Positions 1 through 64,000 of a stretch of 64,000 nucleotides of DNA are shown here, piece after piece. The notes beneath the pieces are model-generated. The model saw only the letters and a program-made list of their open reading frames with translations. It was not told the origin of the DNA and made no database searches. Position numbers and translations under genes: made by a program. This DNA is from Nitrosomonas marina. GTDB taxonomy: Bacteria; Pseudomonadota; Gammaproteobacteria; Burkholderiales; Nitrosomonadaceae. How positions within the stretch are numbered: position 1 is the first letter of the stretch; each line of letters opens with the position of its first letter. The stretch is from NCBI RefSeq assembly GCF_900110145.1, contig NZ_FOCP01000018.1, positions 1-64,000 of the forward strand, written 5' to 3'.

Positions 1-59
1 TTTTCCTCTTTTTATTGGTTGATCTGCCGAGATCTATACCAACAGGTTACACCGCTTTC

Positions 60-290
60 TCTTCCCTTGTCATACACCAGAAATAATCATAGCTCAATGT
101 CTTTTGCTTACCGGCAAAGCGGTAATTCATGCGCCAGTATCTGCCACTGGATTTGATCAGCAAATACAGTCCACCGCTGTCTCCCATTTTATTCTTGGTC
201 TAGCCTGACGTATTGCGGCATTGCATCTGTGGGCATTTGATGGTATCTGGCAACACGGTATCAAAAAGTGCCGTCAAAAATACTGTCATT
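60..290 (-). pseudogene. Integrase 5'-end remnant (P4/DUF4102 type)
   Basis: The stretch from about 100 to 290 aligns with the first part of the intact integrase gene at 6358-7563, which encodes the residues around MGDSGGLYLLVKSNGKYWRM. Substitutions and small indels break the frame, and nothing resembling the rest of the integrase follows to the left, so this is a truncated, dead copy. It reads toward the window edge, as expected for the first gene of an older island integrated at the same tRNA site. Confidence 0.8.
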
Positions 291-418
291 CCGCTGATAT
301 ATCAAAAGATGTTATGCGATTTTATGAGGCAATCAGTTTTTAAAAAACCGAATAAATACAAGGGATTTTATGTGATATATGAGACTTTATAAAAGCCTTG
401 CTTGGTGAGGGGGGAAAC
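100..418. repeat. Direct repeat shared with 7420-7745
   Basis: About 320 bp covering the integrase start, the TTTGACGGTA-type repeats, the leader and the attachment core recur at about 7420-7745 in the same orientation, at roughly 80-90% identity by eye. The best-kept part is the leader around 300-400. The pair brackets the island between them and reflects two related elements inserted in tandem. Confidence 0.85.
403..418 (-). repeat. Degenerate attachment core (tRNA-Leu 3' end)
   Basis: The sequence TGGTGAGGGGGGAAACC corresponds to the tRNA 3' end TGGTGCCGAGGGGGGGAATC with a four-base deletion. It lies at the same distance from the integrase remnant as the core at 7728 lies from the intact integrase. 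It marks the outer end of the island and is probably no longer a good recombination substrate. Confidence 0.65.
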
Positions 419-960
419 CAAAAAGCTAGTTTAATGATATGAAGTTAAATAAATAAATATTTATATATCTTAGATATACCATCAAAAGTACCATCAAATT
501 TTAAGGCTGATTCGACAATATACGTTTATTCACAATATGAGTTTTTACAGGTAGTCTTCAATGCAGCCCTTAGCACTTCACACCCTCAATAAAAAAAGAA
601 TTAAAAATTTATGTATGCATAACACTGCTAAAGATAATTTTATTGATGCCGTAATATCAATTACAAAGAAAAAGTATGAAATTAAATTATTTCATATCAA
701 TTAGCCAAAGGGTATTAAAAAACCTTCTAGCTATGCCTACAATTCAATCAAAAATAAATTTCACGTAATTATTTAACTAGCAGAAATTGCTAAGAAAGAC
801 TGGTAATTATTTTTTGGGAAAATATTCCAACTCTGCCTCACCAATTACCATCTGACTTGATTTCATCATCTTTTGTAGTCATAATTAAAGCGAACCACTA
901 AAAGCGTGAATACGTTGTAGGTGGTGTTTATAAGCAAAGCGAAAGGGTGGTTTTCCACCC
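419..960. other. AT-rich gene-free stretch
   Basis: I see no open reading frame with a plausible start, no RNA gene and no clear terminator here. The sequence is very AT-rich, with short runs of A and T. It sits between the degenerate attachment core and the end of the DUF3800 gene and may be decayed coding sequence. Confidence 0.6.
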
Positions 961-1755
961 TTAGCTTCTTGGCTGTATCTTAATTCCAAATTCATTATCT
1001 TGAGCTGCATTAAGATTTAAACTTGGCTTCAATAAATTTAACCAATCTTTAATTTCAGCATCAGTCAAATGTTTTTTGAGTCTGCTAGGGAAATCCCCTG
1101 CTTTACACATCTTAATTCCATATAAGTAAACTATATATGCTACTAAATCTGTGATTTGAATAAAATAAGATTCTTTGGAATTTTTGGGCAATGGATCTTC
1201 TATTAAAGACTTTATATCTTTTCGCAATGGGCTATAACCAAATTTTGAAGGAACATAGTTTATTTTCTGAATAGATCTCGTTGTTTTCCGCATTTTATCA
1301 ACCCTTCCATCATCGGTTATTATTAAAAATTTAGTTTTCGGATTATTTTCCAAATCTATATCATTCTCAATCCGCTGAATAGAATATGTAAGTGCAGTAT
1401 TAAGCACATCAAAGTTAGGACTTCTAATTACTTGTTTATTTATTAGAATATTTACAATACGTATATCTAGTGAACCAATAAATTTGCAGAATAGTGAAAT
1501 TACAAGTTTTCTCTTAACGACATCAAACCCCATATTTCTGTAAGGGTCTTTATCTAATAAAAAATACTTTGAATGAAGCTCTAACTTTACGGGAAAGTTA
1601 AATTGCTCTTTTAGTTCTCGCCTAAAATTCCTGATTTGTTCATGGATTATTTTCCAGTGAGAATAATCAAAATATAAAGCGCTCAATACAAATATTGGAG
1701 ATGAAAAAGAGGGAAAACCATCGTCACCAGATTCATCATAATAACAAATCTTCAC
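961..1755 (-). CDS. DUF3800 family protein
   Basis: A 264-residue protein beginning with the hallmark acidic motif MKICYYDESGDDG (tandem Asp/Glu near residues 7-12). Near the C-terminus is QITDLVAYIVYLYG, whose Asp is the second conserved acidic position of DUF3800. The family is thought to adopt an RNase H-like fold and is common on phages, plasmids and defence islands, but its biochemical role is not established. The gene is AT-rich compared with the integrase and relaxase of the same island, suggesting separately acquired cargo. It is monocistronic by position, with about 130 bp to its upstream neighbour. Confidence 0.8.
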   Translation of the reverse strand: MKICYYDESGDDGFPSFSSPIFVLSALYFDYSHWKIIHEQIRNFRRELKEQFNFPVKLELHSKYFLLDKDPYRNMGFDVVKRKLVISLFCKFIGSLDIRIVNILINKQVIRSPNFDVLNTALTYSIQRIENDIDLENNPKTKFLIITDDGRVDKMRKTTRSIQKINYVPSKFGYSPLRKDIKSLIEDPLPKNSKESYFIQITDLVAYIVYLYGIKMCKAGDFPSRLKKHLTDAEIKDWLNLLKPSLNLNAAQDNEFGIKIQPRS

Positions 1756-1886
1756 AAACAGCCTTTCTTATTAATTATTTTTTGTACCAACTTATTGGTT
1801 GAATTTTTTGGTCGATCCTTATAAGTCACATTCAAGTAAAATTGTCACCAAATTAAAAATTAAGTCTAGAGAAACGTTTATTTAAA

Positions 1887-2246
1887 TTATAGTCTTAATT
1901 TTTCATCGAATTCCAATTCAACCGCATCAATCGAACCAATTTCTAAAGGCTGAACCTTTGCCAAATGTAATACTTTAAAACTTGCCCTAAGTTTGTCCTT
2001 TGCAGAAATACTTTCATCATTCAAGCAGTTTTCTATAGTCTGCAATGCAGTCGTGCATAAGCTGCGCAAGCGTTCAGAATGCGCTGATTGAATGTCCAAT
2101 AAATGTTTATTCAGTTCCGCTTTAAATTCGGGCTGGGATCGCCATGTACTGACGGTTTTAGGTGTAACCTGCAGCGACTCTGCAACCTTTACACCAGTCT
2201 TACCTGATGCCAATAACAAAATAGCTTGTCGCTGTTTTTCGTTCAT
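1887..2246 (-). CDS. HTH protein, phage terminase-small-subunit-like (phBC6A51 type)
   Basis: The first 45 of 119 residues form a homeodomain-like helix-turn-helix (KQRQAILLLASGKTGVKVAESLQVTPKTVSTWRSQ pattern, given here in two parts: KQRQAILLLASGKT and VAESLQVTPKTVSTWR). The remainder is helical. This architecture is typical of phBC6A51-like HTH proteins, found both as small terminase-like DNA-binding proteins and as stand-alone genes on islands. No large terminase is nearby, so a DNA-binding or regulatory job on the island is more likely than packaging. Confidence 0.6.
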   Translation of the reverse strand: MNEKQRQAILLLASGKTGVKVAESLQVTPKTVSTWRSQPEFKAELNKHLLDIQSAHSERLRSLCTTALQTIENCLNDESISAKDKLRASFKVLHLAKVQPLEIGSIDAVELEFDEKLRL

Positions 2247-2551
2247 ATGCTAACAAATGATAACAATTCATTACATACTGCGCATTTTATCAGGTTGACC
2301 TGCTTACACCTGCTATCAGGCTGCTTTTATATGATAATTAAGCTTACTTTGATCATTTCTCGAGAAAAAAGAAGTAGCACGGTGTAAATAAATAAATCAA
2401 AACATTGAACCATGCTTGCCTGTTCGGATTAACCTGCTGTCAAATGCTGACTTTTTACAAAAAAACATAACAAACCAAAAACTAGAGCAAGTGCAACATG
2501 CTAATTGTTACTTATTGTGCATTTTGTTAATTAATATAACAGTTAAATGCT
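2247..2551. other. Intergenic, 305 bp, no gene seen
   Basis: This lies between the HTH gene start and the end of the nuclease-like gene. It is AT-rich with several near-repeats of TAACAAAT and CCTGCT. It presumably holds the promoter of the HTH gene, but I cannot fix a -35/-10 pair with confidence. Confidence 0.5.
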
Positions 2552-3772
2552 TCACAAAATCTTTTCGCCCAAACCAAATCGAAGCCTAGGATAACTACCA
2601 TGCGTAACGGCATGAGCTAACAATGTGTTAAAAGCAGCGAAAAAGGAATCCTCATTCCGAAGGTGTACGCAGAACAAATAAAGCTCAGGATAATCCAATG
2701 CTATACACGGAACTGCTTTATCTTCAAAAAGGTCAAGCAATAATTCACTGTATTCAATATATTGATTGTTGAACAATTCTTTAACAACTACTAATGCCAT
2801 AACCTCTAACCCACTAGTATCAATGGAATATTGATTGCCATTGATAACAAACTCCAATTTGTCCTTGATGCGTTGACAGTAACCTACCGCCCCTTTTACC
2901 TGATTAATAGCTTTTTTAAGTGCTCGTAACACGTTACTGCGTTTTCTGGAAAGACTTTGCCGACTAATCCGTTCAGTATTTGGGCTATCCTTTGTTTGAA
3001 TAATTAATAACTTAGAATCAGTAACCACCAAAATATCACATATTTCTTCCCCATCATATACTCTTTTGGGGCTATGATAGATTTTATCTGCCTCAAAAAT
3101 TAATAATAAACAATTGATTACATCTTCTTCTTGATACCTTCCCGCCTCTTCTCTTTCTAAAAAAGTATGACTATGCCCACGCGAACCATGATAAGCATGT
3201 CGTTCTGGTCGCATATCTTGTATAAAAAGGGTCTCACCAAAAGTTAATTCACTAAAAAAAACATTAATAGCCTCATTATCATCACAAGAAGTACGCAAAC
3301 TAAACCATTCACTCATCTCATCTATAATCACGCGGGCATTGGGACGAGAAGGTTTCAATAGAGATAATTTGTTGATTTTCTTTTGAGTCACATCAGGAAT
3401 CGTTACTTCTGCGCGATAAACCAGTTGCTCACGCGCTAACTCATCAAAAAAATGGACATTGATTTGTCCATTTCTCAATGAATCAAGTAATATTCTTGCA
3501 AAATCATCTGCAAATAAAGGCGTCCTAATAACCAAAGGTTCATCTTCATCATCGAAAAATGCTGTAACGAATCCAAACGTTCTCTGATTATCAATCTGTA
3601 CAGGTGCCAAGTAAATCTTAAATCCTGCATTGATTTTAGCAGCAAGAATATATTCTTTTGGTGCTTTAACTATAAACATTGGACATGCTTTATCTTCCAC
3701 ATTTATTGATAAAATACCAGCAGGCATCTCTTGAATAATAGGAATTAGGTCTGGATAAAGTAAAGTCAGCAT
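2552..3772 (-). CDS. Candidate PD-(D/E)XK-type nuclease, unknown family
   Basis: A 406-residue protein I do not recognise as a named family. Around residues 240-270 it has GEEICDILVVTDSKLLIIQTK: an acidic residue, an Asp at the start of a strand, a turn, then a strand ending Q-x-K. That is the signature of Mrr/restriction-like PD-(D/E)XK nucleases (Asp, then QxK). A Lys/Arg-rich helical stretch (SRKRSNVLRALKKAINQVKG) follows. The N-terminal 200 residues are a separate alpha/beta region. It lies alone in AT-rich island cargo, a setting that suits a defence or anti-plasmid gene. The nuclease call is inference from the motif only. Confidence 0.45.
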   Translation of the reverse strand: MLTLLYPDLIPIIQEMPAGILSINVEDKACPMFIVKAPKEYILAAKINAGFKIYLAPVQIDNQRTFGFVTAFFDDEDEPLVIRTPLFADDFARILLDSLRNGQINVHFFDELAREQLVYRAEVTIPDVTQKKINKLSLLKPSRPNARVIIDEMSEWFSLRTSCDDNEAINVFFSELTFGETLFIQDMRPERHAYHGSRGHSHTFLEREEAGRYQEEDVINCLLLIFEADKIYHSPKRVYDGEEICDILVVTDSKLLIIQTKDSPNTERISRQSLSRKRSNVLRALKKAINQVKGAVGYCQRIKDKLEFVINGNQYSIDTSGLEVMALVVVKELFNNQYIEYSELLLDLFEDKAVPCIALDYPELYLFCVHLRNEDSFFAAFNTLLAHAVTHGSYPRLRFGLGEKIL

Positions 3773-3941
3773 AAAAATGAATCAGAGGGTATAGTGCGAA
3801 TATAATGTAGTCTTATTGAAATTCCCTATTGAAGAGTATCAAAGTTTACTGAGTCACCTCGAAATAAAAAAATCTGATACACACATAGTAATTCAATTGA
3901 TCATTATGAAACGCTTAATCAATAATCAACATCATGATGAC

Positions 3942-4001
3942 AAAACACTATACACAGGATAGTGTTTACTGATTCTTAGTGCTGTAACACTATATAGTGT
4001 T
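3942..4001. repeat. Nested AACACTATA inverted repeats
   Basis: AACACTAT and its complement ATAGTGTT occur twice each. The first pair (3944-3966) has a short spacer, and the second is a perfect palindrome AACACTATATAGTGTT around 3986-4001 that overlaps the relaxase stop codon. The symmetry suggests protein-binding sites or part of a transfer origin. There is no GC-rich stem or U-tract, so it does not look like an intrinsic terminator. Confidence 0.55.
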
Positions 4002-4760
4002 TATCGATTTTCCTTTGCCCTTAGATGTCATGATCTGCGTGAATGACTTTCGTTTGTTGCCTGTCTTTTGCCGGTACTCAAGACCGAGTATCTGCGCATA
4101 GGGTAACGGGTCTTTACGAATCGCATCACGTACACATGGCCATATTGTTGACTTGATAACCGGATCAGCTGCCAGACGGGATAAAACCTGTTTATCAATC
4201 GCTTCCTTTTGCTTCCCAGCAAGGTATCTGCTCTGGTTTCTGCTGAAACCGTAGTTTATGGCGACATCTGAATAAAATCGATTAATCCAGTGCATGAGCT
4301 TACCCTTACCGCCCATGATTTCGTTGCCTTTCATTCTGCCATTGACTAAAGGCAAAATCAGCGCGTGTGCATGTGGCGCGCTTTCATCAAGATGAACGTC
4401 AAACGACAACAATACACCCGGCATATTATCTCTAGCCCATGTCATACAATCCTGAAAAAATGGACGGGTATCTTGTTCATGCCAATTAGCAGGCAGGCTG
4501 AAAACGATTTCCAGCCCCATCACCTGATTGGCACGCGGTTTGTCTATACCCGCCTGCACCATCAGCACTTTTGCAGCACGGTCGAGCTGTTCTGCTGTTG
4601 CAGGGTCAGTCAGTGAATAGTTCAATGGCGATCTGAACGCATCAATATTCGCACCTGCACCACGTTCGGCCTGTAATGTGCGTTTATTGTGTTTTGCAGC
4701 GTTCAGAATACCATTTTTACCTTTCACCTTGCCCATTCGGAAAAAGTGACTGCTCGCCAT
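3990..4760 (-). CDS. MobV-type plasmid mobilization relaxase (Pre/Mob family)
   Basis: A 256-residue relaxase-like protein. The N-terminus has the Pre/Mob pattern ending in H-x-x-R (AAKHNKRTLQAERG). The metal-binding histidine motif appears as FDVHLDESAPHAHALILPL near residues 120-138 (H-x-D-E-x-x-P-H-x-H). These residues would coordinate the cation used to nick at oriT. At 256 residues it is shorter than many Mob proteins and has a basic C-terminus (KTGNKRKSF). A 47-residue gene ends 3 bp upstream, pointing to translational coupling. Confidence 0.8.
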   Translation of the reverse strand: MASSHFFRMGKVKGKNGILNAAKHNKRTLQAERGAGANIDAFRSPLNYSLTDPATAEQLDRAAKVLMVQAGIDKPRANQVMGLEIVFSLPANWHEQDTRPFFQDCMTWARDNMPGVLLSFDVHLDESAPHAHALILPLVNGRMKGNEIMGGKGKLMHWINRFYSDVAINYGFSRNQSRYLAGKQKEAIDKQVLSRLAADPVIKSTIWPCVRDAIRKDPLPYAQILGLEYRQKTGNKRKSFTQIMTSKGKGKSINTI

Positions 4761-4763
4761 CGT

Positions 4764-4907
4764 TTAACCATCCGTCAGCCGGGATAGATAAACGTACAAC
4801 GACCATAGTTCAATTAAACCGAGTGAGGCCACATCTGCACCAATACCCAAATGAGAAAATCGCACCAGCAGCATTTCAAGCCGTTCCAGCCAGGTTTCAT
4901 GACTCAT
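4764..4907 (-). CDS. Small mobilization-associated protein (47 aa)
   Basis: The short frame begins ATGAGTCATGAAACC and ends three bases before the relaxase start. The sequence GGGGTGAGCC just upstream supplies a Shine-Dalgarno site, and the frame overlaps the stop of the preceding gene by 11 bp. The peptide (MSHETWLERLEMLLVRF...) is amphipathic and helical, with a hydrophobic middle (GLIELWSLYVYL). Its position, tight between an HTH gene and the relaxase, suggests a mobilization accessory protein. The function is not known to me. Confidence 0.55.
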   Translation of the reverse strand: MSHETWLERLEMLLVRFSHLGIGADVASLGLIELWSLYVYLSRLTDG

Positions 4908-5196
4908 GGCTCACCCCGCTGCGGAGTAAATAGCAACCAACGCGATGCTTATCGCCGTTTTCAGCTTCTATGGTCTGCCAGACTGTCACAATATCGTGAC
5001 CTTGTTTACGCAGCTGCAAAACGCGTGCCGGTGGATGATACACGCCTAACCCACGGCTGGCCTCAAATGTATTGATGCTGAATACTTTTAAAGCCTGCAA
5101 TAATCGTGCACATTGCTGTTTTGCGTTATCGCCTGTAAACTGTCGATTAATTACTTGAAAAGCCGCTTCTTTATGGGGCGGTATTTTTTTGTCCAT
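4897..5196 (-). CDS. Helix-turn-helix protein (HTH_39-like)
   Basis: This 99-residue protein contains a winged-helix pattern: ALKVFSINTFEASRGLGVYHPPARVLQLRK, given as key blocks INTFEASRGLG and HPPARVLQLRKQGHDIVT, followed by a beta-hairpin ending HRVGCYLL. This matches short phage and island HTH proteins of the HTH_39 type. It starts 1 bp after the AlpA-like gene's stop and overlaps the following 47-residue gene, so the three probably share one transcript with the relaxase. Confidence 0.65.
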   Translation of the reverse strand: MDKKIPPHKEAAFQVINRQFTGDNAKQQCARLLQALKVFSINTFEASRGLGVYHPPARVLQLRKQGHDIVTVWQTIEAENGDKHRVGCYLLRSGVSHES

Positions 5197-5197
5197 A

Positions 5198-5431
5198 TCA
5201 CACCCCCTGATTGTTGTTTCGAGCTTTGCGCAGTTTTCCTACGTTCCAGCTGCTGGTTCGGGGCGTCAGTTTTTCAGGTTGTGGAATGATTCCAGCTTTT
5301 ACACAGCGCCAAATCGTTGCAGGCGAGCAACCGTATAAACCTGTTAAGACTGGCAATCGTACTTGCGCTGAATCGGGAAGATCATCGAAGTTTTTAAGCG
5401 CTTCAGGAATTGAAGTTTCGTTTAGTTTCAT
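5198..5431 (-). CDS. AlpA-like HTH regulator/excisionase
   Basis: A 77-residue protein with a MerR/AlpA-like wing-helix: VRLPVLTGLYGCSPATIWRCVKAG then IIPQPEKLTPRTSSWNVGKLRK. In AlpA proteins the first helices read the start of integrase control DNA, and the W-x-V/D-R pattern is conserved. Such genes usually regulate excision of P4-type islands. It is the first gene of a probable four-gene set leading to the relaxase. Confidence 0.7.
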   Translation of the reverse strand: MKLNETSIPEALKNFDDLPDSAQVRLPVLTGLYGCSPATIWRCVKAGIIPQPEKLTPRTSSWNVGKLRKARNNNQGV

Positions 5432-5540
5432 ATGATTGATTCCTGTATTTGTTAATCACAGGCAACATCATAAGAAAAGCTTTTTAGACTGTACGGAAAT
5501 ATCCTGATTGCAAACGGTAATTTCCATTAAGGTTTAACCG

Positions 5541-6263
5541 TTATTTTTTAGGTAACAAGTCTGTGCCTTCTTTAAGCCAACGTCGAATTGTCTTTGGATC
5601 AAAATCAACTCCGTATCGGCTTAATGCATCAGCTATTTCTTGGGGAGTATTTGATTTGGCGTCCTTAGGGTTATAGGCGTAGTCATCAATCGCTATAGCT
5701 ACAAAGGCACGTAATAAATTATCTGTTTTTCTGGTTGATTCTTGTTTAGTAACAAAATTTTTTTGATCAACTTTACTAAGTTCAAGATTATAGTAATCTA
5801 ACCATTTTTTTCCATCCATATCATGAAAGTCATGTTGTATAGATTTTTGGTATATTTTTTGTTTATAAAATTTTATCCATTCAATGGGAGGAGCTTCAGG
5901 ATAAATAGAAGTTCGTTTAAACAAAAACAAATTTTCATTGGCCGCAAAGAATTTAAATTCATGTATCCAGAAATAATCTGTTGTTATAGATAAACCATCA
6001 CTATCACGTGTGCACTTCTCACATACTGCGTAAAGGTTCGGATGATTAGGGTCTAAACCTGCAATTAATAAAGATGCTTCCAACGCAGTCCAATATTCAG
6101 CAGCACCCCAAAGAGAACGACTTGCATCATCTAAATCGGCTGATCCAATGTCGAATGGAGATTCATCAGTAACAGCATAAAAGACTGCATGGCCATATTT
6201 ATCTATATTTGAAGTATCCAAAAAAAGATTATCTGGAATACCGTATCTCTCATAATCCTTCAT
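5541..6263 (-). CDS. Hypothetical island protein with C-terminal HTH-like tail
   Basis: A 240-residue protein not assigned to a family. The middle has WGAAEYWTALEASLLIAGLDPNHP, split here as AAEYWTALEASLLIAGLDP, a motif seen in accessory proteins of integrated elements. The end (TPQEIADALSRYGVDFDPKTIRRWLKEG) resembles a helix-turn-helix, with D-x-K-T-I-R-R-W as recognition helix. It lies between integrase and AlpA-like genes and may take part in control of the island. No signal peptide or membrane segment is visible. Confidence 0.5.
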   Translation of the reverse strand: MKDYERYGIPDNLFLDTSNIDKYGHAVFYAVTDESPFDIGSADLDDASRSLWGAAEYWTALEASLLIAGLDPNHPNLYAVCEKCTRDSDGLSITTDYFWIHEFKFFAANENLFLFKRTSIYPEAPPIEWIKFYKQKIYQKSIQHDFHDMDGKKWLDYYNLELSKVDQKNFVTKQESTRKTDNLLRAFVAIAIDDYAYNPKDAKSNTPQEIADALSRYGVDFDPKTIRRWLKEGTDLLPKK

Positions 6264-6357
6264 GACGCACCTTTAACGTCCCTTTATTCAGAACCACGCC
6301 AATCGGGTAAGGCTTCCCGACTTTTGCTCCGTCGAGCTAGGCGTAGTCAGACCGTAA

Positions 6358-7563
6358 TCAAGTTTTTGGAAATTTGACAATCTTGGCACCCATCGCCAGA
6401 TCATCCAGATAATTTGACCACCATTGCATCATCTCCCTGCGTTTTGGCAAGTGCTCAGCAAAGTTATATGCTGCTGCAACTTTGTTTCGTTCTACATGGG
6501 CTAATTGTCGTTCTATCACCTGCTCTGGCCATCCGTTTTCATGTAGCAATGTACTGGCTATGCTGCGAAAACCGTGCCCGGTCATTTCGTCTTTTTCATA
6601 CCCCATGCGCCGTAATGCAGCATTAACCGTATTTTCAGACATTGGCCGCGAATTGCTACGTATGCTTGGAAAAATATATTTTCCGGTGCCCGTCAGTGGA
6701 TGTATGGATTGCAGGATTGCAATAGCCTGTTGTGACAACGGAACAATATGCAATTCTTTCATTTTCATTTTTTCTCCGGGTATGCGCCATTCCTGCTTAT
6801 CAAAGTCGATTTCCAACCATTCGGCATGACGCAATTCGCCGGGACGTACAAAAACCAGTGGTGCAAGCTGTAACGCGCACTTGGTAATAAAGGAACCGCT
6901 GAAACCTTGAATTGAACGCAGCAACTCCCCTACTCCTTTGGGATCAGTAATACTGGCATGATGTCTGGATTTAACCGGCGTCAATGCACCCTTCAAATCG
7001 CCGCTGGGATCGCGTTCAGCGCGTCCGGTTGCTACAGCATACCGAAATACCCGACCAGCATATTCGCGGCACCGGTGCGCTTTCTCGTGCGCGCCACGGC
7101 TTTCTACTCTGCGCAATACAGCCAGCAGTTCCGGTGCAGTTATATCGTTGATGGTACGGTTACCCAGCCACGGAAAAATATCTTTTTCCAGATAACGTTT
7201 GATGCTGTGTGCTGTGGAAGCCGCCCAGGTATGGACATTTTTAGCGTGCCATTCAAGTGCTACGGTTTTGAAGGTGTTGTCGGCAGCGTGAAGTGCGTGC
7301 TGCTTTCTTATGGCTTTGATTAGTGAAAGATCGCTATCGTTTGACAGATGCTCTTTCGCTTCATCGCGTTTTTTCCGGGCATTAACCAGCGAAACTTGAG
7401 GGTATACGCCAATGGCCAAGGTTTTCCGTTTTCCAGCATAGCGGTAATCCATACGCCAGTATTTACCGTTGGATTTGACCAGCAAATACAATCCGCCGCT
7501 GTCACCCATTTTGTAGGGCTTGTCTTTCGGTTTAGCCTGACGTACTGCGGTATCTGTGAGCAT
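6358..7563 (-). CDS. P4-type tyrosine integrase (DUF4102 N-terminus)
   Basis: At 401 residues it has the usual length for the family. The DUF4102 arm-binding domain opens with LTDTAVRQAKPKDKPYKMGD and GGLYLLVK. A SAM-like core-binding domain follows at about 100-190, and the catalytic domain shows R (FVRPGELRHAEW), H-x-x-R (GHGFRSIAST), a second H (QLAHVE) and the nucleophile Y (AAAYNFAEH). All catalytic residues are present, so the gene appears functional. Its start lies 165 bp from the tRNA-derived core at 7728, the normal arrangement for islands that integrate at tRNA 3' ends. Confidence 0.93.
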   Translation of the reverse strand: MLTDTAVRQAKPKDKPYKMGDSGGLYLLVKSNGKYWRMDYRYAGKRKTLAIGVYPQVSLVNARKKRDEAKEHLSNDSDLSLIKAIRKQHALHAADNTFKTVALEWHAKNVHTWAASTAHSIKRYLEKDIFPWLGNRTINDITAPELLAVLRRVESRGAHEKAHRCREYAGRVFRYAVATGRAERDPSGDLKGALTPVKSRHHASITDPKGVGELLRSIQGFSGSFITKCALQLAPLVFVRPGELRHAEWLEIDFDKQEWRIPGEKMKMKELHIVPLSQQAIAILQSIHPLTGTGKYIFPSIRSNSRPMSENTVNAALRRMGYEKDEMTGHGFRSIASTLLHENGWPEQVIERQLAHVERNKVAAAYNFAEHLPKRREMMQWWSNYLDDLAMGAKIVKFPKT

Positions 7564-7564
7564 T

Positions 7565-7616
7565 TGACGGTATCTCGCAAGACGATATCAAAAAGTACCG
7601 TCAAAAATACCGTCAT
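7565..7616. repeat. TTGACGGTA direct repeats before the integrase gene
   Basis: Read on the minus strand, TGACGGTA occurs at about 7616-7608 and 7602-7595, and its complement lies at 7565-7572 just before the integrase start codon. The same pattern survives in the remnant at 240-290. Repeats of this kind between core and integrase gene are probably arm-type integrase or AlpA binding sites. Confidence 0.5.
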
Positions 7617-7727
7617 TCTGCTAATATGTCAAAAGATGTTATGCGATTTTATGAGATAATCAGTTTTTAAAAAACCGAATAGATACAAGGAATTTTATGT
7701 GATATGAGACTTTATGAAAGCCTTACT

Positions 7728-7784
7728 TGGTGCCGAGGGGGGGAATCGAACCCCCATGATGTCACCATCGCTGGATTTTGAATC
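7728..7784 (-). repeat. Left attachment core of the prophage (tRNA-Leu 3' fragment)
   Basis: 57 bp match the tRNA-Leu 3' half at 45953-46009, with a single mismatch (G7737 versus A45962). The copy holds the acceptor 3' strand, T arm, variable arm and part of the anticodon stem, then diverges at 7785. In this copy the acceptor stem would be fully Watson-Crick, while the intact tRNA has a G-U pair, so this fragment may preserve the ancestral 3' end. It also closes the island to its left. Confidence 0.92.
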
Positions 7785-7884
7785 TAGGTCATTTTGTTTT
7801 TATATCAATTGTTTATTTCATTTATTGATTCGCAAAAGATTAATTTTTAATCAGCTACAGCCTTTTATTCATACGGACTAATTT

Positions 7885-7900
7885 TTTTTGCGGAGCAAAA
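7885..7900. repeat. Probable integrase arm-type site (left)
   Basis: TTTTTGCGGAGCAAAA here recurs twice near the right attachment site (45882-45896 and 45902-45916). Its occurrence just inside both prophage ends suggests binding sites for the integrase N-terminal domain. Confidence 0.5.
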
Positions 7901-7932
7901 GGGCAAGGCGTGAGGCAGGAGAATGCACCCTG

Positions 7933-8535
7933 CTATCTGGGAGTTGTTTCTGATAAAGACTTGCCGACAATCTTCAGGCACTCGCCTTGATTCTTTTCGA
8001 TGAAATCGACCAGCGTCAAATATTTGTTGACGATCTGCTGAACATCTATTCCGAAGGTCTGAATATCTCGTTGAGTCTCTGCAGATAGTTCGAGTCTTTC
8101 GGTCTCTCTATCATCGACTCCTGAAACTCCACCGGCATGCATTCCTTCTCGACCACAGTTGTCCGGTTTTCTTTTTTTGACAGCGGCGTACATGCGCTTA
8201 TTACCAAGATCAGCAATATCATCAAGCAGCTTTTTATTACGTTCGCGTTCTGCATTGAGCACCTCGTTTAAATGTTGTTTATCAAGTTCCCTGCGATGCT
8301 TTTCTTCCTTCATGCGCTTGGCTACGATCTTTTCTTTTTGCTTCAACAGGTCGCGCTCGGCTTTGACTGCGATTGCTTCTCTGGCTGCGTACCCTTCTCT
8401 GTATGAATCTTTCAGTCGCCCCTGATCCCAGGAATAAACCGACCATAGCAACATCCCAACGACCACAACGCCAATAGCATACGGCGCGGCTTTGAATGCA
8501 AATCTGACCACAATCGACCATGGTATCGGTATCAT
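7933..8535 (-). CDS. Rz: Inner-membrane spanin, Rz-like
   Basis: A 200-residue protein with one N-terminal membrane helix (AAPYAIGVVVVGMLLWSVYSW, residues about 17-37). A long charged coiled coil follows to about residue 115 (ERDLLKQKEKIVAKRMKEEK), then a periplasmic tail. This is the i-spanin layout: it bridges the periplasm with Rz1 and fuses the inner and outer membranes in the last step of lysis. The start overlaps the preceding holin-like gene by 4 bp. A full Rz1 frame is nested inside, which strongly supports the assignment. Confidence 0.85.
   Translation of the reverse strand: MIPIPWSIVVRFAFKAAPYAIGVVVVGMLLWSVYSWDQGRLKDSYREGYAAREAIAVKAERDLLKQKEKIVAKRMKEEKHRRELDKQHLNEVLNAERERNKKLLDDIADLGNKRMYAAVKKRKPDNCGREGMHAGGVSGVDDRETERLELSAETQRDIQTFGIDVQQIVNKYLTLVDFIEKNQGECLKIVGKSLSETTPR
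8046..8255 (-). CDS. Rz1: Outer-membrane spanin lipoprotein, Rz1-like (nested in Rz)
   Basis: The 69-residue frame lies wholly inside Rz in a different reading frame. It has a lipoprotein signal: a hydrophobic stretch LMILLILVIS then lipobox I-S-A-C at residues 19-22. A ribosome site GAGGTG sits 6 bases before the ATG. The mature part is short and includes prolines, as in other o-spanins. Embedded Rz1 genes are well known in lambda-like phages. It would be exported, lipidated on Cys22 and held in the outer membrane, facing Rz. Confidence 0.85.
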   Translation of the reverse strand: MQNANVIKSCLMILLILVISACTPLSKKENRTTVVEKECMPVEFQESMIERPKDSNYLQRLNEIFRPSE

Positions 8536-8777
8536 TTTTCAGTCTCCGTTTTTGATTTTGCCTTATGTTCTGCAGCATTTGCTACAGCCATGCTGCCGGA
8601 TAAAACGACAGGAGCGCCGAGAATCCAACCCGCAACCTCAGCTGTAACAGTTCCGCCGGTAAGCCAAATGCCGGCAATAACCGAAACAGATAGAAATACA
8701 TGGCAGTACAATGATATTCTGGTTATTTCCGACTTCCTGCTGCCGATCGGTATCGACTGAAATAGCCTGCTATTCAT
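8532..8777 (-). CDS. Small membrane protein, holin-like
   Basis: The start at 8777 gives 81 residues. It overlaps the sigma-like gene's stop as ATGA and has GGA seven bases upstream; a longer frame to 8822 lacks this. Two hydrophobic segments (ISLYCHVFLSVSVIAGIWLTG and AGWILGAPVVLSGSMAVANAA) and a charged C-terminus (EHKAKSKTETEK) fit a small phage holin or holin-like protein. It lies directly before Rz. Assignment rests on topology and position, since no holin family is recognised by sequence. Confidence 0.55.
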   Translation of the reverse strand: MNSRLFQSIPIGSRKSEITRISLYCHVFLSVSVIAGIWLTGGTVTAEVAGWILGAPVVLSGSMAVANAAEHKAKSKTETEK

Positions 8778-9370
8778 AGCATTTCCTTTATCTTGTTGAC
8801 AGCTTTGCGCTGCGCCTTCCATGCGCCCGAACCATTTGCGTATCCAAGCTTTTCGGCTATGTCGCCATATTCGCGGTCATCGACATGTACCGCCCAGATA
8901 ATCCGCCGGACTCTATCAGGCAGTTGGTCGATAATTTCGAGTAACTGCCTGGCGGCGCATACGTTGACCGGATCGACTCCGTCCGGTATGTCATAGCACT
9001 CGGTTATATCAACATGTTCCGCCAGCTTGTGCGTGCGCTTGCCTATACCGTGAGAGCCAAGCTGACTGCGGGCGTAATCCCTTGCCCGTCCATACATCCG
9101 CATGACCGCGTATTTTTCAAATGTTGCCGGATCACCGCCCTTGCGGTACGCCTCAACCAGCGCAAGCACTGTCTCCTGCCTCAGTTCGTACAGGTCGAGC
9201 CTGTATCCGGTATCCCGGTACACTTCAAACGCAATGCGCCTGGCTGTGTCGATATAATCAAATATGACTCGTTCACCAATGCTTTCTCCTGCCCGTGTGG
9301 TTTGCACGATGCCTGATTGTTTACCTGTCAGTTTTAGCGGGACTGCCAGAAACTGCGCTGAACGAGTCAT
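8774..9370 (-). CDS. Phage sigma-70-like transcription factor
   Basis: 198 residues. A region resembling sigma region 2 spans about 35-100 (FDYIDTARRIAFEVYRDTG, LYELRQETVLALVEAYRK, YAVMRMYGRARDYAR). A region-4-like helix-turn-helix occupies about 145-198 (LPDRVRRIIWAVHVDDREYGDIAEKLG). The RD-YA-R region-2 spacing and the downstream E-Y-G-D-I-A recognition helix resemble small sigma-family proteins. Finding it inside the lysis block is unusual; it may direct the host polymerase to late or lysis promoters. An alternative is a sigma-like DNA-binding regulator without true sigma activity. Confidence 0.6.
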   Translation of the reverse strand: MTRSAQFLAVPLKLTGKQSGIVQTTRAGESIGERVIFDYIDTARRIAFEVYRDTGYRLDLYELRQETVLALVEAYRKGGDPATFEKYAVMRMYGRARDYARSQLGSHGIGKRTHKLAEHVDITECYDIPDGVDPVNVCAARQLLEIIDQLPDRVRRIIWAVHVDDREYGDIAEKLGYANGSGAWKAQRKAVNKIKEML

Positions 9371-9373
9371 AAC

Positions 9374-9667
9374 CTATTTAAAGCTGTTGATCAGCTTCGT
9401 GAAAAATTCTGCAACGCCGACCGCAGAGCCTGCTGCATACAAGAAACCAAGAACGACACACACCCCGATAACCCTTGAGACTGTATCAATAAAGAACATG
9501 AATTTTTTTGCCCCGCTTTTCTCTCCGGCTTTGAAAGCATCCTGGTAAATCCGTGTCTCTGTGTTTGCCTTTATCATTACCTCCAGTCTTTCCAGCGACG
9601 ACTGCACGCTGTCCAGTTTCGCTTCGAGCATGCCGATCTTCTCGGCTTTCGGGCATTGTTCGGACAT
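9374..9667 (-). CDS. Holin-like protein with coiled coil and C-terminal TM
   Basis: A 97-residue protein. Residues 8-45 form a heptad-rich helix (IGMLEAKLDSVQSSLERLEVMIK), then one or two membrane segments (FFIDTVSRVIGVCVVLGFLYAAGS). Architecture resembles XhlA-type hemolysin/holin accessory proteins. GGAGA lies before the ATG. Together with 8532-8777 it may form a two-component membrane-lesion system; which is the true holin cannot be told from sequence alone. Confidence 0.5.
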   Translation of the reverse strand: MSEQCPKAEKIGMLEAKLDSVQSSLERLEVMIKANTETRIYQDAFKAGEKSGAKKFMFFIDTVSRVIGVCVVLGFLYAAGSAVGVAEFFTKLINSFK

Positions 9668-9776
9668 TACGTCTCCATTGTCTGGATGTTCACCATGTCA
9701 CCGCTTCAACGCTGGCAACGTCTGTCGCTGCATCAACCGCTGCGAGCTTGGTATTAAAATTTGAATTAGCGGTCAA

Positions 9777-10100
9777 TCAACGCGACAGTAAAGCCTGACC
9801 GATTGCCTGTATGTCGGCGTATGTCATCGGGTTCTGGTCGCCGTTTACATCGATCAGGTACATGCCTTCCGGTACGCTGCCGACCGATAAAATCTCGCTC
9901 AACAGTTCGCGGCGTTCTTTTGTGGCCGAGTATGTTTTGCTGTTGTAGTCGATGTCTGCAGACAGCGTTGATTCGTATGCTGATTTTAGTTCCGCGCGTT
10001 TGTTCTGCCTGAAAAACTCCAGTTCTTCGGCGTCTGCTGCGGCTTCCTCTGCTTCGGTAAACTGCACAGGTCCGCTGAGCGTCATGCGGTATCTAGGCAT
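9777..10100 (-). CDS. DUF4376-type tail fibre assembly/accessory protein
   Basis: A 107-residue protein. The C-terminal half contains ADIDYNSKTYSATKERRELL followed by SEILSVGSVPEGMYLIDVNG and MTYADIQAIGQALL, the core pattern of the DUF4376 domain found next to phage tail fibre genes. The start overlaps the preceding fibre gene by 8 bp. It is probably a fibre chaperone or a small fibre-associated protein. Confidence 0.65.
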   Translation of the reverse strand: MPRYRMTLSGPVQFTEAEEAAADAEELEFFRQNKRAELKSAYESTLSADIDYNSKTYSATKERRELLSEILSVGSVPEGMYLIDVNGDQNPMTYADIQAIGQALLSR

Positions 10101-10965
10101 TTTTGATTCCGTAGAGTGAGAATTTGCCGCCGGTGATGTTTGCTGTCGACGGATAGAAACGAACGCCTGTCAATGCGCCGGTGCCTGAGTTATTACCTCG
10201 AACCATTGCGCCCATTGTTGTGCCGTTATACAACACAGTATTGCATATCAGTGTTTTCGGAAGCGCTGACGACGGCTTGAAAATGTCCATGATAAAATCG
10301 ATATGAACGCCTCCCGTATCCGCAATATCGCTGGCAAGCTGGATATAACTCTGCGCCGAACCTGCGGCGCCATTATCTGAATAGAGATAATTCGAGCCGG
10401 CATCGTATGAGCCGCCGATCTTTAACCGGCAACGCAATGCGACAGTGGTCGTCACGTTGTAATGTATCCCCGTTCCGATAATCCTGTAGCAGTCGTATTC
10501 ATCGAAATCGTTTTCTATGTCAATCTGAGCGGATGCTGACGCTTCAACCGATCCCAGGAAAACGACCGATCCCTCCGGGTTCGGTGCTGCCAGACTGATA
10601 GTCCAATCGTTATATGTGCCCGAACCGAGCACGCGCCGAATATTCATATCAAGCGCGCCGGTTCCAGAGTTATACGAATTTACCTCGCCTAGCATCCAAT
10701 TGCTTGCATCCTTTGCAAGCTTCAGCGTCATGCCCTTAACCCAGCTTTTGGATGTGTCGGCAACAAATGACTTGCTGCCAGTTCCGATTGCAATGGATGT
10801 CGAGCTGGTGCCATTGGTTGAATTGAAATTCAGCGCCGTGATGTCTGTATTGAATTGCGCCATGGCGGTATAAAACCAGTCAACAAGCGCAGCCATTGAA
10901 GAAATAAAGGCCGGTCTTGTCTGGCTTGAGCTTGGTTTCGGAGTTGGTGGCAAGTCTACTGACAT
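10093..10965 (-). CDS. Tail fibre/receptor-binding protein candidate
   Basis: 290 residues, rich in Ser, Thr, Asn and Gly. There is a short N-terminal anchoring part (about 1-45), a beta-rich middle and a C-terminal domain (about 130-290) with phage tail-fibre character (SAQIDIENDFDEYDCYRIIG, GVRFYPSTANITGGKFSLYG). It is placed between the tail-tip-like gene and the DUF4376 gene, the usual slot of the fibre. It carries no transmembrane or signal segment. The C-terminal domain is the likely host-contact part. Confidence 0.6.
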   Translation of the reverse strand: MSVDLPPTPKPSSSQTRPAFISSMAALVDWFYTAMAQFNTDITALNFNSTNGTSSTSIAIGTGSKSFVADTSKSWVKGMTLKLAKDASNWMLGEVNSYNSGTGALDMNIRRVLGSGTYNDWTISLAAPNPEGSVVFLGSVEASASAQIDIENDFDEYDCYRIIGTGIHYNVTTTVALRCRLKIGGSYDAGSNYLYSDNGAAGSAQSYIQLASDIADTGGVHIDFIMDIFKPSSALPKTLICNTVLYNGTTMGAMVRGNNSGTGALTGVRFYPSTANITGGKFSLYGIKNA

Positions 10966-10968
10966 ATA

Positions 10969-11892
10969 TTAAACGCCTTTTAATAACAGTTTTATGTGCG
11001 CCTCTCTGGGCTTTGCATTGATTTTGAATTCACGGTACAGGCCACGCATCAGGAATGGTTCGTGGTAATCCGGAACATCCTGATCAACGCCGTACCAAAT
11101 GCCGACAGCAGCATTCAGCCTCTCTCGCGCGCTGCGGATTGATTGCAGGTATTCCCTGTCCACCAATAATTGGATGTCATTAACCGGTACGCTTTTCTTT
11201 GGTAACAGAACAATCTCCCCGGTGTCGCGCCGCTCGATCAATGAAAAATTCTCGACGTCATCAAGCCCGTCATACTGCAATGCGCCCAGGTAAACGGATG
11301 TCCCAAAGCAGGCGAACTGCGTATCCAATGCTCCGCTGCCGGTCAGCTCCAGTTCGATTGTTCCCGTCGACGGTCCGGGTATGTCTTCCCATATCAGGAT
11401 CGGGATGTCATAAAACGGCATGTAAAAGTAATCGTAATAATCGACAACCGGTCGTCTGCGCGTTTCCTTGGTTTCTTCAAAAATGATGTTCGACGCAAAG
11501 TCTTTGACGCGTAACGTTGCGAAATCCGCAGTGGTGCCGCCCAGCGCGAACGAATCAAACCGAACTCCTGGCGTTAATGTGTAGGTGACTGGCGACGTTC
11601 CGCTGGTAACGTAATTAGTCTTCAATTCCCACATGTTAAATCTGTTTGTGCGGCGGTACAGGTGCAGCCAGTATGCTGATTCGCCGGGCAACGGTACTGG
11701 TGCGTTGCCGGTGGTGTCCTGTATCGCTACAAAAACATCATGCTGATCTGTGTCGATGACGCTAACTGTCGCTCCAGCTGTATATGGTGTAGCAGGGTTA
11801 TACGCATCCTCGCCAGACGCAGCCGGTTCGGCAATAGAGCTGGCCGTCATCATCGCGTCTGTGATGACCTCTGGTATTAATACTTTCGCCAT
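10969..11892 (-). CDS. Minor tail/tail-tip protein
   Basis: 307 residues. Near residues 30-75 is a carbohydrate-binding-like module (YNPATPYTAGATVSVIDTDQ...WLHL), common in phage tail proteins. Later segments are beta-rich, and the end (GLYREFKINAKPREAHIKLLL) suggests a hub or spike adaptor. It directly follows the tape measure gene with no gap, the position where distal tail or tip proteins are encoded. No catalytic motif seen. Confidence 0.6.
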   Translation of the reverse strand: MAKVLIPEVITDAMMTASSIAEPAASGEDAYNPATPYTAGATVSVIDTDQHDVFVAIQDTTGNAPVPLPGESAYWLHLYRRTNRFNMWELKTNYVTSGTSPVTYTLTPGVRFDSFALGGTTADFATLRVKDFASNIIFEETKETRRRPVVDYYDYFYMPFYDIPILIWEDIPGPSTGTIELELTGSGALDTQFACFGTSVYLGALQYDGLDDVENFSLIERRDTGEIVLLPKKSVPVNDIQLLVDREYLQSIRSARERLNAAVGIWYGVDQDVPDYHEPFLMRGLYREFKINAKPREAHIKLLLKGV

Positions 11893-14800
11893 TTATGATG
11901 TCTGTATTGCGTTTCCATTCGGCGTAACGTTAGAAAGGATTCTGGCTGTTTTTTTGCTGGCATCCGTCCCTTCGTCAATGGCCTGTTTCAGTTTTGCTAT
12001 TTCTTCAAGCAGCAACCGGTTCATGTGATCGGTCGACTGCAGCCCTGCGCCGAACTGGCTGTGCCCTGTCGGCAATGACCGGTGCAATTGCGCGGTTGAT
12101 GTTCCCGCGATAATACCGGCGCGGCTGCGTGCGTCTGCTATTGCTGCCGGGTTCGGGTTCAGGTCGTTTTCCAGAATAAACGCTGTGCGTGCAAACTGAT
12201 TCGCAACGATCTTTTTGTACGTGTCGCCAGCCGTGGTGATGCCGCCAAACGAATCCAGCGCATTGATGTCGAACTGCAATCCTGAATCTACCCTGTTCAG
12301 ATCGCGGTCAAGCAACTCCTTCAGCAGGTCTGTCTGCTGCTCAAGCTGGTCAAGTGTCAGCTGCTCAACAGACAGCTGGTTTTCTCCGAGAGCGGCCAGT
12401 TCGTTGACTGCGCTGGCTGCTTCACCCTGTGCTATCTTGAATTCTTCAAACGTTGAAAAATTCGCGCTGGTCAGCCCCGACAGGTTGCCGATTGAATCTC
12501 GTAATCTGTCGGTAATGACTGACGTAATGTCAGCCCCGCCGCGTACAGAATTGATTGAACCTGTCACCAGGTTAAGCGCATCGTTAAACGTGTCCGGCAG
12601 GATGTTGCGTGCTGCGCTTTGCAGCGAATCGATAAAGCTGCTGATTACGCCGCCCTTTTCTTTTGCGCGGTCGAGCAGTCTTTCTTCCAACTCGTACCGC
12701 TCGCGGATCAGGTCTTTCTGTTTTTCTGCGCGTTCGGTCAGTCCGCGTATGTCTGCCTCGCGTATCTCCGCTGATCTGTCTATCCCTGTCTGCAGTTCGC
12801 GGCGGGCTACCTTGAATGCTGCGCGTTCCTTGCCAATGACATTGATCATGTGCTTGTAGTCGTCTGACGTGAAGTCCTGACCGGGTTCTCTGATAGATTC
12901 TGCTGCTTTGTCTGCAGCATCTTTCAGCCTGTGAAAATCGACAATCAGATCATCATAGGTAAACGCAAGTTTTACCAGCTCGGCATTGCCGGACCGGAAC
13001 GCTTTGAACAGATCGTCAAGCGTCGGTATGAAATTGATGCCGATCTCGTTCATGACGCCTTTCACGCGTTCTTCAACGACTTCAAGCTGCTGCGATTCGT
13101 TCAACACATTGTTGAAAAAATCGCTTTGCTGTTTGCTGAATTCTTCAAAACCGCCGAAGCCTGCAACAATCTCGCTGACCTTCTCAAGCCCCAGCGCCTG
13201 TACCTGTTCGCGTGCATGCGCTGCACTGTCGCCAGCGAGTATCAGTCCGTTTTCAAGTGTCTGGAATTCGTTACCGACGCGCACGAGTGTATCGACTGCC
13301 GCCTCGCCGCTGCGTGACATTCCGGTGATAGACGGTATCAATAATTGCTCGACCATTTCATTGCTGGCCGCTGCGATCACTCCGGCAATATCCGCATCGC
13401 TGATTTGCTGACCTTTTTCTGTTACCAGGTCAACAGCAAATGAAAAATCATTCAGCGATTCAGTGCCAATGCCGAGTTTTTCCGCTGCACTGGTGACGGA
13501 ATCAGTGATCTGCTGCATGCTCTCGTCGAGAACGTTGCCGATCTCCAGGGCTTGAGAGATTGCTGGTTCGATAAACTTATCCAGCCTGCCAGACACTCCG
13601 CTTTCAGACAGTCTGCCGAATTCGTTTAGCAATTCGCCTGTGCGTGTATCAACAATTATATTGTCGTCGCGGGATGATTTGAAAACGCTGCCTTTTGCCT
13701 GATGACGCTCTGACAGCACGCCATCAAATCCATCAACCGTCAGATTACCTAGCAGGGTGTCGTCCTGGAATTTGAATGCTTTTCGGCCAAACAATCGATT
13801 AATGCTTCCAGCAAGGATGCCGCCAACAGGACCGCCCAGGATAGAGCCGATCAGGCTGGAAGTTGCGCTTCCAACTCCAAGCACTTTTCTATCGCCACCA
13901 ATAGCTGACCCGAGACCGGTGCCAATGCCAACACCCGCGAGCGCTGCTGACGCTGCGCTAAACCCTGAACCAAGGCTGGTCAATTGCCCAAAATTGGGGA
14001 CTGGACCTGTGACGGACAGGCCAAGATTCTGCCCGACACCTGAAGTCGCGAAAGAATTGAATAAATTTGACGCACCGAAACCAGAACTTGCAAAGTCGAG
14101 AATGCCTGATCCAGCGCTTGCCAAGTTGAAACCGCCACCACCCGTAGACGCAAGCGCAGCAGAGCTGCCCAAGCCAAACAGCGCGCCCAGTCCGCTACCC
14201 TGCAGCAGCTTGATCGATGCGAATTCAGCAATGATGCGCCCGACTGCGTTTTTAACGCTGCGAACCATGCCGTCAAGGCCGTCGTCGAAGAAATTGAACA
14301 GGCTGTCAGCGACCGATCCCTGTATGCGCCGCATACCGGATATGATGAATTGTTCATTCGTTCCGAATACATCAATCGTTTTTTCGCCAAAGAGTGCTGT
14401 CTGCGTCGTGATTTCTGCGACAGAATCGGCGGCGGTGTCTGTTGCTGCAATGTATTCGTTGATGATCCTGATATATTCCTGATCGGCAATATCAGGACGC
14501 AAACCGGCTGCAGCAAGTTTTGCTACTCTCGCCAGCTCTTCATTGCGTTTGATCAGTGGATCGTATGCGGAAGTCAGGCGGCTTATTTCGCGTTGCATTT
14601 CCTCAGCTTCGCGATCCGTTTCCTGAATGGATTTGGTTAACGCATCAAGCGACTTTGAGCCTGAGCTGGCTTTTGGCGGTATGTTGCTTAAAGGTTCGTC
14701 GAGATCGGTCAGCGGTTTGTTCAGGTCGCTGGCTGCGTCAGATGTCTTTTTCAAGGATTCCCTGAGTTTTCTCAGGTCCTCTTCTCCGTCTTCGATCCGT

Positions 14801-16101
14801 TGTGCCAATTCATCAGCGCGACGTTTATCAAAGAAGACACCCTTATAGAGATCATCTAGAATAGGAACGCCCGTCGGTTCAGTCAGCGAGGAGAGCTCAT
14901 TGCGCATTTTCGCGAGCGCCTCTTCCTGTTTCTGGATAGCTGGCACCTGCCCGCTATTGCCGAACAATCTATCCATTGCCTGAGCAGCCCAGTCTGCAGC
15001 AGGTGCTAGCACATCGGCCAATGTTGCGCCAAGCGTCAATGCAATGGAATTGATGGAAGCCATCAACTTGTCAATTTTAAAGCCGCGACTGTCCGCCATC
15101 TTGTTAAATGCGTCTTCAGTAGCTCCGGCCTTCTCGCCCATCTGTCCCATGATGTCGCTGAAGTCCTGACCGGCATTGCCAGCCAACGCCATGACCGGAA
15201 CAAGCGCCTCAACGCCGCCGAACAATTGCGCGAGCTTATCCGTGCTGCCTCCGGTTTTGGTAACTACTTCATCAAGGAAACCGGCAAACCCTTTCGCCTG
15301 CAGACCAGCGGAATTGAACTGAATGCCAAGCCCTTCGGATAAGTCTGTTGCTTCTTTGGTCGGTTTCGCTACGGCTGCGAGAATCGCGCGTACGCCGGTG
15401 ATGCTCTCTGTTGTCGATATGCCGCCCTTGGTTAATGCTGCGACGGTTGCAACCAGTTCATCAAAGCCGACATTCAGCGACGCGGCAATGGGCGCAACTT
15501 TACCGAGATTTGTTGACAGTTCGCCGATGGTCGTTTTGCCGCTGCGCATGCCAACAAACAGCGTGTCTGATACCGCCGTTACTGATTCAACCTGATCGCC
15601 GTATGCGTTTAGAATTGACGTCAAACCGTCCACGGCAACGTCGACCTGTGTCACACCGCCGACCGCCAGTTTATTAGCTGCGGTCAATATGTCGGTTGCT
15701 TCTGCTGCGTCGGATGCGCCTGCCGAGATAACCTGGTAAAACGCCTTGACCTGCTCGACCGGCATTGTGCCGAATTGCTTGGCAAGCCGCTGCGCTTCAA
15801 ATTCCAGTTCGCGCGTACTGTCTGCCGCGCCGTCAAGCAGCGTTGATACTTCGGCCAGTGACCTGTCAAAATCCAGTGCGGTATTCAGGGATGCGCTGAC
15901 ACCGGCCACCGTCCCGACCAACGCGGCAACCTGCCCGGCTGACCGCGTGAGGAATCCCTTGATGTTATTCGTTGCGCCGTCAAATGTGCGCTGCGTATCA
16001 CGGGCGAACTTAAGCGCGGCCTGGCTGTTTCGGTCCAGTCCTTTTGTGTACTCAGCATGGTCGAGTGCGAGCTTTACGACCAGGCTACCAAGTGCGCTCA
16101 T
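11893..16101 (-). CDS. Tail tape measure protein
   Basis: 1402 residues, the longest gene of the window. The N-terminal part (KLALDHAEYTKGLDRNSQAALKFA...) and the adjoining TP901-type region with repeated V-x-A-L helices (about 60-350) identify it. A Gly/Ala-rich hydrophobic region lies near 640-780. Coiled coils surround it, and its length predicts a long tail (tens of turns of tail tube). The start overlaps the stop of the T-like frame by 4 bp. It is translated after the chaperones that coat it during assembly. Confidence 0.92.
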   Translation of the reverse strand: MSALGSLVVKLALDHAEYTKGLDRNSQAALKFARDTQRTFDGATNNIKGFLTRSAGQVAALVGTVAGVSASLNTALDFDRSLAEVSTLLDGAADSTRELEFEAQRLAKQFGTMPVEQVKAFYQVISAGASDAAEATDILTAANKLAVGGVTQVDVAVDGLTSILNAYGDQVESVTAVSDTLFVGMRSGKTTIGELSTNLGKVAPIAASLNVGFDELVATVAALTKGGISTTESITGVRAILAAVAKPTKEATDLSEGLGIQFNSAGLQAKGFAGFLDEVVTKTGGSTDKLAQLFGGVEALVPVMALAGNAGQDFSDIMGQMGEKAGATEDAFNKMADSRGFKIDKLMASINSIALTLGATLADVLAPAADWAAQAMDRLFGNSGQVPAIQKQEEALAKMRNELSSLTEPTGVPILDDLYKGVFFDKRRADELAQRIEDGEEDLRKLRESLKKTSDAASDLNKPLTDLDEPLSNIPPKASSGSKSLDALTKSIQETDREAEEMQREISRLTSAYDPLIKRNEELARVAKLAAAGLRPDIADQEYIRIINEYIAATDTAADSVAEITTQTALFGEKTIDVFGTNEQFIISGMRRIQGSVADSLFNFFDDGLDGMVRSVKNAVGRIIAEFASIKLLQGSGLGALFGLGSSAALASTGGGGFNLASAGSGILDFASSGFGASNLFNSFATSGVGQNLGLSVTGPVPNFGQLTSLGSGFSAASAALAGVGIGTGLGSAIGGDRKVLGVGSATSSLIGSILGGPVGGILAGSINRLFGRKAFKFQDDTLLGNLTVDGFDGVLSERHQAKGSVFKSSRDDNIIVDTRTGELLNEFGRLSESGVSGRLDKFIEPAISQALEIGNVLDESMQQITDSVTSAAEKLGIGTESLNDFSFAVDLVTEKGQQISDADIAGVIAAASNEMVEQLLIPSITGMSRSGEAAVDTLVRVGNEFQTLENGLILAGDSAAHAREQVQALGLEKVSEIVAGFGGFEEFSKQQSDFFNNVLNESQQLEVVEERVKGVMNEIGINFIPTLDDLFKAFRSGNAELVKLAFTYDDLIVDFHRLKDAADKAAESIREPGQDFTSDDYKHMINVIGKERAAFKVARRELQTGIDRSAEIREADIRGLTERAEKQKDLIRERYELEERLLDRAKEKGGVISSFIDSLQSAARNILPDTFNDALNLVTGSINSVRGGADITSVITDRLRDSIGNLSGLTSANFSTFEEFKIAQGEAASAVNELAALGENQLSVEQLTLDQLEQQTDLLKELLDRDLNRVDSGLQFDINALDSFGGITTAGDTYKKIVANQFARTAFILENDLNPNPAAIADARSRAGIIAGTSTAQLHRSLPTGHSQFGAGLQSTDHMNRLLLEEIAKLKQAIDEGTDASKKTARILSNVTPNGNAIQTS

Positions 16102-16451
16102 TTATTCCGTCTTTCCGCTTGTATTTTTAAGATTGTTTTTTCGATGATCTGCAGGTCTGCGAATATTTCTTTTCTGCGTTTTTTTCTGATGTCCTGTATC
16201 CACATCACTGCTTTGATTGATGAATAGTTCAGCCCGATATAGCCACCCATCGGCGCGACGATCCATTGCGTATCAATCGCCAGAAAAAACAGTAGCGATT
16301 CCCAGTTTTCCTCCCAGACTTCGCACTCCTGAAAATCCGACCCTTCAGAATTGCGTCTGGCGGCTTCAATGACTTCGGGCGGAGCATTGGCCTGCATTAA
16401 TCCTTTTATGACGTCGCCGTCGATTCTGATTGATTCTTGCCGGTCACCCAT
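16098..16451 (-). CDS. Tail assembly chaperone, T-like part (DUF1799)
   Basis: The 117-residue frame matches DUF1799 (FQECEVWEENWESLLFFLAI, MGGYIGLNYSSIKAVMW). Like lambda gpT it need not be made alone. The open frame continues upstream without a stop to the slippery site at 16475-16481, so ribosomes slipping -1 from the G-like gene would add an eight-residue linker (LESVARFW) and this domain. Whether the ATG at 16451 is also used is unknown; no strong ribosome site precedes it. It overlaps the tape measure start. Confidence 0.8.
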   Translation of the reverse strand: MGDRQESIRIDGDVIKGLMQANAPPEVIEAARRNSEGSDFQECEVWEENWESLLFFLAIDTQWIVAPMGGYIGLNYSSIKAVMWIQDIRKKRRKEIFADLQIIEKTILKIQAERRNK

Positions 16452-16471
16452 CCAGAAACGGGCGACCGATT

Positions 16472-16798
16472 CTAGTTTTTTTCGCGTCCCTTAACGACTG
16501 ACTTCCAGAACGCAATGCGAAGCGCTGCCAATGCCTCCGGTACTGCGAGCAGTGACTCCAATGTATCCGGGTTGAATTCGACCGGCTGATTGTCGTCATC
16601 AAGAAAATCAGCCCATCCAACCAGCTTGCGGCGCATCAGATCTGATGGTTTCAACTCGTTCAGCTCTAACAGTTCTTCGGTATTGGAGCGAGCAAATTCG
16701 GCCATGAATGTAGAGCGGTCATGCCCGCCTTTATGGTTCGGTGTGTCGACTTCAACGCGTGCCATGAATGTCGGTTTTTTGCTGATCTTGAATGCCAT
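16472..16798 (-). CDS. Tail assembly chaperone, G-like
   Basis: A 108-residue protein with the features of gpG-type chaperones: an N-terminal beta part (ISKKPTFMARVEVDTPN) and a helical C-terminal part (EALAALRIAFWKSVVKG). It is encoded just after the tail tube gene and just before the T-like frame and the tape measure. A poly-A slippery heptamer at its very end allows a minority of ribosomes to make a G-T fusion. The G to GT ratio normally sets correct tail assembly. Confidence 0.85.
   Translation of the reverse strand: MAFKISKKPTFMARVEVDTPNHKGGHDRSTFMAEFARSNTEELLELNELKPSDLMRRKLVGWADFLDDDNQPVEFNPDTLESLLAVPEALAALRIAFWKSVVKGREKN
16475..16481 (-). promoter_or_regulatory. -1 ribosomal frameshift site A AAA AAC
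   Basis: The last two sense codons of the G-like gene are AAA AAC, preceded by an A. This gives the classic X-XXY-YYZ heptamer directly before the TAG stop (16472-16474). After a -1 slip the reading continues CTA GAA TCG ... and enters the DUF1799 frame without meeting a stop. This is the same logic as lambda G/GT. Confidence 0.85.
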
Positions 16799-16812
16799 TG
16801 TTTCTCCCGTTC

Positions 16813-16837
16813 AAAAAAACGCCCGGCGAACCGGGCG
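16813..16837 (-). terminator. Intrinsic terminator between tail tube and chaperone genes
   Basis: On the transcript, CGCCCGG-TTCG-CCGGGCG forms a 7-bp GC stem followed by seven U. It sits inside the late operon, so it probably attenuates expression from tube gene to chaperones and tape measure. Q-type antitermination upstream could modulate it. Confidence 0.85.
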
Positions 16838-16869
16838 TACAAGGTTGCTGCGGCTGTTTATTCTGTGGG

Positions 16870-17805
16870 TTAGGTGATGGTAATCACCAGCTCGTCATTG
16901 CCGGAATTCGGCAACAAGTCCATGCCCAGGTTGAGCATGACAACGCCGTCCTTATCTGAATAGGACGGTTCTTTAAGCTGCGCGGCTGGCGCGTCAAAAT
17001 CAAATATACTGCCCGCCGTGGTGCCGTGCGTGAGTGCCAGCGCTCCGGTCGTGCCTGCCTGTATCAGGCTGTGCCATGCTTTCGTTGCAACACTGGTCAT
17101 CTTGAATGACGCATTCGCGCTCATGCGGCGGTCCGTGATAGATACACGTTCTTCCCCGACCATGTTCTGGTACGGCACTGTGTTGTTAACTGATATGCTG
17201 AGTGTGTCCAGAATCGGCGATGCGCCGTGCAGGCTGAATGCGGTTGTGTTGGTATTGTTCACCGCCTGCGGAGTCTGGAATGCGGAGTAATCAACGCCGC
17301 CAGGTATCGCCGCGTCTGCTGTCGCATTATACAGCCCGGTGAAGTCAATAGAACAAACCGGAATGCCGCGCGAATTAATGGTAAATGTCGCGTTACCAAA
17401 AGCACCGGTCATTTTGTGCAGCAGTCCGTCCAGGTAATAGTAGATCGTGACTGATTCAAAGCTGCTGGATACCGGGGTATAGACAACGTCGGTCGCCGGT
17501 GTGGCCACTTCAGAGAATCCGCACGCTTCAAGCAGCGGTCCCCATGGTGGCGCGGTGCCTGTGCCTGATGATCCGGCCAGCTCGAACTGAACGGTGATCG
17601 TTGACCATGCCGCGACCTGCACACTGCCGCTTGAGCCTAGATACGCCTTCACTGTGTTGCGTTCCTCGAATTGAGTCTGCACCGGCTGCGGGTTCGATAC
17701 CTGCGCCAGAATTGCATTAGTGCCAGCGGCGGGCGTCGGATCGGTGCCGTACGTAACCTCTTGTTTAATCAATAGCGCAACATTGCGCATCAGCTTGTCT
17801 GCCAT
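16870..17805 (-). CDS. Major tail tube protein
   Basis: A 311-residue protein with the N-terminal pattern LIKQEVTYGTDPTPAAGTNA, typical of siphovirus tube proteins. Beta-rich domains follow, with VTDRR-like ISDITDRRMSA (here VSITDRRMSANASFKM). Length is in the upper range, and residues about 200-311 may form an extra Ig-like surface domain. It is made at high level, and the terminator after it could keep the chaperone and tape measure genes lower. Position between DUF3168 and chaperone genes confirms the call. Confidence 0.85.
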   Translation of the reverse strand: MADKLMRNVALLIKQEVTYGTDPTPAAGTNAILAQVSNPQPVQTQFEERNTVKAYLGSSGSVQVAAWSTITVQFELAGSSGTGTAPPWGPLLEACGFSEVATPATDVVYTPVSSSFESVTIYYYLDGLLHKMTGAFGNATFTINSRGIPVCSIDFTGLYNATADAAIPGGVDYSAFQTPQAVNNTNTTAFSLHGASPILDTLSISVNNTVPYQNMVGEERVSITDRRMSANASFKMTSVATKAWHSLIQAGTTGALALTHGTTAGSIFDFDAPAAQLKEPSYSDKDGVVMLNLGMDLLPNSGNDELVITIT

Positions 17806-17817
17806 TTGTTCCCTCCG

Positions 17818-18165
17818 TTAGGTTAATTCTCTGGTCCTGATCCTGAAATCCATGTAATACGCATACACGCGCGCGTCGTCTTCATAGTCCGCGTCCCCTT
17901 CACTTTCCGCACCATTGCCATCACTCAATGTGGACATAAGTGTTTTTATTTGATCTCTAATAGTCATGAGTTGAGATAAGGACGAGCTGTAGATAAACAT
18001 CTCAACGTCATGTTGACTGTACACGTCTGGCGGGGTCCATCCCGTCTCTGGCTCTGTGTCTATCCTGTACACAACAGCTGGGAATACCGGCGAATCAGGG
18101 AGTCTTACCGGGTACACCTCTGCCAGCGGGGATAACGCGCTATTAATGTCTGCACGTAAATTCAT
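17818..18165 (-). CDS. Tail completion/terminator protein (DUF3168-like)
   Basis: 115 residues: a helix, a beta segment with VRLPDSPVFPAVVYRI, then DVYSQHDVEMFIYSSSLSQL and a C-terminal strand (YAYYMDFRIRTRE). This matches DUF3168/gpU-like tail terminators, which cap the growing tail tube. It lies 12 bp from the tail tube gene and 9 bp from the gp10-like gene, in the standard neck-gene order. Confidence 0.75.
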   Translation of the reverse strand: MNLRADINSALSPLAEVYPVRLPDSPVFPAVVYRIDTEPETGWTPPDVYSQHDVEMFIYSSSLSQLMTIRDQIKTLMSTLSDGNGAESEGDADYEDDARVYAYYMDFRIRTRELT

Positions 18166-18174
18166 AAAATGCTT

Positions 18175-18657
18175 CTACCTTGCTGCGCGGTTTGCTTTTG
18201 CTAATTCCTGCTGCAGCTTTTCGCCCATTCTGGCGATTGCTTCAGCGCGCTTGTTTTCAAGCGATTGCTTGATGAAATGGTTTGCCTGAATGTACTTTGT
18301 CCCGGCTTCAAGGAAACGCCAATAGAAAGGATCGTTTTCCCGACGAGTGACAATACGTCCCGTTTTGGATAACGCCAAAAACTTGGTATGTCGTTTGCCT
18401 AGATCACGCCCATGCCTCACGCCGACGTTATATTGAGTAACGCCAGGCGGTGTTCTGCGTTCCCGCTTGATCGCTATGTTACGAATCATGGCGCCGGTTT
18501 TCTTAAGCCCCTTTTGACGGGCGATCTTTTTCGCCTCGGTACGCAATACACCCGCACCGCTGGCCACCATGCGCCGGACGGTTTTTGTGCTGATCTGCTG
18601 CTTATGATCCGCAAACGCTTTTTGCAGATCGCCGATGCCTTCAACGATAACGGTCAT
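18175..18657 (-). CDS. HK97 gp10-like neck/tail protein
   Basis: A 160-residue basic protein that starts with a helical part (GIGDLQKAFADHKQQISTKT) and contains the gp10-family middle region AGAGVLRTEAKKIARQKG ... KKTGAMIRNIAI. Such proteins sit at the head-tail interface or help tail assembly. It overlaps the repeat protein gene upstream by one base. The C-terminus is a long charged helix. Confidence 0.8.
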   Translation of the reverse strand: MTVIVEGIGDLQKAFADHKQQISTKTVRRMVASGAGVLRTEAKKIARQKGLKKTGAMIRNIAIKRERRTPPGVTQYNVGVRHGRDLGKRHTKFLALSKTGRIVTRRENDPFYWRFLEAGTKYIQANHFIKQSLENKRAEAIARMGEKLQQELAKANRAAR

Positions 18658-20429
18658 CAGTGAATCCTTTTCGGGTATGTCTGCGCCGGTCTGACACTGA
18701 TCACGCGCCCAGGTGAATAGCCTGTGCCTGATGGTGCGCGGACAGTGATCACGCTATCGCTGGTAAATATCAATGCTGTGTCTGTTTCAGTCGCCAGCCC
18801 GATTGATGTCGCTTTTGATCTATCGATCAAGAACGCTGAATCAGTCTCTGATGCATGACCGATCGCGCCACTGAACAGTGCGTCCATATCAAACGCCGCG
18901 TCTGTTTCGTTCCCGATGCTGATCACCCGCGTTTTGTTCCTTGCTGCAGCAAGCGCGCTGTCCGCTTCCGTGGCCAATCCAATCAATACCGTGATTGAAC
19001 CGTCGCTTGAAAACGGGAATGCTGTGTCGGCCTCCGATGATTGGCTGATTGTTCTCTGTTTGCTGACTGATACGTCAAACGCCGCGTCAGATTCAAGTGA
19101 CAGGCCGATCTGCCTTGACTTGAGACTGGTTACTGTGAAGCCTGAATCGGTCTCTGATCCCAGACCAATGCCGAGCGTTTTGAGTATGTCGACAATCTGA
19201 GCGGTGTTCGCCTCCAGTGCCAGCCCTATCGGCACATTCCCGACTGTCGACATTGCAAATGCTGAATCAGTCTCATTCGATAACCCAATATAACGCAGCT
19301 TCACCCAGGTGAACAGGCTGCCGGTATCAGATTCAATAGCCTGAACGATTGATCGTAGTTTCGCGCTGGCTGCGCTGAATGCTGAGTCTGTTTCTGATGC
19401 TTGCCCGATAAATACGCCGCCTGAGCTGGTCACAGCAAACGCTGTGTCGGCTTCGGTCGATTGAAGTATCGACCTGAGTTTAGCGCGTCCAATAGAAAAC
19501 GCGCTATCTGATTCGCTGGCTTGCCCGATCTCTGACGACTTTAACGAAGATGCAGCAAAACCTGTATCTGATTCTGATGGCTGCGCAATCTGTCTGGATT
19601 TTAATCTGCTTGCAGCAAATGCGCTGTCTGATTCTGTCGCCAGGCCGATGGTGACTGTTGACGCCCCGCCAGTAGCGCCAAAGTAAATCAATGACGCTTT
19701 ACTTTTATGGGCGGGGATAAATATCTGATACGGGTCTGCGGTGATCGCCTTGGCTGCTGCTGGCGGAACAGATCGTCCACCTGCATAAATCGCGTAAACA
19801 TGGGACTGCACGTTTTCAAGCAGATTTGATGTCGCTGTTTGCGAGTCTGCTGTCGTGGTCGATGTGATACTGGCGATCTGCCTGCCATTCATGTATATGG
19901 CAACATCACCCGAAAAATCCCAGGTAAACAGATATGTGATCTTGTCGGCAATGTCCGAGCTGGACGGGTCGTCACTGCCTACATTAAGCGTATCAGTCGC
20001 ACCGAAACCGCCGCGCGTGAGCATTTCAAACTGATACGGCGGGCCGAACTGATTGTAATAAATGCGAACGTTACCGCCTGATACAAAACTGCTGAATATG
20101 TCGTGCGGTCCGGTGTCGTATGTTTCCTGCCACGCCATATCAAGCAGCAGGAAGCCGCGATCCATTGGTGCGTATGACAGGCTGCCGGCATGTCCGCTGC
20201 CTGATGTGATCAGTTTGCCGTTTTTAAATGTACAGCCGGATGTTACCAGGTCATTGTTGCCGAACATATCACGCAGCAAGTCTGAGTTATCCGGCAAATA
20301 AGCATGATCAAGATACTTGCTGAACCAGTGCGCACGATCAACCGCGACAGATACACCGACCGGCTTGCGGCGCGGGAATAGTATCTGCGGTATTTCTAAC
20401 CGTGAATCAGGTATAAGCAAGTCTGACAT
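18657..20429 (-). CDS. Virion protein with LamG-like domain and 15 20-residue repeats
   Basis: 590 residues. Residues about 60-235 resemble a LamG/concanavalin-like lectin sandwich (GFLLLDMAWQETYDTGPH, ITYLFTWDFSGDVAIYMNG). Residues about 261-563 are 15 copies of a 20-residue unit with consensus I-G-x-x-x-E-[ST]-D-[ST]-A-F, ended by a Tyr/Pro-rich tail (GTGYSPGRVISVRPAQ). The 20-residue period holds nearly without indels. It is translated between two small virion genes and gp10. A decoration or adhesion protein on the capsid or neck is plausible; the precise role is unknown. Confidence 0.7.
   Translation of the reverse strand: MSDLLIPDSRLEIPQILFPRRKPVGVSVAVDRAHWFSKYLDHAYLPDNSDLLRDMFGNNDLVTSGCTFKNGKLITSGSGHAGSLSYAPMDRGFLLLDMAWQETYDTGPHDIFSSFVSGGNVRIYYNQFGPPYQFEMLTRGGFGATDTLNVGSDDPSSSDIADKITYLFTWDFSGDVAIYMNGRQIASITSTTTADSQTATSNLLENVQSHVYAIYAGGRSVPPAAAKAITADPYQIFIPAHKSKASLIYFGATGGASTVTIGLATESDSAFAASRLKSRQIAQPSESDTGFAASSLKSSEIGQASESDSAFSIGRAKLRSILQSTEADTAFAVTSSGGVFIGQASETDSAFSAASAKLRSIVQAIESDTGSLFTWVKLRYIGLSNETDSAFAMSTVGNVPIGLALEANTAQIVDILKTLGIGLGSETDSGFTVTSLKSRQIGLSLESDAAFDVSVSKQRTISQSSEADTAFPFSSDGSITVLIGLATEADSALAAARNKTRVISIGNETDAAFDMDALFSGAIGHASETDSAFLIDRSKATSIGLATETDTALIFTSDSVITVRAPSGTGYSPGRVISVRPAQTYPKRIH
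18741..19649 (-). repeat. Fifteen tandem 60-bp coding repeats
   Basis: The repeat units of the virion protein run head to tail with a 60-bp period (one unit of 66 bp and one of 63 bp). They are conserved at the I-G and E-x-D-x-A-F positions but divergent at DNA level, so the array is old rather than a recent slippage product. Confidence 0.8.
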
Positions 20430-20869
20430 TACGCGGCCTGGTTAAATGTTAGCGGCGTGATCTTGACGACGTAATCGGAATCCATGGTCTGATCCGCGTC
20501 GTTTTCAATATAAAACGACTGATCGCCGTATAACAGGGGGACATTCGGCAACAGAATGTATTGCTGACTCGTCACATCTTTTACCGGGAATGATCCGATG
20601 TGAATATGCTCGTATCCGTCCTCCGGCTCGGTTGCGTCGCTCGTTCCGTCAATATTAAGTCCCCTGACATACAAATGAACCAGATCGCCTTCTGACGGCG
20701 CAACTGAAAACGAGCAGCTCAGCGACGCATTCGCAAACGGGTATTTGTTGCCAGAAAGCGTGTTTGTCTGTTCGCCTGAAGTGGAAAACGCGCCGCTTGC
20801 CCGTGTCGCTGCGCCGGTTATAACTGTCGTCTGCGATCCGGGTGAATATTCAACGTCACCTGATGCCAT
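20429..20869 (-). CDS. Putative virion protein, unknown
   Basis: The 146-residue protein has no known motif. It is beta-rich, with GSQTTVITGAATRASGAF at the start and YILLPNVPLLYGDQSFYIEN later. It touches the next gene (stop and start share base 20429), so it is translated together with the repeat protein. Its position among neck and head genes suggests a small structural or decoration protein. No signal peptide or membrane segment. Confidence 0.5.
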   Translation of the reverse strand: MASGDVEYSPGSQTTVITGAATRASGAFSTSGEQTNTLSGNKYPFANASLSCSFSVAPSEGDLVHLYVRGLNIDGTSDATEPEDGYEHIHIGSFPVKDVTSQQYILLPNVPLLYGDQSFYIENDADQTMDSDYVVKITPLTFNQAA

Positions 20870-21303
20870 TAGATTTGTCCTCCGATCCTTTTCTCGAGTG
20901 CGTTTTGCACGTGCCCAGGCTTAAGACCCGGCCATCTTGCAATCGTCTCGCTGTAATAAGACGCAACCCAGTCATACTCATCCTGATTAATGGTCCCGCC
21001 GTTAAGTAAATTCGTCATCACAGCTTTGCTTTCCGCGTCAATAACGTTTATCCCTTTAGCCTGAAGCAGCCGCAAAGCTGATGCATGAATTGAAGCGACG
21101 AGCTTGTCGATGAATGCCGCCCCGTTTGAAAGTCCCATACCTGACAATATCTCGCCTTCCGTTATCCGTAATTCACGAGAAACTGGAATGGTGTCGGTTT
21201 CGGCCACCATGGCGTCGTATGCGACCTGATATTGAGCAGGGTCCGCGATACCAATTATTTCTACAGCCCGATCCGCAATTGCAGAATAGTTAATCGAAGG
21301 CAT
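20869..21303 (-). CDS. Hypothetical phage protein
   Basis: A 144-residue, mostly helical protein (YSAIADRAVEIIGIADPAQYQ, GLSNGAAFIDKLVASIHA). It shares one base with the next gene and is probably translationally coupled. I do not recognise the family. The context (between head closure and tail genes) suggests a virion-associated or assembly role. Confidence 0.5.
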   Translation of the reverse strand: MPSINYSAIADRAVEIIGIADPAQYQVAYDAMVAETDTIPVSRELRITEGEILSGMGLSNGAAFIDKLVASIHASALRLLQAKGINVIDAESKAVMTNLLNGGTINQDEYDWVASYYSETIARWPGLKPGHVQNALEKRIGGQI

Positions 21304-21315
21304 TGCAATTAATCC

Positions 21316-21678
21316 CTAAATTGACGGAACCTGACGAATCCGGCGGTAATGCTCGCGTGCTTCCTTGCCCCTTGTTGCCGCGTCGACGCCCTTGCCTTCA
21401 GGGTAGTTTTTCTGCGCCCATCGACCAGTGACCTTATCGTCGTCTTTGACGAGTATGACCAGTGCGCCTCCAGGTGACGGCATTAATTCCGTTCCTGCAA
21501 CTGCAAACTGGATATCCATCTTTGCACATTGGAATGCGCATTCCAGCCAGTATTGATTGATGTCTTTTTCTGCGACGCCAAGCAATGCAAGCCATTCAGG
21601 ATAAAATACACTGGCCTGAATCTCGATCTTTCCGGGTGCGAGCGCTTTCGCCCATGCTGGTAATTGTGCTGTTTTCAT
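21316..21678 (-). CDS. Hypothetical phage protein
   Basis: Starting at ATG 21678, with AGGA eight bases upstream, it gives 120 residues. A longer frame to 21798 overlaps the previous gene and has no ribosome site. The sequence (LPAWAKALAPGKIEIQASVFYPEWLALLG) is mixed alpha/beta with a Trp-rich start and a basic C-terminus (REHYRRIRQVPS). No family is recognised. Confidence 0.55.
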   Translation of the reverse strand: MKTAQLPAWAKALAPGKIEIQASVFYPEWLALLGVAEKDINQYWLECAFQCAKMDIQFAVAGTELMPSPGGALVILVKDDDKVTGRWAQKNYPEGKGVDAATRGKEAREHYRRIRQVPSI

Positions 21679-21727
21679 TTGCGATCCTATGTGTAATAAC
21701 AAGTGACTAATGTTTACATGTAAACAG

Positions 21728-22168
21728 TTAAGCTGCGCGCGCAAACCCTGACGCATTGACCTGCAGCGTAATATCGCTGCCTGTCGTTGTCTCAGCAAAG
21801 TCGTGATGCGTCAGCGGAATGCGCCCGGAATCTGCGGCTGATTCTTCATAAAACACGATTGCCTTTGTGAGCGTGTTATTTGATGCGCCGCCAGCGCTGC
21901 TCCATGTCTGGTCTGGTACGTCGCAATCAACGCGATCATTCGTGTCGTCCACGGTCACAGTCCCGGTCAGACCTGTCTTGCGTGCGTAGTTTGTGAAGTC
22001 CGCCTCTGTCGTACCAGCTTCAGCCAGCAACAATGCAACAGTATCCCGGTCGACTAGCGTCGATTCGGCCTCGTTCGCTTTCAATAACAGAATCCCGACA
22101 TTAGCCGCAGCATCTCTGATCTTTTCAGCAAATGCGCCCTTTGAAATATTAAAAACACCGTCCGCCAT
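21728..22168 (-). CDS. Putative phage virion protein
   Basis: 146 residues. It has an N-terminal helical part (VFNISKGAFAEKIRDAAANV) and a beta-rich C-terminal part with PLTHHDFAETTTGSDITLQV, a pattern seen repeatedly in siphovirus genomes next to head-closure genes. The function is not established; a decoration or capsid-surface role is a guess. The gene is separated from the next by 49 bp that contain the ribosome site at 21687. Confidence 0.5.
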   Translation of the reverse strand: MADGVFNISKGAFAEKIRDAAANVGILLLKANEAESTLVDRDTVALLLAEAGTTEADFTNYARKTGLTGTVTVDDTNDRVDCDVPDQTWSSAGGASNNTLTKAIVFYEESAADSGRIPLTHHDFAETTTGSDITLQVNASGFARAA

Positions 22169-22181
22169 GTTTCCTCCTTAA

Positions 22182-22529
22182 TTAATGTCCCGAGTTTTTC
22201 CCTGTCTCGCAGTCCAGATACAGCCACCTGTTTTTTTCTTTGTAATTGCTTACGTGTTTTATTGCATAGTATTTGCCGTCATAAACGACGCGCATCGTGC
22301 TATCGACGCCGGACACGTAGCGCATCTTGAATAAAACGCGAGATACGCCGGGCTGTCCGCCGTGTTTTGTGATCGATGGTTCATTGCCCGAATAATTGTC
22401 AACGCTAGCCCAAACGTCCGATACAAATACGGACGGATCGTCGGTCAATCCTCCCTCGGAATCCTTTATTTGGGTCACCCGCTCGATAGTGATCTTGCGG
22501 TTCAGTTCGCCTATTGTTGGTTCTGACAT
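22182..22529 (-). CDS. Head closure/head-tail adaptor (SPP1 gp16-like)
   Basis: A 115-residue beta-barrel-like protein that begins GELNRKITIERVTQIKDSEGG, the start typical of the phage head-tail joining family. It also has the middle strands VWASVDNYSGNEP and FKMRYVSGVDSTMRV. It would seal the portal after packaging and connect the tail. It shares a base with the connector gene upstream. Confidence 0.8.
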   Translation of the reverse strand: MSEPTIGELNRKITIERVTQIKDSEGGLTDDPSVFVSDVWASVDNYSGNEPSITKHGGQPGVSRVLFKMRYVSGVDSTMRVVYDGKYYAIKHVSNYKEKNRWLYLDCETGKNSGH

Positions 22530-23098
22530 TATCGATAAGTCCTGTACTTGGCGGCTATACGCTGAAAATACGGATGATTGACAGCGCTTTCGTGGCTGAT
22601 CTCTCCGCGCCTGTGGTACAGGTCTGCAGCGTGCGCCTTGATCCAGTTCTTTATGTCTTCCGGCACTGCAGCTGCTGCTCCGTACCCGGCCACATATTGA
22701 ACGCGTACAGTATTAATTGCGGTCGCGTATGTACTAGGCCATATCTTGCCGACAGCTGGAACGATCCAGCCTTTATTCGGACTGCTGTTGTCCAGCTTGT
22801 AATCAAGTGACGATAACGTCTGCTCTGTACCGTCATCGTCGTCATATTTGATACTGGTGATGCTTATCACCGGCAGAAAATCGAAATTAATCGCTTCCGG
22901 GAAGTTATCTTCGGTTTGTTCTAACGTCTGCGTTATTAACTTGCGTCCTGTCTCTCCTTCAAAGAGATCGACCGCTGAGGCGATATTGCTGGTTATCACA
23001 TCATCCTGACTGGTCGACACGGTTTCATGCAGCCAGTCACGCATCTCGGCTACTGTTACCGGGTATTCTGCAGGCGGTGTGATAATGTTAGTCGCCAT
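22529..23098 (-). CDS. Head-tail connector (gp6-like)
   Basis: A 189-residue protein with the gp6-family helical N-terminus (TVAEMRDWLHETVSTSQDDVI, AVDLFEGETGRKLITQTLEQ). A conserved Tyr-rich segment with IKNWIKAHAADLYHRRGE follows. This all-helical ring protein binds the portal base. It overlaps the 73-residue gene by 11 bp. Confidence 0.82.
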   Translation of the reverse strand: MATNIITPPAEYPVTVAEMRDWLHETVSTSQDDVITSNIASAVDLFEGETGRKLITQTLEQTEDNFPEAINFDFLPVISITSIKYDDDDGTEQTLSSLDYKLDNSSPNKGWIVPAVGKIWPSTYATAINTVRVQYVAGYGAAAAVPEDIKNWIKAHAADLYHRRGEISHESAVNHPYFQRIAAKYRTYR

Positions 23099-23309
23099 TG
23101 CGCTTTGTTCTCTTTACCTGTTTTGCTTGCTTGTTCTCGATCTGGTGATCGTCAGATTTGGCTGTATCCATATAGTCGCCAGCGTGGCACTGCTCTACCA
23201 GGTGGCGCGCATACTCAGCGTCTGTTCTGAGTATTTGTCCGGTCGTGAGTGTCCCGTATCTGGACGTGACAACTATTCCCCTGATCTTTACCCTTACCTG
23301 TTCTGCCAT
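23088..23309 (-). CDS. Small phage protein
   Basis: 73 residues with a short beta-rich start (VRVKIRGIVVTSRYGTLTTG) and a basic tail (NKQAKQVKRTKRNGD). It lies between a terminator that follows the capsid gene and the connector gene. The N-terminus resembles small HK97-type accessory proteins, but the function is unknown. Confidence 0.5.
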   Translation of the reverse strand: MAEQVRVKIRGIVVTSRYGTLTTGQILRTDAEYARHLVEQCHAGDYMDTAKSDDHQIENKQAKQVKRTKRNGD

Positions 23310-23323
23310 ATATACCTCGCAAT

Positions 23324-23348
23324 AAAAAAGCCGCGCATGTACGCGGCT
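23324..23348 (-). terminator. Intrinsic terminator after the capsid gene
   Basis: On the transcript, AGCCGCG-TACATG-CGCGGCT forms a 7-bp stem followed by six U. It sits between capsid and connector genes, so capsid mRNA would be much more abundant than the neck and tail mRNA behind it. Confidence 0.85.
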
Positions 23349-23372
23349 TCTCTGTTGGAATAATTACTTAGT

Positions 23373-24551
23373 TTATGCTGGCGTCAGATCGCCCGCTCGA
23401 ATCGCTGCCGGACGTTCTGTCACTAATGCCAGGCGTCGTTCAGCCCGAATCGTGATAAGGTTCTTGGTGAAGTTGTCGTCATCGCTGTCTGACATTTCAA
23501 CAATAACGCCCTCTCGGTTGTGTACCGTACAGGCCATTGAGAAGTTGCCAACAGCAAAATTATCAGCAGTCATCCCAACCGATGTTATGACAGGTACGCC
23601 GAACAACACGCGCTGACCGGCCTCGTTTACTGTACGCAGACTTTGGCCCGCTGCAGTTGTAAACAGATCAATATCAATCGTCGCCCAATCTGCCGGGTTC
23701 AAAATGATGCCATCAGGATAATCGCCAGCAGCTTCAAGATCGCCAATAACCTTGCGGATAAGCACAAGTTTTTTCAACGTGCTGCCAAGTGCAGCATCAG
23801 CATACCCGTGAGCCGTAAAATTTCCTGTGTCCAATATCCCGCTAATGTTTGGCGCAGTGCCGTTGCCTGAAACAAGCTGCGTCTCAATTTTCCGGTTTAC
23901 GCCATAACGCATGCGGGTATCGACATAGGCTGCCAGCGCTACGTTGTCGGCGGCGAGTTGGCGGCTAATCTTGATCCAGTGCGCCACTGTTGAGACGTGC
24001 ATGCTTTCCAGCGTCCATGTCAGTGCTGATTCGCCTTTTTCAGCACCCTCTGCCGCTTCCGCTGCGCTATTAGTAAATACGTTTTCCTTGGTAAACTCAA
24101 TAGCATTGCTTGTGGTCGGCAAACTTGGCAGGAATGATTCGAGCGTCAACGGCGCGAACGATCCCGGAACAATTCCGGGTTTGCGATCAGGCGCGACATT
24201 GGTGTCCGATCCGGTCAGCGTGTTTTTAACCTCAAAACCAACCGACCCGACCTGACGGCGACCTTTGAGCAAATGCAACTTAGCCTGGTATTCCTCTGAC
24301 TTCACGAACTGATCGCCCCATCCTTCGGATGCCGCTTCTGTGTCACCGGTTACAACGCCGCGCTGTTTGAGCTGCATAACTTCGTCGGCCAGTTCCTGTT
24401 GCTTGATGCCGAAGTTCTTTAGCGCTTCGGCGGTGTCATACGATACCTTGCCGATGTTTTTAATTTCCTCGGATGCCTTGGCGTCGAAGTCGTTTATTTT
24501 CGCTTCGATGCCTTCCATCGATTTGATGAGTTTTTCTAATTGGTCAGACAT
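23373..24551 (-). CDS. HK97-type major capsid protein
   Basis: A 392-residue protein. The N-terminal ~100 residues are a coiled-coil delta/scaffold domain (EGIEAKINDFDAKASEEIKN), expected to be cut off by the protease encoded upstream. The rest has HK97-fold hallmarks (WIKISRQLAADNVALAAYVD, GYADAALGSTLKKLV, ERRLALVTERPAAI). The terminator directly after it, and its position after the protease, fit a highly expressed gene. Confidence 0.93.
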   Translation of the reverse strand: MSDQLEKLIKSMEGIEAKINDFDAKASEEIKNIGKVSYDTAEALKNFGIKQQELADEVMQLKQRGVVTGDTEAASEGWGDQFVKSEEYQAKLHLLKGRRQVGSVGFEVKNTLTGSDTNVAPDRKPGIVPGSFAPLTLESFLPSLPTTSNAIEFTKENVFTNSAAEAAEGAEKGESALTWTLESMHVSTVAHWIKISRQLAADNVALAAYVDTRMRYGVNRKIETQLVSGNGTAPNISGILDTGNFTAHGYADAALGSTLKKLVLIRKVIGDLEAAGDYPDGIILNPADWATIDIDLFTTAAGQSLRTVNEAGQRVLFGVPVITSVGMTADNFAVGNFSMACTVHNREGVIVEMSDSDDDNFTKNLITIRAERRLALVTERPAAIRAGDLTPA

Positions 24552-24553
24552 TT

Positions 24554-25252
24554 CTATCCTTTAATTGTTAAGTTAGAAACTTTCTGGTTGATGCGTTTGA
24601 TCACTTCTTCCAGTTCTTGCGATGCCTTCGCCTCAATCCCATCGTCAGCATCCCGCTGACCGAATACGATTTTTGCGCGGTTGACTATCGCACCTGCCAA
24701 CCCTTTGCTGAGATTGCCTGCATCCCGCAGGAAAAGCTCAAAGTCTCGTATTGTCCTGATGTCATCCAGTTCGCTTTTGACTGAACCTAGATCGATCCTT
24801 GCCGACCTGTCGGCCGGATAAACAACTGGGCTGATCTCGCCGAGAAAACTTACTTTTTCAATAAGCAGTCCGTCGGTGTCTTCCTGATATTTGTAATCGC
24901 TGGCGGCTAGTTTGTAGCCTATCGACAGGCCGTCAAGCGTGCCATGTTTCAGTGCTGCATAAGTATCGTTAGCCCTTGTCATTCCTAGTGTAAGCTCGCC
25001 CTCTACAAGCAGTCCGTGGTCGTCTTCCTCTGCCTTTAACCATTTACCGATTGGCAGTTCCCATGATTCATGCTGCAGAAACATTTTCGGGAGGCCGTTT
25101 ACTTCCAGCGTGTCTTTGTATGCGCCCGGCAATATGGTGTCACCGTAGGAGTCAACCTGATTGAATACGGACGCGTAACCGCTGAAACTGCCCTTTCCGT
25201 TGCTGTCCGCTTTTATCTTGCACTCACTGAGCGATAGTGTTTTCTGTAGCAT
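24554..25252 (-). CDS. HK97 prohead maturation protease (U35)
   Basis: The 232-residue serine protease shows the conserved His (MFLQHESWELPIGKW) and Ser (LDGLSIGYKL) with the usual spacing, and the start SGYASVFNQVDSYGD. It cleaves the capsid delta domain during prohead maturation. The start lies 29 bp inside the portal gene. The C-terminal ~60 residues (from about 170) are an extra helical extension with conserved Arg. Confidence 0.9.
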   Translation of the reverse strand: MLQKTLSLSECKIKADSNGKGSFSGYASVFNQVDSYGDTILPGAYKDTLEVNGLPKMFLQHESWELPIGKWLKAEEDDHGLLVEGELTLGMTRANDTYAALKHGTLDGLSIGYKLAASDYKYQEDTDGLLIEKVSFLGEISPVVYPADRSARIDLGSVKSELDDIRTIRDFELFLRDAGNLSKGLAGAIVNRAKIVFGQRDADDGIEAKASQELEEVIKRINQKVSNLTIKG

Positions 25253-26465
25253 TTCCGCCTCCGGGTTTTATCTTTCCTAGCATATTCAGTGGCGCGAGAT
25301 TTGTTTGCGCCGTTAATTCGTCGCCGCCGTCTTTGGGCGGATCGTTTTCCAGCTGCCTGCACTCGTTTCGTGTTTTTAATCCGTTCTGAACGGCTTTAGC
25401 GTAAACTTCCATGCGGTCTTTGATGTTTGCTCTCAGCAGTGCGTCGGCGTTAAACTCAGCTGTAAATCTGACCCTTTGCGAGCTGGTCATTACGCGTTTT
25501 CTGATAGCCTGCTGGAAATTGACAAGCGCTGGACCGACTGTTGTTTTAAAAAATCCGTCGATAATTTCTTTAACACCAGATCCCCAGGTTGTTGCGCTGT
25601 TCTGATTAACAAGCACGGACGGAACGCCGAACCATCGGCATATTTCTTCAACACCAAAATTGCGCGTTTCAAGCAGCTGCATATCCTCTGGTGATATGTT
25701 TATTTGCTGGTACTTCATGCTTGCCTCAAGGATATACAGGCGCGATGTGTTGCCTTCAGCCATCTCCGCAAAGTTCTGTTTCAGTTTTTCGCGCTGCTCT
25801 TTGCTCAACAGATTATCAACCATCAATACGCCGGTCGGCTTCCCTCCGCTTGCAAACATCTTGTTTGCTGCAGACTGGCTGCTTTTTACCTCTGCTGTTG
25901 TTGCCTTCATGTAGTCAAGTCTTGAAAGCCCGGTGATGCCGTTCCCCATTTCCTTGATATGCAACACGCTATCCTCAGCCAGTGCGGCAACATCGCCGCC
26001 TATCGAATAATAGTAAACAGCTGTTCCGTCCTTAAGGATGTCCATTTCTATCTGATCGGCTGGCATTGGCCATAGCGAATAAGGCTCGCCGTTCGATGAT
26101 CTGTCTATTCGTGCATAAGCATTACCGCGAAACAATAGATTCAGTATCATCGCCGTCCAGAACTCGACAGGCGTCATGCGCGCATTGGGCGATTCATGCA
26201 GCAATTGCCACAGAGAAGAATCTCTCGCCAGATCGCGCATACCGTCTTTCTGCGCGTAAACCATTATCGGCAGCGTACTGATAACCCTCGCCAGTAACGA
26301 AACGCATCCCCAGACTGTTGAAATCTGCAGGGCGGCGTCAACGCTGACAGCTGGCGTGTCCTCTATCAGGCTGTTTGACGGTCTGCTGTCCTGCTTGCCA
26401 GGTATGTTTGATAAAGCCCGACCACCGAAACCGAACCATCTGAAAATTGATGTAATAAAGTTCAT
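25224..26465 (-). CDS. HK97-type portal protein
   Basis: A 413-residue protein with the typical N-terminus (ALQISTVWGCVSLLARVISTLP), the Asn-rich clip region and the GVPSVLVNQNSATTWGSGV motif. It forms the dodecameric DNA entry ring. It overlaps the terminase large subunit by 4 bp (ATGA) and the protease gene by 29 bp, so the three should be translated together. Confidence 0.93.
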   Translation of the reverse strand: MNFITSIFRWFGFGGRALSNIPGKQDSRPSNSLIEDTPAVSVDAALQISTVWGCVSLLARVISTLPIMVYAQKDGMRDLARDSSLWQLLHESPNARMTPVEFWTAMILNLLFRGNAYARIDRSSNGEPYSLWPMPADQIEMDILKDGTAVYYYSIGGDVAALAEDSVLHIKEMGNGITGLSRLDYMKATTAEVKSSQSAANKMFASGGKPTGVLMVDNLLSKEQREKLKQNFAEMAEGNTSRLYILEASMKYQQINISPEDMQLLETRNFGVEEICRWFGVPSVLVNQNSATTWGSGVKEIIDGFFKTTVGPALVNFQQAIRKRVMTSSQRVRFTAEFNADALLRANIKDRMEVYAKAVQNGLKTRNECRQLENDPPKDGGDELTAQTNLAPLNMLGKIKPGGGNATENTIAQ

Positions 26466-28201
26466 CCGTAGATTGGTTCGTTTATGAATTCGTCGATACT
26501 GCCCTTGTCTTCAGCCAGCATCGCGCGGGATATTGCCAGAAGCAACGCGATTGCTCCGTCAATTTTGTTCGCTGAATTTGTCTTGTGCGGACTTCTGAGT
26601 CCTGAAAATTTTGACGGCTCAGACATTACTACGTTGCTGATCATCCAAGAAAATGCCGGGTTAGATTTAAAATGTATCTTCCTTTCGAGTACCAGGTTCT
26701 CCAACTCTGTCGCGGCCGGGGAAAACACGGTGGATTTTTGTGCTACCTGGACCATTGGCAATTCGTAATCGTTGGTCAGTTTGGTGACAAAGTACATTCC
26801 CATTGCCGGATCAAATGGAACTTCCTGAAGATCATGATTGTTTTTTAGTTTGACCAGGTCGTCTCTGACATTGTCAAAATCAGTTATATCGCCTTCATTA
26901 CCGATAATATGACCCTCGTCGCGCCACACAATCATCTGGCTGTTTTTTGATGTTTCAATGGCTTCGTCATTGAGATACAACCTTGGGAAAACGTATAGGT
27001 GACCATTCCGCCAGAACACTGTGACGAGCGCCGCGAAGTCGCTCTTTTCCGCCAGGTCCATACCCGTCCAGCACTTCTCGCCCGCAAAATCGCTGATGTC
27101 AATTTCATTGTCAACGCAATGTTCCCATTTGCGCATATCCATCCAATCTATTGACGCATTAACCCAAACATTAAGTCGCTTGGTTTTGAAATTGTTACGT
27201 GTGCCAGGCATGCGCTCCGCATGAAGCGCACCCTTTTGTAGATCATCCTCGTAAACCGATACGCCGTAATTTGGGTTTGCTTTTTCCCAGCACGAAGGAT
27301 CGCTCCAGTTATCATCATCATCAATGGTGTATATGATTCCGAAGTAACTGTCGTCGTTGGCGACGCTCCCCTTGATTGGGTATCCCAGACCGTCGTGCTT
27401 TATCAATGTACCGTTTAGCAAACTTGTTACGTAATCCCTCTGCTCGTAGCATATTCCGCTCTGGTCGCTTCCTGCCGTGGTAATACTCCATAGCATGGGC
27501 TGACTGCGCGCGCCCATTGCTGTGTCAAGCACGTCATAGACTGCTCTTGTCTTATGAGCGTGGAGCTCATCGACTGACGCAAAGTGTATATTCAGGCCGT
27601 CAAGCGTCGAACCTTCGGCAGACAGCGGGACGTACTCGCCGCCGTTTTCATTTTCTTTTATGCTGTGCTCGAGCGGTTTTACTTTGTATCTGCGGCGCAA
27701 TCCTGGTGTGCGCTCGACCATCTTTTTAGCGACATCAAAAACAATTCGCGCCTGCTTTGCAGTAGTGGCCGCAGAGAATATTTCAGCGCCAGGTTCTGCG
27801 TCTGCTGTCAGCATGTACAGCGAAACACCGCTGGTCAATGTGCTCTTTGCGTTCTTCCTTGGCACCTCAATATAGACTGTACGGTATCTCCTGTATCCGT
27901 CTTTGTGATACCAGCCGAATACTGTGGTCAGAATAAATATCTGCCACGCTTCCAACTTTATTCTTGTTCCAGCCCACTTGCCCTTTATGTGCGGCAGAAG
28001 TTCGATAAACTTGCAGACATGCTCTGCCTGATCGGGCGCATACTCAAACCTGTATCCAGAATCTTTCAACCAGAAATCAAGATCATCAAGCTGTCGCCTG
28101 CATGCTGCCTTCACCCACTTGCACGCTGGTGTCTTTCCAGATAAAACTGATTTTGCGTAACTGATTGCTGTATCTGTGTAATACCCTAGAGATTTTCCCA
28201 T
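26462..28201 (-). CDS. terL: Terminase large subunit (TerL)
   Basis: A 579-residue packaging motor. A Walker-A-like motif lies at 113-121 (VPRKNAKST) and Walker B at about 208-212 (ASVDE), followed by the nuclease-domain acidic residues (GMDLAEKSDFAALV near 375, and KIDGAIALLL near 545). It cuts concatemeric phage DNA and pumps it into the prohead. It overlaps the TerS gene by 16 bp. Confidence 0.93.
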   Translation of the reverse strand: MGKSLGYYTDTAISYAKSVLSGKTPACKWVKAACRRQLDDLDFWLKDSGYRFEYAPDQAEHVCKFIELLPHIKGKWAGTRIKLEAWQIFILTTVFGWYHKDGYRRYRTVYIEVPRKNAKSTLTSGVSLYMLTADAEPGAEIFSAATTAKQARIVFDVAKKMVERTPGLRRRYKVKPLEHSIKENENGGEYVPLSAEGSTLDGLNIHFASVDELHAHKTRAVYDVLDTAMGARSQPMLWSITTAGSDQSGICYEQRDYVTSLLNGTLIKHDGLGYPIKGSVANDDSYFGIIYTIDDDDNWSDPSCWEKANPNYGVSVYEDDLQKGALHAERMPGTRNNFKTKRLNVWVNASIDWMDMRKWEHCVDNEIDISDFAGEKCWTGMDLAEKSDFAALVTVFWRNGHLYVFPRLYLNDEAIETSKNSQMIVWRDEGHIIGNEGDITDFDNVRDDLVKLKNNHDLQEVPFDPAMGMYFVTKLTNDYELPMVQVAQKSTVFSPAATELENLVLERKIHFKSNPAFSWMISNVVMSEPSKFSGLRSPHKTNSANKIDGAIALLLAISRAMLAEDKGSIDEFINEPIYG

Positions 28202-28662
28202 CCATCGCCAAATGGTAATGAAGGTGTGTTATCAAACTGTGATGATTTGCGCCTTGACCTTGGTGTCATGCCGAACTCTTTTAGAAACGACATCATTCTC
28301 TCGCTTGCCCGATTCCTAACCTGTACCCACACTGACATCTGCTGGTATCCGTTCGGCGTGTACGCTATAAAGCCAGCCTGACCTCTTGGGTCATTAGCGT
28401 TTTCTTCATCAATTTTTATCTCGCAATAAACGACTTCTGACCATGCCTTGCAATACGCTGAAATGGCTGCTCTATCAATACGGGAAATAAGCCCGAGCTT
28501 TTTAAGTTCCTCGCAAATACGCTTATATTCGCTGAGTGCTTCGTCTTTTAAGTGAGGCGGGCAATCTGGTATTGCTACTTCCGGCGCGGCATCGTCGAGT
28601 ATTGTCTCGCGCTGCTGTTGTTTTCCCTGGTTATTGCGCCGATATTCAAGAACATTACCCAT
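28186..28662 (-). CDS. terS: Terminase small subunit (P27 type)
   Basis: The 158-residue protein matches P27-family small subunits (PDCPPHLKDEALSEYKRICEE, IDRAAISAYCKAWSEVVYCE, SRKSSQF end). It recognises the packaging site and hands DNA to TerL. With an HNH gene immediately upstream, the arrangement suggests cos-type packaging in which the HNH protein helps cut the cos site. Confidence 0.88.
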   Translation of the reverse strand: MGNVLEYRRNNQGKQQQRETILDDAAPEVAIPDCPPHLKDEALSEYKRICEELKKLGLISRIDRAAISAYCKAWSEVVYCEIKIDEENANDPRGQAGFIAYTPNGYQQMSVWVQVRNRASERMMSFLKEFGMTPRSRRKSSQFDNTPSLPFGDGWENL

Positions 28663-28682
28663 AAAAATACCCGTTGGTAGAG

Positions 28683-28700
28683 ATGTACCCCCCCCCTAAA
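28683..28700. other. Candidate cos region (nine-C tract between HNH and TerS)
   Basis: A run of nine C (28688-28696) lies in the only gap between the HNH and TerS genes, where cos sites of HNH/P27-type phages are found. No overhang can be deduced from a prophage, so this is a candidate based on position and the unusual homopolymer only. Confidence 0.35.
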
Positions 28701-28752
28701 AATTACATCCCGTAAAAAATTGACTAGGCGGTCGGTCTTTTGGCTCTGCGTC

Positions 28753-29178
28753 TCAGACTTTCGACCCGCCCCTCGGTCTGCTGAAAGCTCCGTCTTCGAT
28801 GAATGTTTTTCTGTCATGACAAGGTTTGCACATCGGCTGCCAGTTTTTCCTATCCCAGAATAAGCGCATCGCTGCTAATATAAGGTTCCGGTCGCCGGTT
28901 TGCTTTGCCTCGTAAAGCCTATGCGGAATCTTGTGATCGACAACAGTGGCAATCACATATTTGTTTTGCTTTAAATGTTCGCAACAATAAGGGTGAGAAA
29001 CTAAATACTTGTCTCTCTCTTTGCGCCACTTCGCCCCGTAACCGCGTTCTGAGGAACTGCCTCTGTGCTTGTCGTGCAGTTCTTTTTGTACTTTCTTATG
29101 ATGATCGCATCTATTGCCGCATCTAACCAAGACATTGCACCCTGGATAACCACACGGCTTTTTGGCAGATACGGGCAT
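28753..29178 (-). CDS. HNH endonuclease (packaging-associated)
   Basis: A 141-residue protein with an N-terminal zinc-like Cys pair (CGYPGCNVLVRCGNRCDHHK). The HNH core is DHKIPHRLYE ... NWQPMCKPCHDRKTF (D-H, then N, then C-x-x-C-H). HNH genes of this size next to TerS are needed for cos cleavage in several HK97-like phages. The ATG directly follows the U-tract of a terminator and has no ribosome-binding site, so its expression probably depends on readthrough and may be weak. Confidence 0.85.
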   Translation of the reverse strand: MPVSAKKPCGYPGCNVLVRCGNRCDHHKKVQKELHDKHRGSSSERGYGAKWRKERDKYLVSHPYCCEHLKQNKYVIATVVDHKIPHRLYEAKQTGDRNLILAAMRLFWDRKNWQPMCKPCHDRKTFIEDGAFSRPRGGSKV

Positions 29179-29207
29179 AAAAAAAGCCGAAATCGCAAGA
29201 TTCCGGC
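29179..29207 (-). terminator. Terminator before the late operon (tR'-like)
   Basis: The transcript has AGCCGGAATC-TTGC-GATTTCGGCT followed by seven U that run right into the HNH start codon. It is the first barrier after the Q-like gene. Readthrough of it would switch on packaging, head, tail and lysis genes, as in lambda's tR'. Confidence 0.85.
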
Positions 29208-29246
29208 TTGTCTGGCTGTTTCCAGATTTATTCTGGACGCATTTAT

Positions 29247-29633
29247 TTAAAGATTAGCAGATTTATACACTTTTTCGGCATCATGTGTCAAGTGTGCGTT
29301 CAATAAATTTGCCATCAGCTTGTATGCATTGTGTTTGTACTGGCGGAAAGTCCTGATCGCAATCCCCAGCTGATAGGCTTTGCTGGCTTCATTCTTGCAG
29401 GTTGATAGAAATTCTTTTCTGATAACCAGCTTCGGTATCTCCGGTAATTGATTGTAAGCCAGATCGGTTTGCTGGAATTCCAGGTCGACGCCTGGATCAA
29501 TAACAGGATCGCTACCTGCTGGCGTCATGTTCATGAACGCGGACCGCTCCGGGAAACCGAGCTTAACGCCCGTTTGCATCTTTATTCTTGCCCAGCGCGT
29601 CAGGCGTGATTCAACGCAATTCTCATCAATCAT
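29247..29633 (-). CDS. Q-like late antiterminator candidate
   Basis: A 128-residue protein that begins with the segment IDENCVESRLTRWARIKMQTG then GFPERSAF. This fits the DUF1133/phage_antitermQ group of small late regulators. The C-terminal part carries a sigma-like HTH (ASKAYQLGIAIRTFRQYKHNAY). It stands directly before a strong terminator that guards the late operon. In lambda, Q binds at qut and lets polymerase pass tR'. The functional call is by analogy; sequence similarity is short. Confidence 0.6.
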   Translation of the reverse strand: MIDENCVESRLTRWARIKMQTGVKLGFPERSAFMNMTPAGSDPVIDPGVDLEFQQTDLAYNQLPEIPKLVIRKEFLSTCKNEASKAYQLGIAIRTFRQYKHNAYKLMANLLNAHLTHDAEKVYKSANL

Positions 29634-29843
29634 CTAAACAGCCTCCTTAAACAGTTTGCAACGATACCCAATACCCGGAACGCCGACCTGACGTTCGTTC
29701 CTGCCATCCGTGCAGACAACACGGTCAAGCACAACTTTATGACTGACACACAACCGGCAACCAAGCGAGTCAAGCTGCCTGCGCTCGACAACATCCGCCG
29801 GATCACCGTAATAAAAATGCGGCAATGCGCGGCTTCCCTTCAT
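29634..29843 (-). CDS. Small cysteine-containing phage protein
   Basis: 69 residues with the pattern YYGDPADVVERRQLDSLGCRLC ... CTDGRNERQVGVPGIGYRCKLF. Paired Cys could bind zinc. Similar small proteins occur just upstream of Q-like genes in related phages. It overlaps the next upstream gene by 4 bp. Function unknown. Confidence 0.6.
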   Translation of the reverse strand: MKGSRALPHFYYGDPADVVERRQLDSLGCRLCVSHKVVLDRVVCTDGRNERQVGVPGIGYRCKLFKEAV

Positions 29844-30046
29844 CTGCGCTTGCCTCCATCCATGGGCGTCAAATCAATCTCGCTCAACTTGACAACATCA
29901 CCAGTCAACTGCTGGCCGAGTTCAATGCCGTTCTCTTTCGCCCAGGTCATCCGAACATCATCGCCGAACAATTCACGGCAATGATCGGCAAATGCTACGC
30001 ACTCGGGCATGTTTTCCCTGACATACTTCGCATCAATCTTGCTCAT
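29840..30046 (-). CDS. Small phage protein
   Basis: The 68-residue protein has no recognised family (IDAKYVRENMPECVAFADHCRELFG). It starts where the iteron field ends and reads leftward into the Cys-rich gene. A reading frame upstream through the repeats has been rejected. It may be the first gene of the leftward Q cassette. Confidence 0.5.
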   Translation of the reverse strand: MSKIDAKYVRENMPECVAFADHCRELFGDDVRMTWAKENGIELGQQLTGDVVKLSEIDLTPMDGGKRR

Positions 30047-30058
30047 TCAGTCTCCAGT

Positions 30059-30309
30059 TTCCATACCTTCCACACTTCAAAACCAAGGTGTGGAATATTG
30101 AAACCCTTTGCTGGCGTACTTCTTCCATACCTTCCATACGTTCCATACTTGTTTTTACGCGCATATACGCGCGCGCGTGTGTGTGCGTGCGTGCGCCTAC
30201 GTATGCGCGCGGGATTCAGGTATGGAAGGTATGGAAGGTATGGAAACAGCCCTATCCATGCGGCTTTCAGGGTTCCATACCTCAGCAAGCAGGTATGGAA
30301 GGTATGGAA
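30059..30309. repeat. GGTATGGAA iterons flanking an alternating CG/TG tract (candidate origin)
   Basis: A 9-bp unit GGTATGGAA occurs five times in direct orientation (30219, 30228, 30237, 30292, 30301). Its complement TTCCATACC occurs at 30059, 30123 and 30273, with degenerate copies at 30068, 30132 and 30141. Three inverted and three direct tandem copies flank a roughly 55-bp alternating purine-pyrimidine stretch (about 30156-30211) able to form Z-DNA. The field lies just after the primase-helicase gene. Iterons beside a replicase suggest a phage origin. Confidence 0.65.
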
Positions 30310-30313
30310 CATT

Positions 30314-32644
30314 TTAGAAAGGTATATCACGTTCACCCCCATTACTGTCGCCGGTACTCGACCCTGCCTCACTTCTTTCCGGTGGCTTGTACCAAAACCG
30401 GCTGACAGCATTCGTTTTCTTTTCTTTCTTGGTGCAACCAAGCGCCTGCAGCGCCTTGCCGATACGCGTCTGCACATCACGAGACAAACGCGCCGGATCA
30501 ATCTTCAGGTAATACGCAGCATCCGCCATCGAGAACAGGTCGTACTGCTCCTCGACATACTTCTCCAGCATGTCGATAAACGAATCATGCTGATGACGTT
30601 TGACTTGTTCGGGATCGAATATCGTGCGCTGTTCTTCAGACGTCGGCCAGAACCGCTTGCCTTTCTTGTACAAGTGATATGCTTCAGCAAACAGCTGATC
30701 GCGCACAGCGGCCAGCCCCTCGCAATCAATCTCCTGATCGCACACGACCGGCCAGAACCGGCGCCCACCGGTTGTATCCTTGTTCCATGACCATTCATTA
30801 GTCGACCCCCCGAATACAAGCTGGCGCGGGCTGCGTATGTCACGCCTGCCGTATGGCGGTCTGAATTCATCAACCTGCCTGGATAAAAACGACTTTTGCC
30901 GGGCGGCTTCAGCCCGTGCCAGCGAATCCAGCTCGGCAAATTCATACAACCACTTGCCGCGTATTGAATTCATAGAGTCTTTGTTGTGCAGGTCCAGATC
31001 GGTATCACCGAACCATTCACCGGCAAGAGCGCGCAACATGGACGACTTCCTCCGCCCCTGCGCGCCTTCCAGTACCAGGCAGCAGTCAAACTTCACGCCC
31101 GGTTCCATCACGCGCGCAACCATGCCCATCAAAAACCAGCGTGACACACGCATGATGTAATCATTCTTCGGCGCGCCGATATAATCCGTTATCCAGTCAT
31201 CAACACGCGACTGGCCGTCCCACTCAAGCGAATTCAGATAGTCCCTGACGGGATGAAAAGTATTAGCCCTGGCCAATGCCTCAACAGCCTCGGCAACCTG
31301 CGCAGGAGACGGCGCAAAAGCATAATTGCGGGTAAGCCACATGGCCGTCTGCACGTCGTCATTCGCGTCCCATTCTTCAGAATCGCTCGACGTGAACGGC
31401 GGCTTGTTGCGCTTGCATATCACATACGAAAACTCATTGAACGCCAGCACGCCCCGCCAGTTAATATCAGCGCTGATAATGTCGTAAATATTCGACAAAC
31501 AAGGCACAATGCGCCCGTTGCTCATCAGCAGCCCGCCATCCTGCTTTTGCTGCTTCGGCTGCTGCTTATCGGTGCGGACATCATTAATCATGGCGATCAG
31601 ATCATTCATCTGCGCGCCATCATCAATAGCGTCGGCAACGTCCCAACCGTCCGGTTTATCGCCCGGTTTCGGGATATTCACAAACTTGAAATCAGTATCC
31701 GGGTCAATGTCCTTCAGCATCCGGCAAATATCGCGCATTGCACGCATGCCCGGCTGTTTCGATTCAGGCAGCAATGGCTTTGTGAGTGGATCAACCCCAT
31801 TCGCCTTGTCATCTTTCGATAACGGCTCGCGTTTTGAATCGCAATCCGCCCAGGCATAAATCGACCTGCCAGCCAGTGGCGACCAGTCAACCTTGCCGAT
31901 TGCCTTCGACCCACCCGGCCAACTGACAACAACAAAATTACCCTCAATAACTGGCTCAGCAAAGTCAACGCACTTCTCGCCTTCAACCAGCAAAACCGGT
32001 CTGTCTGGATACTTTGCCAGACGATCCAGCTTATAAATCGGCCTGGGTTCAGAAAACGAAACCCAGCGCCATTGCAGATCGCCGGTATCCGCATTCCTGC
32101 AGAAAGAAAGCGGTATCGTCTCTTTGCCGCCGGTCGAAGTTTTAAAGCGGTAGATATAGCCGATCAGCAGCCCGTCAGCATCAAGATACCGATAAACATA
32201 ATCAGGAATACCGCGCTTGACATGCGCCCTTGGTGGTTTCGGCGCATCCTGCGGAACGGGTAAAACAGGTGTCCATGGCGACTTTTTGCGCGAATCCGGC
32301 TTACCCTCTGGTTCAGCTGGCGCATGGTTATTGTTTGCCGGCACATCGTCGGAAATACCGACAATCTCAGCCAGCGCAATTGCCGCATCTTTCTGTCTTA
32401 CCGAATGCAGATACGCATACAGGCTGATAAAATCCCCGCCCTTTTCGCCGGTCGAGAAATCGCCCCACTGGCCGGTATTGATATTGACCGCGAACGATCC
32501 CTTGTGCCTGTCTGATCGCGTCGGGTTCAGCCCAAAATACTCATGCCCCGAGACCTTGCCGCCAGGTATCCATGACGGCAGCAGCGTATTCCATCGCGAC
32601 AGAGCGGCCTGCGCAATGCGCGGGAAATCAATCTTTCGATTCAT
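30314..32644 (-). CDS. TOPRIM-VapE primase-helicase
   Basis: The start at 32644 (AAGGGG four bases upstream) gives 776 residues. The N-terminal 95 residues resemble DNA primase/VapE leader domains. A TOPRIM-like region spans about 215-270 (VLLVEGEKCVDFA, then AWADCD). The VapE/SF3 helicase carries Walker A at 527-534 (GAQGRRKS) and Walker B (YEFAELDS). It probably opens and primes the phage origin at the iterons right behind it. A longer frame to 32668 has no better start. Confidence 0.88.
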   Translation of the reverse strand: MNRKIDFPRIAQAALSRWNTLLPSWIPGGKVSGHEYFGLNPTRSDRHKGSFAVNINTGQWGDFSTGEKGGDFISLYAYLHSVRQKDAAIALAEIVGISDDVPANNNHAPAEPEGKPDSRKKSPWTPVLPVPQDAPKPPRAHVKRGIPDYVYRYLDADGLLIGYIYRFKTSTGGKETIPLSFCRNADTGDLQWRWVSFSEPRPIYKLDRLAKYPDRPVLLVEGEKCVDFAEPVIEGNFVVVSWPGGSKAIGKVDWSPLAGRSIYAWADCDSKREPLSKDDKANGVDPLTKPLLPESKQPGMRAMRDICRMLKDIDPDTDFKFVNIPKPGDKPDGWDVADAIDDGAQMNDLIAMINDVRTDKQQPKQQKQDGGLLMSNGRIVPCLSNIYDIISADINWRGVLAFNEFSYVICKRNKPPFTSSDSEEWDANDDVQTAMWLTRNYAFAPSPAQVAEAVEALARANTFHPVRDYLNSLEWDGQSRVDDWITDYIGAPKNDYIMRVSRWFLMGMVARVMEPGVKFDCCLVLEGAQGRRKSSMLRALAGEWFGDTDLDLHNKDSMNSIRGKWLYEFAELDSLARAEAARQKSFLSRQVDEFRPPYGRRDIRSPRQLVFGGSTNEWSWNKDTTGGRRFWPVVCDQEIDCEGLAAVRDQLFAEAYHLYKKGKRFWPTSEEQRTIFDPEQVKRHQHDSFIDMLEKYVEEQYDLFSMADAAYYLKIDPARLSRDVQTRIGKALQALGCTKKEKKTNAVSRFWYKPPERSEAGSSTGDSNGGERDIPF

Positions 32645-32756
32645 CGCGCCCCTTAAACAACATATCAAATATCATCAGCCCGGTTATATAAGCGCCGAAT
32701 ACCAAGCTAAGACCGGCAAAAATACCAACGATATGTACAAATAAATCAATCCACAT
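32628..32756 (-). CDS. Small single-membrane-span protein (42 aa)
   Basis: ATG at 32756 is preceded by GAGG seven bases upstream. The 42-residue frame (MWIDLFVHIVGIFAGL...) is almost entirely one hydrophobic helix with a charged end (LFKGRDESKD). It overlaps the primase start by 17 bp and begins 11 bp after the CII-like gene, filling the only gap of the leftward operon. Role unknown. Confidence 0.55.
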   Translation of the reverse strand: MWIDLFVHIVGIFAGLSLVFGAYITGLMIFDMLFKGRDESKD

Positions 32757-32766
32757 CACGACCGCC

Positions 32767-33246
32767 TCACTTGATCGCTTTCAGTCTTGATTCGCGTTCC
32801 ATCGTTTGATCGTGGATCGACTTGATTCTTGCCTTGATCTGTTCGCGCGTCTCGGACACCTCATCAAACAACCGCATCAGGTCGTCGTATTCGCGCTTGT
32901 CTATGCCTCCGTCTTCAAGTGAAGTGCGTACGCGGGCGGCAAATTTGCCATACCTGGATTCGCGTTCCAGAAACAGGTCAAGCAATTCCATATCTGAAAC
33001 AGCGTCAAGTTTGTGAGATTTGACAAACACCCCGTCTCTCTCAGCCGCATGGAATCGCGCAAAATCATCTGTATCAAGAATCGCAATAAGCCGCTCATAT
33101 TCCTGAACGTATAAATGATGCGTCGCGCAATTAGGATTGAGTTTGCTCTTGAGTGTTGAGTACGGAATACCCATTCTCACAGCCAGCGCCGCAATGCCGC
33201 CCGGGTAACTCAACGCCTTGCTGTGGACATGGTCAAGTATGTTCAT
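32767..33246 (-). CDS. CII-like phage regulator (CP76 type)
   Basis: The start at 33246 follows an excellent GGGAGGAG site and yields 159 residues; a frame to 33369 lacks a site. The N-terminal HTH (GGIAALAVRMGIPYSTLKSKLNP) and the charged helical C-terminus match Phage_CP76/CII family regulators. It probably activates the repressor or integrase path toward lysogeny, as lambda CII does. It lies after two RNA hairpins downstream of cro. Confidence 0.75.
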   Translation of the reverse strand: MNILDHVHSKALSYPGGIAALAVRMGIPYSTLKSKLNPNCATHHLYVQEYERLIAILDTDDFARFHAAERDGVFVKSHKLDAVSDMELLDLFLERESRYGKFAARVRTSLEDGGIDKREYDDLMRLFDEVSETREQIKARIKSIHDQTMERESRLKAIK

Positions 33247-33307
33247 GGTCGCTCCTCCCGAAAAAGACCGTTTCCAAAAAACCCTCCCGCCGCTAGTATT
33301 AAGCTGC

Positions 33308-33392
33308 GCAATGCCCGGCCATGGAGATAGAGCAGAGAAGGACATGGCCGGGCGCTGCAACAACTGCACACTGCCGCGATAACGGACGCGGC
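33308..33392 (-). promoter_or_regulatory. Two tandem RNA hairpins between cro and cII-like genes
   Basis: Stem A: GCCGCG at 33373-33378 pairs with CGCGGC at 33387-33392. Stem B: 11 perfect pairs between 33313-33323 (GCCCGGCCATG) and 33343-33353, extended by three pairs outside and enclosing a 19-nt pyrimidine-rich loop. Neither is followed by a U-run. Tandem stems right after cro recall antitermination RNA such as HK022 put, or a regulated terminator region. Confidence 0.6.
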
Positions 33393-33408
33393 ACCGGGAG
33401 GAACTGAT

Positions 33409-33675
33409 TTATTCGTTTACTGCGTGTTTATTACTATGATCATTTGCGAGTTCAGGCCAGACTTCATGCCAATCATTCGGGCGTATTTCCTTGCGTCCAA
33501 ACGGCTTGTTTGCATCCTGCGTTTTCTTCTCGATGCGTGCCGCAAGGATGATCATCTTGTCATCCGGTATCCGGTTTTTTACTTTCCATTCGGATACAGA
33601 CGAATTGGCAATTTTGAAAAGATTGGCAACCTTGGATACGCCGCCGAACAGTTCAATAATTTCTCTTGCTTCCAC
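33409..33675 (-). CDS. Cro-like repressor
   Basis: An 88-residue HTH protein (IIELFGGVSKVANLFKIANSSVSEWK), read from a GTG start with AGGAG six bases upstream. Its promoter on the minus strand is TTGACA (33725-33720), 17 bp, TAATAT (33702-33697), and an operator covers the spacer. Opposed to the CI-like gene, it should repress at the same operators and commit the phage to lytic growth. Confidence 0.8.
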   Translation of the reverse strand: MEAREIIELFGGVSKVANLFKIANSSVSEWKVKNRIPDDKMIILAARIEKKTQDANKPFGRKEIRPNDWHEVWPELANDHSNKHAVNE

Positions 33676-33696
33676 AAAGTCTCCTGTTTCTTGTCA

Positions 33697-33764
33697 ATAT
33701 TAGGCATTCCTAATTTAATTGTCAATAGGCACTCCTTATGTTTTTAGTATTAGACTTCCCTACT
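33697..33764. promoter_or_regulatory. Switch region: three repressor operators and the cro promoter
   Basis: Operator-like palindromes ATTAGGCATTCCTAAT (33699-33714), AATAGGCACTCCTTAT (33724-33739) and a weaker ATTAGACTTCCCTACT (33749-33764) lie exactly 25 bp apart. The cro promoter (minus strand, -35 at 33725-33720, -10 at 33702-33697) is overlapped by the first two. The third operator abuts the CI-like ATG at 33765, an arrangement suited to CI autoregulation. Confidence 0.8.
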
Positions 33765-34148
33765 ATGGGAACAACTACGCTTGCAGAACGACTAAGGCTT
33801 GCCTTGAACAATAAACCGGGAGCGAAACAAAAAGACCTCGCGGAGTATTGTGGCGTCGCTCAGCCATCCGTTACAGATTGGTTTAATGGGGAAACAAAAA
33901 ACATCATCGGCATAAAGTTAAAACTTGCCGCTGAATTCCTTGGCGTCAACCAAGTGTGGCTAGGTACAGGCAAAGGCGAGATGTACGCGCCTCCAGAATA
34001 CACTGGCGACAAAAAGAGAGACGCACTGATAGATATAATAAAAAACGCGCCCGAGGAATACCTAGGACAGCTTGAACGCAATGTTCATGCGGTCTGTCAA
34101 CCAAAAGTTAAATACGGAAACGATAAAAACGGAAACGAAAAACACTAG
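33765..34148 (+). CDS. CI-like repressor (no peptidase domain)
   Basis: Starting at ATG 33765 gives 127 residues; the upstream ATG 33738 is buried in an operator and has no ribosome site either. The HTH is LAERLRLALNNKP ... KQKDLAEYCGVAQPSVTDWFNG. The C-terminal part is short and charged (KKRDALIDIIKNAPEEYLGQ). There is no S24 LexA-like peptidase, so RecA-driven self-cleavage is not expected and induction must work another way. The lack of an SD suggests a leaderless mRNA, as for lambda cI. Confidence 0.8.
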   Translation: MGTTTLAERLRLALNNKPGAKQKDLAEYCGVAQPSVTDWFNGETKNIIGIKLKLAAEFLGVNQVWLGTGKGEMYAPPEYTGDKKRDALIDIIKNAPEEYLGQLERNVHAVCQPKVKYGNDKNGNEKH

Positions 34149-34222
34149 GGTCCTGGAAATAAATAATTTCTGTCATAAAGATTTATGCAGGTGCAAGGGA
34201 ATAGATAAATAAAACATAATCA

Positions 34223-34855
34223 ATGTATTACTACCTAACAGCATTTATTGCGTTCGCATCGGTGATGATATTGATAAACAGCACGTCTATTGCAAATACC
34301 ATCATCTACACATCAGCCATAGTTGGCTTGATGATCCTGTCAAAATGGCTTTTCCCAAGCCAGCCGCAGAAAAACAAACAGAACCGACCGGCGACGAAAA
34401 CAAAGCCAGCGTCAAACCGAACAGCGCAACAGCAGCAGCCCGCAAAAAACCGGTACACAATACCAGAACAAATACACGAATGGCCGCAGCTAAATGAATT
34501 TGATTTTGATATTGTCGGCGAGTCGTATTATCAGCCGGCCATATCGAGAATATACCAATCATGGGTCAGTAACTACAAAGAAGGCGACATGGTCGACCCG
34601 CTTGACGCCTTCCTGATCCCGGACGACAACAACCCGTATGATGACAAGGCCGTCAGGGTGGATATTGATAACTACACCGTAGGCCACCTAAGCCGCGACG
34701 ATGCTAGAAGTTTCAGGCGGAGGCTTGGAGCCAAGAAACTGACCGGACAGATCACGAAGTGCAAAGCCACCATTACCGGCGGTCATGAGCTGAAGAACGG
34801 CGACACCGCAAGCTACGGCGTCGCGCTGGATATAAAACCGTTTGAATCAATATGA
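34223..34855 (+). CDS. Membrane-anchored HIRAN-domain protein
   Basis: A 210-residue protein. Two hydrophobic helices occupy residues about 1-45 (YLTAFIAFASVMILI, TIIYTSAIVGLMILS). A low-complexity linker (KTKPASNRTAQQQQPAK) follows, then a HIRAN domain at about 90-210 (FDIVGESYYQPAI, VGHLSRDDARSFRR). HIRAN binds 3' DNA ends or stalled forks in helicase proteins; here it is alone and tied to the membrane. It may sense or block incoming DNA, fitting immunity functions near the repressor. Confidence 0.7.
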   Translation: MYYYLTAFIAFASVMILINSTSIANTIIYTSAIVGLMILSKWLFPSQPQKNKQNRPATKTKPASNRTAQQQQPAKNRYTIPEQIHEWPQLNEFDFDIVGESYYQPAISRIYQSWVSNYKEGDMVDPLDAFLIPDDNNPYDDKAVRVDIDNYTVGHLSRDDARSFRRRLGAKKLTGQITKCKATITGGHELKNGDTASYGVALDIKPFESI

Positions 34856-34932
34856 AAATCGAAGATCCAAAGAAAACAAAAAAACGCTGGCCGTCAGACC
34901 AAGAAAAGAGAAAACCGAAAGACGCCCGGTAA
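34852..34932 (+). CDS. Short basic peptide (26 aa)
   Basis: An ATGA overlap with the HIRAN gene starts a 26-residue lysine-rich peptide (KKTKKRWPSDQEKRKPK). The stop codon is directly adjacent to the opposing gene's stop. It could be translated by coupling, but so short a frame may be chance. Confidence 0.3.
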   Translation: MKIEDPKKTKKRWPSDQEKRKPKDAR

Positions 34933-35436
34933 TCACCAGATCAGCCGGAAAGCAGCCGCGCCTATCCCGAAAACGACCGGTGTCGCGGTTGCCATGATAC
35001 TTACTATATTGAGCCACTTTCCCTTGATGTTGGCGCAATCCCTGTTCGACTCGATGCAGCGCTGTTTGCTTTCCAGTATCTCTTTTTTTAATACCAGGCA
35101 ATTCATCATCGCCGTTTTTGAGTTATACAAATTTTTTGGGTCATTTGTCGGCGGAGCTATATCAGAAGCCTGCATGCACTTCAAAACCAGAACGCAGGCA
35201 ATGGCGAACAGATAAACAGAAGAGGCCAGCATCCCGCCCTGCAACCACAAAGGCGCGCCATCATTTCTGATCGAAACAAACAGGGCAAGCGCGCCGCCAG
35301 CGCCGGTCAGCAGTAATATCAGCAGATTGTTTGCAGCTCTTTCCAGTGAATTGATGCACTCTATCTGGAAATCTGCATTCGCCTGCGCTTCAGAGTCGGT
35401 ATAGTCAAACAACCATTTCATTTCCCACGGCCACAT
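34933..35436 (-). CDS. Polytopic membrane protein, lysogeny-region
   Basis: The start at 35436 has AGGAGG before it and gives 167 residues; a frame to 35556 does not. Three hydrophobic segments can be seen (NNLLILLLTGAGGALALFVS, LASSVYLFAIACVLVLK, VSIMATATPVVFGIGAAAF). A long charged loop lies between (VLKKEILESKQRCIESNRD). It is co-oriented with the 86-residue gene and opposite to the early operon. The location between repressor and early promoter suits superinfection exclusion, but the family is unknown. Confidence 0.55.
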   Translation of the reverse strand: MWPWEMKWLFDYTDSEAQANADFQIECINSLERAANNLLILLLTGAGGALALFVSIRNDGAPLWLQGGMLASSVYLFAIACVLVLKCMQASDIAPPTNDPKNLYNSKTAMMNCLVLKKEILESKQRCIESNRDCANIKGKWLNIVSIMATATPVVFGIGAAAFRLIW

Positions 35437-35488
35437 AAAAACCTCCTTATCAAACGAGCTGTCAAGGAATCCTTGACAGCTATCAAAA

Positions 35489-35749
35489 TCACCCCAGCAT
35501 ATACCCGCAAACCATCCCTGCGATGAATAGCGCGCCCATACCAATCCAAGCCACATGCGGCTGAATGCCTCTGCGCCATGAACCTTTCGTTACGCCGTCC
35601 AGAATATCCCGGCGCTGAGATTCAAGCAATTCTATGATTCTTTCGTTCAAATCTCTTTGGCTATCACTTACCCGCCTTAGAGACCTTTTTGTTTCGTCAA
35701 ATACTTCGTTGATTTGATCAACATCTATCGCTTCATCCTTACCTGCCAT
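35489..35749 (-). CDS. Tail-anchored coiled-coil membrane protein
   Basis: Start at 35749 (GGGAGG upstream) gives 86 residues: a helical coiled-coil region (DQINEVFDETKRSLRRVSDS, RDLNERIIELLESQRRDIL) and a C-terminal membrane helix (VAWIGMGALFIAGMVCGYML). It precedes the membrane protein at 34933-35436 and probably shares its transcript. Together they look like a two-part membrane device of the prophage. Confidence 0.55.
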   Translation of the reverse strand: MAGKDEAIDVDQINEVFDETKRSLRRVSDSQRDLNERIIELLESQRRDILDGVTKGSWRRGIQPHVAWIGMGALFIAGMVCGYMLG

Positions 35750-35811
35750 AACACCTCCCAATAAAAAATTAATCAATCCGCTAATCACGGAATGAAAATT
35801 TTATCATAAAA

Positions 35812-35854
35812 ATTAGGAATACCTATTGACATGTTAATTAGGAATGCCTAACAT
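35812..35854 (+). promoter_or_regulatory. Early rightward promoter with two operators
   Basis: TTGACA (35826-35831), 17 bp, TAACAT (35849-35854). Palindromes ATTAGGAATACCTATT (35812-35827) and ATTAGGAATGCCTAAC (35837-35852) lie 25 bp apart, the second occupying the spacer. The same arrangement is seen at the cro promoter, so CI-like and Cro-like proteins should control both. Confidence 0.85.
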
Positions 35855-35901
35855 ACCTCAAAACAACGCAACAAAACACAAAACGAAACAGTGGAGGAAA
35901 C

Positions 35902-36477
35902 ATGACAACCGTAATTTATGACTGTGACGCGGGCGACCTAAGCCCGCAAAGCATAACCAGACTGGCGAACATGTATCACGAATCAGAAGCCACCACAGAG
36001 TGGCAACCGGGCGAAGATTTGTCGGAAAAACTGGTTATCACCCCGATCAGCAAAGAGATTGCAGACCAGCTCGACATCGCCGAGGAAGACCTGATCCACA
36101 TCGACGAAGCCATGGAACTACTGCAAAGCGATGTATCCATGAGCGATGTAATAACCCATGGCAACGAAGCATTCGCCAGAGATGACCCAATCACGTTGCA
36201 GCAATGCCTGATGCTGGCGAAATTAACCATTGACCACTCGCTATCAAGCGAATCGATACCGCAGCACGAAAAGTCAGGTTTGCGCGTTATCTCGGCGGTA
36301 ATAAAAGCAACAAATGAATTTGCAAAAGAAATTGAGACAGCCGTACCGGATGATCACAGGATTTTTTGCGCAAGAAAACTGATTATCTTGAAAGATGAAA
36401 TTCTCAAGATAAGTGTAGATACAGCTCTCGGCAAATTCCACGACCAGCGCAGCCAGCAGGAGGAACCAACGACATGA
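35902..36477 (+). CDS. Early phage protein, unknown
   Basis: First gene of the early operon; GGAGG lies before the ATG and transcription should begin near 35861. The 191-residue protein is acidic and largely helical (ITPISKEIADQLDIAEEDLI, AMELLQSDVSMSDVITHGNE). No domain recognised. As a first early gene it may modify host metabolism or restriction. Confidence 0.5.
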   Translation: MTTVIYDCDAGDLSPQSITRLANMYHESEATTEWQPGEDLSEKLVITPISKEIADQLDIAEEDLIHIDEAMELLQSDVSMSDVITHGNEAFARDDPITLQQCLMLAKLTIDHSLSSESIPQHEKSGLRVISAVIKATNEFAKEIETAVPDDHRIFCARKLIILKDEILKISVDTALGKFHDQRSQQEEPTT

Positions 36478-36683
36478 CCGCCAGACCGCTCGACTACTAC
36501 ACCAAAGGATCAACAGGACTACTGACCATGAACAGCAAAAAACACTCAACACTATATCCACAAATATACGTTGAAAAATTGCGCCGCAAATACATGATTG
36601 CGAAAGTCGCTCTTGCAATCGAATCAATTGCGCTGCTCATCATGGTTTTGTCCGGACTGACATTCATCTACCGGGTATTTTAA
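36474..36683 (+). CDS. Small membrane protein
   Basis: 69 residues with one C-terminal hydrophobic helix (ALAIESIALLIMVLSGLTFI). It starts in an ATGA overlap with the previous stop, and GGAGG precedes it. An internal start (residue 17) is possible. Role unknown. Confidence 0.5.
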   Translation: MTARPLDYYTKGSTGLLTMNSKKHSTLYPQIYVEKLRRKYMIAKVALAIESIALLIMVLSGLTFIYRVF

Positions 36684-36685
36684 TC

Positions 36686-37237
36686 ATGAAACTAATCGGA
36701 CTTACCGGCCCGGCAGGATGCGGAAAAACAACAGTAGCCGACTACCTGCACGATAAACACGGCTTCTATCACCTGTCCTTTGCCATGCCGATCAAAGAAG
36801 CACTGGCCGCAATGCTGGGCGTGTCAATCGACCGGCTGGAAAACCGGCAATACAAAGATACCCCATTAATCGGTATCGGCAAATCACCTAGACAGCTCAT
36901 GCAAACGCTGGGCACTGAATGGGGACGTGAAATTGTGAATCCCGACCTGTGGGGAATGCTGCTGCAGCGCAAAATCGATTTCAACATGCAACTCGCGCCT
37001 CAGCAGTCAATCGTCATTAGCGACGTGCGGTTCGAAAACGAAGCCAGACGCATCAGATCTCAAGGCGGCGAGATATGGCACATCACCCGTCCGAGCAACC
37101 CGCACAAGGTCAGCAAGCACAAAAGCGAAAACCTGATCGAGCCACTGCCAGACGAAACCCTAATCATGAACACAGCAAGCATAGACGAACTGAAAAACGC
37201 AGTCGACGCGCTGCTGATCGAGGAGGAAACGGCATGA
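36686..37237 (+). CDS. Deoxynucleoside monophosphate kinase (T4 gp1-like)
   Basis: A 183-residue P-loop kinase with GLTGPAGCGKTTVADYL (Walker A near residues 6-15), the LID/NMP-binding regions (LSFAMPIKEALAAMLG, GREIVNPDLW) and a DVRF motif (VISDVRFENEARR). It phosphorylates dNMPs and supports phage DNA synthesis. Spacing to neighbours is minimal, so it is translated within the operon. Confidence 0.85.
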   Translation: MKLIGLTGPAGCGKTTVADYLHDKHGFYHLSFAMPIKEALAAMLGVSIDRLENRQYKDTPLIGIGKSPRQLMQTLGTEWGREIVNPDLWGMLLQRKIDFNMQLAPQQSIVISDVRFENEARRIRSQGGEIWHITRPSNPHKVSKHKSENLIEPLPDETLIMNTASIDELKNAVDALLIEEETA

Positions 37238-37470
37238 AAAACACCGATATGCGCCACTACAAAACCCGCAAGCTGGACGCGCAAACGATCATCGCCGCAC
37301 TGGCAATCATCGGCATGATTGCAGTCACCTGGAGCGATCACACCAACCGCAGCGAGATCGCCAGAGCAGCACAGCAGGAGATCGTAGAGCGCGATCTGTG
37401 CATCGAGCAGCTTGAATACACCATCCTGCAAATTTTTCATCAACCAACCCACGGAGACATTGAACTATGA
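37234..37470 (+). CDS. Small membrane protein
   Basis: The ATG at 37234 follows GAGGAGG and overlaps the kinase stop, giving 78 residues. One membrane helix (TIIAALAIIGMIAVTW) is flanked by a charged start and a helical tail. Not assigned. Confidence 0.5.
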   Translation: MKNTDMRHYKTRKLDAQTIIAALAIIGMIAVTWSDHTNRSEIARAAQQEIVERDLCIEQLEYTILQIFHQPTHGDIEL

Positions 37471-37808
37471 ATCAGTCAGTAATCACAACGCTGCGCCAGA
37501 TCGGCAATGGCAGTCTGGTGACCAGCGTAGAAAACAAACTGCAAACACTCGTGCAGGCAGTAGAAGAGACCGGAAAATCTGGCAAATTGGTCGTCACCAT
37601 CAACGTAGCCAAGGCAACCAAGGGCAACGCGATGACCATCAAGGGCGCGGCCAAATTGAGCGCGCCTGATACCGAGCACCATGAAACGCTCATGTTCGCT
37701 ACCGAAGACGGCGGCTTGAGTACCGAGAACCCCAAACAGCAGAAACTCGATCTGAACGTGATCAAGGCTGAAAAGGGTGAAATCAAAAACGTAAACGAGG
37801 CCAAATAA
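37467..37808 (+). CDS. Hypothetical early phage protein
   Basis: A 113-residue protein. The sequence SVITTLRQIGNGSLVTSVENKLQ is followed by a beta part (KLVVTINVAKATKGNAMTIKG) and an acidic-basic end. No recognised domain. It lies immediately before DUF2303, whose genes often travel with such small partners, and may assist single-strand DNA or recombination work. Confidence 0.5.
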   Translation: MNQSVITTLRQIGNGSLVTSVENKLQTLVQAVEETGKSGKLVVTINVAKATKGNAMTIKGAAKLSAPDTEHHETLMFATEDGGLSTENPKQQKLDLNVIKAEKGEIKNVNEAK

Positions 37809-37810
37809 TC

Positions 37811-38668
37811 ATGTCATACCCGGAATACAAAGACGCAGAAAGTGGAACTGAAAACATAGCGCAGACGGTCGCCAGGGAAACCAAAAAACCGTTTGAACTC
37901 GGCAGCGAGAAGCACATCAAGCGCATTGCCCTGCCGCCCGGCTGGAAGGCTGAATCGTTCGATGACGAAAAGCTGCTGGATAGACCCATAAGAATAAAAG
38001 GCGAGGCAGTCGCGCAAGATGTTGACAGCTTTATCGCTTATGTTGCAAGGCATGCTATCGGATCAACATCAACAATCTATTGCGGCGCTGATTACGCGAA
38101 CAACAACCTGACCATTATATCCGTACTGGACGACCACGCCAAAGACGATCCGTCATGGTGTGACCACACGGTAAGGTTCAAACCAAAACAATCAATTGAG
38201 TACGGAAACTGGATTGAGAATGACGGCAAAGCCATGCCACAGGTCGACTTCGCCTTGTTCATCGAACGCAACCTTGACGACATTGCCAATGTTGACGGCA
38301 TGCCGACCGGCAGCCAGCTGCTGGAAATGGCTGTGCAGTTCGAGCAAAGCCAGGACATGCGCCTGAAATCACACATAAGACTGCAAAGCGGCGGCGTCCA
38401 GATGCAATTCGTCCAAGACGATGACGAGGCAACCATCGCCAGAATGACCATGTTCGACCGGCTTGCAATCGGCATTCCCGTTTTCTGGAACGGTGAGCAC
38501 TACCAGATAGACGCACGGCTGCGCTATCGAGTGCGAGAAGGCAAGGCCGTGTTCTGGTACGAGCTGATCCGGCCTGAGAAGGTTTATGAAGCGGCATGCA
38601 AAACCATCATCGACCGCGTTAAAACAGAAACCGGACTGCCTTTCTTTTTCGGTAGCTGGGCAAAGTAA
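37811..38668 (+). CDS. DUF2303 (YfdQ-like) protein
   Basis: 285 residues. Conserved landmarks of DUF2303 include IALPPGWKAESFDDEKLL, DVDSFIAYVARHA, TIYCGADYANNNLTIISVLDDH and the C-terminal VKTETGLPFFFGSW. The family is widespread in proteobacterial prophages near replication and recombination genes, but its activity is unknown. It lies next to an HTH gene in the same operon. Confidence 0.85.
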   Translation: MSYPEYKDAESGTENIAQTVARETKKPFELGSEKHIKRIALPPGWKAESFDDEKLLDRPIRIKGEAVAQDVDSFIAYVARHAIGSTSTIYCGADYANNNLTIISVLDDHAKDDPSWCDHTVRFKPKQSIEYGNWIENDGKAMPQVDFALFIERNLDDIANVDGMPTGSQLLEMAVQFEQSQDMRLKSHIRLQSGGVQMQFVQDDDEATIARMTMFDRLAIGIPVFWNGEHYQIDARLRYRVREGKAVFWYELIRPEKVYEAACKTIIDRVKTETGLPFFFGSWAK

Positions 38669-39106
38669 ATGCTAACCGCGCAACAGCACTGGCTCATCGA
38701 TCTAGGCATCATGCGTAGTCCCTGCGCGATTGATGAGCCGGTGATTAGGAAAGCGCCGAGACGGTTTACCAAGTCACCCAAAACCAGCAAGGCGGACAAG
38801 GCGCGGCTTAAGCAGGCGATCATCGATCACATTAACAGCCAGCGCATGAAGCGCATAACCGCCGACCAGCTATACGACCGCATGATTGAGAGCGGATCGC
38901 TGGACAACGGCAAGGGCGACCAGATCAGCATAGTCGTTTTCAAGAAGCTGTACAGCGACATCATGCGAAACGGTGAGGCAGTCACGCCAACGCGAACGGC
39001 TAAGGAAATGATCAGCGAAGGCAAAACCGTGATGCAGATCATGGCCAAAACAGGATTGTCCCGCAAATGGATCAACGAACTGAAAGCAAAAAGGAAGCAA
39101 TCATGA
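38669..39106 (+). CDS. HTH-containing early protein
   Basis: A 145-residue basic protein (KAPRRFTKSPKTSKADKARL) with a C-terminal helix-turn-helix (TAKEMISEGKTVMQIMAKTGLSRKWIN). It may bind DNA as a replication or regulatory protein. The start abuts the DUF2303 stop. Confidence 0.5.
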   Translation: MLTAQQHWLIDLGIMRSPCAIDEPVIRKAPRRFTKSPKTSKADKARLKQAIIDHINSQRMKRITADQLYDRMIESGSLDNGKGDQISIVVFKKLYSDIMRNGEAVTPTRTAKEMISEGKTVMQIMAKTGLSRKWINELKAKRKQS

Positions 39107-39495
39107 ACACACTAGATAAAGAAAACATCGTCGAGTCGCTCCGGTTCCTGCAGACCGTATGCCATACACAGGCATTAAATAACGGTTGGTGGCGCGACCT
39201 GGCAACCGGCGAAGACATGCGCGGCAAACGTAATGTAGGTGAAATGCTCTGCCTTGTGCACAGCGAGATCAGCGAGGCCATGGAAGGCCATCGCAAAAGC
39301 ATGATGGATGACAAGCTGCCGCACAGAAAAATGATTGAAGTCGAGCTGGCCGATGCAATGATCAGAATCCTTGATTTATCCCACGGCATGAACCTCGACC
39401 TAGCCGGAGCCATGGCGGAAAAACTGGAATACAACGCCAACCGTCCGGATCACAAACCCGAAAACCGTCGCGCCGCTGGCGGCAAATCCTACTAA
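39103..39495 (+). CDS. MazG-like NTP pyrophosphohydrolase (first of two)
   Basis: The ATG at 39103 overlaps the previous stop, and AAGGAAG precedes it; 130 residues. The all-alpha motifs E-x-x-E ... E-x-x-D occur as EMLCLVHSEISEAMEGHRK and MIEVELADAMIRILD. Phage MazG-like enzymes cut nucleotide triphosphates and may reset the host alarmone or dNTP pools. A second member is encoded at 41948. Confidence 0.75.
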   Translation: MNTLDKENIVESLRFLQTVCHTQALNNGWWRDLATGEDMRGKRNVGEMLCLVHSEISEAMEGHRKSMMDDKLPHRKMIEVELADAMIRILDLSHGMNLDLAGAMAEKLEYNANRPDHKPENRRAAGGKSY

Positions 39496-39534
39496 CCAAC
39501 CAACGATTTTTTAACCACCAAGGAGAACCAAGCA

Positions 39535-39987
39535 ATGTTTAAAAGCATAGTTTTATCAATACTCGCAGCATTAGGCGGCGACATCGATCGAGGCGCGGCT
39601 GCGCTGACAATCGCAGAACACCCAACCCTTGCGCAGTGTGAAAAACACATCGGGCGCACGCATAACGCTCGTCTGGATACATACGAAAACAAAGGCTATG
39701 AGATGAAACTCAAGCTGAATAACACCAGAGCACACGGTTTCAATGACAACCAGACTTCCACATGCGTCCAGACCGTCAAGCCAGAGGAAGCACAAGCGAT
39801 CTACATAATTGGCGTGGTGTACCAGAACAACGGCTTCGGTTCCCAGACCTATGAAACAGAAGTCCTATACCTGGGATCGCCAGCGCAATGCGGCGAGATC
39901 GATTCACTACTGGCCAGCATCAACCCGCACTTTACCCCGCCAGAACTGGGAATCATGGCCGGGTGTACCGACTTAACAGGTTTATAA
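39535..39987 (+). CDS. Hypothetical phage protein
   Basis: 150 residues, with an N-terminal hydrophobic segment (FKSIVLSILAALGG) that could be a weak signal sequence. A beta-rich part follows with several Cys (CEKHIGRTHNARL, CGEIDSLLASINPHF). AAGGAG lies before the ATG. No domain recognised. Confidence 0.5.
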   Translation: MFKSIVLSILAALGGDIDRGAAALTIAEHPTLAQCEKHIGRTHNARLDTYENKGYEMKLKLNNTRAHGFNDNQTSTCVQTVKPEEAQAIYIIGVVYQNNGFGSQTYETEVLYLGSPAQCGEIDSLLASINPHFTPPELGIMAGCTDLTGL

Positions 39988-40039
39988 ATTCCTCCACAGC
40001 CACAAGGCGGAGCCGGTGAAAGCCCGGCATTGATTAGCG

Positions 40040-40174
40040 GGAATCGTAGCTCAGTGGCAGAGCGGCAGGCTGAACGCCTGCGGCCGGTACGAATATTTGA
40101 CATCCCATCGAATATTGACAGTACGAATCAGAATTGGGAACTCTGGTGCGAAGGTTCAAATCCTTCCGATTCCG
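40040..40174 (+). tRNA. tRNA-Phe(GAA)-like with 68-nt variable region
   Basis: Acceptor GGAATCG (40040-40046) pairs with CGATTCC (40167-40173). The D arm GCTC/GAGC, anticodon stem GCAGG/CCTGC with loop CTGAACG (anticodon GAA at 40072-40074), and T arm GAAGG-TTCAAAT-CCTTC are all perfect. Between anticodon and T arms lie 68 nt (40082-40149), with a TCCCA/TGGGA hairpin and direct repeats of CGAATATT(T)GACA. Position 37 is C, which is atypical. The 3' end reads GCCCA rather than GCCA. It may be a functional odd tRNA, a tRNA with an insertion, or a pseudo-tRNA. Confidence 0.55.
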
Positions 40175-40192
40175 CCCAACAAGGACAGAACA

Positions 40193-40408
40193 ATGAAGAT
40201 AAATCTTATCGGCATGATATTGAATAACGCTGGCCGGGCATGTTTTGACGGCGCCGTACTCGACGACGACGGCAATCCAATGCCGGCAGCAGATTCATTG
40301 CATTACATGATCATGGAGTATGCAAAGGTAGTCAACGGCGGCACATCAAACGTAGTTACAGTGTCCCGCGAAGTGACAAAACAAACAAAAGACGGTTGGG
40401 AAGGATAA
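40193..40408 (+). CDS. Hypothetical small early protein
   Basis: Starting at ATG 40193 (AAGGAC upstream) gives 71 residues ([20 protein letters not shown]). The upstream frame runs through the tRNA-like gene and is not believed. It immediately precedes ssb and might be a partner or a regulator. Confidence 0.5.
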
Positions 40409-40410
40409 CC

Positions 40411-40839
40411 ATGTCATCAGTCAACAAAGTCATATTAATCGGACGCCTCGGCAAAGACCCGAACATCAACTACATGTACGACGGCACAGCCGTTGCGAAC
40501 GTATCACTGGCAACGTCGGAAAAATGGAAAGACCGCAACGGCGAGAAGCAGGAAAAAACCGAATGGCACCGTTTAACTGCGTACCGAAAGCTGGCCGAAA
40601 TCATCGGCGAATATCTCAAGAAAGGCAGCCAGGCATATTTTGAAGGCCGACTCGAAACAAGGAAGTGGACCGACAAAGACGGCATCGACCGGTACACGAC
40701 CGAGATCATCGTCGACAAAATGAAAATGCTCGATACCCGGAACCAGTCAGCCCAACCAGCCCAGACTAGCAACGCAACCCAACCCCAACCGCCAGCCGGT
40801 AACGGGTTTGATGATATGGAAGACGATATCCCTTTCTAG
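40411..40839 (+). CDS. ssb: Single-stranded DNA-binding protein
   Basis: The ATG at 40411 with AAGGA upstream gives 142 residues. The OB fold is plain ([42 protein letters not shown]-like segment [13 protein letters not shown]). A Gln/Pro linker leads to the acidic tip DDIPF, which contacts host repair proteins. It protects ssDNA in phage replication. Confidence 0.95.
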
Positions 40840-40847
40840 GAGGAAAT

Positions 40848-41414
40848 ATGAAAAAGCCATCATTGCCAGATATTTTCTACAACGTCTGCAACCAGCACCA
40901 GAAGGCGAGACCAATCATGCAGAAACCATATATTTGCGGCAACCACGTGGTATCCACAGATATGAGCATGATAATTATAGCCGACAAAAATAAATACGAT
41001 ACCTCGGGTCTGGAAGAATCGGCGGACTCATTATCTGAAAACACAGAAAAAATAATAAACAGAATTAAACAGACAGAGTGTATCAAGCCTTGGCAGAAGA
41101 TCGATATAGATGACGATGAGATCGTTAGTTTCATGGATGCAAAAGTAACGCATGGCGAGTGCTACGAATGCGATGGTAACGGATATGTATACCTGTCCAC
41201 ATCATTCAATGAGTACGAAATCGAATGCTTGTCCTGCGACGGAACAGGCGATCATCCAACGATCCCAATCTGGGGTCATGTTTGCGTCGATCAGGTGCGC
41301 GTGAATCCTTGCTACATTTTTTTGATCAACAATGCTGACTCATACAATACGATTGATAATCAACTGTTTTTCCGTATTGGAGAAATTAGCGGCACGGTCT
41401 TAGGGATGAGGTAA
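40848..41414 (+). CDS. Protein with DnaJ-type zinc finger
   Basis: A 188-residue protein with two CxxCxGxG units (CYECDGNG near 100, CLSCDGTG near 126), as in the DnaJ central domain. There is no J domain. Such proteins in phages are thought to bind zinc and assist folding or transcription. The N- and C-terminal parts are unassigned. Confidence 0.65.
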   Translation: MKKPSLPDIFYNVCNQHQKARPIMQKPYICGNHVVSTDMSMIIIADKNKYDTSGLEESADSLSENTEKIINRIKQTECIKPWQKIDIDDDEIVSFMDAKVTHGECYECDGNGYVYLSTSFNEYEIECLSCDGTGDHPTIPIWGHVCVDQVRVNPCYIFLINNADSYNTIDNQLFFRIGEISGTVLGMR

Positions 41415-41418
41415 CCAC

Positions 41419-41934
41419 ATGAAACCCATCAACACCAACACCAGACTAACCCAACACTTCACCCTGGGCGAGCTGATCAAATCCCAGACCGCTACCCGGC
41501 TGGGACTGGATAACACGCCAGACGCCGGAGCGGTCGAAAACCTGCGCTGTCTGTGCGCAAACATACTCGAGCCGGTACGCGCCAGATTCAACCAGCCGTT
41601 CAGCCCAAGCAGCGGCTACAGATCGCCCGGCCTGAACGCAACGATAGGCGGCAGCAGCAAAAGCCAGCACATGACCGGACAGGCGGCAGACATCGAGGTA
41701 CCCGGCATCAGTAACTTATGCCTTGCGCGATGGATCAGAGACTACCTGCAATTCGATCAACTGATACTAGAGCACTTCGACCCAAGAGACCCACATTCAG
41801 GCTGGGTACACGCCAGCTACAGCCGCGACCACAACCGCAACGAATGCCTGACATACAGCCGGAAACACGGCTACCTGAACGGGCTGATCGAGACGCCATA
41901 CCAGATCAAACAAAACGAAACACGGAAACGCTGA
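41419..41934 (+). CDS. Endolysin, peptidase M15 (D,D-carboxypeptidase type)
   Basis: A 171-residue protein with the zinc motif SQHMTGQAADIEV (H, A-x-D at about 77-86) and the second His in HSGWVHASYS. It cuts the peptide part of murein. There is no signal sequence, so a holin or cell lysis must release it. Remarkably it sits in the rightward early operon, 33 kb from holin and spanins in the leftward late operon. Confidence 0.85.
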   Translation: MKPINTNTRLTQHFTLGELIKSQTATRLGLDNTPDAGAVENLRCLCANILEPVRARFNQPFSPSSGYRSPGLNATIGGSSKSQHMTGQAADIEVPGISNLCLARWIRDYLQFDQLILEHFDPRDPHSGWVHASYSRDHNRNECLTYSRKHGYLNGLIETPYQIKQNETRKR

Positions 41935-41947
41935 ACAAGGAGGAGTG

Positions 41948-42313
41948 ATGACAACCCATAACGACCATAACTATAACAACTTACCGCCAGCCGAAACCGA
42001 GAGGCTGTCTATTCTGGCAGAGGAAATGGGCGAATGCTTGCAAGCAATAGGAAAGATACTGAGGCACGGATATGAATCATGCCATCCAAAAGACATGAGC
42101 TCAACGAACCGTGAATTACTGCAGAAAGAACTAGGAGACGTGCTGTATACACTTTTACTAATGTCGGCTGCTGGCGACGTGTCTATAGACAGCATAAATC
42201 ACTGGTCGACAAAGAAAGCCCAGAAAATAAAGGAATACACGCACCACCAAAAAGAATCATTGCTTAACCTGGTTGAGCTTGCGATCGACGAATATAAAGA
42301 AGGTAAAAAATGA
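41948..42313 (+). CDS. MazG-like pyrophosphohydrolase (second)
   Basis: The ATG at 41948 is behind AAGGAGGAGTG, giving 121 residues. Motifs ILAEEMGECLQAIGK and LQKELGDVLYTLLLM carry the E-x-x-E and E-x-x-D acidic pairs of the MazG fold. Presence of two such enzymes in one operon is uncommon and suggests different substrates. Confidence 0.75.
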   Translation: MTTHNDHNYNNLPPAETERLSILAEEMGECLQAIGKILRHGYESCHPKDMSSTNRELLQKELGDVLYTLLLMSAAGDVSIDSINHWSTKKAQKIKEYTHHQKESLLNLVELAIDEYKEGKK

Positions 42314-42537
42314 TTATCGGGAAAATGGATGTAGATAGAGAAATAACATCGGCAATATCCAGACTGCGCGGAAATATTGAAGGATACATCTACGCAGAAC
42401 CGCACGACGGCAAAGGCAAATCACCGCTGCTTATAATGGTCGGCGACCCGATCATAGCACTGAAAGCGCGATCAATCGAGATCGAGCTGCGCGGCAGCGA
42501 CGGCAGATTGCTGACAACAATGACCGGTACTGTCTAG
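42310..42537 (+). CDS. Hypothetical small phage protein
   Basis: The 75-residue protein starts in an ATGA overlap with the MazG stop (RLRGNIEGYIYAEPHDGKGK). Beta-rich, no family recognised. Confidence 0.5.
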   Translation: MIIGKMDVDREITSAISRLRGNIEGYIYAEPHDGKGKSPLLIMVGDPIIALKARSIEIELRGSDGRLLTTMTGTV

Positions 42538-42539
42538 CG

Positions 42540-43145
42540 ATGACAAAACGCGCCACCTGGACAGCCGAAGATACGGCGCTGTTCATCAAGCACTACCCGG
42601 ACAGCACCGAAGCCGAGCTGGTTGAATTGTTTGGTGGACGCTATACGGTCAAGCAGATACGCGGCAGGCGCAAAAGATTGAAGATACACAAAAGCGACGA
42701 GTATCGCCAAAGACATGGAATAAACAGCGAAGGAAGATTCACGGAAGGAATCGTCCCATTTAACAAGGGCAAGGCGCATCCATCTGTCGGGAACTCGAGT
42801 AAACACTGGTTCAGGCGAGGAATGAAGCCGGCCAACCACAGGCCGGTCGGCAGCACCAGGCTGTCAAAAGATGGATACATCGAGATCAAAGTCGCTGAAG
42901 GCCGGTTTAAGTGGCGACTGCTACATCGAGAAGTCTGGAAAAAACATCACGGCAGCTATCCGCCAAAAGGTCATGCAATCGTATTTATCGACGGCAACAA
43001 ACAAAACTGCGACATCAACAATTTGCAACTGATCACCAGAGCGGAACTGATGCAAAGAAACACGGTACACAACCTGCCGAAATACCTGGCGGAACTGATA
43101 CAACTCAACGGGCAATTAAAAAGGAAGATCAATGAACGACGTTAA
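42540..43145 (+). CDS. HNH homing-type endonuclease
   Basis: 201 residues. There is an N-terminal HTH (AEDTALFIKHYPDSTEAELVE), then the HNH_3 core LHREVWKKHHGSYPPKG and FIDGNKQNCDINNLQLI. This matches free-standing HNH/NUMOD endonucleases that spread between phages by cutting related genomes. It is a second HNH besides the packaging-type one and has no good ribosome site, so it may be a selfish insertion in the operon. Confidence 0.82.
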   Translation: MTKRATWTAEDTALFIKHYPDSTEAELVELFGGRYTVKQIRGRRKRLKIHKSDEYRQRHGINSEGRFTEGIVPFNKGKAHPSVGNSSKHWFRRGMKPANHRPVGSTRLSKDGYIEIKVAEGRFKWRLLHREVWKKHHGSYPPKGHAIVFIDGNKQNCDINNLQLITRAELMQRNTVHNLPKYLAELIQLNGQLKRKINERR

Positions 43146-43383
43146 CGATTTGAGAGAAATTCTTTTCGACACACTCAAAGACCTGCGCAATGAAGAAAGG
43201 CCGATGGACATCGACCGCGCTAAAGCGGTTTCTGATGTGGCTCAGACGATCATCAACACGGCAAAAATAGAAATCGATCACGCCAAAATCACCGGATCAT
43301 CCAGTTCATCATTCATAACCGAAGAAAAACCGACCGGCAAGCTGCCGACTGGATCAGGTTACGTTCATAAACTAAGAGGTTAA
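43132..43383 (+). CDS. Conserved small phage protein
   Basis: 83 residues. The helix DVNDLREILFDTLKDLRNEE followed by PMDIDRAKAVSDVAQTIINTA is a frequent phage pattern. A Ser-rich flexible end follows. It has AGGAAG before the ATG. Its function is unknown; often found near nin-region genes. Confidence 0.65.
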   Translation: MNDVNDLREILFDTLKDLRNEERPMDIDRAKAVSDVAQTIINTAKIEIDHAKITGSSSSSFITEEKPTGKLPTGSGYVHKLRG

Positions 43384-43388
43384 TTGGC

Positions 43389-43739
43389 ATGTTACTTGTC
43401 AGAAGCAAATTAGAAGCAGCTCAAATTTCTTTATTAATTGCGGGTGTGTATGCGTTCTCAAATGGATCAGAAGACATACAAAAGGTTTTTCAAATATATG
43501 TATGGATGTATCTAATAGGCTCTCTTTTCTTTTTGTGCGATGGATTAATATGCGGTGAATATCGGAAATCAGATAGCCCTATCACTATACGAATAAATCT
43601 CGGCATTGCTCCCGAAGTTATCGCAGCATTAATAATTGCAAGTTATGGCTATGTGGCAACCGGTGTTGCCTTATTTCTATCCGCAATCATTTATGAGTTT
43701 ATTGACTATGAAAATATGGAGTGCGAAGAGAGACAATGA
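43389..43739 (+). CDS. Membrane protein (about four helices)
   Basis: A 116-residue hydrophobic protein (QISLLIAGVYAFSNG, VWMYLIGSLFFLCDGLI, VIAALIIASYGYVATGVAL). It overlaps a 52-residue membrane gene by 4 bp. Possibly an immunity or exclusion device; family unknown. Confidence 0.5.
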   Translation: MLLVRSKLEAAQISLLIAGVYAFSNGSEDIQKVFQIYVWMYLIGSLFFLCDGLICGEYRKSDSPITIRINLGIAPEVIAALIIASYGYVATGVALFLSAIIYEFIDYENMECEERQ

Positions 43740-43894
43740 AAAGCATTGGAATAACGGGCATGCTTGCAATCGTATTCGGTTCTGGCGGCTGGTTTCTGGA
43801 AGAATTTAATATTATTACTGAGCCTGCATTTTGGGCACTGTACGGCGTTGTTTTCGGAGTAATACTTAGTGTTGTAACGGGAATAACTGACTGA
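43736..43894 (+). CDS. Small two-helix membrane protein (52 aa)
   Basis: An ATGA overlap with the preceding gene starts a 52-residue frame with two hydrophobic segments (GMLAIVFGSGGWFL, FWALYGVVFGVILSVV). Close coupling suggests it works with the larger membrane protein. Confidence 0.55.
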   Translation: MKSIGITGMLAIVFGSGGWFLEEFNIITEPAFWALYGVVFGVILSVVTGITD

Positions 43895-43946
43895 CGCTAA
43901 ACGCTATTGAGAAAAGCATGGACATCGAATAAATATCAGGAGAAAA

Positions 43947-44306
43947 ATGAACAAAGAACCAGCAAACGGATTCAAGATCATTACCGATCATAACCTGAAT
44001 CTATTAAAAGAATCTCGAGAGATATCCAAGAAGGCTGTAGAAGAACTACGGGGAAGGCATGGAATAGAATCATTGAGTCAAGTGTCAGTAGACGAATCAT
44101 TTGATTACATCACAAAATACTATGATATATGGTTGTCTGCAACAAAACACGGTAAAAGCATCGTCAATAACGACGGTCTCTTTCTTGATTCGCTAGCAGC
44201 ATTTTCTGCTGGTTTCGCGTTTAAATCTATCCATGAGATATTTGAAAAGGAATCTGAGAAAAAAACAGAAGACGCTTTAAGAAATATGACCGAAAATAGG
44301 AGATAG
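43947..44306 (+). CDS. Hypothetical phage protein
   Basis: 119 residues, helical (ITDHNLNLLKESREISKKAV, SLAAFSAGFAFKSIHEIFEK). No recognised domain. Located in the nin-like end of the early operon. Confidence 0.45.
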   Translation: MNKEPANGFKIITDHNLNLLKESREISKKAVEELRGRHGIESLSQVSVDESFDYITKYYDIWLSATKHGKSIVNNDGLFLDSLAAFSAGFAFKSIHEIFEKESEKKTEDALRNMTENRR

Positions 44307-44311
44307 TTGAT

Positions 44312-44584
44312 ATGACGAACAATGCCGATCTGACCGAAGAAGAAATAAAAACACTGACGCACACACTAACTGGATCACAATCTGAAGACCAGGTATACAG
44401 AAATTATTACGCCGCAGACGAAAACCATCATAACATCGAGACGTTAAAAGCACTTGTCAAAAAGGGCTTGATGCGCAAAGGCAAGCACTATATAGACAGG
44501 TCAAACCCTTCTTATCAATTTGATTATTATCACTGCACCCAGAAAGGAGCTGAGGCTGTCGGCCTACACTTGCCGCGCCGTTGA
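44312..44584 (+). CDS. Hypothetical small phage protein, winged-helix-like
   Basis: The 90-residue sequence LTHTLTGSQSEDQVYRNYYA then NIETLKALVKKGLMRKGK and YYHCTQKGAEAVGLHL resembles a small winged helix (a helix, then MRKGK hairpin). It could bind DNA. Not certain. Confidence 0.45.
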   Translation: MTNNADLTEEEIKTLTHTLTGSQSEDQVYRNYYAADENHHNIETLKALVKKGLMRKGKHYIDRSNPSYQFDYYHCTQKGAEAVGLHLPRR

Positions 44585-44649
44585 TCAGATAATCTCACAG
44601 CTTCTTAGCCATATCCTTCATCGATCCCCGATAATAAATCTGCAACATT

Positions 44650-44850
44650 ATGGATATTTTCCTTGATTACAAAGCCGTTGCAAGACTGACGAAAAAGAAA
44701 AGAAAATCCTGTCAGATTGCCGCGTTGCGATCTATGGGAATACCATTTTTCATCAACCCATCAGGCGAACCGATTGTTGCGATAAAAGCGGTAGAAGGCG
44801 GGAAAGTTGATCAAATAGAAAAGCCGTGGCAATCTAACGCTTTAAAATAA
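44650..44850 (+). CDS. DUF4224 excisionase-like protein
   Basis: 66 residues: YKAVARLTKKKRKSCQIAALRSMGIPF then EPIVAIKAVEG. This is the DUF4224 pattern, found directly upstream of phage integrases and presumed to act as a directionality factor. It lies 4 bp before the integrase start. Confidence 0.8.
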   Translation: MDIFLDYKAVARLTKKKRKSCQIAALRSMGIPFFINPSGEPIVAIKAVEGGKVDQIEKPWQSNALK

Positions 44851-44854
44851 AATC

Positions 44855-45880
44855 ATGGGCAGGAAACCAAGCGTTAATTTTAATTTGCCGCCACATCTTC
44901 GCGCCAGAAAAAGCAGTAGCGGAAAGATTTACTACTATTTCGACACTGGCGGCAAGCCACGCAAAGAAATACCTCTTGGAAGTGACTATGCTCTGGCCGT
45001 AAAGAAATGGTCTGAGTTAAAAGTAAATGTAACCCCGCAGCACCCGAAAATTATTACATTCCGATATGTAGCAGAGCGCTATATAAAAGAAGTTATTCCC
45101 ACAAAAGCACCAGCAACACAAAAAGGCAACATGCTGGAACTGTCACACCTGTTCAAATTCTTTGACAACCCCCCTGCTCCACTTGAAAAAATAGAACCGA
45201 TACACATAAGGCAGTACCTTGATTGGCGTAACGTTCTGCATGCGAATCGCGAAAAGGCTCTATTCAGTCATATCTGGAACAAGGCCCGTGAATGGGGATA
45301 CACCAACAGGGAAAACCCATGCGCAGGAATAAAGGGGTTCAAAGAGACTGGCCGCAAGAGCATCTATATAGATGACAAAACATTTTCAGCAGTATATCAA
45401 TCCGCAAGCATACCGCTCAAAGATGCAATGGATCTCGCGTACTTAACCGGACAACGACCATCCGATGTTTTAAAAATGAGAGAAACAGATATTACTGACG
45501 GATGTATTGAAATAAAACAGAACAAAACAGGAAAAAAACTCAGGATCAGAATTAAAGGCGAGCTGCACCTGCTCATACAGAGAATACTGGCCCGCAAGTC
45601 AACCTACAAAATCAGGTGCTTCTCGTTGATCATAGACGAGACCGGCCAGCCTATGACGCTAAGAACGCTACAAGGACACTTTTACCGCGCCAGAAAAGCC
45701 GCTGGAATAGAGAATAACGAATTTCAACTAAGAGACCTGCGCAGCAAGGCCGGAACCGACAAAACAGAAAAAAGCGGTGACATAAGACAAGCGCAAAAGC
45801 TGCTTGGGCATACGACAATCAGCATGACCGAGCACTACGTCAGGAACAGAAAAGGTGATATCGTCGAGCCAACAAAATAA
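44855..45880 (+). CDS. int: Prophage tyrosine integrase
   Basis: 341 residues. Arm-binding start (RKPSVNFNLPPHLRARKSSSG), SAM-like core domain (about 70-165), and catalytic R (YLTGQRPSDVLKMRE), Lys in the hairpin, R (FQLRDLRSKAGTDK), His (LLGHTT) and Tyr (MTEHYVRNRKG). The usual H-x-x-R is R-D-L-R here, a variant seen in this subfamily. The stop is 73 bp from the tRNA core it cuts. Expression of integrase on the early strand fits induction-time excision. Confidence 0.9.
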   Translation: MGRKPSVNFNLPPHLRARKSSSGKIYYYFDTGGKPRKEIPLGSDYALAVKKWSELKVNVTPQHPKIITFRYVAERYIKEVIPTKAPATQKGNMLELSHLFKFFDNPPAPLEKIEPIHIRQYLDWRNVLHANREKALFSHIWNKAREWGYTNRENPCAGIKGFKETGRKSIYIDDKTFSAVYQSASIPLKDAMDLAYLTGQRPSDVLKMRETDITDGCIEIKQNKTGKKLRIRIKGELHLLIQRILARKSTYKIRCFSLIIDETGQPMTLRTLQGHFYRARKAAGIENNEFQLRDLRSKAGTDKTEKSGDIRQAQKLLGHTTISMTEHYVRNRKGDIVEPTK

Positions 45881-45881
45881 T

Positions 45882-45916
45882 ATTTTTGCGGATCAAATCA
45901 GTTTTTGCGGAGCAAA
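45882..45916. repeat. Probable integrase arm-type sites (right)
   Basis: TTTTTGCGGATCAAA (45882-45896) and TTTTTGCGGAGCAAA (45902-45916) lie between the integrase stop and the core. They match 7885-7900 at the other end. Confidence 0.55.
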
Positions 45917-45952
45917 TGAAAAACCAATAAATTATGAAACCCTTATATTTAC

Positions 45953-46041
<89 letters not shown>

Positions 46042-46270
46042 GTGCCAGCTATTTTTTTGCAGCAGCAAAAGATGGCAATTATTACTGAAATTACCCGCTT
46101 CAGCAAGCCGCGCCGGTAAAAATACGACCTTCAGTATATAATTGCGCATTTCCGATAAATTCGAGCCCTGTCTTCGCCTCAATGTATAGAATGCAGAATC
46201 ACACATTTTCAGTACGTTCAATAAGCAACATACCCCGACGATTTTTTATCGGCGCTGATCTGCCAATTAA

Positions 46271-48396
<2,126 letters not shown>

Positions 48397-48457
48397 TAAG
48401 CCTGCATCATGCTAATATGTGCACTTTTTTGATTAACCGTTAACCTGGAGAAATATC

Positions 48458-48940
48458 ATGCTGATTAGTGAAGCATACGCGCAGGCGGCCGAATCCGGAC
48501 AGACAGAAGCAGGCTGGGCAAACCTCATTTTGTTGATAGGTATTTTTGTTATTTTCTGGCTGCTGCTTATTCGTCCACAGGCGAAACGCGCCAAAGAACA
48601 CAAGCAGATGGTTGAAAACCTGCAAAGAGGCGATGAAGTTATCACCAATGGCGGCATATTGGGTTTAATACTTAATGTCAGTGAAAGCTATGTCGTCGTT
48701 GAAATAGCGCCCAGTCTTGAAGTCATTGTGCTGAAATCCTCCATCCAGACGCTATTGCCAAAAGGTACGTTAAAGAGTATCGAACCCTCCAAAGGCGGCA
48801 AACCAGCAAAAAAATCAGTTAAGGCCTCACCCGCAGCGACAAATGCGGAAACCAAAAAAACGGACGATGCCACCGATTCACCGGATAACGCGCCTGAGGG
48901 CAGTAACGAGGATACATCCAAGCCGGGCGACAAAAATTAA
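48458..48940 (+). CDS. yajC: Preprotein translocase subunit YajC
   Basis: 160 residues. One N-terminal membrane helix (ILLIGIFVIFWLLLIRPQ), then the cytoplasmic core (LQRGDEVITNGGILG, SYVVVEIAPSLEVIVLKSSI). Unusually, about 50 residues at the C-terminus (from about 110) form a low-complexity Lys/Asp/Ser tail; most YajC proteins stop near 110. GGAG precedes the ATG. It belongs to the SecDF-YajC complex. Confidence 0.95.
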   Translation: MLISEAYAQAAESGQTEAGWANLILLIGIFVIFWLLLIRPQAKRAKEHKQMVENLQRGDEVITNGGILGLILNVSESYVVVEIAPSLEVIVLKSSIQTLLPKGTLKSIEPSKGGKPAKKSVKASPAATNAETKKTDDATDSPDNAPEGSNEDTSKPGDKN

Positions 48941-49035
48941 CCTTTTTTCAATCTGACCGGGCTATCTGACCAACAGGTCATGGCCTGCTGAACAGCCTCT
49001 TTCGATATATAACAACACACACAAACTGAATACTC

Positions 49036-51177
49036 ATGAACCGCTACCCGCTTTGGAAATACCTGATTATTGCGGTTTCCTTGTTGCTCGGACTGCTCTA
49101 TACCCTGCCAAATTTCTTTGGCGAATCTCCCGCTGTACAAATTTCACCATTGAGAATGGCAACCCAGGCAGACACTGGTCTGCTGCAACGGGTTGAGACC
49201 ACCCTGGCCAATGCCGGCATTGATAGCAACGGACTTTTTCTGGAAGAAGGCAGTATCAAGGTACGCTTTGAAGATACCGACACACAAATCAAAGCCAAGG
49301 ATCTACTCCAATCGACGCTGGGTGACGACTATATGATCGCGCTCAATCTGCTGCCCAATTCACCCCAGTGGCTGACCGAACTGGGGGCACTGCCAATGTA
49401 TCTCGGTCTCGACCTGCGCGGCGGCGTTCATTTCATGCTCGAGGTCGATATGGAAGGCGCTGTCAGCAAAACGCTTGACCGGCACAGCAACGATATCCGT
49501 TCGACTTTACGCGAAAAAAGAATTTCTTATGCCGGCGTTGAAAGACTGGGCGACACATTAACAGTCAAGTTTCGCGACGCCGAATCGCGATCACAGGCAC
49601 TTGATGAATTGCGAACGACCTACGAAGACTTGCTATTTAAAGAGGAACAGACGAACAATCGTTTTAATCTGACTGCCTCTATCAGGCCGGAAGCGATGAT
49701 CCAGATGCAGGACTCTACTGTACAGCAGAATATTACGACGCTTCGAAATCGTGTCAATGAACTGGGTGTTGCCGAACCGATTATTCAGAAAGCAGGCGCT
49801 GACCGCGTCATTGTGCAGTTGCCGGGTGTTCAGGATACCGCCAAGGCGAAAGAAATCCTGGGTCGAACAGCCACACTGGAAATACGCATGGTCGATGAGG
49901 AACGCGATCTCGATGCAGCGTTACAGGGACGTATTCCATTTGGTACCGAACTTTACGAAGAGCGCGGCAGTGGCCCCATATTGGTCAAAAAACAGGTATT
50001 GCTGACCGGTGACCGCATTACCGATGCACAGCCCGGCTTCAATGAGGACAATCAGCCAGCCGTCCATATTCGGCTGGATAACAACGGAGCGCAGATCTTC
50101 AAAAAACTGACGCGAGAAAATGTCGGCAGACGTATGGCGATCCTGTTAATCGAACGCAACCAGGCTGAAGTCGTCACCGCTCCCGTTATTCGCGAAGAAA
50201 TCGGTGGCGGACGGGTACAGATCAGCGGCCGTATGACAACGATGGAAGCGCGCGATGTCTCGCTGCTGCTGCGCGCCGGTGCATTGGCCGCTCCCATGGA
50301 TATTATTGAGGAACGTACCGTCGGTCCGAGCCTCGGAGCAGACAATATTGCCAGAGGATTTAATTCAACGCTTTACGGCTTTGTGGCAGTTGCTATCTTC
50401 ATTATGGTGTATTACATGGCATTCGGTGTCATTTCTGTACTGGCGCTGAGTCTTAATCTGCTGTTACTGGTCGGCCTGTTGTCCATTCTGCAGGCCACCC
50501 TGACACTTCCCGGTATGGCCGCGCTGGCGTTGACCGTTGGTATGGCTATCGATGCCAATGTACTGATTAATGAACGAATACGCGATGAGTTGCGTGCCGG
50601 TGTCTCGCCGCAGCTTGCGATAAGTGCCGGATACGAACGTGCCACCGGAACGATTCTCGACTCGAATATCACAACGTTGATAGCCGGCATCGCACTGTTT
50701 GCTTTCGGTTCCGGACCGGTAAAAGGATTCGCGGTAGTGCTTTGTCTCGGCATCCTGACATCCGTGTTTACTGCAATCTTTGTATCGCGTGGCATGGTCA
50801 ACTATATGTACGGCAGCCGCCGCAAACTGGAAGTTGTCCCCATCGGCAAGATCTGGATTCCCAAAACTGATAACACCAGGAAGCAGTTCAAATACGCTTT
50901 TCCGCAAGAATCTGTTGTTGCAGCAACTGAATCCACAGCCTCGCCACAGGCACAAAACAACAAATCAGCTGCTGCCAAAGCTGAACCGGTGACAGGAAAT
51001 AGGGCAGGAAAAGACACTGAAACGGGCTCCTCATCTGAAACCGAAGCGATACCGGAGGAATCTCAATCGTCTGCAGCAAGTGAAAACAAACCGGAAGCAA
51101 CCGATAACCAGCCCCAAAAATCGACGCGGGTACGGGGAAAACGAAAGCAGACAACCCGCAAAGGCAAGAAAAAATAA
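49036..51177 (+). CDS. secD: Protein translocase subunit SecD
   Basis: 713 residues, about 90 more than usual. The N-terminal membrane helix (WKYLIIAVSLLLGLLYTLP), large periplasmic P1 region, motif MYLGLDLRGGVHF, and six-helix RND part (VGMAIDANVLINERIRDEL) are intact. The extra stretch from about residue 620 is disordered and ends in a basic block (TRVRGKRKQTTRKGKKK). SecD with SecF uses the proton gradient to help protein export. Confidence 0.96.
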   Translation: MNRYPLWKYLIIAVSLLLGLLYTLPNFFGESPAVQISPLRMATQADTGLLQRVETTLANAGIDSNGLFLEEGSIKVRFEDTDTQIKAKDLLQSTLGDDYMIALNLLPNSPQWLTELGALPMYLGLDLRGGVHFMLEVDMEGAVSKTLDRHSNDIRSTLREKRISYAGVERLGDTLTVKFRDAESRSQALDELRTTYEDLLFKEEQTNNRFNLTASIRPEAMIQMQDSTVQQNITTLRNRVNELGVAEPIIQKAGADRVIVQLPGVQDTAKAKEILGRTATLEIRMVDEERDLDAALQGRIPFGTELYEERGSGPILVKKQVLLTGDRITDAQPGFNEDNQPAVHIRLDNNGAQIFKKLTRENVGRRMAILLIERNQAEVVTAPVIREEIGGGRVQISGRMTTMEARDVSLLLRAGALAAPMDIIEERTVGPSLGADNIARGFNSTLYGFVAVAIFIMVYYMAFGVISVLALSLNLLLLVGLLSILQATLTLPGMAALALTVGMAIDANVLINERIRDELRAGVSPQLAISAGYERATGTILDSNITTLIAGIALFAFGSGPVKGFAVVLCLGILTSVFTAIFVSRGMVNYMYGSRRKLEVVPIGKIWIPKTDNTRKQFKYAFPQESVVAATESTASPQAQNNKSAAAKAEPVTGNRAGKDTETGSSSETEAIPEESQSSAASENKPEATDNQPQKSTRVRGKRKQTTRKGKKK

Positions 51178-51220
51178 CCCGCAAAACGTGATTCAAACAG
51201 GTTTTTTAAAGGAATAATCA

Positions 51221-52159
51221 ATGGAATTTTTCAGATTCAGCCGCGACATCCCATTTATGAGCTGGCGGCGCGTTGCGGCGGTGATCTCTATCACGACATT
51301 CATTCTGTCCGTATTTTTTATCGCGACCAGAGGATTAAATTTTGGCGTTGATTTTACAGGTGGAACGGTACTTGAAGTCAGTTACGAACAGACAGCCGAT
51401 TTGAATAGAATCAGAGAAATACTTGCGGGCATGGATATGACGGACGTGACTGTGCAGAATTTCGGTACTTCTCGTGATGTAATGATTCGTCTACCGGTGA
51501 TTCCAGAATACTCCAGTGCGCAACTGTCGGAAACAGTGCTGGATGCATTGCGCGAGGCTGACAGTACGGTTGAAATGCGCCGCGTTGAATTTGTCGGACC
51601 GCAAGTCGGTCAGGAACTGCTGGAGAATGGAGCGCTGGCCCTGTTATTTGTTTCGCTCGGCATCGTGGCCTATCTCGCAGTTCGTTTTGAATGGAAATTC
51701 GGTATTGCAGGAATTATCGCCAACCTGCACGATGTCATCATCATTCTGGGTTTCTTTGCATTCTTCCAGTGGGAATTTTCACTGACCGTACTGGCAGCGG
51801 TACTCGCGGTACTGGGTTATTCCGTCAATGAATCCGTAGTCATTTTTGACCGCATACGTGAAAACTTCCGCAAACTGCGGAAAGTACCAGTCAAAGATGT
51901 CATCAACAATGCCATTACGCGAACCATGGCACGCACAATCATGACGCACGGCAGCACGCAAATGGTGATCATCTCCATGCTGTTATTCGGTGGCGAAGTT
52001 TTGTATTATTTCGCACTGGCGTTAACCATAGGTATTTGGTTTGGCATCTATTCCTCTATCATGGTTGCCAGTTCGATTTTAATCCTTTTCGGTGTCAAAC
52101 GTGAGGACCTGCTGCAACCGGAAGAAAAGAAACCGGAAAATGACGGTGCCGTAGTATGA
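51221..52159 (+). CDS. secF: Protein translocase subunit SecF
   Basis: 312 residues. Motifs LNFGVDFTGGTVLEV, VEFVGPQVGQELLENGALAL and VIFDRIRENFRK identify SecF. The six membrane helices are present. It is separated from secD by 43 bp and works with it in the membrane complex. Confidence 0.96.
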   Translation: MEFFRFSRDIPFMSWRRVAAVISITTFILSVFFIATRGLNFGVDFTGGTVLEVSYEQTADLNRIREILAGMDMTDVTVQNFGTSRDVMIRLPVIPEYSSAQLSETVLDALREADSTVEMRRVEFVGPQVGQELLENGALALLFVSLGIVAYLAVRFEWKFGIAGIIANLHDVIIILGFFAFFQWEFSLTVLAAVLAVLGYSVNESVVIFDRIRENFRKLRKVPVKDVINNAITRTMARTIMTHGSTQMVIISMLLFGGEVLYYFALALTIGIWFGIYSSIMVASSILILFGVKREDLLQPEEKKPENDGAVV

Positions 52160-52201
52160 CGCTGAAATGTTTCGTTTATTATCTGAACAGGATTGACCAG
52201 A

Positions 52202-52813
52202 TTGATTGCAGAAATAATTGAATGGATTGTCAACACCGTCGGCAGCCTTGGCTATCCAGGGATATTTATCCTGATGCTGCTTGAATCGAGTTTTGTACCT
52301 TTTCCGAGTGAGGTCATCATGATCCCGGCCGGATACCTTGCCTCAAAAGGTGATATGCAGATCCTGGCTGTTATTTTATGCGGAATTGCCGGTAGCCTCA
52401 TTGGCGCGCTCGTCAACTACTATCTGGCAGTATGGCTTGGTCGGCCATTCTTACTGCATTACGGCAAGTATGTCATGTTTAACGAGGCGCATCTCCAAAA
52501 AATGGAGATTTTTTTTCAGCGCCATGGGCATATCTCCACTTTTACCGGCCGCCTGATTCCAATGGTCCGCCAGTATATCTCAATACCGGCTGGCCTGGCA
52601 CGCATGCATTTGCCGATATTTTGCTTTTACACCAGTCTTGGCGCCGGCATCTGGGTAATCATACTGACACTGCTCGGTTTTTTTATAGGCGAGAACGAAG
52701 CACTGATTAAAGATTACCTGCGCGATATCATGATTATGCTGTTTATCGCTTGTACCCTCGGCGTTGTCATATACTGGCAACGGCAGCGCAGATCGAACCG
52801 CCCACATTCGTAA
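52202..52813 (+). CDS. DedA family membrane protein
   Basis: About 203 residues, with a TTG start at 52202 (AGGA nine bases before); a TTG at 52193 is also possible. Signature [20 protein letters not shown] then [28 protein letters not shown] (F-x-R-x-x-P-x-x-R family motif), with membrane helices throughout. DedA proteins are lipid carrier or flippase-like and influence membrane potential and drug resistance. Confidence 0.88.
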
Positions 52814-52818
52814 CGGTC

Positions 52819-54402
52819 ATGAAATCCGCAAATCCTGGATCAAAAATCAATAAAAAATCCGGCCGTCTGACAGTACGTAATGCGACCCTAAAAGATGTAC
52901 CCGCACTGGCTGAACTCGTTGCGCGGGTATACCAGAACACCAATATTCCAGCCTATACTGAAGGTGCATTGAACGGCCAGATAAACCGTTTTTCCGAAGG
53001 CCAGCTCGTAGCCGTTTATGATGAAGAACTGGTTGGCTATTGCGCCAGTTTCAGAATTTCGGGAAAGATCGCGCTGCGGCCGCATACCTGGGTTGAAATC
53101 ACCGGTAATGGCTATGCCTCGCGGCATAATCCGGATGGCGAATATCTGTACGGAATGGAAGTCTGTGTAGATCCAAATTTCCGCGGCTATCGGATTGGCC
53201 AGCGGTTTTATAATACCCGCAAACAGCTCTGCCAGGATCTCGGCCTAAAAGGCATCATTTTTGCAGGCAGACTGCCCAGTTACGCCAAAAGAGCCAGACG
53301 CTACCCAGATATCGAATCATACGTGCAGCAAATTGTACAAAAAACTCTGCGCGATCCGGTACTTTCGTTCCAGTTACACAATAACTTCGAAGTTCTCGGC
53401 GTCATCAAAGATTATTTGCCTGAAGATCGGGATTCACTAGGCTATGGCGTACACCTGATCTGGTACAATCCTGGCGTACCGGAAGAATCAGAGATCAAAC
53501 GCCACAAAAACTTCGGTGGCCGCATGCAGGAAACGGTTCGCATTGGCACTGTACAGTACATGATGCGAAAAGTAAGCTCGTTTGACGAATTTATCAGCTT
53601 TATTGAGTATTTTGTCGACGTTATTGCAGATTATAATGGCGACTTCGTGGTTTTCCCCGAACTGTTCACACTGCAGTTACTCTCGATTGAAGATCAACGT
53701 CTGTCTCCGGCAGAATCGATTGCGGCACTGACAAAATACACCGAACGTTTTACCAAAGCGATGCGCGATATGGCATTACGCTACAATATAAACATCATAG
53801 CGGGTACGCATCCGACGCACATGCCGTCCGGTCGTGTTGAAAATATTTCATATATATTTTTGCGTGATGGCTCCATCCACCAGCAACCGAAAATTCACCC
53901 GACACCCGACGAAGTATACTGGTGGAATATTGAGGGCGGAAGCACGTTGAAAGCCATTGAAACGGATTGCGGCTCGATTGGCGTATTGATTTGCTACGAT
54001 GCCGAATTTCCGGAACTGGCGCGACATCTTGTCGACCAGGGCGTCTTTCTGATTTTTGTACCGTTCTGTACCGCGGAACGACTGGGATATCTGCGCGTGC
54101 GCTATTGTAGCCAGGCGCGCGCTGTGGAAAATCAGGTCTATGTAGTGATGTCAGGCAACGTGGGCAACTTGCCAAATGTGGCAAACATGGATGTCCAGTA
54201 TGCGCAAAGTTGTATCCTGACGCCATGTGATTTTCCATTCTCCCGGGATGGAATTGCTGCGGATACAACCCCGAATGTTGAAACAATAGCACTGGCCGAT
54301 GTGCGTCCGGATTCGTTACGTACTGCACGCAATGCAGGTACAGTACAGAATCTCAAGGACAGACGCCACGATCTGTATTCCGTGCATTGGCGCGGCAAGT
54401 AA
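52819..54402 (+). CDS. GNAT acetyltransferase - carbon-nitrogen hydrolase fusion
   Basis: ATG 52819 gives 527 residues. The N-terminal GNAT domain (about 15-210) has MEVCVDPNFRGYRIGQRFY. The nitrilase domain has the triad Glu281 (VFPELF), Lys358 (QQPKIHPTP) and Cys392 (LICYDAEFPE). Such fused proteins occur in many bacteria, and the substrate is unknown. An amide may be hydrolysed and the product acetylated, or the reverse. The upstream frame to 52750 lies inside dedA and is not used. Confidence 0.88.
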   Translation: MKSANPGSKINKKSGRLTVRNATLKDVPALAELVARVYQNTNIPAYTEGALNGQINRFSEGQLVAVYDEELVGYCASFRISGKIALRPHTWVEITGNGYASRHNPDGEYLYGMEVCVDPNFRGYRIGQRFYNTRKQLCQDLGLKGIIFAGRLPSYAKRARRYPDIESYVQQIVQKTLRDPVLSFQLHNNFEVLGVIKDYLPEDRDSLGYGVHLIWYNPGVPEESEIKRHKNFGGRMQETVRIGTVQYMMRKVSSFDEFISFIEYFVDVIADYNGDFVVFPELFTLQLLSIEDQRLSPAESIAALTKYTERFTKAMRDMALRYNINIIAGTHPTHMPSGRVENISYIFLRDGSIHQQPKIHPTPDEVYWWNIEGGSTLKAIETDCGSIGVLICYDAEFPELARHLVDQGVFLIFVPFCTAERLGYLRVRYCSQARAVENQVYVVMSGNVGNLPNVANMDVQYAQSCILTPCDFPFSRDGIAADTTPNVETIALADVRPDSLRTARNAGTVQNLKDRRHDLYSVHWRGK

Positions 54403-54419
54403 TTTCTGACCTTAAACAT

Positions 54420-55154
54420 ATGCTCAAACACATAAATCTTGGCAAATTCAGCACCTGGCTGGCGCTTTTCTCAGGATTACTTGCAGCCGCGGCTGTTATT
54501 CTCCACCGTATGGAGGCTGTCGGCTTTCAGATTGCGCTACCCGGACTGGCAATATCAGCCCTCTCTGGGCTAATAGCTGCTCTTCTGGGTATTGTCGGAC
54601 TATTTATCGCCATGTATCGACGAAGAAGCGCTCTTTCATCCTTAACCGGTTCATTGTCGGGCTTTATCGTGGCCATGCCAACAGTGTTTACAATGCTGGC
54701 CGCATCAGACCTGCCTCGCATTCATGATATCAGCACAGACCTCAATAATCCGCCGCGGTTTAAAGCTATACCGTCGTTACGCAAAGCCACCGATAACCCG
54801 CTGGATCGTCTGACACCGGACAATCTTGCCCAGCTACAACAATCAGGCTATCCCGACCTGAAACCACTGCAGCTCGACCGACCTGTGTCTGTTGTATTTG
54901 AACAGGCCCTGCAATTAGTCAAATCTCATGGCTGGAATATTGCAACTGCTTCTGCTGATCAGGGTATCATCGAAGCAACCGCCACCACGCCCGTCATGGC
55001 GTTTAAAGACGATATAATCATACGAGTACAACGTAACGGAGAATTTACACAAGTGGACATGCGCTCAGTTTCGCGTGTTGGAGTCAGCGATCTCGGAGCA
55101 AATGCAGCGCGTATACATGATTTCATTAATGACTTAAAGGAATTAAACAACTAG
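54420..55154 (+). CDS. DUF1499 membrane protein
   Basis: ATG 54420 gives 244 residues. Three hydrophobic segments at the N-terminus (WLALFSGLLAAAAVIL, LAISALSGLIAALLGIVGLFIAM) are followed by the DUF1499 domain (HDISTDLNNPPRFKAI ... DDIIIRVQRNGEFTQVDMRSVSRVGVSDLGANA, in parts). The family is often described as a possible nucleotide or lipid-associated stress protein; the function is unclear. Confidence 0.85.
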   Translation: MLKHINLGKFSTWLALFSGLLAAAAVILHRMEAVGFQIALPGLAISALSGLIAALLGIVGLFIAMYRRRSALSSLTGSLSGFIVAMPTVFTMLAASDLPRIHDISTDLNNPPRFKAIPSLRKATDNPLDRLTPDNLAQLQQSGYPDLKPLQLDRPVSVVFEQALQLVKSHGWNIATASADQGIIEATATTPVMAFKDDIIIRVQRNGEFTQVDMRSVSRVGVSDLGANAARIHDFINDLKELNN

Positions 55155-55226
55155 ATAAATCAGCAATCATCCCCACTTCACTCTCGTCATCCAGGCGTAT
55201 GCGCCAGCCATCAGACAAAACCCCTG

Positions 55227-57053
55227 TTACCATTCTCCCTCTTTTTTCTGTATCTTCCGTTTTAACGCTTCAATCTCTGGCTGGTTAAGTGTTTCAGTTT
55301 TTAATAAATCTTCAGCTGTCTGATCCAGCAAGGCTCTGTTGGTCTCCAGTATATTAACAGCACGTTCCAATGCATGGTCAATCAACTCTCGTACCGTTGC
55401 GTCAACACGGTTGGCCGTTTCTTCACTGTATGTACGTGTCTGCGGCATGGGTATGTTCGGTTGCAAAAAGGCGGATTGCTCCCGGTCATAGGCCACATGT
55501 CCCAACGCATCACTCATGCCGTAGCGCAAAACCATAGCGCGTGCAACATCTGTTGCACGCGCCAGATCATCAGCGGCACCTGTCGATATCTCCTTAAAGA
55601 CAATCTGCTCGGCAGCCCTCCCCCCAAGCAAAACTGCCATTTTGTTCTGTAGTTCAACCCGGGTCATCAAAAAGCGGTCCTCTGTCGGTCGCTGGATAGT
55701 GTAACCAAGGGCCCCGATACCGCGTGGAATGATAGAAATTTTATGCACCTCGTCGGTGTTTGGCAGTGCCAGCGCAACCATGGCATGACCGAGTTCATGA
55801 AACGCCACTACCCGTCTTTCATTAGGGTTTAGTAACCGGTTACGTTTTTCAAGACCTGCAACAATACGTTCTATGGCATTGTTAAAATCATCCATCGTGA
55901 CCGAGGTCGCGTTCCGCCGTGTAGCAAGCAGTGCAGCTTCATTGATCAGATTGGCCAGATCCGCGCCTGTGAATCCGGGTGTCAAAGCCGCAATTTGATC
56001 GATTTGCACATCGATATCCAGCATCACTTTCCGGATATGAACCGCAAGTATTTGTTCACGACCCAGTTTGTCTGGCCTATCAACCAGCACCTGGCGATCG
56101 AACCGTCCAGCGCGCAGCAGCGCCGGATCAAGAATCTCTGGACGATTGGTAGCGCCCAACAGCACGATACCGCTGGTAGGATCAAAGCCATCAAGCTCTG
56201 CCAGCAGCTGATTCAACGTTTGTTCTTTTTCATCATGTCCGCCACCAAGACCGTAAGCGCCACGGGCACGGCCCAGTGCATCAAGTTCGTCAATGAAAAT
56301 GATCGCGGGCGCCATCTGGCGTGCCTGTTCAAACAAGTCACGAACTCGTGCCGCACCCACTCCGACAAACATTTCGACAAACTCGGAACCGGAAATGGAG
56401 AAAAAAGGTACGCCTGCCTCCCCAGCCACAGCTCGCGCCAGCAGGGTTTTGCCGGTACCGGGCGGCCCCACCAGCAAAATGCCCTTTGGCGCACGTCCGC
56501 CCAGGCGCCCGTAGCCAGAAGGATCTTTCAGAAAATTGATGATTTCAACCAGTTCTTCCTTGGCCTCATCAACACCCGCAACATCGGCAAATGTTACTTT
56601 TGTTTCCTTCTCGACAAACACCTTGGCGCGGCTTTTACCGATCGACATCATACCTTCACTGACACCACCACCCATACGGCGGATGATAAACAGCCAGATT
56701 CCGATAAAAATTGCCATTGGCAACAACCAGGACAGGATATCGCGTATCCAGGTGCTTTTTACAATACCGCTGTACTCAACATGATATTTTTCCAGCTCTT
56801 CGGCAAATTCCGGTTCTACCCGCGTAGTGACAAACTCCTTGAAACCGTCTGCATGTCGTGTTTTAAGGGAGCCGTATAGATGCTGGTCGGTGATCGAGAT
56901 CTTTTCAATCTGGCCCTGTTCAAGTAGATGTTGAAAACGGCTGTACGGAATCGGTTCGATCTGTGTGTACTGACTATACAGGCTTTGAAGGAACAGTACA
57001 CCGAGCACTGCAGCAACAACATACCAGAAATTGATTTGTTCTTTTTTGTCCAT
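55227..57053 (-). CDS. ftsH: FtsH-type ATP-dependent zinc metalloprotease
   Basis: 608 residues. Two N-terminal membrane helices ([34 protein letters not shown]). AAA core with Walker A GPPGTGKT (196-203), Walker [12 protein letters not shown], and SRH. Zinc motif HELGH (419-423) plus a later Asp. It unfolds and degrades membrane proteins. The start of the periplasmic domain differs from the classical FtsH, and the neighbours are not the usual ftsJ-ftsH pair, so it may be a second copy. Confidence 0.93.
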
Positions 57054-57117
57054 GAAGATCCAGATCGGTTTCGAAAAACATCATAATCAAGCATTTTATG
57101 CAGGAAAGCGCCAGAAC

Positions 57118-57222
57118 ATGTATTACACAGCGTTTATTTCACTTTTACTCTTTATGATCGGTAGTTGTAGCTGCACGATTTCCAAAGAAAATACCAGGTT
57201 CGCGCGTAAAAACCACCGTTAG
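57118..57222 (+). CDS. Possible small lipoprotein (34 aa)
   Basis: The short frame begins MYYTAFISLLLFMIGS with C following, a lipoprotein-like signal, then a basic end. The only ribosome-like AGGAAAG is 12 bases upstream. It reads away from ftsH on the other strand. It may be chance; I give it as a candidate. Confidence 0.25.
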   Translation: MYYTAFISLLLFMIGSCSCTISKENTRFARKNHR

Positions 57223-57309
57223 ACTAAATAAATTGCTCTGAACCGTCGTAAATATTCATTGCTCGTTAGCGATCAACAGGCTGAGGATTTTATTTCACAA
57301 AGAGGAATG

Positions 57310-57987
57310 TTACTGTGATCTTGCGGCCATGATAGCTTCAAGATTTTCTTTTGCTTCCTCGTTTCCCTGAGCAGCTGCCTTTTCGAACCATTCAATCGCT
57401 ATTTCTTCGTCGCGGATAACGCCTTCGCCTACATAATACATCGCACCCAGATTATTTTGTGCGTCAACATGACCTTGCTCAGCTGCCTGCTTGAACAACT
57501 CAACCGCTTGTTGCATATCCTGCTCTACGCCTTCGCCATTTGCATACAGTAAGCCAAGATTAAACTGCGCATCAGCATATCCCTGTTCTGCGGAACGATA
57601 AAACCAGCCTGCAGCCAGTTCTGCATCATTATCCAGTACCTGTCCGGTTACCGTTTTGGAAACCGCTTCACCAGTATAGTACATAACGCCGAGACCGTTT
57701 TGTGCAACAGGATCACCCGCTTTTGCCTTTTCAAGCAGTTCCTGAAATTTTTCACCCGGTGTTTTGCCGTCTTCAGTACTGCCAGGCAGTATCTGTTCTC
57801 TAAGTTCGTTTATTTCCTCCTCTGACAACCCCTCACTTAGAAAAGACGGTAACTCATCCGCTGCTGTCACCTCGGTCATTGTCTGAGTCGCTGAATCGCC
57901 GGCTGATTTATCACCTGATGATTCGCCTCCACAACCAGGCAATGCAATCAACGGTGCAACAAGTAATAAAACAGTCTTAATTTTCAT
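57310..57987 (-). CDS. Sel1-repeat lipoprotein
   Basis: ATG 57987 (AAAGGA upstream) gives 225 residues. Lipoprotein signal MKIKTVLLLVAPLIALPGC with Cys19. At least three Sel1-like units are visible (AQNGLGVMYYTGEAVSK, AQFNLGLLYANGEGVEQD, AQNNLGAMYYVGEGVIRDEE). Such proteins act as protein-protein interaction adaptors. The frame to 58023 carries extra residues before the signal. Confidence 0.88.
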   Translation of the reverse strand: MKIKTVLLLVAPLIALPGCGGESSGDKSAGDSATQTMTEVTAADELPSFLSEGLSEEEINELREQILPGSTEDGKTPGEKFQELLEKAKAGDPVAQNGLGVMYYTGEAVSKTVTGQVLDNDAELAAGWFYRSAEQGYADAQFNLGLLYANGEGVEQDMQQAVELFKQAAEQGHVDAQNNLGAMYYVGEGVIRDEEIAIEWFEKAAAQGNEEAKENLEAIMAARSQ

Positions 57988-58066
57988 TTTGATATATCCT
58001 TTACTACTATGGTTGTTAATCAATTCTTGAACAAAAAATCAAGAATAGGTTTTTTAAAAAAATATT

Positions 58067-58852
58067 TCATCGGGCACCAGCTTTTTTAAGCATTTCTGCT
58101 GCTTCGCCATGGCGGTAAACATTTGCCAGTGTCAGGGCCGTGGCGCCGTTCTCTGCTTTGATATTCACGTCCGCATTGGCCGCCAATAATACATAGATTA
58201 CGCCGAGATGACCATGCTGCGCTGCCAGCATCAATGCCGTAGCTCCGTTCTCCAGCTGAAAATCAACATTGGCCCCGGCCTCGAGCAACATATGCGTTGC
58301 CTGCTGATGTCCGCCGCGAGCGGCCAGCATCAGCGCTGTCATGCCATCGCTGTCTCGCTGCACATTCAAATCAGCATTGGCAGCCAGTAATTGTTGCATA
58401 ACCTCCCTGCGGTCTCTTTTGGCAGCCAGTATCAAAGCCGTTTCTCCCGTATCAGTGGCCGTGGCATTGACAGCCGCACCCAATGGTAACAGCAGTTCGA
58501 CCAAATGATTTCGGCCGTCCCGTGCAGCCTGAATTAATGCGGTATAACCGTTGTCACCCCGGTATTCTATGTCAGCACCTCTTTCAATCAGGCGCTGAAC
58601 AATTGGTTTGCTTCCTTTTTGTATACCCGCAAAAAATGCTTTGTTGATTGTGTCCTGAGACAAGTCCTGTTCATCGTCGAGCATTTGTTTGACCAAAGGC
58701 ACGTTACCTTTTGCAGCAGCGTTGATTAATTCTTCGTCACTTGTTTCAACTGCCTGTGCCTGCGCCCATGCGCATGTAAAGCAGATGCACAGTCCAAAGA
58801 ACCAATTAAACAGTTGTATATATTGTGGTTTTTGTGTCTTAAAATCAGTCAT
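58067..58852 (-). CDS. Exported ankyrin-repeat protein
   Basis: 261 residues with a signal-like N-terminus (WFFGLCICFTCAWAQAQA) and about six ankyrin units (DGMTALMLAARGGHQQATHMLLEAGANVDFQ in parts, GATALMLAAQHGHLGVIYVLL). It likely acts in the periplasm as a binding protein. It lies on the same strand, just upstream of the Sel1 gene, but separated by 79 bp. Confidence 0.88.
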   Translation of the reverse strand: MTDFKTQKPQYIQLFNWFFGLCICFTCAWAQAQAVETSDEELINAAAKGNVPLVKQMLDDEQDLSQDTINKAFFAGIQKGSKPIVQRLIERGADIEYRGDNGYTALIQAARDGRNHLVELLLPLGAAVNATATDTGETALILAAKRDRREVMQQLLAANADLNVQRDSDGMTALMLAARGGHQQATHMLLEAGANVDFQLENGATALMLAAQHGHLGVIYVLLAANADVNIKAENGATALTLANVYRHGEAAEMLKKAGAR

Positions 58853-59160
58853 ACAGGTACTCCTAAATTTTTTTCACATTGCAAATATTTAATCATCAAA
58901 TTCATTAGCTTACTGCAAAATTAAAGCAGCTGCCAATTAAAAGAAAGAAGAATGAATGACTTGAATTGAAAACCTGTCAAAGTGTATATTTTCTCTAGAT
59001 TATGTCTTGCTTTTTTTTAACTGTAAATCGGTTGCCTTTGGGAAAATCAGCTTGGTAGCGCTTGCTGCCTGCTCCCGCAAAAAAAAACATACGCTGACAT
59101 TGATTGATGTTTGTGGCTTTTACTGCCGTTTATCTGCCTAATGCAGAAGCTGATGCCAAT
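58853..59160. other. Intergenic between ankyrin and monooxygenase genes
   Basis: 308 bp, AT-rich, with runs of T and A. It should hold the promoter for the ankyrin gene (leftward) and the 3' end of the monooxygenase gene. No small gene, hairpin terminator or repeat is clear to me. Confidence 0.5.
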
Positions 59161-60462
59161 TCATGGAAACCGCTTGATCCATTTCTGTAATAGCTGGCGG
59201 TATCGCCAGTGTTCCACTTCCAGGTAATGGCGGCTTGTATCCTTATAACAGATACCTCCGCCAAGATCGAGCTGCGATTCTGCTTTTTGACGTCGCAGCA
59301 GATCGGCTGCCTGCCGGCCGTCGCGTACCGCAGCTGCGAATTGTGCAGCCAGCAACATCTGCCAGTGTACTAGACCGAACTGGCCGCTATCGGGTTGTAT
59401 CAATCCTGATACAAACAACGAATCGTACGCCGGATGGAAAATATTGAGAAACAGTCTAGGCCGGCCACTCTGCCAGTTCAAATGACGCTCGTCAATAAAT
59501 GGAATGTGAATCAAATAACCTGTAGCAAATACTATCAGATCAACTTCAACTGATGAAGTATTTACAAAATAAACCGTGTTTCCATCAAATCGCGCAATAT
59601 CGGGTCTGGGTGTGATATCTCCCTGTACAACATAATATGGCAGCAACGAATTAATGACTGGGTGGGTTTCAAAAAAACGATGATCCGGGCGCGGCAATCC
59701 CGTTTTTTCAGGCGTGCCAACCAGCAACCGGTACATTATGCTCGCTGCCAACCGCCGCAGCCATAACGGCAGCCTGAGTGTAAGCATCAGATCGCCGACC
59801 TGATCGGCGGGATGGCCCAATAAATATTTCGGCATGTACCAGTAACCCCGACGCGTGCTGTGCCAGACATGCTCTGCAACCAGACTGGCTTCCACTGCAA
59901 TATCGCAACCGCTGTTACCACCACCAACCACCAGTACGCGTCTGCCGCTGAATATATCCGGTGTACGGTACTCTGCTGAGTGCAACTTGCGCCCCGAGAA
60001 TACGCCGGGATACTCCGGCCATTTGGGATACCAGTTATGTCCATTGGCAATGACAAGAATATCGAAGCGTCTGCTGTGCCCGCGTTCGAATGTCAAGAGC
60101 CATCGGGTACGTTCGTCGTTTTCATTGACCGGTGCGACCTTACGTACGCCTGTTGAAAAATGAATATGCTCGATCAGACCGAAATGTTCCGCGTAACCGC
60201 GCAAATACGCAAGAACCAGTGTGTGATGGGGATAGTCCGGAAATTCCTGCGGCATCGGAAAATCGGGAAATTCTGTTCCAGGTTTTGAAGATATGGTATG
60301 CGTTGTACGATAAATACGCGCACACGGTTTTCCATAATTCCAGTTACCACCCAGATCATCTTCGCGCTCAAATACATGTACTTCAAAACCATGCGCAAGA
60401 AAATGCCGCGCAGCGGCAAGTCCGGAACTGCCGGCGCCAATAACCGCGACGGTTTGTTTCAT
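59161..60462 (-). CDS. Flavin-containing monooxygenase (FMO-like)
   Basis: With ATG 60462, 433 residues. FAD site VAVIGAGSSGLAAARHFL and NADPH site VLVVGGGNSGCDIA. The FMO fingerprint FSGRKLHSAEYRTP (F-x-G-x-x-x-H-S-x-x-Y) is present. It oxidises nitrogen- or sulfur-containing small molecules; the substrate is unknown. An alternative start at 60492 adds ten residues. Confidence 0.88.
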   Translation of the reverse strand: MKQTVAVIGAGSSGLAAARHFLAHGFEVHVFEREDDLGGNWNYGKPCARIYRTTHTISSKPGTEFPDFPMPQEFPDYPHHTLVLAYLRGYAEHFGLIEHIHFSTGVRKVAPVNENDERTRWLLTFERGHSRRFDILVIANGHNWYPKWPEYPGVFSGRKLHSAEYRTPDIFSGRRVLVVGGGNSGCDIAVEASLVAEHVWHSTRRGYWYMPKYLLGHPADQVGDLMLTLRLPLWLRRLAASIMYRLLVGTPEKTGLPRPDHRFFETHPVINSLLPYYVVQGDITPRPDIARFDGNTVYFVNTSSVEVDLIVFATGYLIHIPFIDERHLNWQSGRPRLFLNIFHPAYDSLFVSGLIQPDSGQFGLVHWQMLLAAQFAAAVRDGRQAADLLRRQKAESQLDLGGGICYKDTSRHYLEVEHWRYRQLLQKWIKRFP

Positions 60463-60683
60463 GGCAGAACGATGCCTGACGGTTGCTTGCATCGATTCAA
60501 CAGGATTAAAAGCGATGGTTGGTACACAGTGCCGACTGTATCAAAGTTTATAATTGGACGCAAAAATAACGATTTCCGTACATTCTTTATAAAAACTGAT
60601 TTTTCAGGTGTATCAATAACGGTTTGATATAGCAACAGTCTTGACATTAAACTATCATTTCTGTAGCCTTCGCTTCCTTGCCT

Positions 60684-60908
60684 CGGGTGCCTTGTTACTA
60701 CAGTTAACACAAGGTTAAACGGGAAGCTGGTGCGTTCAATTATCGACAGAACAAGTCCAGCGCTGCCCCCGCAACGGTAGATGAACGAAGAAAACCCGCA
60801 TTTCAGGTTTTCTTTCTGGTTTGCATAATGTCACTGTGCTGAATTGTCACATGGGAAGGCGCAAACCTGGTGTGATTTGCGTTCATGAGTCCGGAGACCG
60901 GCCTGAAG
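60684..60908 (+). ncRNA. Cobalamin riboswitch
   Basis: Conserved elements appear in order: GGTGCC, TTAAACGGGAA, GGTGCG, CAGCGCTGCCCCCGCAACGG, and near the end GAGTCCGGAGACCGGCC. This is the full AdoCbl-type riboswitch. It precedes btuB by about 125 nt and should turn the operon off when cobalamin is abundant. A TATTGC-GGAGG-GCAATA hairpin (60921-60937) follows and could be part of the expression platform. Confidence 0.95.
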
Positions 60909-61034
60909 TAAATACAAGCGTATTGCGGAGGGCAATATTCAGATTCCTGTTTCCCGCTGTTAACTGAGCAGTCTGTTTTCTTCTCCTTCGCTATTAATTT
61001 ATACCGACAACGCGCGGGCGGCGCGAAGGAAAAA

Positions 61035-62915
61035 ATGTTAAAACGAAGAATCCGGGTATTTATTACGGCGGCACTGTTGTATTACATTGCTGCAAGCTCA
61101 ACCGGCTTGACTTTCAGCCATGTGCAAACACATCAGAAAGAACCTGTCACTGTAACAGCAACGCGAACCGCCCAAACACCCGATGCGGTTCTGGCATCAA
61201 TGACGGTAATTACCCGTAAAGATATCGTGCGTCAGCAGGCACGCTCCGTGCACGACCTATTGCGTGGTACTCCCGGAATAAATATCGTCAATAACGGTGG
61301 CCCGGGTAAAAGCACATTTATGCAGATGCGCGGAACCGAAACTGACCATATTCTCGTGTTGATCGATGGGATTAAGGTCGGCAATGCAACATCGGGCACC
61401 ACACCCTTTGAAAATATTCCAATTGAACAAATTGAACGCATTGAGATTGTGCGCGGCCCACGTTCAAGCCTGTATGGTTCGGAAGCCATTGGCGGGGTCA
61501 TTCAGATTTTTACCCGAAAAGGTGACGGTAAACCGGGTTTAAAACCAACATTCAGTTTCGGTGGCGGCAGTTACGGCTCACTAAATGGTTCAGTGGGTCT
61601 GTCAGGAAATAGCAAGCAGGGCTGGTTCAATTTGACAGCAAGTGGCAGAGGTACCGAGGGTTTTAACAGCTGTTCCGGATCGGCAACTGCCGGTTGTTTC
61701 TCAGGCAATCCTGATCCCGACCGGGATGGATACCGGAATGTTGCGGGATCGGCCAACGCTGGCTACCGTTTCAAAAACGGCATGGAAATCGGTCTTAATT
61801 TCATGCAGTCAGATGGTAAAACCCAGTTCGATGCCAGCGACCCTTTTCCGGGATTTCTGTCTCCAAACAAATCCGAATTACAGCAACAGGTTTTTGGAGG
61901 GACATTTAAATTTTCACCTTTGGAATTCTGGCGGTTCAATCTGATCGCTGGCCGGAGCAAGGACTATCTTGACAGTTTTAACGGCCGCATATTGACATCA
62001 CGGTTTAATACTGTGCGCGATACCATTTCTCTTCTGAACGATTTTACCGTGCATAAAGATCATATACTGACAATCGGCATGGATTATCAGAATGACCGGG
62101 TCGACAGTACCGAAGCATTCACCGTCACTTCACGCAATAACTGGGGTGTTTTTACACAGCATCAGGCAAGTATCGCATCATTTGACGGTCAGCTATCTGG
62201 ACGTGTCGATGTGAATGAACAATTCGGAACACGCCTGACCGGTGGAGTTGGAACCGGTTATAAAATTACCGATTCAGTACGCCTGTTGGCAAACTTTGGC
62301 ACCGCGTTCAAGGCGCCTACATTTAATGAATTGTACTACCCAATCTCAGGTAACCCCAATCTGAATCCTGAGCGATCACGCAGCCTTGAATTCGGGCTGC
62401 GCGGCAGAATGGACTGGGGCGATTGGTCTCTTAATGTATACGAAACCCGTGTTAATGAATTGATCGCATTTGATTCTGACTCATTCGAAGTCGATAATAT
62501 CAATCAGGCACGTATAAGAGGCCTGGAAGCAGTTTTTAACACACAAATTAAAGGGTGGATGTTCAACAGTAACCTTACTTTTTTAGACCCTGAAAATCGC
62601 TCTTCTGATTCAAACTATGGTAACGTTTTGCCCAGACGGGCAAGACAATCCTTTCGGCTCAACGCAGATCGTCAGTTTGGCAAATATTTGGTTGGCACCA
62701 TGTTTCTGGCAGAAGGCGAGCGTTTTGACGATCTTGCAAATACGCGTAAACTGGATAGCTATGTCAAATTTGACTTACGCGCAGAATACCAATTAAGCAA
62801 GCACTGGCGGATTCAGGGACGCATTGAGAATTTGTTTAACGAACATTATGAAACAGCCGCATTTTTCAATCAACCAGGCCGCAATTTCTTCGCGATGTTG
62901 CGATACCAGCCTTAA
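61035..62915 (+). CDS. btuB: Vitamin B12 outer-membrane receptor BtuB
   Basis: 626 residues, a TonB-dependent receptor. Signal sequence, a TonB-box-like EPVTVTATRTAQ, plug domain (DLLRGTPGINIVNNGGPGKS, RGPRSSLYGSEAIGG), then a beta-barrel ending FFAMLRYQP. The riboswitch upstream and btuM-cobO downstream support corrinoid as ligand. AAGGA precedes the ATG. Confidence 0.93.
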   Translation: MLKRRIRVFITAALLYYIAASSTGLTFSHVQTHQKEPVTVTATRTAQTPDAVLASMTVITRKDIVRQQARSVHDLLRGTPGINIVNNGGPGKSTFMQMRGTETDHILVLIDGIKVGNATSGTTPFENIPIEQIERIEIVRGPRSSLYGSEAIGGVIQIFTRKGDGKPGLKPTFSFGGGSYGSLNGSVGLSGNSKQGWFNLTASGRGTEGFNSCSGSATAGCFSGNPDPDRDGYRNVAGSANAGYRFKNGMEIGLNFMQSDGKTQFDASDPFPGFLSPNKSELQQQVFGGTFKFSPLEFWRFNLIAGRSKDYLDSFNGRILTSRFNTVRDTISLLNDFTVHKDHILTIGMDYQNDRVDSTEAFTVTSRNNWGVFTQHQASIASFDGQLSGRVDVNEQFGTRLTGGVGTGYKITDSVRLLANFGTAFKAPTFNELYYPISGNPNLNPERSRSLEFGLRGRMDWGDWSLNVYETRVNELIAFDSDSFEVDNINQARIRGLEAVFNTQIKGWMFNSNLTFLDPENRSSDSNYGNVLPRRARQSFRLNADRQFGKYLVGTMFLAEGERFDDLANTRKLDSYVKFDLRAEYQLSKHWRIQGRIENLFNEHYETAAFFNQPGRNFFAMLRYQP

Positions 62916-62937
62916 CAACAAGGAGTAAAATAAAGCA

Positions 62938-63537
62938 ATGACTTCAATTTCTTCTTCAATACCGTTATCAAACCGGCACCAGTTAATGATTGCATCGGTA
63001 CTGGCGATACTGATGTTCGCCACACGCGACTATCATTTTTCTACCACATATAACCTGCCAGGAGCCTCCTGGGCTGTGTTTTTCATTGCTGGTATTTATC
63101 TAAGAACGGCATGGCCCCTGCTGGGATTTCTTGCGCTGAGCTGGTGGCTCGACTTTGCCGCATACGCATGGGGTGGCGCCAGTGCTTTCTGTCTGACACC
63201 GGCATATGGCTTTCTGCTGCCAGCCTATGCATCCTTATGGCTTGCGGGTCGCTGGTATGCAGGTCAGTACCAGTTTGCATGGCAAACGCTGATACCGCTG
63301 GCATTCAGCATGATAGCAGGGGTTACATTGTGTGAATTACTCTCCAGTGGCGGCTTTTACTTTTTCTCAGATCGTTTTGCCGATACATCATGGACTGAAT
63401 TTATTGTACGCTCAATGACTTATTTCCCATTGTACATTAAGTCATTTGTCATCTATACCGGCACTGCCACAGCGGCACATATACTGTTCGTGCAGCTGTA
63501 TTGCCAGCCAGGCACTCACAAACAGCCTGTTGGTTGA
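62938..63537 (+). CDS. btuM: BtuM-like cobalamin transporter
   Basis: A 199-residue protein with about six membrane helices. The segment GGASAFCLTPAYGFLLPAY contains a conserved Cys (about residue 85), comparable to the cobalt-contacting Cys of Thiobacillus BtuM, an ECF S-component-like protein that takes up and decyanates cobalamin. The gene lies between btuB and cobO under the riboswitch. The transport role is inferred from family and context. Confidence 0.78.
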   Translation: MTSISSSIPLSNRHQLMIASVLAILMFATRDYHFSTTYNLPGASWAVFFIAGIYLRTAWPLLGFLALSWWLDFAAYAWGGASAFCLTPAYGFLLPAYASLWLAGRWYAGQYQFAWQTLIPLAFSMIAGVTLCELLSSGGFYFFSDRFADTSWTEFIVRSMTYFPLYIKSFVIYTGTATAAHILFVQLYCQPGTHKQPVG

Positions 63538-63540
63538 CAC

Positions 63541-64000
63541 ATGGCAGGATCGAATGCTGTCGACAAGGCAGCCCGGTATCGACAGCGCATGCAGCGACAA
63601 AAGCAGGTTGTAGATGCTTCCATTGCGCGCGCCGGCCAGGAGAAGGGTCTGTTGCTGATTCTGACCGGCAACGGCAAAGGCAAATCAAGCTCTGCATTTG
63701 GTATGGCTGCGCGCGCACTTGGTCACGGTATGCGTGTAGGGGTTGCACAATTTATCAAAGGCCGGTCGGACACAGGTGAAGAGGTGTTTTTCCGGCAGCA
63801 TGCTGAAGTGACCTGGCATGTGCTCGGTGAAGGTTTCACCTGGGACACGCAGAATCTTGAACACGATTCAGAAACGGCGCGAAAAGGCTGGTCTGTCGTA
63901 CAGACCATGCTGCGCGATGCCACATACGATCTAGTGATAATTGATGAATTGACATATCCGCTCAAGTTTGGCTGGCTGGATATGGAACTGGTGTTAAACG
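63541..64000 (+). CDS. cobO: Corrinoid adenosyltransferase CobO/BtuR (partial)
   Basis: The frame from ATG 63541 continues past the window edge. The P-loop TGNGKGKSS (42-50) and the downstream VIIDEL sequence match cob(I)yrinic acid a,c-diamide adenosyltransferases. It loads the adenosyl group on cobalt of imported or newly made corrinoid. It starts 4 bp after the btuM stop, so is in the same operon. Confidence 0.93.
   Translation, partial: MAGSNAVDKAARYRQRMQRQKQVVDASIARAGQEKGLLLILTGNGKGKSSSAFGMAARALGHGMRVGVAQFIKGRSDTGEEVFFRQHAEVTWHVLGEGFTWDTQNLEHDSETARKGWSVVQTMLRDATYDLVIIDELTYPLKFGWLDMELVLN

Follow-up and report, generated by a model that had tools for sequence, protein, structure and literature searches.

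RexAB of phage lambda and RexABpp of Pseudomonas putida each combine a DNA-binding protein with a membrane protein and are encoded behind the CI repressor (PMC11077077, PMC12894663). RexA is described there as a soluble, RdgC-related protein and RexB as a separate four-helix membrane protein; exclusion has been shown for Rex. The Hex protein of phage 434 is reported to be made from the repressor mRNA and to block RecA-driven cleavage of the repressor (PMC3564112). HIRAN domains of the HLTF type are described as binding DNA ends, and phage ends have been proposed as targets of the HIRAN domains linked to Hip proteins (PMC8262856). Another report calls the stand-alone HIRAN domains of prokaryotes uncharacterised (PMC11090510).

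The locus analysed here belongs to a prophage of Nitrosomonas marina, within a stretch of 64,000 nucleotides (the window) on contig C58; the genome measures 3.5 Mb. Directly behind its CI-like repressor gene and on the same strand, the position of lambda rexA, lies the gene for a 210-residue protein, tmHIRAN, with an N-terminal membrane anchor, a basic linker and a C-terminal HIRAN domain. The likeness to RexAB consists of genes behind CI, a pairing of DNA-binding and membrane functions, and predicted expression in lysogeny; tmHIRAN differs in carrying the HIRAN domain and the anchor in one protein, and exclusion, demonstrated for Rex, is proposed here for tmHIRAN. With Hex it shares the predicted place of a second gene on the lysogen's repressor transcript. 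However, Hex acts on a RecA-cleavable repressor, the CI of the window has no peptidase match, and the two are likened by description, not by sequence. HLTF and Rad5 resemble tmHIRAN in sequence profile, fold match and an NPYD core, but tmHIRAN lacks a helicase and is anchored to the membrane. The Hip kinases or antitoxins HipL and HipN contain a bacterial HIRAN domain proposed to sense phage DNA ends; tmHIRAN, in contrast, has no match to a Hip kinase or HipS-like domain in Pfam, and no anchor is mentioned for HipL/HipN in the available part of that paper (PMC8262856). Stenotrophomonas phage DLP4 also has a HIRAN gene, whose product differs in having 102 residues and in being listed with replication and repair genes; its authors identified no repressor in DLP4 (PMC6469090). 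Among the literature matches listed, from a scope outside which most subscription journals and bioRxiv preprints fell, we found no membrane HIRAN and no HIRAN in a repressor operon. The recurrent repressor-HIRAN pattern described below is thus not met in the literature searched.

Immunity region and tmHIRAN

The prophage spans ~38 kb between two copies of a 47-bp direct repeat. Its leftward run comprises a Cro-like gene, a CII-like gene and VapE-type replication genes, and its rightward run begins with the CI-like gene, followed 74 nt on by the HIRAN gene. The features concerned are:

32767–33246, minus strand: CII-like regulator gene (Phage_CP76, E 1.4e-18)
33409–33675, minus strand: Cro-like gene (P22_Cro, E 1.9e-8)
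33697–33725, minus strand: candidate cro promoter, TTGACA-17-TAATAT
33699, 33724 and 33749 (within 33699–33764), no strand: putative operators between cro and cI, 25 bp apart, with 0, 3 and 3 mismatches to ATTAGGnATnCCTAAT
33765–34148, plus strand: CI-like repressor gene with a helix-turn-helix (HTH_3, E 7.9e-6; PHROG phrog_4, transcriptional repressor, E 3.6e-15)
34223–34855, plus strand: tmHIRAN gene (PF08797 above cut-off, PDB profile match, fold matches of the model)
35812 and 35837 (within 35812–35852), no strand: putative operators in the divergent early promoter region, 25 bp apart, with 1 mismatch each to ATTAGGnATnCCTAAT
35826–35854, plus strand: candidate rightward early promoter, TTGACA-17-TAACAT
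44855–45880, plus strand: integrase gene (Phage_integrase, E 2.4e-24)
45963–46009, no strand: attachment-site repeat inside tRNA-Leu, integrase gene adjacent (other copy at 7738–7784)

The open reading frame of the CI-like gene opens at 33738; the start at 33765, directly downstream of the putative operators, is preferred. Pfam gave no S24 peptidase match for this CI up to E 1. The promoter and terminator scans as a whole did not exceed chance (5 against 4.4 and 4 against 3.8, respectively). With up to 3 mismatches, the palindrome ATTAGGnATnCCTAAT occurs at 7 sites in the whole window, where 2.43 are expected. As 7 were also reached in 2 of 100 shuffles, the case for operators rests on clustering and spacing. 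Within 33600–35950 the five listed sites are the only ones at up to 4 mismatches, out of 26 across the window. In the related prophage at locus L075, a different palindrome, AATACCTATGGGTATT, lies at 7457, 7482, 10961 and 10986, 25 bp apart at both ends, and these four are the only sites of that locus with up to 3 mismatches. By their anatomy, we regard the palindromes as putative operators. The same operator spacing was judged by eye to be present in locus L054; in the window, L075 and L054, the 25-bp spacing of the putative operator pairs is kept at both ends of the immunity region while the palindrome varies among prophages.

The identification of the HIRAN gene at 34223–34855, part of the original prediction, was borne out. 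PF08797 matches tmHIRAN with E 5.8e-7 and 29.7 bits, compared to a cut-off of 24.7, and a PDB search with a profile of a 19-sequence family finds the HIRAN domain of human HLTF (E 9e-7), the match covering a core of 35 residues. In the NPYD core, N137 and D140 do not vary among the 19 sequences. The AlphaFold model has a mean pLDDT of 87; with it, Foldseek ranks HLTF HIRAN top at E 3.2e-4, with TM-scores of only ~0.25–0.42, and VIA-align gives Z-scores of 8.0 for 3k2y and 6.8 for 5bnh, which are middling by the scale of the tool. tmHIRAN is thus a HIRAN domain protein by Pfam and PDB profile, with moderate agreement of the predicted fold, given the modest TM-scores and middling Z-scores. It has no recognisable effector or nuclease domain, the NCBIfam search was without meaningful match, and PADLOC matched neither tmHIRAN nor the two proteins encoded opposite to it. 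A RexA (RdgC-like) fold was rejected for tmHIRAN, its model matching HIRAN structures and not RexA.

Transmembrane segments were called with a Kyte-Doolittle script. The hydrophobic anchor of tmHIRAN had been described as two N-terminal helices. The anchor itself stands, with two overlapping hydrophobic stretches (5–23 and 21–39), but the number of helices is uncertain, since the model has a single continuous helix (2–43) and most aligned relatives show a single stretch. A net positive flank follows the anchor in 13 of the 15 anchored sequences. By the positive-inside rule, a positive flank marks the cytoplasmic side, which would place the HIRAN domain in the cytoplasm.

Between CI and tmHIRAN, no promoter or terminator candidate was found on the plus strand. 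From this operon position, tmHIRAN is likely transcribed together with CI in the lysogen. For a RexB-like partner, no further plus-strand gene of note lies between 34855 and 35902.

HIRAN genes beside exchanged repressors

Across related prophages the HIRAN gene is kept and the repressor varies. Compared with L075, the HIRAN protein of the window is 62.5% identical over 208 residues, while the CI proteins have no similarity (E 2.0) and the putative operators differ. The HIRAN proteins of L077 and L079 are 92% identical, and their repressors have no significant similarity (E 0.066). In L039 and L076 the HIRAN identity is 95%, and the repressors are 22% identical (E 2e-8), a remaining similarity that makes exchange less clear than in the other two pairs. 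At the DNA level, the matching blocks of L039 and L076 cover CII and HIRAN, and the stretch 6336–7232, with the repressor, gives no match. A 214-residue gene without Pfam match (L076:7215–7859) lies between repressor and HIRAN in L076 and is absent in L039.

The HIRAN gene is under purifying selection, with dN/dS between 0.05 and 0.07: the two pairs gave 0.071 and 0.054, and cII of the second pair 0.043 (the window-L075 comparison was left out, its dS being saturated). The chromosomal HIRAN pair L041-L042 has a dN/dS of 0.18. One might suppose that the gene does nothing important in the lysogen and is mainly an anchor for recombination, or a passenger, flanking immunity cassettes that are exchanged; the homologous DNA block of L077 and L079 (7890–8398) indeed holds little beyond the HIRAN gene itself (7911–8396). 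The dN/dS values, which are near that of cII, and the recurrence behind several repressor families argue against this explanation, which we consider quite improbable. A gene that is kept while its repressor is exchanged is not expected to be the partner of one repressor, and a lysogeny function independent of the repressor would fit. The pattern thus points to such a function for HIRAN.

HIRAN relatives are widespread in the family. At E 0.001 they were detected in 53 of 125 family genomes, the own genome included, and a class-wide profile search recovered HIRAN in 17 of 369 genomes, again including the own one. In the four strongest hits outside the genus (L105–L108; 2–3.4 kb read each), no repressor was recognised beside HIRAN. 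Some translated relatives have no N-terminal hydrophobic stretch, but a large share do, and membrane-anchored HIRAN is therefore not unusual in this family, contrary to what had been supposed. Several chromosomal relatives, e.g. L040 and L044–L047, have no recognisable phage genes adjacent. A chromosomal subfamily of the genus Nitrosomonas (L048–L052 and L055–L058) has a glutathione peroxidase neighbour in all nine loci read, which suggests an oxidative-stress role for this peroxidase-adjoining membrane HIRAN.

Viral relatives were collected from IMG/VR. The 29 contigs were reduced to 27 by removal of L074, the window's own record, and of one of L078/L079, which are identical over 11,796 bases. 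An N-terminal hydrophobic anchor is present in 12 of the 27 and absent from 15. HIRAN is first or second behind a repressor-type gene in 15/27 contigs. The 27 are not independent, as L086/L096 and L099/L102 each have one HIRAN in common over the stretch read. It is first behind a same-strand repressor in 12 (L075, L077, L081, L083, L084, L085, L090, L092, L093, L094, L095 and L097) and second in three (L076, L078/L079 and L080). Repressor linkage is found for 10/12 anchored and 5/15 soluble HIRANs (Fisher p 0.019, kinship ignored). Two loci outside this count have the same arrangement, with HIRAN first in L039 (N. oligotropha) and second in L066 (Methylophilaceae). The repressors upstream of HIRAN belong to several families. 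Most soluble HIRANs come after a repressor that has a CI/UmuD-like C-terminal domain, and most anchored ones after a short repressor that lacks it; L084 among the anchored and L097 among the soluble are exceptions, and lineage alone could explain the trend (L084 and L092–L095 versus the other CI-HIRAN loci).

In the remaining 12 contigs (L082, L086, L087, L088, L089, L091, L096, L098 and L099–L102), HIRAN is not first or second behind a repressor. The repressor-type gene of L082 shares the strand of HIRAN but lies downstream of it. In L086, HIRAN lies at the contig end, where the upstream gene is not assessable, and the contig was counted among the 12. An unrelated gene (phrog_1250) is upstream of HIRAN in L088 and an integrase in L091. 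The repressor-type gene of L098 (phrog_4, E 5.3e-26) is adjacent to HIRAN but convergent. For L087, L089, L096 and L099–L102, the absence of linkage was judged by eye. These 12 contigs would fit a HIRAN that serves the phage's own replication or recombination, its place behind CI being incidental, and so would the stand-alone HIRAN of DLP4, which its authors grouped with replication and repair genes (PMC6469090). In the window, however, the HIRAN gene shares strand and transcript side with the repressor and is set apart from the replication genes, and its place is the same in 15 of the 27 contigs; we consider this explanation unlikely.

Among named phages, no DNA matched window positions 33000–37500. 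The tmHIRAN query retrieved two records, Nostoc phage Nsp-JY10 (E 2e-9) and an unannotated one (E 4e-6), and the other HIRAN queries only the former. In Nostoc phage Nsp-JY10 (L103), a repressor-type gene (phrog_4, E 4.2e-20) adjoins HIRAN convergently, which together with L098 makes a second kind of neighbourhood.

The related prophage L054 has no HIRAN. A staphylococcal-nuclease-type gene with a hydrophobic N-terminus (SNase, E 8.1e-18) follows its CI, then a gene with a weak DUF6414 match, and a three-helix membrane gene is convergent to them (6574–6990, 7449–8276 and 8804–9328). The slot behind CI thus seems to hold different accessory genes in L054 and in the HIRAN prophages.

Proposed function of tmHIRAN

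The original prediction envisaged superinfection exclusion or a block to DNA entry by three genes acting jointly. An exclusion-type lysogeny function fits tmHIRAN best by its anatomy; the joint action is not supported. Our preferred reading, put forward tentatively, is that tmHIRAN carries out a Rex-like exclusion of incoming phage DNA. The unit would be the CI-tmHIRAN repressor operon rather than the three genes together. Produced from the repressor transcript in the lysogen, tmHIRAN would have its N-terminus in the inner membrane and its HIRAN domain on the cytoplasmic side, and would act whichever repressor the phage carries, most likely doing with one gene what lambda RexAB does with two. 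The HIRAN domain may grip free phage DNA ends at entry or during replication near the membrane, and capture of these ends would stop or abort the infection by that phage. Exclusion is our first choice because HIRAN domains bind DNA ends, phage ends have been proposed as targets of Hip-linked HIRANs, and Rex consists of a DNA-binding and a membrane protein.

Several observations count against exclusion. Five of the 15 repressor-linked HIRANs are soluble, so that the pattern does not require the membrane, and the chromosomal relatives beside glutathione peroxidase genes point to damage rather than phages. The absence of a PADLOC match and of a recognised effector or nuclease domain in tmHIRAN also speaks against it. 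The main rival, which owes its standing to these peroxidase-linked relatives and the soluble variants, is that tmHIRAN is a DNA-damage factor of the lysogen that binds broken or single-stranded ends of host or prophage DNA and tunes induction or survival of damage, in a place like that of Hex. HIRAN is treated as a damage-linked domain in one report (PMC8262856), Hex provides a precedent (PMC3564112), and all nine loci read of the chromosomal subfamily have the peroxidase neighbour. Against this rival, the CI of the window lacks an S24 peptidase match and would thus need no protection from cleavage, and HIRAN stays when the repressor is replaced. We judge such a damage role to be somewhat unlikely, albeit a serious contender.

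If tmHIRAN does exclude phages, a further step, possible but doubtful in our view, would be to regard CI-tmHIRAN as an undescribed class of prophage exclusion module: a sensor of phage DNA ends on the cytoplasmic face of the membrane, expressed with the repressor, constant amid the exchange of immunity cassettes and guarding against heteroimmune relatives. Some lysogens would then turn a sensor of DNA ends, tethered to the membrane, against other phages, and further exclusion genes expressed in lysogeny could be sought among genes that stay constant next to swapped repressors. One group of stand-alone HIRANs now has a defined genetic place and a pattern of constraint.

The opposing gene pair

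Two genes of the opposite strand follow tmHIRAN:

34933–35436, minus strand: gene for a 167-residue protein with three hydrophobic stretches (relatives at L053/L073 and L014), not part of the HIRAN unit
35489–35749, minus strand: gene for an 86-residue, coiled-coil-like protein with a C-terminal hydrophobic anchor, starting behind GGGAGGTG, 52 nt upstream of the 167-residue gene, not part of the HIRAN unit
35803–35832, minus strand: candidate promoter of the pair, ATGTCA-18-TATGAT, with the putative operator 35812–35827 inside its spacer

The start of the 167-residue protein was shifted from the mechanical 35556 to the ATG behind AAGGAGG (35436), so that both starts, 35749 and 35436, are preceded by a strong ribosome site. 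The two-gene set exists as first described, the repressor and the candidate rightward early promoter enclose all three genes, and all three proteins are predicted by hydropathy to be in the membrane.

The promoter/operator layout of L075 and L054 is similar to that of the window pair. However, the TGTCAA common to these loci also belongs to the opposite promoter, as its −35 box, and the A+T-rich upstream element of the rightward promoter could account for part of the conservation. With a promoter scan not above chance, the promoter of the pair thus stays a candidate. It is the only one for the pair and holds a putative operator in its spacer, so the pair is probably repressed: if the candidate is real, the two genes would probably be silent in the lysogen while CI is bound. 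The expectation that the genes of this region are active in lysogeny thus likely applies to HIRAN, behind CI on the same strand, and probably not to the pair.

The pair is rare and is not conserved with HIRAN as a pair. Relatives of the 167-residue protein were found in 2 of the 124 other family genomes and in 1 of the 273 other class genomes searched, and the 86-residue protein had no match among the same 124, 52 of which have a HIRAN relative. Neither protein matched named phages, nor the 167-residue one plasmids. The last 24 residues of the 86-residue protein match a protein encoded in the same place in L075 (10621–10896), with 12/24 identical. In L083, a convergent gene of similar length behind HIRAN encodes a weak three-helix relative of the 167-residue protein (hhalign E 2.4e-4, probability 43%). 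Among the CI-HIRAN loci, L075 thus has only the tail-anchored relative and L083 only the three-helix one. A single membrane complex of tmHIRAN and the pair, active in lysogeny and excluding phages, would accord with the predicted membrane location of all three proteins in one place, with the convergent gene of L083, and with the weak resemblance of a relative of the 167-residue protein to PycTM defence effectors. The opposite strands, the putative operator in the candidate promoter and the separate distribution make this complex very improbable, and the idea of a single three-protein system is abandoned as the leading reading.

The 167-residue protein was modelled from 3 sequences with a mean pLDDT of 70, and no fold was assigned to it, the best Foldseek hits having E 0.41 (PDB) and 0.38 (BFVD). 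Its membership of PycTM was rejected, as it has no PF18967 match (0/11 genomes) and no nucleotide cyclase was found among the 9 neighbouring window proteins scanned. The likeness to PycTM effectors is confined to its relative L053:8415–8888, which matches weakly in Pfam (E 9.3e-4, 20.0 bits compared to a cut-off of 27.2) and in PADLOC (E 1.9e-5). In a Nitrosospira-family prophage, this relative (= L073:3250–3723) is the neighbour of the integrase gene.

Between the genes of the 86- and 167-residue proteins, positions 35460–35478 form a near-perfect palindrome, TGTCAAGGAATCCTTGACA, with a single occurrence in the window when up to 3 mismatches are allowed (one place, read on both strands). It has no T-run and may be a further operator or an RNA hairpin.
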